11,868 nt of DNA. It comes from an uncultured Lachnospiraceae bacterium. Lineage in GTDB: Bacteria > Bacillota > Clostridia > Lachnospirales > Lachnospiraceae. The stretch spans positions 1 through 11,868 of the forward strand of contig CACZNZ010000219.1 of NCBI GenBank assembly GCA_902782625.1. Direction: 5' to 3'. Below, piece after piece: positions 1 through 11,868 of the stretch (positions within the stretch are counted from its first letter, which is position 1; the number at the start of each line of letters is the position of its first letter). The translations under genes were made by a program, and so were the position numbers. The notes beneath the pieces are model-generated. The model saw only the letters and a list, made by a program, of their open reading frames with translations, had not been told where the DNA came from and searched no databases.

Positions 1-209
1 CCATATGCTGAGCGTTCTGGAGGGCCTGAAAATAATGCTTTCCGAGAAAAGCTGAACACGAATCATAAAAAGGAGGAATCCATACAGTTTACTGTGAACA
101 TACTACCGCGGCAAACTATGAAGCTTATCTGCATTACTGCGAAAAATATGGAGAGATCCAGGACTGTCTCATTACGATGTGTGGCGCAGGGCTTAAGTCA
201 GACCACTAG
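1..209 (+). pseudogene. Possible broken coding remnant at window edge
   Basis: Two plus-strand frames each look protein-like over part of this stretch. The frame starting at base 1 is open to about 115 and reads a hydrophilic, gene-like segment (SGGPENNAFREKLNTNHKKE, then SIQFTVNILPRQ). The frame at 69-209 reads VYCEHTTAANYEAYLHYCEK and onward to CGAGLKSDH, ending at the TAG at 207-209. Neither continues sensibly where the other begins, which suggests a frameshift or a junction near 85-115. The first segment resembles a small uncharacterised Lachnospiraceae protein family, but that is memory and not a search. The last 17 bases overlap the 3' end of the convergent phosphatase gene. The two parts may also belong to different genes, or be chance open frames. 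The 5' part lies outside the window. Confidence 0.3.
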
Positions 210-879
210 AAGTCCCTCTGCCGACCTGACAATATTCCAGGATCTGATCATTTTCTATGACTAAAGCCGTCAGCTTACCATTATAAACACAGCCTGTATC
301 AATCGCGATATCATTCCCATCGTTCAGCCACTGTGGAGTGTCTCCATCTCCCAGAAACATCGTCGGGGTATGGCCGAAGATAACTTTTTTCACATACGCC
401 CGAGAATCAAGATAAAACTCCTGCCTGGCCCAAAGAAGCGTAACATCGCTCTGCTGGGCCATCGGCAGATCCTTGTCAACCCCTGCATGAACATAGATGA
501 AATAATCATCCTCAAAATATAGGGGCAGACTCTCCATCCACAACATATCATTATAAAAATCTTCTTTACATTCTCTATAGGATCTTATGGTATCCATATA
601 GCCATTATAAAGCCAGTCCTCTCCTTCATAGTTCATATATTTGAGCAACATATCTTCATGGTTGCCTTTTAGAGCAATCACATTTTCACCGTACATTTCC
701 TGCAGCTGCCTGACATAGCTGACCACCAGCCTTGGATTATCTCCACGGTCAATATAGTCTCCGATAAAAATGAGTCTGTCCGTTTCCGGCTTGTATTTCC
801 CCTCTTTTTTAAGGCACAAAATCATCATTTCCAACTCTTTGAAACAGCCATGGATATCACCGATTACTATTGTCTTCAT
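193..879 (-). CDS. Metallophosphatase of the Ser/Thr protein phosphatase / ApaH-PrpE type
   Basis: A 228-residue cytosolic calcineurin-like phosphoesterase with the full set of metal-binding motifs: GDIHG (7-11, Asp8 and His10), GDYIDRG (40-46), GNHED (72-76), His131 in VHAGV and the GH pair at 169-170. Residues 194-203 (DTGCVYNGKL) form the conserved final block. The family uses two metal ions to cleave phosphate esters. Bacterial members act on phosphoproteins or on dinucleoside polyphosphates such as Ap4A, and this sequence alone does not decide between them. No signal peptide or membrane helix is visible. The ATG at 877-879 is preceded by an AGAGAGGAAA purine stretch at good distance, which supports this start. 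The gene is transcribed away from the MATE gene and is probably a single unit. Its 3' end overlaps a degraded convergent frame. The -10-like TATAAT boxes on this strand at 1065-1070 and 930-935 both lack a good -35 box. Confidence 0.9.
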   Translation of the reverse strand: MKTIVIGDIHGCFKELEMMILCLKKEGKYKPETDRLIFIGDYIDRGDNPRLVVSYVRQLQEMYGENVIALKGNHEDMLLKYMNYEGEDWLYNGYMDTIRSYRECKEDFYNDMLWMESLPLYFEDDYFIYVHAGVDKDLPMAQQSDVTLLWARQEFYLDSRAYVKKVIFGHTPTMFLGDGDTPQWLNDGNDIAIDTGCVYNGKLTALVIENDQILEYCQVGRGTSSGLT

Positions 880-943
880 AAACCATTTCCTCTCTCTTTC
901 CTGAAATAACTGATTGATTTGATGCCCTGATTATATCCGAAGG

Positions 944-993
944 AGGACCTGATATCTGCTACTGGCGGTAGCATTCTCATTGTTGCAGGTCCT
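944..993. other. Nested inverted repeats, possible RNA structure
   Basis: AGGACCTG (944-951) is the exact reverse complement of CAGGTCCT (986-993). Inside it, TGCTAC (957-962) and GTAGCA (968-973) form a second exact stem with a 5-base loop. This gives a closed two-level fold on either strand. On the minus strand it would sit in the phosphatase leader if transcription starts near 1058. On the plus strand it lies upstream of the MATE promoter candidate. No T-run follows on either side, so it is not a simple terminator. It matches no riboswitch class that I can recall. Confidence 0.4.
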
Positions 994-1040
994 GTCACTT
1001 CGTCATCTGATTCAATTTCATAAATCTGTTTTACCTGTGC

Positions 1041-1069
1041 TTGCTATGTTCCATTTTTTATTTTATTAT
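1041..1069 (+). promoter_or_regulatory. Candidate sigma-A promoter for the MATE gene
   Basis: TTGCTA (1041-1046, four of six matches to TTGACA), a 17-base spacer and TATTAT (1064-1069, five of six matches to TATAAT) predict a start near 1076 and a leader of about 168 bases carrying the hairpin at 1133-1180. The region is AT-rich, so a chance match is possible. The same bases read TATAAT on the other strand (1065-1070). Confidence 0.45.
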
Positions 1070-1132
1070 ATCGTAAAAGCACAAAAAAAGGAATTCAAAT
1101 AAGCAGGAACAGTACCCTGTAATATGAGGGGT

Positions 1133-1180
1133 TTGAGTAGACAAAACATTTCGGACCGCTTTACGGCGAAAGTTTCTCAA
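1133..1180 (+). other. Long interrupted hairpin in the MATE 5' leader
   Basis: Four stem segments pair in register: TTGAG (1133-1137) with CTCAA (1176-1180), AAAC (1144-1147) with GTTT (1172-1175), TTTCG (1149-1153) with CGAAA (1167-1171), and CCG (1156-1158) with CGG (1164-1166). The loop is CTTTA (1159-1163). Small bulges (A1148, GA 1154-1155) and one larger one on the left (1138-1143) interrupt the stem. No T-run follows, so it is not a plain terminator. It ends about 63 bases before the MATE start, where a leader control element or small-molecule sensor could sit. I cannot assign it to a known riboswitch class. Confidence 0.45.
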
Positions 1181-1243
1181 GAAGGAATATTCGCAGGCTT
1201 TATGAATACTGCTTCACGGAGATAAAGAAAGAATATAAACACC

Positions 1244-2581
1244 ATGTATGATAACAAAAGTCTTGCTAAACTGCTCTTGCCATTAATCATTGAGCAATTA
1301 CTCATCGTTTTCGTGGGGATGGCCGATGTCCTCATGGTGGCTACCCTTGGGGAAGCTGCCGTTTCCGGAGTGTCCCTTGTAGATGCCATCAACAATCTGA
1401 TCCTGCAGGTCCTCTTTGCCATGACTGCCGGTGGAACAGTCATATGTGCCCAGTTCATCGGCAAAAAGGATGACCGGAAAGCATCCAAGGTAGGTGGACA
1501 GCTATTTTTTATTACCGTAGTCTCTATGGTCATCATATCCTTACTGCTGCTGTTTGGAAATCATGCGATTCTATCACTGATCTTCGGACAGGTTGAATCG
1601 AGTGTGATGGATAATGCTGTCCTCTATATGGCTCTGACTGCGATCTCCTTCCCTTTCCTGGCAATCTATCACTCCAGTGCCGCCGTCTTCCGGGCAATGG
1701 GAAATACCAAGATATCCATGTACATGTCTCTCCTGATGAATGTACTGAACATCTCAGGAAATGCGATCTGCATCTTTGGATTAAAAATGGGGGTCATGGG
1801 TGTCGGTATCCCCACTGCTCTATCCAGAATGATTGCTGCCATTATTATTCTGGCTTTACTCCAGAACAAAAAGAATCCTTTGCGGATCTTACGCTTGCAT
1901 GACCTTCTTCCGGACGGAGGCCTCCTGAAAAAAATCCTCGCGATTGGAATCCCCAATAGTGTGGAGAGTGCCATCTTCCAGTTTGGCAAACTGATCCTGC
2001 AGAGTCTGGTTTCTACGCTTGGAACCCCCTCCATTGCAGCCTTTGCAGTAGCCTCTAATCTGGTCACATACTTATACCTTCCTGGCAACGCATTGGGTGC
2101 CGGCATGCTCACCATCGTGGGGCAGTGCTATGGGGCAGGAGAATACAGCCAGGCAAGGTACTACGCCAAAAAGCTGGTCATCATCAATTATGCCATGGTA
2201 TCTTTCCTGTCCACGATTTTGATTGTGGGAAGGTCCTTCTTTGTGAGCTGTTACCAATTAACCGGCTTATCGGCCTCCCTGGCCTCCGGTCTTGTCCTTG
2301 CCCATTCCATCGCCATGATCCTCTGGCCGGTGGCCTTTCTGCTGCCTTATTATTACCGGGCCATTGGCAGGGCTGCTTTTACCATGGTCGTTGCCATCGT
2401 CACTATGTGGCTCTTCCGGGTAGGTCTTGCCTGGATATTTATCAAAGTACTCCATAAAAATGTACTTTGGATCTGGTATGCTATGTTTGTAGACTGGATA
2501 TTCAGAGTGATTATCTATGTCGCAGCTTTTCAGGATAAACCTGGCAAAAAATCCGACAGATCTTCTACGTCAACGACCTGA
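1244..2581 (+). CDS. MATE-family multidrug/cation antiporter
   Basis: A 445-residue polytopic membrane protein of the usual MATE length, with two homologous halves (about 8-205 and 225-428) and roughly 12 hydrophobic helices. Family-like stretches include the first helix with EQLL and GMADVLMV (17-32), GEAAVSGVSLVD (36-47) and the second-half GAGMLTIVGQCYGAG (285-299). MATE proteins export cationic drugs, toxins or metabolites using Na+ or H+ gradients; the substrate cannot be told here. The ATG start fits the usual N-terminus of the family, but the ribosome site is weak (AAAGAAAG about 13 bases upstream, GGAG 22 upstream), and a TAA at 1223-1225 closes the frame upstream. From about Gln430 the last 15 residues (DKPGKKSDRSSTSTT) are polar and lie wholly antisense to the DUF523 gene, so the native stop may have been lost. 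A candidate promoter and a leader hairpin precede the gene. Confidence 0.93.
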   Translation: MYDNKSLAKLLLPLIIEQLLIVFVGMADVLMVATLGEAAVSGVSLVDAINNLILQVLFAMTAGGTVICAQFIGKKDDRKASKVGGQLFFITVVSMVIISLLLLFGNHAILSLIFGQVESSVMDNAVLYMALTAISFPFLAIYHSSAAVFRAMGNTKISMYMSLLMNVLNISGNAICIFGLKMGVMGVGIPTALSRMIAAIIILALLQNKKNPLRILRLHDLLPDGGLLKKILAIGIPNSVESAIFQFGKLILQSLVSTLGTPSIAAFAVASNLVTYLYLPGNALGAGMLTIVGQCYGAGEYSQARYYAKKLVIINYAMVSFLSTILIVGRSFFVSCYQLTGLSASLASGLVLAHSIAMILWPVAFLLPYYYRAIGRAAFTMVVAIVTMWLFRVGLAWIFIKVLHKNVLWIWYAMFVDWIFRVIIYVAAFQDKPGKKSDRSSTSTT

Positions 2582-2970
2582 AACCCATTCTTGATCAGTA
2601 GCTGTGCAGTCACGCCCGCACCTTCCAAAAGCGCACCTGAAAATGTGCCATCATACCGTTGCTTTACTCCGCAGCTTGGACTGCGTGACTGCAGCACGAT
2701 CAGATCCGGTCTTTCGCGCCTGGCTATCTCCAGGCACTTTGCTGCGCCCAAACGGAATTCCTTATCCACATTCCGGCCGTCTTTGGTCATAACTACGCCG
2801 TTACAGATTTCAGACGGTATTCGTGGCGTTGGCAGACCGCCCATCTGTTCCGGACAGACGGTAATCACTTCATGTTCAGCTATCAGCTGAAGGACATTCT
2901 CATTCTGATTGTTCCCACCGTTATATTTACAATTCTTTCCTGCAAGGCAGGCACTTACCATGATCTTCAT
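2530..2970 (-). CDS. DUF523 / TudS-like [4Fe-4S] protein
   Basis: A 146-residue protein of full family length. It shows the DUF523 hallmarks: SACLAGKNCKYNG at 6-18, CPEQMGGLPTPR at 39-50, and SPSCG at 98-101. Cys8, Cys39 and Cys100 are the conserved residues expected to hold an iron-sulfur cluster; Cys14 is also present. Characterised family members (TudS) remove sulfur from thiouracil or thiouridine, so a role in salvage or repair of thiolated bases is possible, though most members are untested. The ATG at 2968-2970 has GGAAGG nine bases upstream. The gene starts inside the 3' end of the glycerate kinase gene (44-base overlap), which suggests translational coupling. At its own 3' end it overlaps the convergent MATE gene by 52 bases, and no terminator is visible between them. 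Confidence 0.88.
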   Translation of the reverse strand: MKIMVSACLAGKNCKYNGGNNQNENVLQLIAEHEVITVCPEQMGGLPTPRIPSEICNGVVMTKDGRNVDKEFRLGAAKCLEIARRERPDLIVLQSRSPSCGVKQRYDGTFSGALLEGAGVTAQLLIKNGFQVVDVEDLSDFLPGLS

Positions 2971-4135
2971 AGGACTCAGCCTTCCGTATTCGATTTTTTA
3001 TCCACATTCTGATCAGGCGAAATACCTGTTCAACGGATGCCGCCATGTTCTTTTTAGCATTCTCAGACTCCATCGCTTCCTGAATGGTTACCGCTCCTCT
3101 GACGATGGGGAAGAACGCATCGATTCCGGCTTGATTGCAAAGAACCGCATCTTCTGTGACACAGCCGGCAAATGCCAATACCGGTTTGTTGTATTTCTTC
3201 GCAATACGGGCAACGCCGATTGGAGCCTTTCCCATAACAGTCTGCCCGTCCAGACGGCCTTCCCCTGTAATGACGATATCAGCATCTTTAATATGATCCT
3301 CTAATCTGGTTTCCTCCAGGATGATGTCAATCCCTGGTTCAAGCTTCGCATTGGTAAATGTAAGAAATGCAAATCCCATCCCTCCTGCAGCACCAGCGCC
3401 TTCATGGGCCGGATCCGCTTTGGGATAAGTCTCTTTTGCGAGGTCTGCATAATCCGAAAGCCATCCGTCCATCTGTAGAATCATTGCAGGTGTAGCGCCC
3501 TTCTGTGGTCCGTAAACAACACTGCAGCCTTTGTCACCACAAAGTGGATTTGTCACGTCACAGGCAATCCTGAAACTGCATTCATCCAGTTCCTTAAGCA
3601 CCTGTTCCTTTGTGATAGCTGCCAGATCTTTAAGTCCTTTTGCTCCAAAAGCAATCTGGCTGCCGTTCTCATCGAGGAAACCATAGCCCAGGGCCTGTAA
3701 CATACCAACGCCGCCGTCGTTTGTCGCACTGCCGCCAATTCCTATAATAAAATGTCGACAACCTTTCCGGATAGCATCTTTGATCACTTCCCCCACCCCG
3801 TAGGTGGTGGTTTTCATGGGATCCCGTTCCTGTTCGGGGACAAGGGTGATTCCGGCGGCTCCTGCCATTTCTATAATCGCCGTCTTCGTCTCCTCGATAA
3901 TCCCATATATACATTCCACCGGTTTTCCTATAGGTCCTGTGACCACAACCTTTTCTGAACGCCCATTCATACCAAGTGTCAGTGCTTCTACGGTACCTTC
4001 TCCGCCATCAGCCAAAGGCCGGACGATGACTTCTGTGTCGGAGGATGCATTCTGAATTCCATCCTTGATTGCATTTCCTGCCTCAAGAGAGGTCAGGCTT
4101 CCTTTTAAGGAATCTATTGCTACTACTACTTTCAT
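2927..4135 (-). CDS. Glycerate kinase (GarK/GlxK type)
   Basis: A 402-residue cytosolic kinase of the glycerate kinase type 1 family, which phosphorylates D-glycerate with ATP and feeds it into lower glycolysis. Family motifs are all present: AIDSLKGSL (6-14), PLADGGEGT (40-48), MAGAAG (90-95), IGIGGSATNDGG (131-142), CDVTNPLCG (192-200), GAGAAGGMG (246-254) and ITGEGRLDGQT (289-299). The ATG at 4133-4135 has AAAGGA about eight bases upstream. Family members usually end near residue 380. Here about 20 extra residues follow, the last 15 read out of frame through the DUF523 start, so the C-terminus looks extended. The gene leads a two-gene unit with DUF523. A TATAAT box with an extended TG motif lies about 35 bases upstream. 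Confidence 0.94.
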   Translation of the reverse strand: MKVVVAIDSLKGSLTSLEAGNAIKDGIQNASSDTEVIVRPLADGGEGTVEALTLGMNGRSEKVVVTGPIGKPVECIYGIIEETKTAIIEMAGAAGITLVPEQERDPMKTTTYGVGEVIKDAIRKGCRHFIIGIGGSATNDGGVGMLQALGYGFLDENGSQIAFGAKGLKDLAAITKEQVLKELDECSFRIACDVTNPLCGDKGCSVVYGPQKGATPAMILQMDGWLSDYADLAKETYPKADPAHEGAGAAGGMGFAFLTFTNAKLEPGIDIILEETRLEDHIKDADIVITGEGRLDGQTVMGKAPIGVARIAKKYNKPVLAFAGCVTEDAVLCNQAGIDAFFPIVRGAVTIQEAMESENAKKNMAASVEQVFRLIRMWIKNRIRKAESYEDHGKCLPCRKEL

Positions 4136-4168
4136 CTCATTTTCCTTTCATTGTATTTTACTGTAATC

Positions 4169-4197
4169 ATTATAACAGTACTCCTCATAAAAATCGA
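4169..4197 (-). promoter_or_regulatory. Extended -10 promoter for glycerate kinase
   Basis: On the minus strand TGTTATAAT (TATAAT at 4169-4174) gives a perfect -10 with the extended TG. At 17 bases the -35 is TCGATT (4192-4197), matching three of six positions, which an extended -10 tolerates. Transcription would start near 4162, giving a leader of about 27 bases before the ATG at 4135. Confidence 0.6.
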
Positions 4198-4241
4198 CTA
4201 CGTAACATACACGGTCAAAACAAATTCTTCCCGTATTTCTG

Positions 4242-4270
4242 TTCCCATATTAGGATATCTATATTATAAT
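4242..4270 (+). promoter_or_regulatory. Candidate promoter for the zinc-ribbon operon
   Basis: TTCCCA (4242-4247, four of six), a 17-base spacer and a perfect TATAAT (4265-4270) predict a start near 4277. The roughly 114-base leader would carry both copies of the GGGGACGGTTCT repeat. The palindrome found before the NRPS-like gene is absent here, so MarR does not seem to control its own operon through that site. Confidence 0.55.
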
Positions 4271-4287
4271 AAAAGCAACAAGACATA

Positions 4288-4325
4288 TCAGGGGACGGTT
4301 CTCTGATCAATCAGGGGACGGTTCT
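4288..4325. repeat. Direct pair of TCAGGGGACGGTTCT repeats
   Basis: TCAGGGGACGGTTCT occurs at 4288-4302 and again at 4311-4325, start to start 23 bases. Between them CTGAT (4303-4307) and ATCAG (4310-4314) form a small palindrome. GGGGACGGTTCT repeats are familiar from intergenic regions of many Clostridia, where similar sequences are linked to transposase-associated REP-like elements. No transposase is present here, so this is at most a remnant or a dispersed repeat copy. It lies in the predicted leader of the zinc-ribbon operon. Confidence 0.65.
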
Positions 4326-4390
4326 TTCTGGTGTTTCCCGAAACCAGCCACTGACAAAATGGATTTTGGTGGCTCAGAAAGGAGGATCCT

Positions 4391-5137
4391 ATGCTTCATT
4401 CTTTCACGCGAAATTATAATGATTTGTCAACTGATGCTGGATTCCAGTTTGAATTTTATTGTGACTGCTGTGGAAATGGCTTTAAGAGTTCTTTCAAAAA
4501 ATCCAGCACCTATGGTCAGAAACAGAAATCCCAGAAGGTCGGGAAGTTTGCCTCTACCCTGGGTGGTCTTTTTGGAGGCAAGGTCAGCGACCTCGGCTAT
4601 GCTTTGGAACGTGGCAGTGATTTTATCAGCGACCGTTTAGGTGAGCAGACTCTAGAATGGCGGCGGGAACAGGAACTTTCATTTGATGCGGCTCAGGCCG
4701 AAGTCCGTCCTCTTTTCAAGAAATGTCCTGCCTGCAACCAATGGGTCTGCAGCGACTGCTGGAATGAAGATGACGGTCTTTGCATCACCTGTGCACCCCG
4801 TGAGGCAAGCTATGTAGCACAGGCCCGCAACCAGGCTATGCGCCGTAACATCGATGAGGCTGCAGAGACAGCTACTGTCTGGCAGGGCAAGCTTGAGACA
4901 AGAACCACCGTTTGTCCTAATTGCGGCAAACCTGCCGGCACCGGCAAATTCTGCAATCACTGTGGTGCCCCCCTGGGAACCCAGCGCTGTCCAAACTGTG
5001 GTGCCGAAGTTGCTCTTGGACTGAAATTCTGTGGAGAATGCGGCTCCCCCATGGAAAAATCGGGCAAATGTCCGTCCTGCGGCTACGAGAACGAACCGGG
5101 GATGAAATTCTGCGGCAACTGCGGCAATAAACTTTGA
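4391..5137 (+). CDS. Multi-zinc-ribbon protein
   Basis: A 248-residue protein with up to five metal-binding clusters. The first is a short CDCC set (Cys24, 26, 27). A central block has Cys112, 115, 120, 123, 131 and 134 (CPAC, CSDC, CITC). Three C-terminal zinc ribbons pair CPNCG/FCNHCG (175-191), CPNCG/FCGECG (200-217) and CPSCG/FCGNCG (227-244). A glycine-rich stretch with helical character lies at about 50-90. There is no signal peptide or clear membrane helix. Tandem ribbons of this kind bind partner proteins or nucleic acid; no catalytic motif is seen. The ATG is preceded by AAAGGAGG six bases away, a near-perfect ribosome site. It is the first gene of an operon and its TGA overlaps the possible TTG start of the next gene. 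I recognise the domain type but not the protein's role. Confidence 0.88.
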   Translation: MLHSFTRNYNDLSTDAGFQFEFYCDCCGNGFKSSFKKSSTYGQKQKSQKVGKFASTLGGLFGGKVSDLGYALERGSDFISDRLGEQTLEWRREQELSFDAAQAEVRPLFKKCPACNQWVCSDCWNEDDGLCITCAPREASYVAQARNQAMRRNIDEAAETATVWQGKLETRTTVCPNCGKPAGTGKFCNHCGAPLGTQRCPNCGAEVALGLKFCGECGSPMEKSGKCPSCGYENEPGMKFCGNCGNKL

Positions 5138-6117
5138 AGCACATCAGGTATCATTTTATGAAATACAAGGGATGTATCAACGGCCAAGACACCGAATTGT
5201 CCATCGAAACAGAAGGCCTCAGAACAGGAGTGCAATATATCGATTTTTCGGACGTAGCAGGACTGCGTCCCATAAACCACCGGGTCTACATAGACCTGAT
5301 GAATAAAGAGACTCACGAAGTTTCCATGCTCGGCCGTTCTTATGACGGATTCTTTGAGGAGCTGACCGCTTCCTTTAACCAAAGAAGTCTGGACGCTCTG
5401 TTTGTAGAAGAAGAACAGGTTATGCTGTGCGAAGGAGAATATGTCATGCCCGGGGAAGCCGGCCGCGGCCGGCTGGCTCTCTATCCTGACGCCATCTGCA
5501 TCCTTCCCCAGACAAACCGTGCCCTGCGGATCCCCCTTTGTTTTACGCAGGCCCTTCGTCTCGAAGGCTATCATCTCCACATTCTCATGGACACCGGCCT
5601 GCAGTATACCATCGGGAAAATGGGCTACGATACCAAGCCATTTGCCGAGAGGGCTCAGATCCTTCGCGAACGCACCACGAAAAACCGCCAGGCAGCCAGC
5701 CGGAAGCTTCCTCTGCATGAACCTTTTACCTGCTGCGGGCTCTTCCGGACCAGGGACCCCGACCATTACTGGAATGCAGCTTTCGGGAGAAATGTTCCGG
5801 AAGACACAAACGTCTGCGCTGTCGAACTATACACGGATGAAGATACCGCTACTTATTTATATCAATTCAAAGAAAACCCTGAAGTTTTCAGGCAGCAGCT
5901 GGCCAGAGCCATGGAGGCCGTAGGAATCCACCGCGAGATCATCTATATGAACGATGAGCAACTGCAGGACAGACCGCTCTACCGCATGGCCATAGATCGA
6001 TCCACCGCCGTACAATTCTTACGTGCCCGATCAGCCGGCCGTCTCATCCATAGCAGCAGTCATGCCACAAAACTAAAAGAATTCCTGGGGCAGTCATCTT
6101 GTAAAGACAAGGAATGA
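5134..6117 (+). CDS. Unrecognised 327-residue cytosolic protein
   Basis: Not recognised by motif. The first half (to about residue 180) alternates short polar and hydrophobic stretches, such as YIDFSDVAGL, RVYIDLMN and GRLALYPDAICILP, in a way that suggests two beta-rich, possibly PH-like domains. The second half is more mixed and helical and ends in a polar tail with a Cys near the end. No signal peptide, membrane helix or nucleotide-binding motif is visible. The frame opens with TTG (5134-5136) overlapping the preceding stop; an in-frame ATG at 5158 (MKYKGCING) is an equally likely start, and neither has a strong ribosome site. The stop overlaps the first possible ATG of the MarR gene. Its sandwich position in the operon ties it to the zinc-ribbon and MarR proteins. 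An 18-base palindrome lies inside it (5457-5474). Confidence 0.8.
   Translation: MKHIRYHFMKYKGCINGQDTELSIETEGLRTGVQYIDFSDVAGLRPINHRVYIDLMNKETHEVSMLGRSYDGFFEELTASFNQRSLDALFVEEEQVMLCEGEYVMPGEAGRGRLALYPDAICILPQTNRALRIPLCFTQALRLEGYHLHILMDTGLQYTIGKMGYDTKPFAERAQILRERTTKNRQAASRKLPLHEPFTCCGLFRTRDPDHYWNAAFGRNVPEDTNVCAVELYTDEDTATYLYQFKENPEVFRQQLARAMEAVGIHREIIYMNDEQLQDRPLYRMAIDRSTAVQFLRARSAGRLIHSSSHATKLKEFLGQSSCKDKE
5457..5474. repeat. 18-base perfect GC-rich palindrome inside a gene
   Basis: AGCCGGCCGCGGCCGGCT is identical to its own reverse complement and is almost pure G and C, unlike the surrounding bases. It encodes the in-frame residues EAGRGRLA region of the 327-residue protein, so it may be chance codon use. 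No adjacent T-run or matching second copy was seen in the window. Confidence 0.6.
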
Positions 6118-6548
6118 TAACTATGCATAATGATACAACTTACGGAGAACAACTCTATAATATCTTATTTCAGATTGTGGGAAATAAGAAAAACGCCAGT
6201 CTGATCGAAAGCCTTCGAGGGGAAAATGCTGTGTTGACATATCTGGTGCGCCATCCTACGGAGGTTCACCCAGGTGAACTGGCCCAAAAGCTGTCTCTTG
6301 TTCCCGGACGGATGACAGATATTCTGAAGACACTGGAAAAAAAGGGCATGATCCGCAGAGAAAAAGATCCGGAAGACCGCAGACGGGTGCTTGTAAAGAT
6401 CACTCCGAAAGGAATCCGCAATGTGACTGAACGACGGGAACAGATTCGGTTACAGTACAGCGGCCTCTATGAGGCATTGGGACTGGAGGACACTGTAAGG
6501 CTGATCGATCTGCTCAAAAGAGTGAATCAATACTTTGATGAGATGTAA
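6114..6548 (+). CDS. MarR-family transcriptional regulator
   Basis: A winged-helix regulator of typical MarR size (144 residues from 6114, 141 from 6123). The recognition helix region is about 55-78 (GELAQKLSLVPGRMTDILKT) and the wing carries DPEDRRRVLVKITPKG (85-100), the most conserved MarR block. Flanking helices form the expected dimer interface. MarR proteins bind palindromic operators as dimers and usually release DNA on binding a small ligand. The first ATG (6114) overlaps the previous stop as ATGA, but AAGGA sits only one or two bases before it; the ATG at 6123 (MHNDTTYG) has about nine bases spacing and is the better start. It is the last gene of its operon and is followed by a hairpin terminator. 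Two identical palindromes just downstream, at the NRPS-like promoter, are its likely targets. Confidence 0.93.
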   Translation: MITMHNDTTYGEQLYNILFQIVGNKKNASLIESLRGENAVLTYLVRHPTEVHPGELAQKLSLVPGRMTDILKTLEKKGMIRREKDPEDRRRVLVKITPKGIRNVTERREQIRLQYSGLYEALGLEDTVRLIDLLKRVNQYFDEM

Positions 6549-6568
6549 TCATACATATTCGTTCAATG

Positions 6569-6625
6569 AAATAGAGAGGAAAGAGTCTCAAAAGCGAGGC
6601 TCTTTCCTCTCTATTTGTGCATTTT
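6569..6625 (+). terminator. Hairpin terminator after the MarR gene
   Basis: AAATAGAGAGGAAAGAG (6569-6585) is exactly complementary to 6600-6616, a 17-base perfect stem, with CTC/GAG pairs extending it inside the loop. The following T-run is split (TTT at 6614-6616, TTTTT at 6621-6625), so on this strand it is a good but not textbook terminator. The A-rich left arm gives some U-rich character on the other strand as well. Confidence 0.8.
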
Positions 6626-6662
6626 TCGTAAAGATAAAGGACGGATATCTAAAAATTTGTAT

Positions 6663-6683
6663 ATATTTCGCATTGCGAAATAT
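6663..6683. promoter_or_regulatory. Palindromic operator 1 (likely MarR site)
   Basis: ATTTCGCATTGCGAAAT (6665-6681) is a perfect palindrome about a central T, and symmetry extends two more bases on each side. It overlaps the -35 box of the NRPS-like promoter (6673-6678). A bound dimer here would block RNA polymerase. The identical 17 bases recur at 6720-6736, with centres 55 bases apart, close to five helical turns. Confidence 0.8.
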
Positions 6684-6701
6684 CTAGGTGCATGCTATAC
6701 T
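6673..6701 (+). promoter_or_regulatory. Promoter of the NRPS-like gene
   Basis: TTGCGA (6673-6678, four of six), a 17-base spacer and TATACT (6696-6701) with an extended TG (TGCTATACT) form a strong sigma-A promoter. Transcription should begin near 6708, about 73 bases before the ATG. The -35 lies inside operator 1 and operator 2 lies just after the start point, the arrangement of a repressed promoter. Confidence 0.72.
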
Positions 6702-6718
6702 CGGTACAGTTGAAAATA

Positions 6719-6737
6719 TATTTCGCATTGCGAAATA
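6719..6737. promoter_or_regulatory. Palindromic operator 2 (likely MarR site)
   Basis: The second exact copy of ATTTCGCATTGCGAAAT is at 6720-6736, with one further symmetric base pair on each side. It lies about 12-28 bases after the predicted transcription start, a position where bound protein would block early elongation. It differs from operator 1 only outside the shared core. Confidence 0.8.
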
Positions 6738-6780
6738 ATGTATCTGTAAAGTAGAAAGATCAGACAAGGAGTAGATAAAT

Positions 6781-9700
6781 ATGATTACAAAAGATAACAT
6801 TCACACCCTGGGTGATTTGCTGGAAAACGCAGCCCTGGATTTTGAGAACCAGGTTTTCGTCCGATATGAGAAAGACGGCATTATCTATGAAAAGGGGTAT
6901 CGCACCTTCGCCATGGACACCAGAGCTGTTGTACACTGGGCAGCAAACAAAAGCGGGGAATTTGAGAAAAAGATTCATGTGGCAATGATCGGCAAATGCA
7001 GCTATGAGTATCTCACAGTGCTTATGGGCGTCGCAGCATCCGGTAATATTGCAATCCCTCTGGACACTCAGCTGAGCAAAGAGGCGTTCATTGAGAATCT
7101 GGAAAGAGCAGAGGCAGATATTCTCTTCTTTGATTATGAGTATCTGAGTGAGGCAGAGTACCTTCTTGAGAAATGCAGCTGTCTGAAAGAGATCATCTGT
7201 ATCCAGCAGCGCAGACGTCATTTTTCAACGCCTCAGATCCACAGAGAATTCCGAGTGCCTGCTTTTGACTATCTGGCAGAACCTTCAGACTGTGCACTCA
7301 TTGTTTTTACATCCGGCACGACCGGCCATGGAAAAGGTGCCATGCTCTCGCATGCGAACCTCCTGGACAATCTGTTCAGTTCGGATGATGCAAGGGAGAC
7401 CTGCCTGAGTATTCTTCCGATCCACCACGTGTTCTGCATCAGTGGGGATCTTCTGCTGACCCTCCGTTACGGAAGTACGCTGTGTCTGTGTGATGATGTC
7501 TCTAAATTCCTGTATTATATCGACCTGTATCAGCCTACCATGATGCGTATCGTCCCCATGATGGCCAAAATGCTCCTGAACAGAGTGGCCATTGCATCCA
7601 AAAAACATCCTGACCAGGATCTCGAGCATCTGAAATCCCGAATCATGGGCTCCCGTCTGCACAAGATCGTCAGCGGCGGAGGTTACCTTTCCGAGACACT
7701 GGCAAGAGGTCTTGCAGACCTCGGCGTTGTGACAGCACAGGGCTACGGCATGACCGAATGTGCCCCGAAGATTGCTGCCCCGGATTACGGCAACATGGAA
7801 AAAATCGCTTCCGTCGGTAAGCCTGTACGTGGATGCCAGATCCGTTTTGTCGATGGTGAGATCCAGGTTAAAAGTCCTTCCGTTATGATGGGTTACATTA
7901 ATGATCCGGAACTTACTGCAGAAGCTCTCACAGAAGATGGCTGGCTCTGCACCGGCGACCTTGGATACATGGATGAAGATGGTTATCTGTACTTAAACGG
8001 TCGTAAAAAGAATCTGATCATCCTTAGTAACGGAGAAAATGTTTCACCCGAGCTGATTGAAAATAAATTCGACGGAGACCGCCTGATTCAGGATGTGATC
8101 GCCTTCGGTGACAGCGACAGCATTTCTGTCGAAGTATATCCTAACTATGAATATGCACAGGTTCACGGGATCCGGGATATCTCTGCCGCAGTCAATGAGA
8201 TTATCGCTCAGAGAAACGAGCAGCTGCCTTCCTATGCGAAGATTTCCGACTGCACCGTCCGGAAGACGCCTTTCCCCAAGACTTCTTCCAAGAAGATTAT
8301 CCGTAAGGTCTATTTTGATGACAAGAAAGAAAGAAGCGAAAAGAAAGAAAAGCAGCTCCGTCCGGTTACAGAACTGCAGCAGCAGCTCTACGATATTGTG
8401 GCAGCCGTCCTTGGAGAAGACTCCATCGGCACAGATGCCAACCTCTATCAGAATGGCCTAGATTCCCTGACAAGCGTTATGCTTATCGAAGAACTCCAGA
8501 CACAGCTTGATGTCGGCGTAACTTTGACTGAGCTCATGGACAACAGTACGATCCTGAAGCTGGAGGAACTGATTCTGCAAAAGCAGGGCGAAGAAAAAAT
8601 CGATTACAGCCCTCGCCCGGCTTATCCGCTTACCAGCATGATGATGTATTTTTCCTATATCATTCCGGGCAATACCACCGGCAATCTGCCATTTGCGTAT
8701 CGATTGGATAAAAATGTGGATCTTCTCCGTCTGAAAGAATCCTTCCGGACTCTGTTTGATGTACATCCGATACTTAAGGGTATCATAAAACCTACAGAAA
8801 ACAAATATTATGCCCTCTTCCGTGACGACGCAAGAGAAATGGATATCCCGATCTTCCATTGGAAGGAGGAGGATGTCGAGAAAAACATGCAGGCCATGCT
8901 CACACCTTTCCGCTATCGCCAGGACGATAATCTTGTACATATCTGTCTGGCTGAGACAGATTCCTATAAGTACATGTTCTTTGATGTGGCCCATGTCATC
9001 GGTGACGGGATCACCATGAATATTCTTATGGAAGATTTGAAAAAGATTTATGACGGAGAGGAAGTCCCGAAAGAGCATTATACTTTCTATGAGTATATTC
9101 TCGACGCCAAGGCAAAAGAAGATGCCGGCGTCCGTGAAAAAGACAGTGCGAATGTGGAAGAACTGATGAAGGATTACCGCATGCGTCAGACTGTCCTCAC
9201 ACGCCATGACAGACAGGATTGCAAGAAAGGAATCTATGGTGTCATCCGTCGCAGGTTCGATCGAATCGTCCGTAAGGAAATCCTTTACTACTGCAAAACG
9301 AACAATGTATCCGAAAACGCTCTCTTCCTGTCTGCATTCAATTACACCGCCGCTCTCTTTTCTGATGAGGATGATGTTTTTGTCAACAGTATTCACAGTG
9401 GCAGAACCGACGGTCGCTGGACAGGGCTTGCCGGCTGCCTGTTCAAGACTTACCTCTACAGATATCAGAGAGTTGCCCATGAAAAGGTCAATGAACTGGT
9501 TACCCGGGCCGGAAGTCAGATTATGTCTACCATGAAGAACTACACTCCTATATCCAGAATGGGTGATATGTTCCTTCAGTACCAGGGAGATATTCTCTCT
9601 GTACCTACCCCTGGCGATCAGCCTGGTGAGAGGCTTCACTGTCTGCAGTTGGATTCCCTTCCATTCCATATGCAGATTATGTATGACGAAGATGGATTCT

Positions 9701-10374
9701 ACACGGAACTCCGCTACTGGGAGAATCGTTTTGAAAGAGATACCCTGGAGATCTTCCTGACCTGCTATGAAGAGATCGTCCGGGCCATGATGGAAGAAAC
9801 TTCCGTACGACGTCTTAAACGTCATCTGCCTGAGGAGGTCTACCCGAAACATTTCCGCGTTTACGGTGATGTCCTTAACAAAGAAGCTGGATTCACTCTT
9901 CTTCCCAATATCTCAGGGAACAGAAGGGTCAAGGTTTACATCCTTGATGAATCCCAGCATAAGAAACCTTATGGCGCATGGGGTCCTCTTTATGTCATGG
10001 ACTGTGAGCCTTCCGTATTCCATGAAGTCATTGAGAATCCTTATGGCCCCGGTACCCTCTACGACACCGGCCTCAAAGGAAGAATCCTTCCAGACGGCAC
10101 CGTTGATTTCCTGGAGAGGACAGGCCGTGAAGTGATGACCGATGGTATCCATGGCCGCAGGTTCTTTGATCTCAACAAGGTCGAAGAAAATCTTCTTGCC
10201 TGTGAAGGAATCAAGACTGCCAAGGCATACCTGAAATACAATACTGCTGAAAATGAACTGGTTCTTTACGCAGACATTACGGCAGAAGAAGATTTTGACA
10301 AAGCTTCCTGCCTCGAAGATCTCAAACAGACTACCGCACCGGAACTCGTGCCGGTTGATCTCATAGACGCATAA
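6781..10374 (+). CDS. NRPS-like enzyme: adenylation, carrier, condensation, half adenylation domain
   Basis: A 1197-residue modular enzyme. Residues 1-510 form an adenylate-forming domain with FTSGTTGHGKGA (176-187), YGMTE (322-326), TGDLGY (391-396), the hinge region 407-427 and a catalytic-lysine block near Lys505. Its LPIHHVFC (212-219) is the acyl-CoA-synthetase style, not the FDxS of amino-acid domains, so the substrate is probably a fatty or aryl acid. After a Lys/Glu-rich linker, 530-600 is a carrier protein with Ser562 in GLDSL for phosphopantetheine. Residues 612-1015 are a condensation domain with active HVIGDG (738-743). Residues 1046-1172 resemble only the lower half of a second adenylation domain and lack the TGD Asp. 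No thioesterase, reductase or second carrier follows. AAGGAG nine bases before the ATG supports the start. A carrier-activating transferase must come from elsewhere. The gene is the sole member of its transcript and lies under two operators. Confidence 0.92.
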   Translation: MITKDNIHTLGDLLENAALDFENQVFVRYEKDGIIYEKGYRTFAMDTRAVVHWAANKSGEFEKKIHVAMIGKCSYEYLTVLMGVAASGNIAIPLDTQLSKEAFIENLERAEADILFFDYEYLSEAEYLLEKCSCLKEIICIQQRRRHFSTPQIHREFRVPAFDYLAEPSDCALIVFTSGTTGHGKGAMLSHANLLDNLFSSDDARETCLSILPIHHVFCISGDLLLTLRYGSTLCLCDDVSKFLYYIDLYQPTMMRIVPMMAKMLLNRVAIASKKHPDQDLEHLKSRIMGSRLHKIVSGGGYLSETLARGLADLGVVTAQGYGMTECAPKIAAPDYGNMEKIASVGKPVRGCQIRFVDGEIQVKSPSVMMGYINDPELTAEALTEDGWLCTGDLGYMDEDGYLYLNGRKKNLIILSNGENVSPELIENKFDGDRLIQDVIAFGDSDSISVEVYPNYEYAQVHGIRDISAAVNEIIAQRNEQLPSYAKISDCTVRKTPFPKTSSKKIIRKVYFDDKKERSEKKEKQLRPVTELQQQLYDIVAAVLGEDSIGTDANLYQNGLDSLTSVMLIEELQTQLDVGVTLTELMDNSTILKLEELILQKQGEEKIDYSPRPAYPLTSMMMYFSYIIPGNTTGNLPFAYRLDKNVDLLRLKESFRTLFDVHPILKGIIKPTENKYYALFRDDAREMDIPIFHWKEEDVEKNMQAMLTPFRYRQDDNLVHICLAETDSYKYMFFDVAHVIGDGITMNILMEDLKKIYDGEEVPKEHYTFYEYILDAKAKEDAGVREKDSANVEELMKDYRMRQTVLTRHDRQDCKKGIYGVIRRRFDRIVRKEILYYCKTNNVSENALFLSAFNYTAALFSDEDDVFVNSIHSGRTDGRWTGLAGCLFKTYLYRYQRVAHEKVNELVTRAGSQIMSTMKNYTPISRMGDMFLQYQGDILSVPTPGDQPGERLHCLQLDSLPFHMQIMYDEDGFYTELRYWENRFERDTLEIFLTCYEEIVRAMMEETSVRRLKRHLPEEVYPKHFRVYGDVLNKEAGFTLLPNISGNRRVKVYILDESQHKKPYGAWGPLYVMDCEPSVFHEVIENPYGPGTLYDTGLKGRILPDGTVDFLERTGREVMTDGIHGRRFFDLNKVEENLLACEGIKTAKAYLKYNTAENELVLYADITAEEDFDKASCLEDLKQTTAPELVPVDLIDA
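9916..10374 (+). other. Remnant lower half of an adenylation domain (C-terminal region)
   Basis: Residues about 1046-1197 of the NRPS-like protein align by eye with motifs A6 to A8 of amino-acid adenylation domains: RVKVYILDE (1049-1057), GPLYVMD (1068-1074), LYDTGLKGRILPDG (1093-1106), VDFLERTGREV (1108-1118) and a block ending KVEENLL (1133-1139). The whole nucleotide-binding core (motifs A1 to A5) is absent because only about 30 residues separate it from the condensation domain. The A7 Asp is replaced by Leu1098 and the A10 Lys is not seen, so it should not activate a substrate. A structural or docking role, or decay, are both possible. Confidence 0.6.
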
Positions 10375-10386
10375 GTCTGAAAAATC

Positions 10387-10456
10387 AATGCTGCCGCACT
10401 GATGTGATGATGTGAATTGCGCATGCTCTTCCTCATCAGCTTAGTGCGGCAGCATT
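10387..10456 (-). terminator. Terminator-like inverted repeat between convergent genes
   Basis: AATGCTGCCGCACT (10387-10400) and AGTGCGGCAGCATT (10443-10456) are exact reverse complements with a 42-base loop, in which CTGATG (10399-10404) and CATCAG (10434-10439) can also pair. On the minus strand the stem is followed by GATTTTTC, so it works as a terminator for the ATPase gene. The 10443-10456 arm is itself the last ATPase codons (PMLPH and the start of the stop). On the plus strand no T-run follows. Confidence 0.65.
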
Positions 10457-11868
10457 GGTGTCAGGCAGTCCATACTCAAAAGAATGGTAGAGCCATTGTG
10501 CAACAGGGCCGACGTAGCAGGTGACAGCAGCCCGAATGCACCCAGAGCAATCAGGCTTCCGTTGAAGCCCATGACAAACCGATAATTCCGATCGATTCGC
10601 TCCATCAGTTTTTGTGATAAATTCCGAAGCAGTACCAGTTCCCTGAGATCTTCAGCTGTAATCGTGATGTCCGCCACTTCCCGGGCAACACTGGCTCCGC
10701 TTCCGATCGCGATTCCTACATCCGCCAGAGACAGCGCCGGGGCATCGTTAATTCCGTCTCCGATCATAACAACACTCTGGCCCGCTTCCTGACTGCCGCG
10801 GATAAAAGCAGCCTTATCTTCAGGAAGCACCTCCGCCCTGTATTCGTCAATGTTTAATTCTTCTGCGATGGCTGCAGCCGTATTACGGTTATCTCCCGTA
10901 AGCATAACGACATGACTGATTCCGGCCTCATGCAGGAGGTCTACCACTTCCTTCGCTTCCGGCCGCAGAGGATCGTAGATGCCTATAGCGGCGGATAATA
11001 CGCCGCCAATCGCCAGATAAAGCCAGGAGCGGTCCGGCGTAAGATTGTCAAACACTTCCTGATCTTCAGGTAATACCATCACCTCTTCGTCTTCAAAAAC
11101 AAAATGGCGACTGCCGATAACGGCCCTTTTCCCATCGATTCGTGATGCAATTCCATGGGCTACCACATATTCTACTTCATCATGCATTTCCTGATGGTCA
11201 AGGCCCTGTTCCATGGCGGCTCTGACTACGGCATCCGCCACAGAATGAGGAAAATGTTCCTCAAGACATGCGGCTACCCGCAGCATCTCTTTTTGATCCT
11301 GGCCGTGAAAGGTCACAACATCGCATACGGTAGGACAGGCGTTGGTAAGCGTTCCTGTCTTGTCAAAGATTACAGTGTCCGCTTTACTTAACATCTCCAT
11401 GTATTTGCCACCCTTAACCGTGATCTTGTGCTGCCCGGCTTCCCGCATGGCAGAAAGAACACTTAAGGGCATGGAAAGTTTCAGGGCACAGGAAAAGTCT
11501 ACCATCAGCACCGAGACAGCTCTCGTTGCATCCCTGGTCAAAAGCCATGTCAGCGCACTTCCTCCAAGGCACCATGTCACAAGCTTATCTGCAAGATGAT
11601 AAGCACGCTTTTCGGTGCCGGATTTAAGGCGTTCGGAGTCTTCTATCATTCGAACGATACGATCGTAGCGGTTTTCGCCGGCTGTGTGCATGACACGCAC
11701 CACACAGTTTCCCTCTTCCACAACAGATCCTGCGTAAATCACTGCCCCGGAGCGTTTCGCAACCGGGACGGACTCCCCGGTCAGAGGAACCGCACAGATC
11801 CAGCCGTCTCAAAGTCCCCGGTCAGAAGGGACGCACCTATTGCAATCCCATCCAGCAGTTCTACTTGA
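10441..11868 (-). pseudogene. P1B-like cation-transporting ATPase, disrupted by internal deletion and frameshift
   Basis: The intact 3' part encodes a P-type ATPase catalytic half: LTGES (11770-11784), a membrane segment with SCALKL in the place of the usual CPC (residues 84-89 counted from the GTG at 11742), DKTGT with Asp127, the HFPHS nucleotide-domain motif (163-167), MLTGDN (280-285), MIGDGINDAP (326-335) and two C-terminal helices. Metal-type P1B ATPases pump transition metals; the unusual SCALKL leaves the ion open. Upstream the frame meets TGA at 11809-11811. A different frame (11867 to about 11784) reads DGIAIGASLLTGDFETAGSV, a recognisable earlier membrane segment of the same family, and ends at TGA 11781-11783. 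About 75-85 residues (rest of the helix, EEW-type linker, most of the actuator domain) are missing at the junction. The GTG at 11742 has no ribosome site and is not a real start. The gene continues beyond the window. A sequencing error alone would not explain the missing residues. Confidence 0.78.

Follow-up and report, generated by a model that had tools for sequence, protein, structure and literature searches.

A fused A-T-C-A* enzyme of an uncultured Lachnospiraceae bacterium as a candidate fatty acyl amide synthetase

What might an enzyme make that resembles a nonribosomal peptide synthetase (NRPS) yet activates one acid, loads one carrier, contains one condensation domain and carries no release domain? 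The question is raised by a gene for a 1197-aa protein in the window, an 11,868-nt contig (CACZNZ010000219.1) analysed as a whole, from an uncultured member of the Lachnospiraceae, a group of gut- and rumen-dwelling bacteria. CTA operons are known makers of fatty acid amides. Chang et al. 2021 is reportedly the founding paper on these systems of gut Clostridia, also called fatty acid amide (FAA) synthetases; that paper apart, the papers listed, judged by titles and the opening lines of abstracts, do not describe the form in which the domains are fused in one polypeptide. Based on sequence and on analogy with known systems, we propose, with a probability of about 0.62, that this gene specifies a fatty acyl amide synthetase made of a single protein, with the layout A-T-C-A* (adenylation, carrier, condensation, adenylation-domain tail) and a free small amine as the acceptor.

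Architecture of the synthetase and its probable regulator

Pfam searches of the product detected the AMP-binding (residues 62-372; 8e-50), AMP-binding_C_3 (411-510), PP-binding (534-598; 4e-11) and Condensation (615-923; 2e-28) domains and, at E values of up to 1, no thioesterase, reductase or second carrier (PP-binding) domain. The domain search thus bears out the complete adenylation domain, the carrier and condensation domains and the lack of release domains claimed in an initial sequence-only reading. However, that reading overlooked the C-terminal A* part, and the domain order of the product is A-T-C-A* (Table 1). In an alignment to linear gramicidin synthetase, the GLDS562 motif coincides with the carrier Ser, and His738 takes the place of the second His in HHxxxDG; both residues, named earlier as the catalytic ones, occupy active-site positions rather than being misaligned. 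K505, D561, S562, H738 and D742 are invariant in 121 of 121 family proteins, and G743 is present in 120 of the 121 (with one gap). The HVIGDG condensation site described as intact is so in these residues, but the first His of HHxxxDG is replaced by Ala (103/121) or Ser (18/121). Coverage of the protein is at least 97% in 118 of the 120 best relatives listed. The A and C domains share an ORF in the window, as they do in 64 of 80 loci. The AlphaFold model of the whole protein has a mean pLDDT of 88.7 and a pTM of 0.83, and its first 12 Foldseek matches are LgrA and DhbF, with TM-scores of 0.36-0.43 by query length.

Table 1. Features of the synthetase locus in the window
Feature	Position	Strand	Evidence or remark
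MarR-family regulator gene, 144 aa	6114..6548	+	Pfam MarR, 1.8e-12
Terminator-like hairpin between the MarR and synthetase genes	6569..6616	+	20-pair stem followed by a T run; consensus scan only
Palindrome TTTCGCATTGCGAAA, putative MarR operator 1	6666..6680	.	Overlaps the first hexamer of the promoter-like site 6673-6701
Palindrome TTTCGCATTGCGAAA, putative MarR operator 2	6721..6735	.	Overlaps the spacer and the start of the second hexamer of the promoter-like site 6710-6739
A-T-C-A* synthetase gene	6781..10374	+	1197 aa, ATG start
Adenylation (A) domain, residues 1-520	6781..8340	+	Pfam; TSGTTG 177-182, TGD 391-393, K505
Carrier (T) domain, residues 525-605	8353..8595	+	Pfam PP-binding; Ser562 codon 8464-8466
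Condensation (C) domain, residues 608-1008	8602..9804	+	Pfam; motif AHVIGDG, His738 codon 8992-8994
A*, NRPS adenylation-domain tail, residues 1045-1194	9913..10362	+	hhalign, PDB profile search, fold

The dedicated regulator suggested by the sequence-only reading is supported by the MarR gene and by the two palindromes, both perfect, which are probable MarR operators. In 14 loci, the window included, the fused gene is preceded by a MarR homologue, and in 14 of 14 the MarR gene co-occurs with palindromic operators. The operator scan behind this count covered 81 loci and required the exact TSGTTG string, with L053, L081, L082, L100, L101 and L102 dropping out; L060, L103 and L107 were labelled CTA in it purely from short ORFs, and six background matches were counted, five of which were listed. 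Terminator-like sites between 6540 and 6800 exceed their number in shuffled sequences (3 versus 0.1), and the promoter-like sites are not above chance (2 versus 1.2). The neighbouring MarR protein would probably repress the synthetase gene via the two operators.

Among ORFs of at least 70 aa within 4.5 kb of the fused gene, MarR homologues constitute the second neighbour group (13 of 65 fused loci, or 14 loci once L103 is added). The largest group, ABC-transporter-like as named by eye, is shared by 19 of the 65 loci; its place and strand vary among these, and we take it as background. Among the smaller groups, of 4-7 loci, are some assigned by eye to a MATE transporter, a radical-SAM-like protein and an alpha/beta hydrolase.

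Kinship of the adenylation and condensation domains

Over ~510 aa, the A domain shares 39-43% identity with the A proteins of all 13 CTA loci used as a reference. These loci were recognised by gene order, C motif and match to OaaC: the (D/N)HxxxDS motif is found in the stand-alone C protein of 12 of the 13, and the C protein of L116 matches PDB 12KH, which is OaaC, at 1.8e-110. In the careful A tree (44 rows), 14 fused and 12 CTA rows form one branch (100/99), within which they are sister clades, placing the A domain in the FAA lineage; in the quick tree, the support of this branch is only 91, not starred. The CTA-like A domain from genome G007 (L012) falls just outside the branch, although the AU test does not reject a position within it (p 0.124).

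A competing reading is that the acid is an aryl or other non-fatty carboxylic acid and the product a small aryl amide. Counting against the fatty-acid reading, a PDB sequence search with the A domain ranks aryl-acid ligases (feruloyl-CoA synthetase, 100.5 bits; 4-coumarate ligase, 99.5) above fatty acyl ligases (FadD13, 70.0). However, the sister relationship with CTA A domains, the best NCBIfam model, one for long-chain fatty acid CoA ligases that scores under the cut-off (214 of 476 bits), and the broad fatty acid specificity reported for OaaA (PMC13142362) argue for a fatty acid, and we hold the aryl reading to be rather unlikely.

The C domain has a different provenance. Fused (17) and CTA (11) C domains separate in the C tree, each with 100/100 support, and the fused ones form a group with internal C domains of A-T-C-A NRPSs, four of them in the careful tree (97/85) and two, from L039, in the quick tree (83), both trees having been built without named LCL or starter standards. 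The motif of the fused family is (A/S)HxxGDG, as opposed to (D/H)HxxxDS/A in the FAA C clade, and the fused C domain matches the C protein of just 4 of the 13 CTA loci, at 20-24% identity. Given that the A domain is sister to those of CTA operons and the C domain comes from another lineage, the trees indicate that the synthetase is a chimera of a CTA-type A domain and an internal-NRPS-type C domain. Because the C domain lies outside the fatty acid amide clade, amine selectivity is not transferable from CTA systems.

Overall, the fused enzyme resembles CTA systems in its single carrier and single C domain, the lack of a second module or thioesterase and the occurrence in gut Clostridia. It differs from them in being one polypeptide rather than three free-standing A, ACP and C proteins, such as the OaaA-OaaACP-OaaC system (PMC13142362), in its remnant A domain and in the MarR gene and operator present at 14 loci. 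Membership in the CTA/FAA systems as such is rejected since two defining features differ, namely, the fusion and the lineage and motif of the C domain. Ordinary NRPS stretches of the A-T-C-A order (DhbF and LgrA; among the relatives, L039, L127 and L129) share the domain order and the C-domain kinship, but in the fused enzyme the second A domain is reduced to a tail and the acceptor carrier is missing. Similarly, the C domain keeps the second His and the DG of canonical LCL-like domains and groups with carrier-accepting internal C domains, whereas it has lost the first His and has no acceptor carrier downstream.

The A* remnant and the acceptor

Pfam alone does not recognise A*, its best match being GP180_GOLD at an E value of 0.1; hhalign against NRPS A domains (E 1.3e-16) and a PDB profile search (SrfA-C, 7.4e-16) do. 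Taken by itself, the stretch of residues 1008-1197 has a predicted fold that Foldseek matches to A domains, with TM-scores by query length of just 0.31-0.46 and an rmsd of 7-15 Å. We read these values as reflecting movement between two sub-parts; the last ~80 residues superpose at 1.7-2.0 Å in 5 of 50 rows of a second Foldseek look. A* has no P-loop, substrate pocket or A10 lysine and would be what remains of the A domain of a second module; it is incapable of adenylation.

The loss of most of this domain and the Ala or Ser in place of the first His could point to a decaying NRPS relic without function, as could the rate of change in A*, which, measured against the two nearest loci, is 2-3 times that of A or C (dN 0.24-0.30 versus 0.08-0.13). 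However, the length of A* is conserved, and in the same comparison its nonsynonymous distance remains below the synonymous differences (0.75-0.83), all four domains being under constraint, with dS saturated and not computable in at least 15 of 20 comparisons. The MarR gene with its operator pair also speaks against decay. A pure relic is rejected because the catalytic residues K505, S562, H738 and D742 are invariant and the four domains are constrained, leaving this explanation highly improbable.

The closest precedent for a functional C-A* unit is the glidonin synthetase GdnB of a Burkholderiales strain, in which the termination module C13-A*-T13-TE stands at the end of a 13-module line; its C-A* end adds free putrescine to the carrier-bound acyl chain, the TE being seemingly unused for release (PMC10587159). 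Purified A12-T12-C13-A* and A12-T12-C13-A*-T13 showed more condensation of carrier-bound Ala with free putrescine than A12-T12, although in vivo the system depends on T13, and the A12-T12-C13-A* piece lacking it was unstable (PMC10587159). The GdnB A* is also partial, with similarity over 190 of 409 positions (PMC10587159). Compared by description, in both enzymes, what follows the C domain is the tail of an A domain, with the specificity part missing; they differ in the peptide donor and putrescine acceptor of GdnB and in the T13 and TE behind its A*, whereas the ORF studied here stops after A*, with neither a second T nor a TE. By analogy with C13-A*, the remnant would most likely hold the C domain folded. 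Amide synthases with free amine acceptors are also found outside such assembly lines: VibH and SchH, both named in PMC10587159, use norspermidine or diaminopropane. By these descriptions, they resemble the fused enzyme, in its proposed reaction, as C-type enzymes with a free amine acceptor but are free-standing and belong to siderophore pathways.

In the reaction that we propose, the A domain would use ATP to activate a carboxylic acid and would load it onto Ser562; its kinship and intact motifs make a fatty acid the likeliest substrate. The C domain would then, via His738, pass the acyl group directly to a freely diffusing small amine. This transfer would itself free the product, so that no thioesterase would be needed.

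The genomic context bears on whether the acceptor is free. The fused gene is the sole Pfam C-domain carrier in 21 of 30 genomes tested, those of Butyribacter intestini TF01-11 and Catenibacillus scindens DSM 106146 among them; the other nine encode further C domains, and the window's own genome has a second one, which belongs to a T-C protein encoded on contig C13. A search of this genome, which is 76% complete, gave no phosphopantetheinyl transferase (PF01648). Alternatively, the C domain could feed an amino acid held on a carrier in trans, with A* as a docking remnant and the protein as the initial half of a lipopeptide line divided between proteins. The origin of the C domain in an internal, carrier-accepting lineage and the genomes with other C-domain genes, its own among them, are consistent with this scheme, as is the docking reported for the kutzneride A* and the stand-alone KtzN, mentioned in PMC10587159. 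By contrast, the 21 genomes without another C domain argue against it, as does the lack, by eye, of a carrier or A-T gene among the neighbour families (ORFs of at least 70 aa within 4.5 kb) common to at least 4 of 65 fused loci, and we regard it as unlikely. Of the earlier notion that the carrier-bound acid is passed to a free amine or alcohol, the amine form is favoured by the kinship with CTA A domains, the lone C domain in these 21 genomes and the glidonin C-A* precedent.

C-type domains are known to form esters. The acceptor could accordingly be an alcohol, with an ester as the product, or water, in which case the acyl group would be hydrolysed off in a proofreading reaction, and in one group, an Abhydrolase_3 protein lies beside the synthetase (5 loci) or is fused to it (L114). 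However, the sister A domains serve amide makers, and the glidonin C-A* unit yields an amide (PMC10587159), making an alcohol or water acceptor improbable compared with the small amine proposed here.

A possible second route to acyl amides in gut Clostridia

The sequence-only reading envisaged an undescribed gut metabolite. In view of its relationship to CTA operons, the enzyme probably makes products of a class already known, the N-acyl amides of gut Clostridia; what may be new is the enzyme form, the fused A-T-C-A*. There is about an even chance, in our judgement, that gut Clostridia evolved fatty acyl amide synthesis on two occasions, both built on one fatty-acid-activating A domain. In one version, this domain would work with the known (D/H)HxxxDS condensation enzyme, a free-standing protein; in the other, A-T would have been fused to an ordinary peptide-type C domain, with the following A domain shrunk to a scaffold and the acceptor carrier lost. 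If so, the fused enzyme would make its own set of acyl amides, under MarR control in one group.

The lipids of known relatives act on human receptors, according to two reports (PMC13142362; PMC13060934). Such amides would gain an additional source in a second enzyme form that is encoded by a single gene and easy to express. Furthermore, the fused enzyme would be a natural counterpart of the A-T-C-A* fragment built artificially for glidonin, and hence may show how a peptide-making C domain becomes a releasing amide synthase.

Domain organization and relatives of the synthetase

The sequence-only reading had proposed an NRPS-like enzyme comprising one adenylation (A) domain, one carrier (T) and one condensation (C) domain without a release domain, and this layout is borne out by Pfam, which detects no thioesterase, reductase or second carrier in the 1197-aa protein. 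Alignment to linear gramicidin synthetase likewise confirmed Ser562 as the carrier serine and His738 as the second catalytic histidine. Downstream of the C domain lies A*, the tail of an NRPS adenylation domain without its core. A search of protein space (7997 scored candidates) yielded 884 relatives at E ≤ 1e-3, and among the best 120 of these, 118 cover at least 97% of the query (47–91% identity). Across these 120 relatives and the window protein (n = 121), K505, D561, S562, H738, D742 and TGD are invariably kept. Conservation of the P-loop letters is 119 or 120 of 121 (one gap, one T181M), and the position preceding H738 is occupied by Ala (103) or Ser (18). The alignment used for folding contained 117 rows, the short P0014 and P0096 and the relatives with long N-terminal extensions, P0102 and P0120, having been left out.

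Coordinates of the synthetase, its domains and other genes discussed in the text
Feature	Location	Position	Strand	Description
Zinc-ribbon protein	window	4391-5137		directly before the 327-aa ORF
327-aa ORF	window	5134-6117		just 5' of the MarR gene; no Pfam match above cut-off, no NCBIfam match
MarR gene	window	6114-6548		upstream of the synthetase gene
Synthetase gene	window	6781-10374	+	1197-aa ORF
AMP-binding	synthetase	residues 62-372		Pfam
AMP-binding_C_3	synthetase	residues 411-510		Pfam
PP-binding	synthetase	residues 534-598		Pfam
Condensation	synthetase	residues 615-923		Pfam
A*	synthetase	residues 1045-1194		adenylation-domain tail
P-type ATPase, heavy-metal	window	11742-11868		frame broken by in-frame stop near contig end
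T-C protein	L033, contig C13 of the same genome	4437-5894	-	cut by contig end; no release domain
A-T-C protein	L040, same genus	4303-7326		~1000 aa; no release domain
A-T-C protein	L041, same genus	4756-7755		~1000 aa; no release domain
CTA-like A protein and a C protein	L038, same genus (G007)	3547-6890	-	adjoining; C motif DHMTADA
Extended CTA operon	L119	5341-10497		alpha/beta hydrolase 5'; SCP2 protein and phosphopantetheinyl transferase 3'
Abhydrolase_3 protein	L084	3915-5552		Pfam; adjoins synthetase gene
Abhydrolase_3-synthetase fusion	L114	6438-11621		Pfam; hydrolase at N-terminus, 1727 aa

The source genome (2.84 Mb, 639 contigs, 76% complete), of which the window is contig C219 (1-11868), has Lachnospiraceae assemblies as its closest named relatives in the named-genome scan. 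The interrupted ATPase frame at the contig end may be an assembly artefact.

Fused genes, stand-alone operons and the origin of the domains

Among the best 80 of 588 loci in named genomes, A and C share one ORF in 64, as they do in the window; one locus (L060) is split over two ORFs and two (L103 and L107) are cut off at contig ends. The remaining 13 (L113, L115–L126) have an A protein of ~510 aa without a fused C domain. A stand-alone C protein (~470 aa, DHxxxDS or NHxxxDS) is encoded just upstream of A in 12 of these 13, and the C gene is preceded, also in 12 of 13, by an ORF of 319–344 aa, an alpha/beta hydrolase by Pfam in L119, the one locus checked; a carrier of 74–80 aa was found by motif in 8 of the 13. 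The C protein of L116 matches PDB 12KH (1.8e-110), which according to PMC13142362 is OaaC, the Coprococcus eutactus enzyme for oleoyl aminovaleric acid. By gene order, C motif and the match to OaaC, the 13 loci are taken as putative CTA operons, which encode separate C, carrier and A proteins and are associated with fatty acid amides (FAA). The same-genus genome G007, where no fused gene was seen, has a gene for a CTA-like A protein adjoining one for a C protein (L038).

The A domain of the window protein is 39–43% identical to the A protein of all 13 CTA loci, but its C domain matches the C protein in only four (20–24%). Fused (n = 14) and CTA (n = 12) A domains form a single branch in the careful 44-row tree (100/99; support 91 in the quick tree), whereas fused (n = 17) and CTA (n = 11) C domains stand apart in the careful 49-row tree (100/100 each). 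There, the fused C domains group with four C domains internal to A-T-C-A NRPSs (97/85); the 21 references are C domains encoded by NRPS genes in relatives and in further genomes with the fused gene, without named starter or LCL standards. This split placement indicates that the fused protein is a chimera, with loading of predicted fatty-acid-amide type, a peptide-type C domain and the stub of the A domain that formerly followed that C.

Described FAA systems consist of free-standing proteins, and their C proteins carry (D/H)HxxxDS, in which Ala is the second commonest last letter (PMC13142362). The Lachnospiraceae CTA operon is reported to comprise three genes, and Blautia and Coprococcus isolates carrying it to have raised acyl amine levels (PMC13060934). 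As judged on titles and the beginnings of abstracts, none of the papers listed in literature searches covers the fused form; the enzyme form may therefore be new, within a kind already known.

Regulation and distribution

In at least 14 loci, one of them the window, the fused gene has a MarR homologue encoded upstream. We scanned 75 of 81 loci, from −320 to +120 of the called start, for the palindrome TTTCGCA(A/T)TGCGAAA, allowing up to two mismatches. It is present in all 14 MarR loci and in L049, whose contig starts 514 bases upstream, and absent from this interval in the remaining 60. Elsewhere in 1.05 Mb there are six matches; of the five listed, two (L047 and L110) adjoin MarR genes. This co-occurrence makes it well supported that MarR and the putative palindromic operator constitute a regulator/operator pair. 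The window holds two perfect copies, each overlapping a promoter-like site; by themselves, such sites are no commoner there than in shuffled sequences.

Of 299 genomes sampled throughout the family, 9, including that of the window, have A* of the fused type; among the 245 good ones the number is 5. Within the genus, fused-gene matches, some partial, were found in 10 of 24 genomes (G000, G009, G012, G014, G015 and G019–G023). Butyribacter intestini, Catenibacillus scindens and Brotaphodocola catenula are among the named holders in the best 80 of 588 loci, together with Oribacterium and Clostridium records and many assemblies titled after chicken or after a gut site (rumen, caecum or colon) in deer, goat or sheep. 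In one group, an Abhydrolase_3 protein, with a possible role in providing or removing acyl groups, adjoins the synthetase gene in five loci (L081, L082, L084, L100 and L109) and is fused to the N-terminus of the synthetase in L114.

Predicted acid, acceptor and product

From the A-domain tree, we infer that the acid substrate is a fatty acid; plain sequence scores of the A domain against the PDB favour aryl ligases, and fold comparison favours neither class. As to the acceptor, direct transfer of the acyl group to a free amine or alcohol had been proposed. Thirty genomes, of unstated completeness and representing 30 of the 64 named fused loci, were tested: in 21, the sole Pfam condensation match lies in the fused gene, and further matches occur in the other nine. 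The source genome of the window also holds a second C domain, in the T-C protein on contig C13, which is adjoined by a MATE-transporter-like gene and a radical-SAM-like gene, as judged by eye. This T-C protein belongs to a second NRPS type lacking a release domain, also seen in two same-genus genomes (L040 and L041), whose A-T-C proteins have an amino-acid-type A domain and the motif HHMVMDG.

A precedent is the glidonin synthetase, which, as described in PMC10587159, terminates in C13-A*-T13-TE: its C domain joins the carrier-bound chain to free putrescine, release seemingly not being effected by the TE, and the role of A* and T13 is in folding and stability. Purified A12-T12-C13-A* and A12-T12-C13-A*-T13 gave more condensation of carrier-bound alanine with putrescine than A12-T12; A12-T12-C13-A* was unstable, and T13 was needed in vivo for glidonin (PMC10587159). 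The fragment A12-T12-C13-A* has the same domain order as the window protein. This precedent and the sole C domain in 21 of the 30 genomes both point to a free molecule as the acceptor and, given the fatty-acid-type A domain, the likeliest product would be an N-acyl amide.
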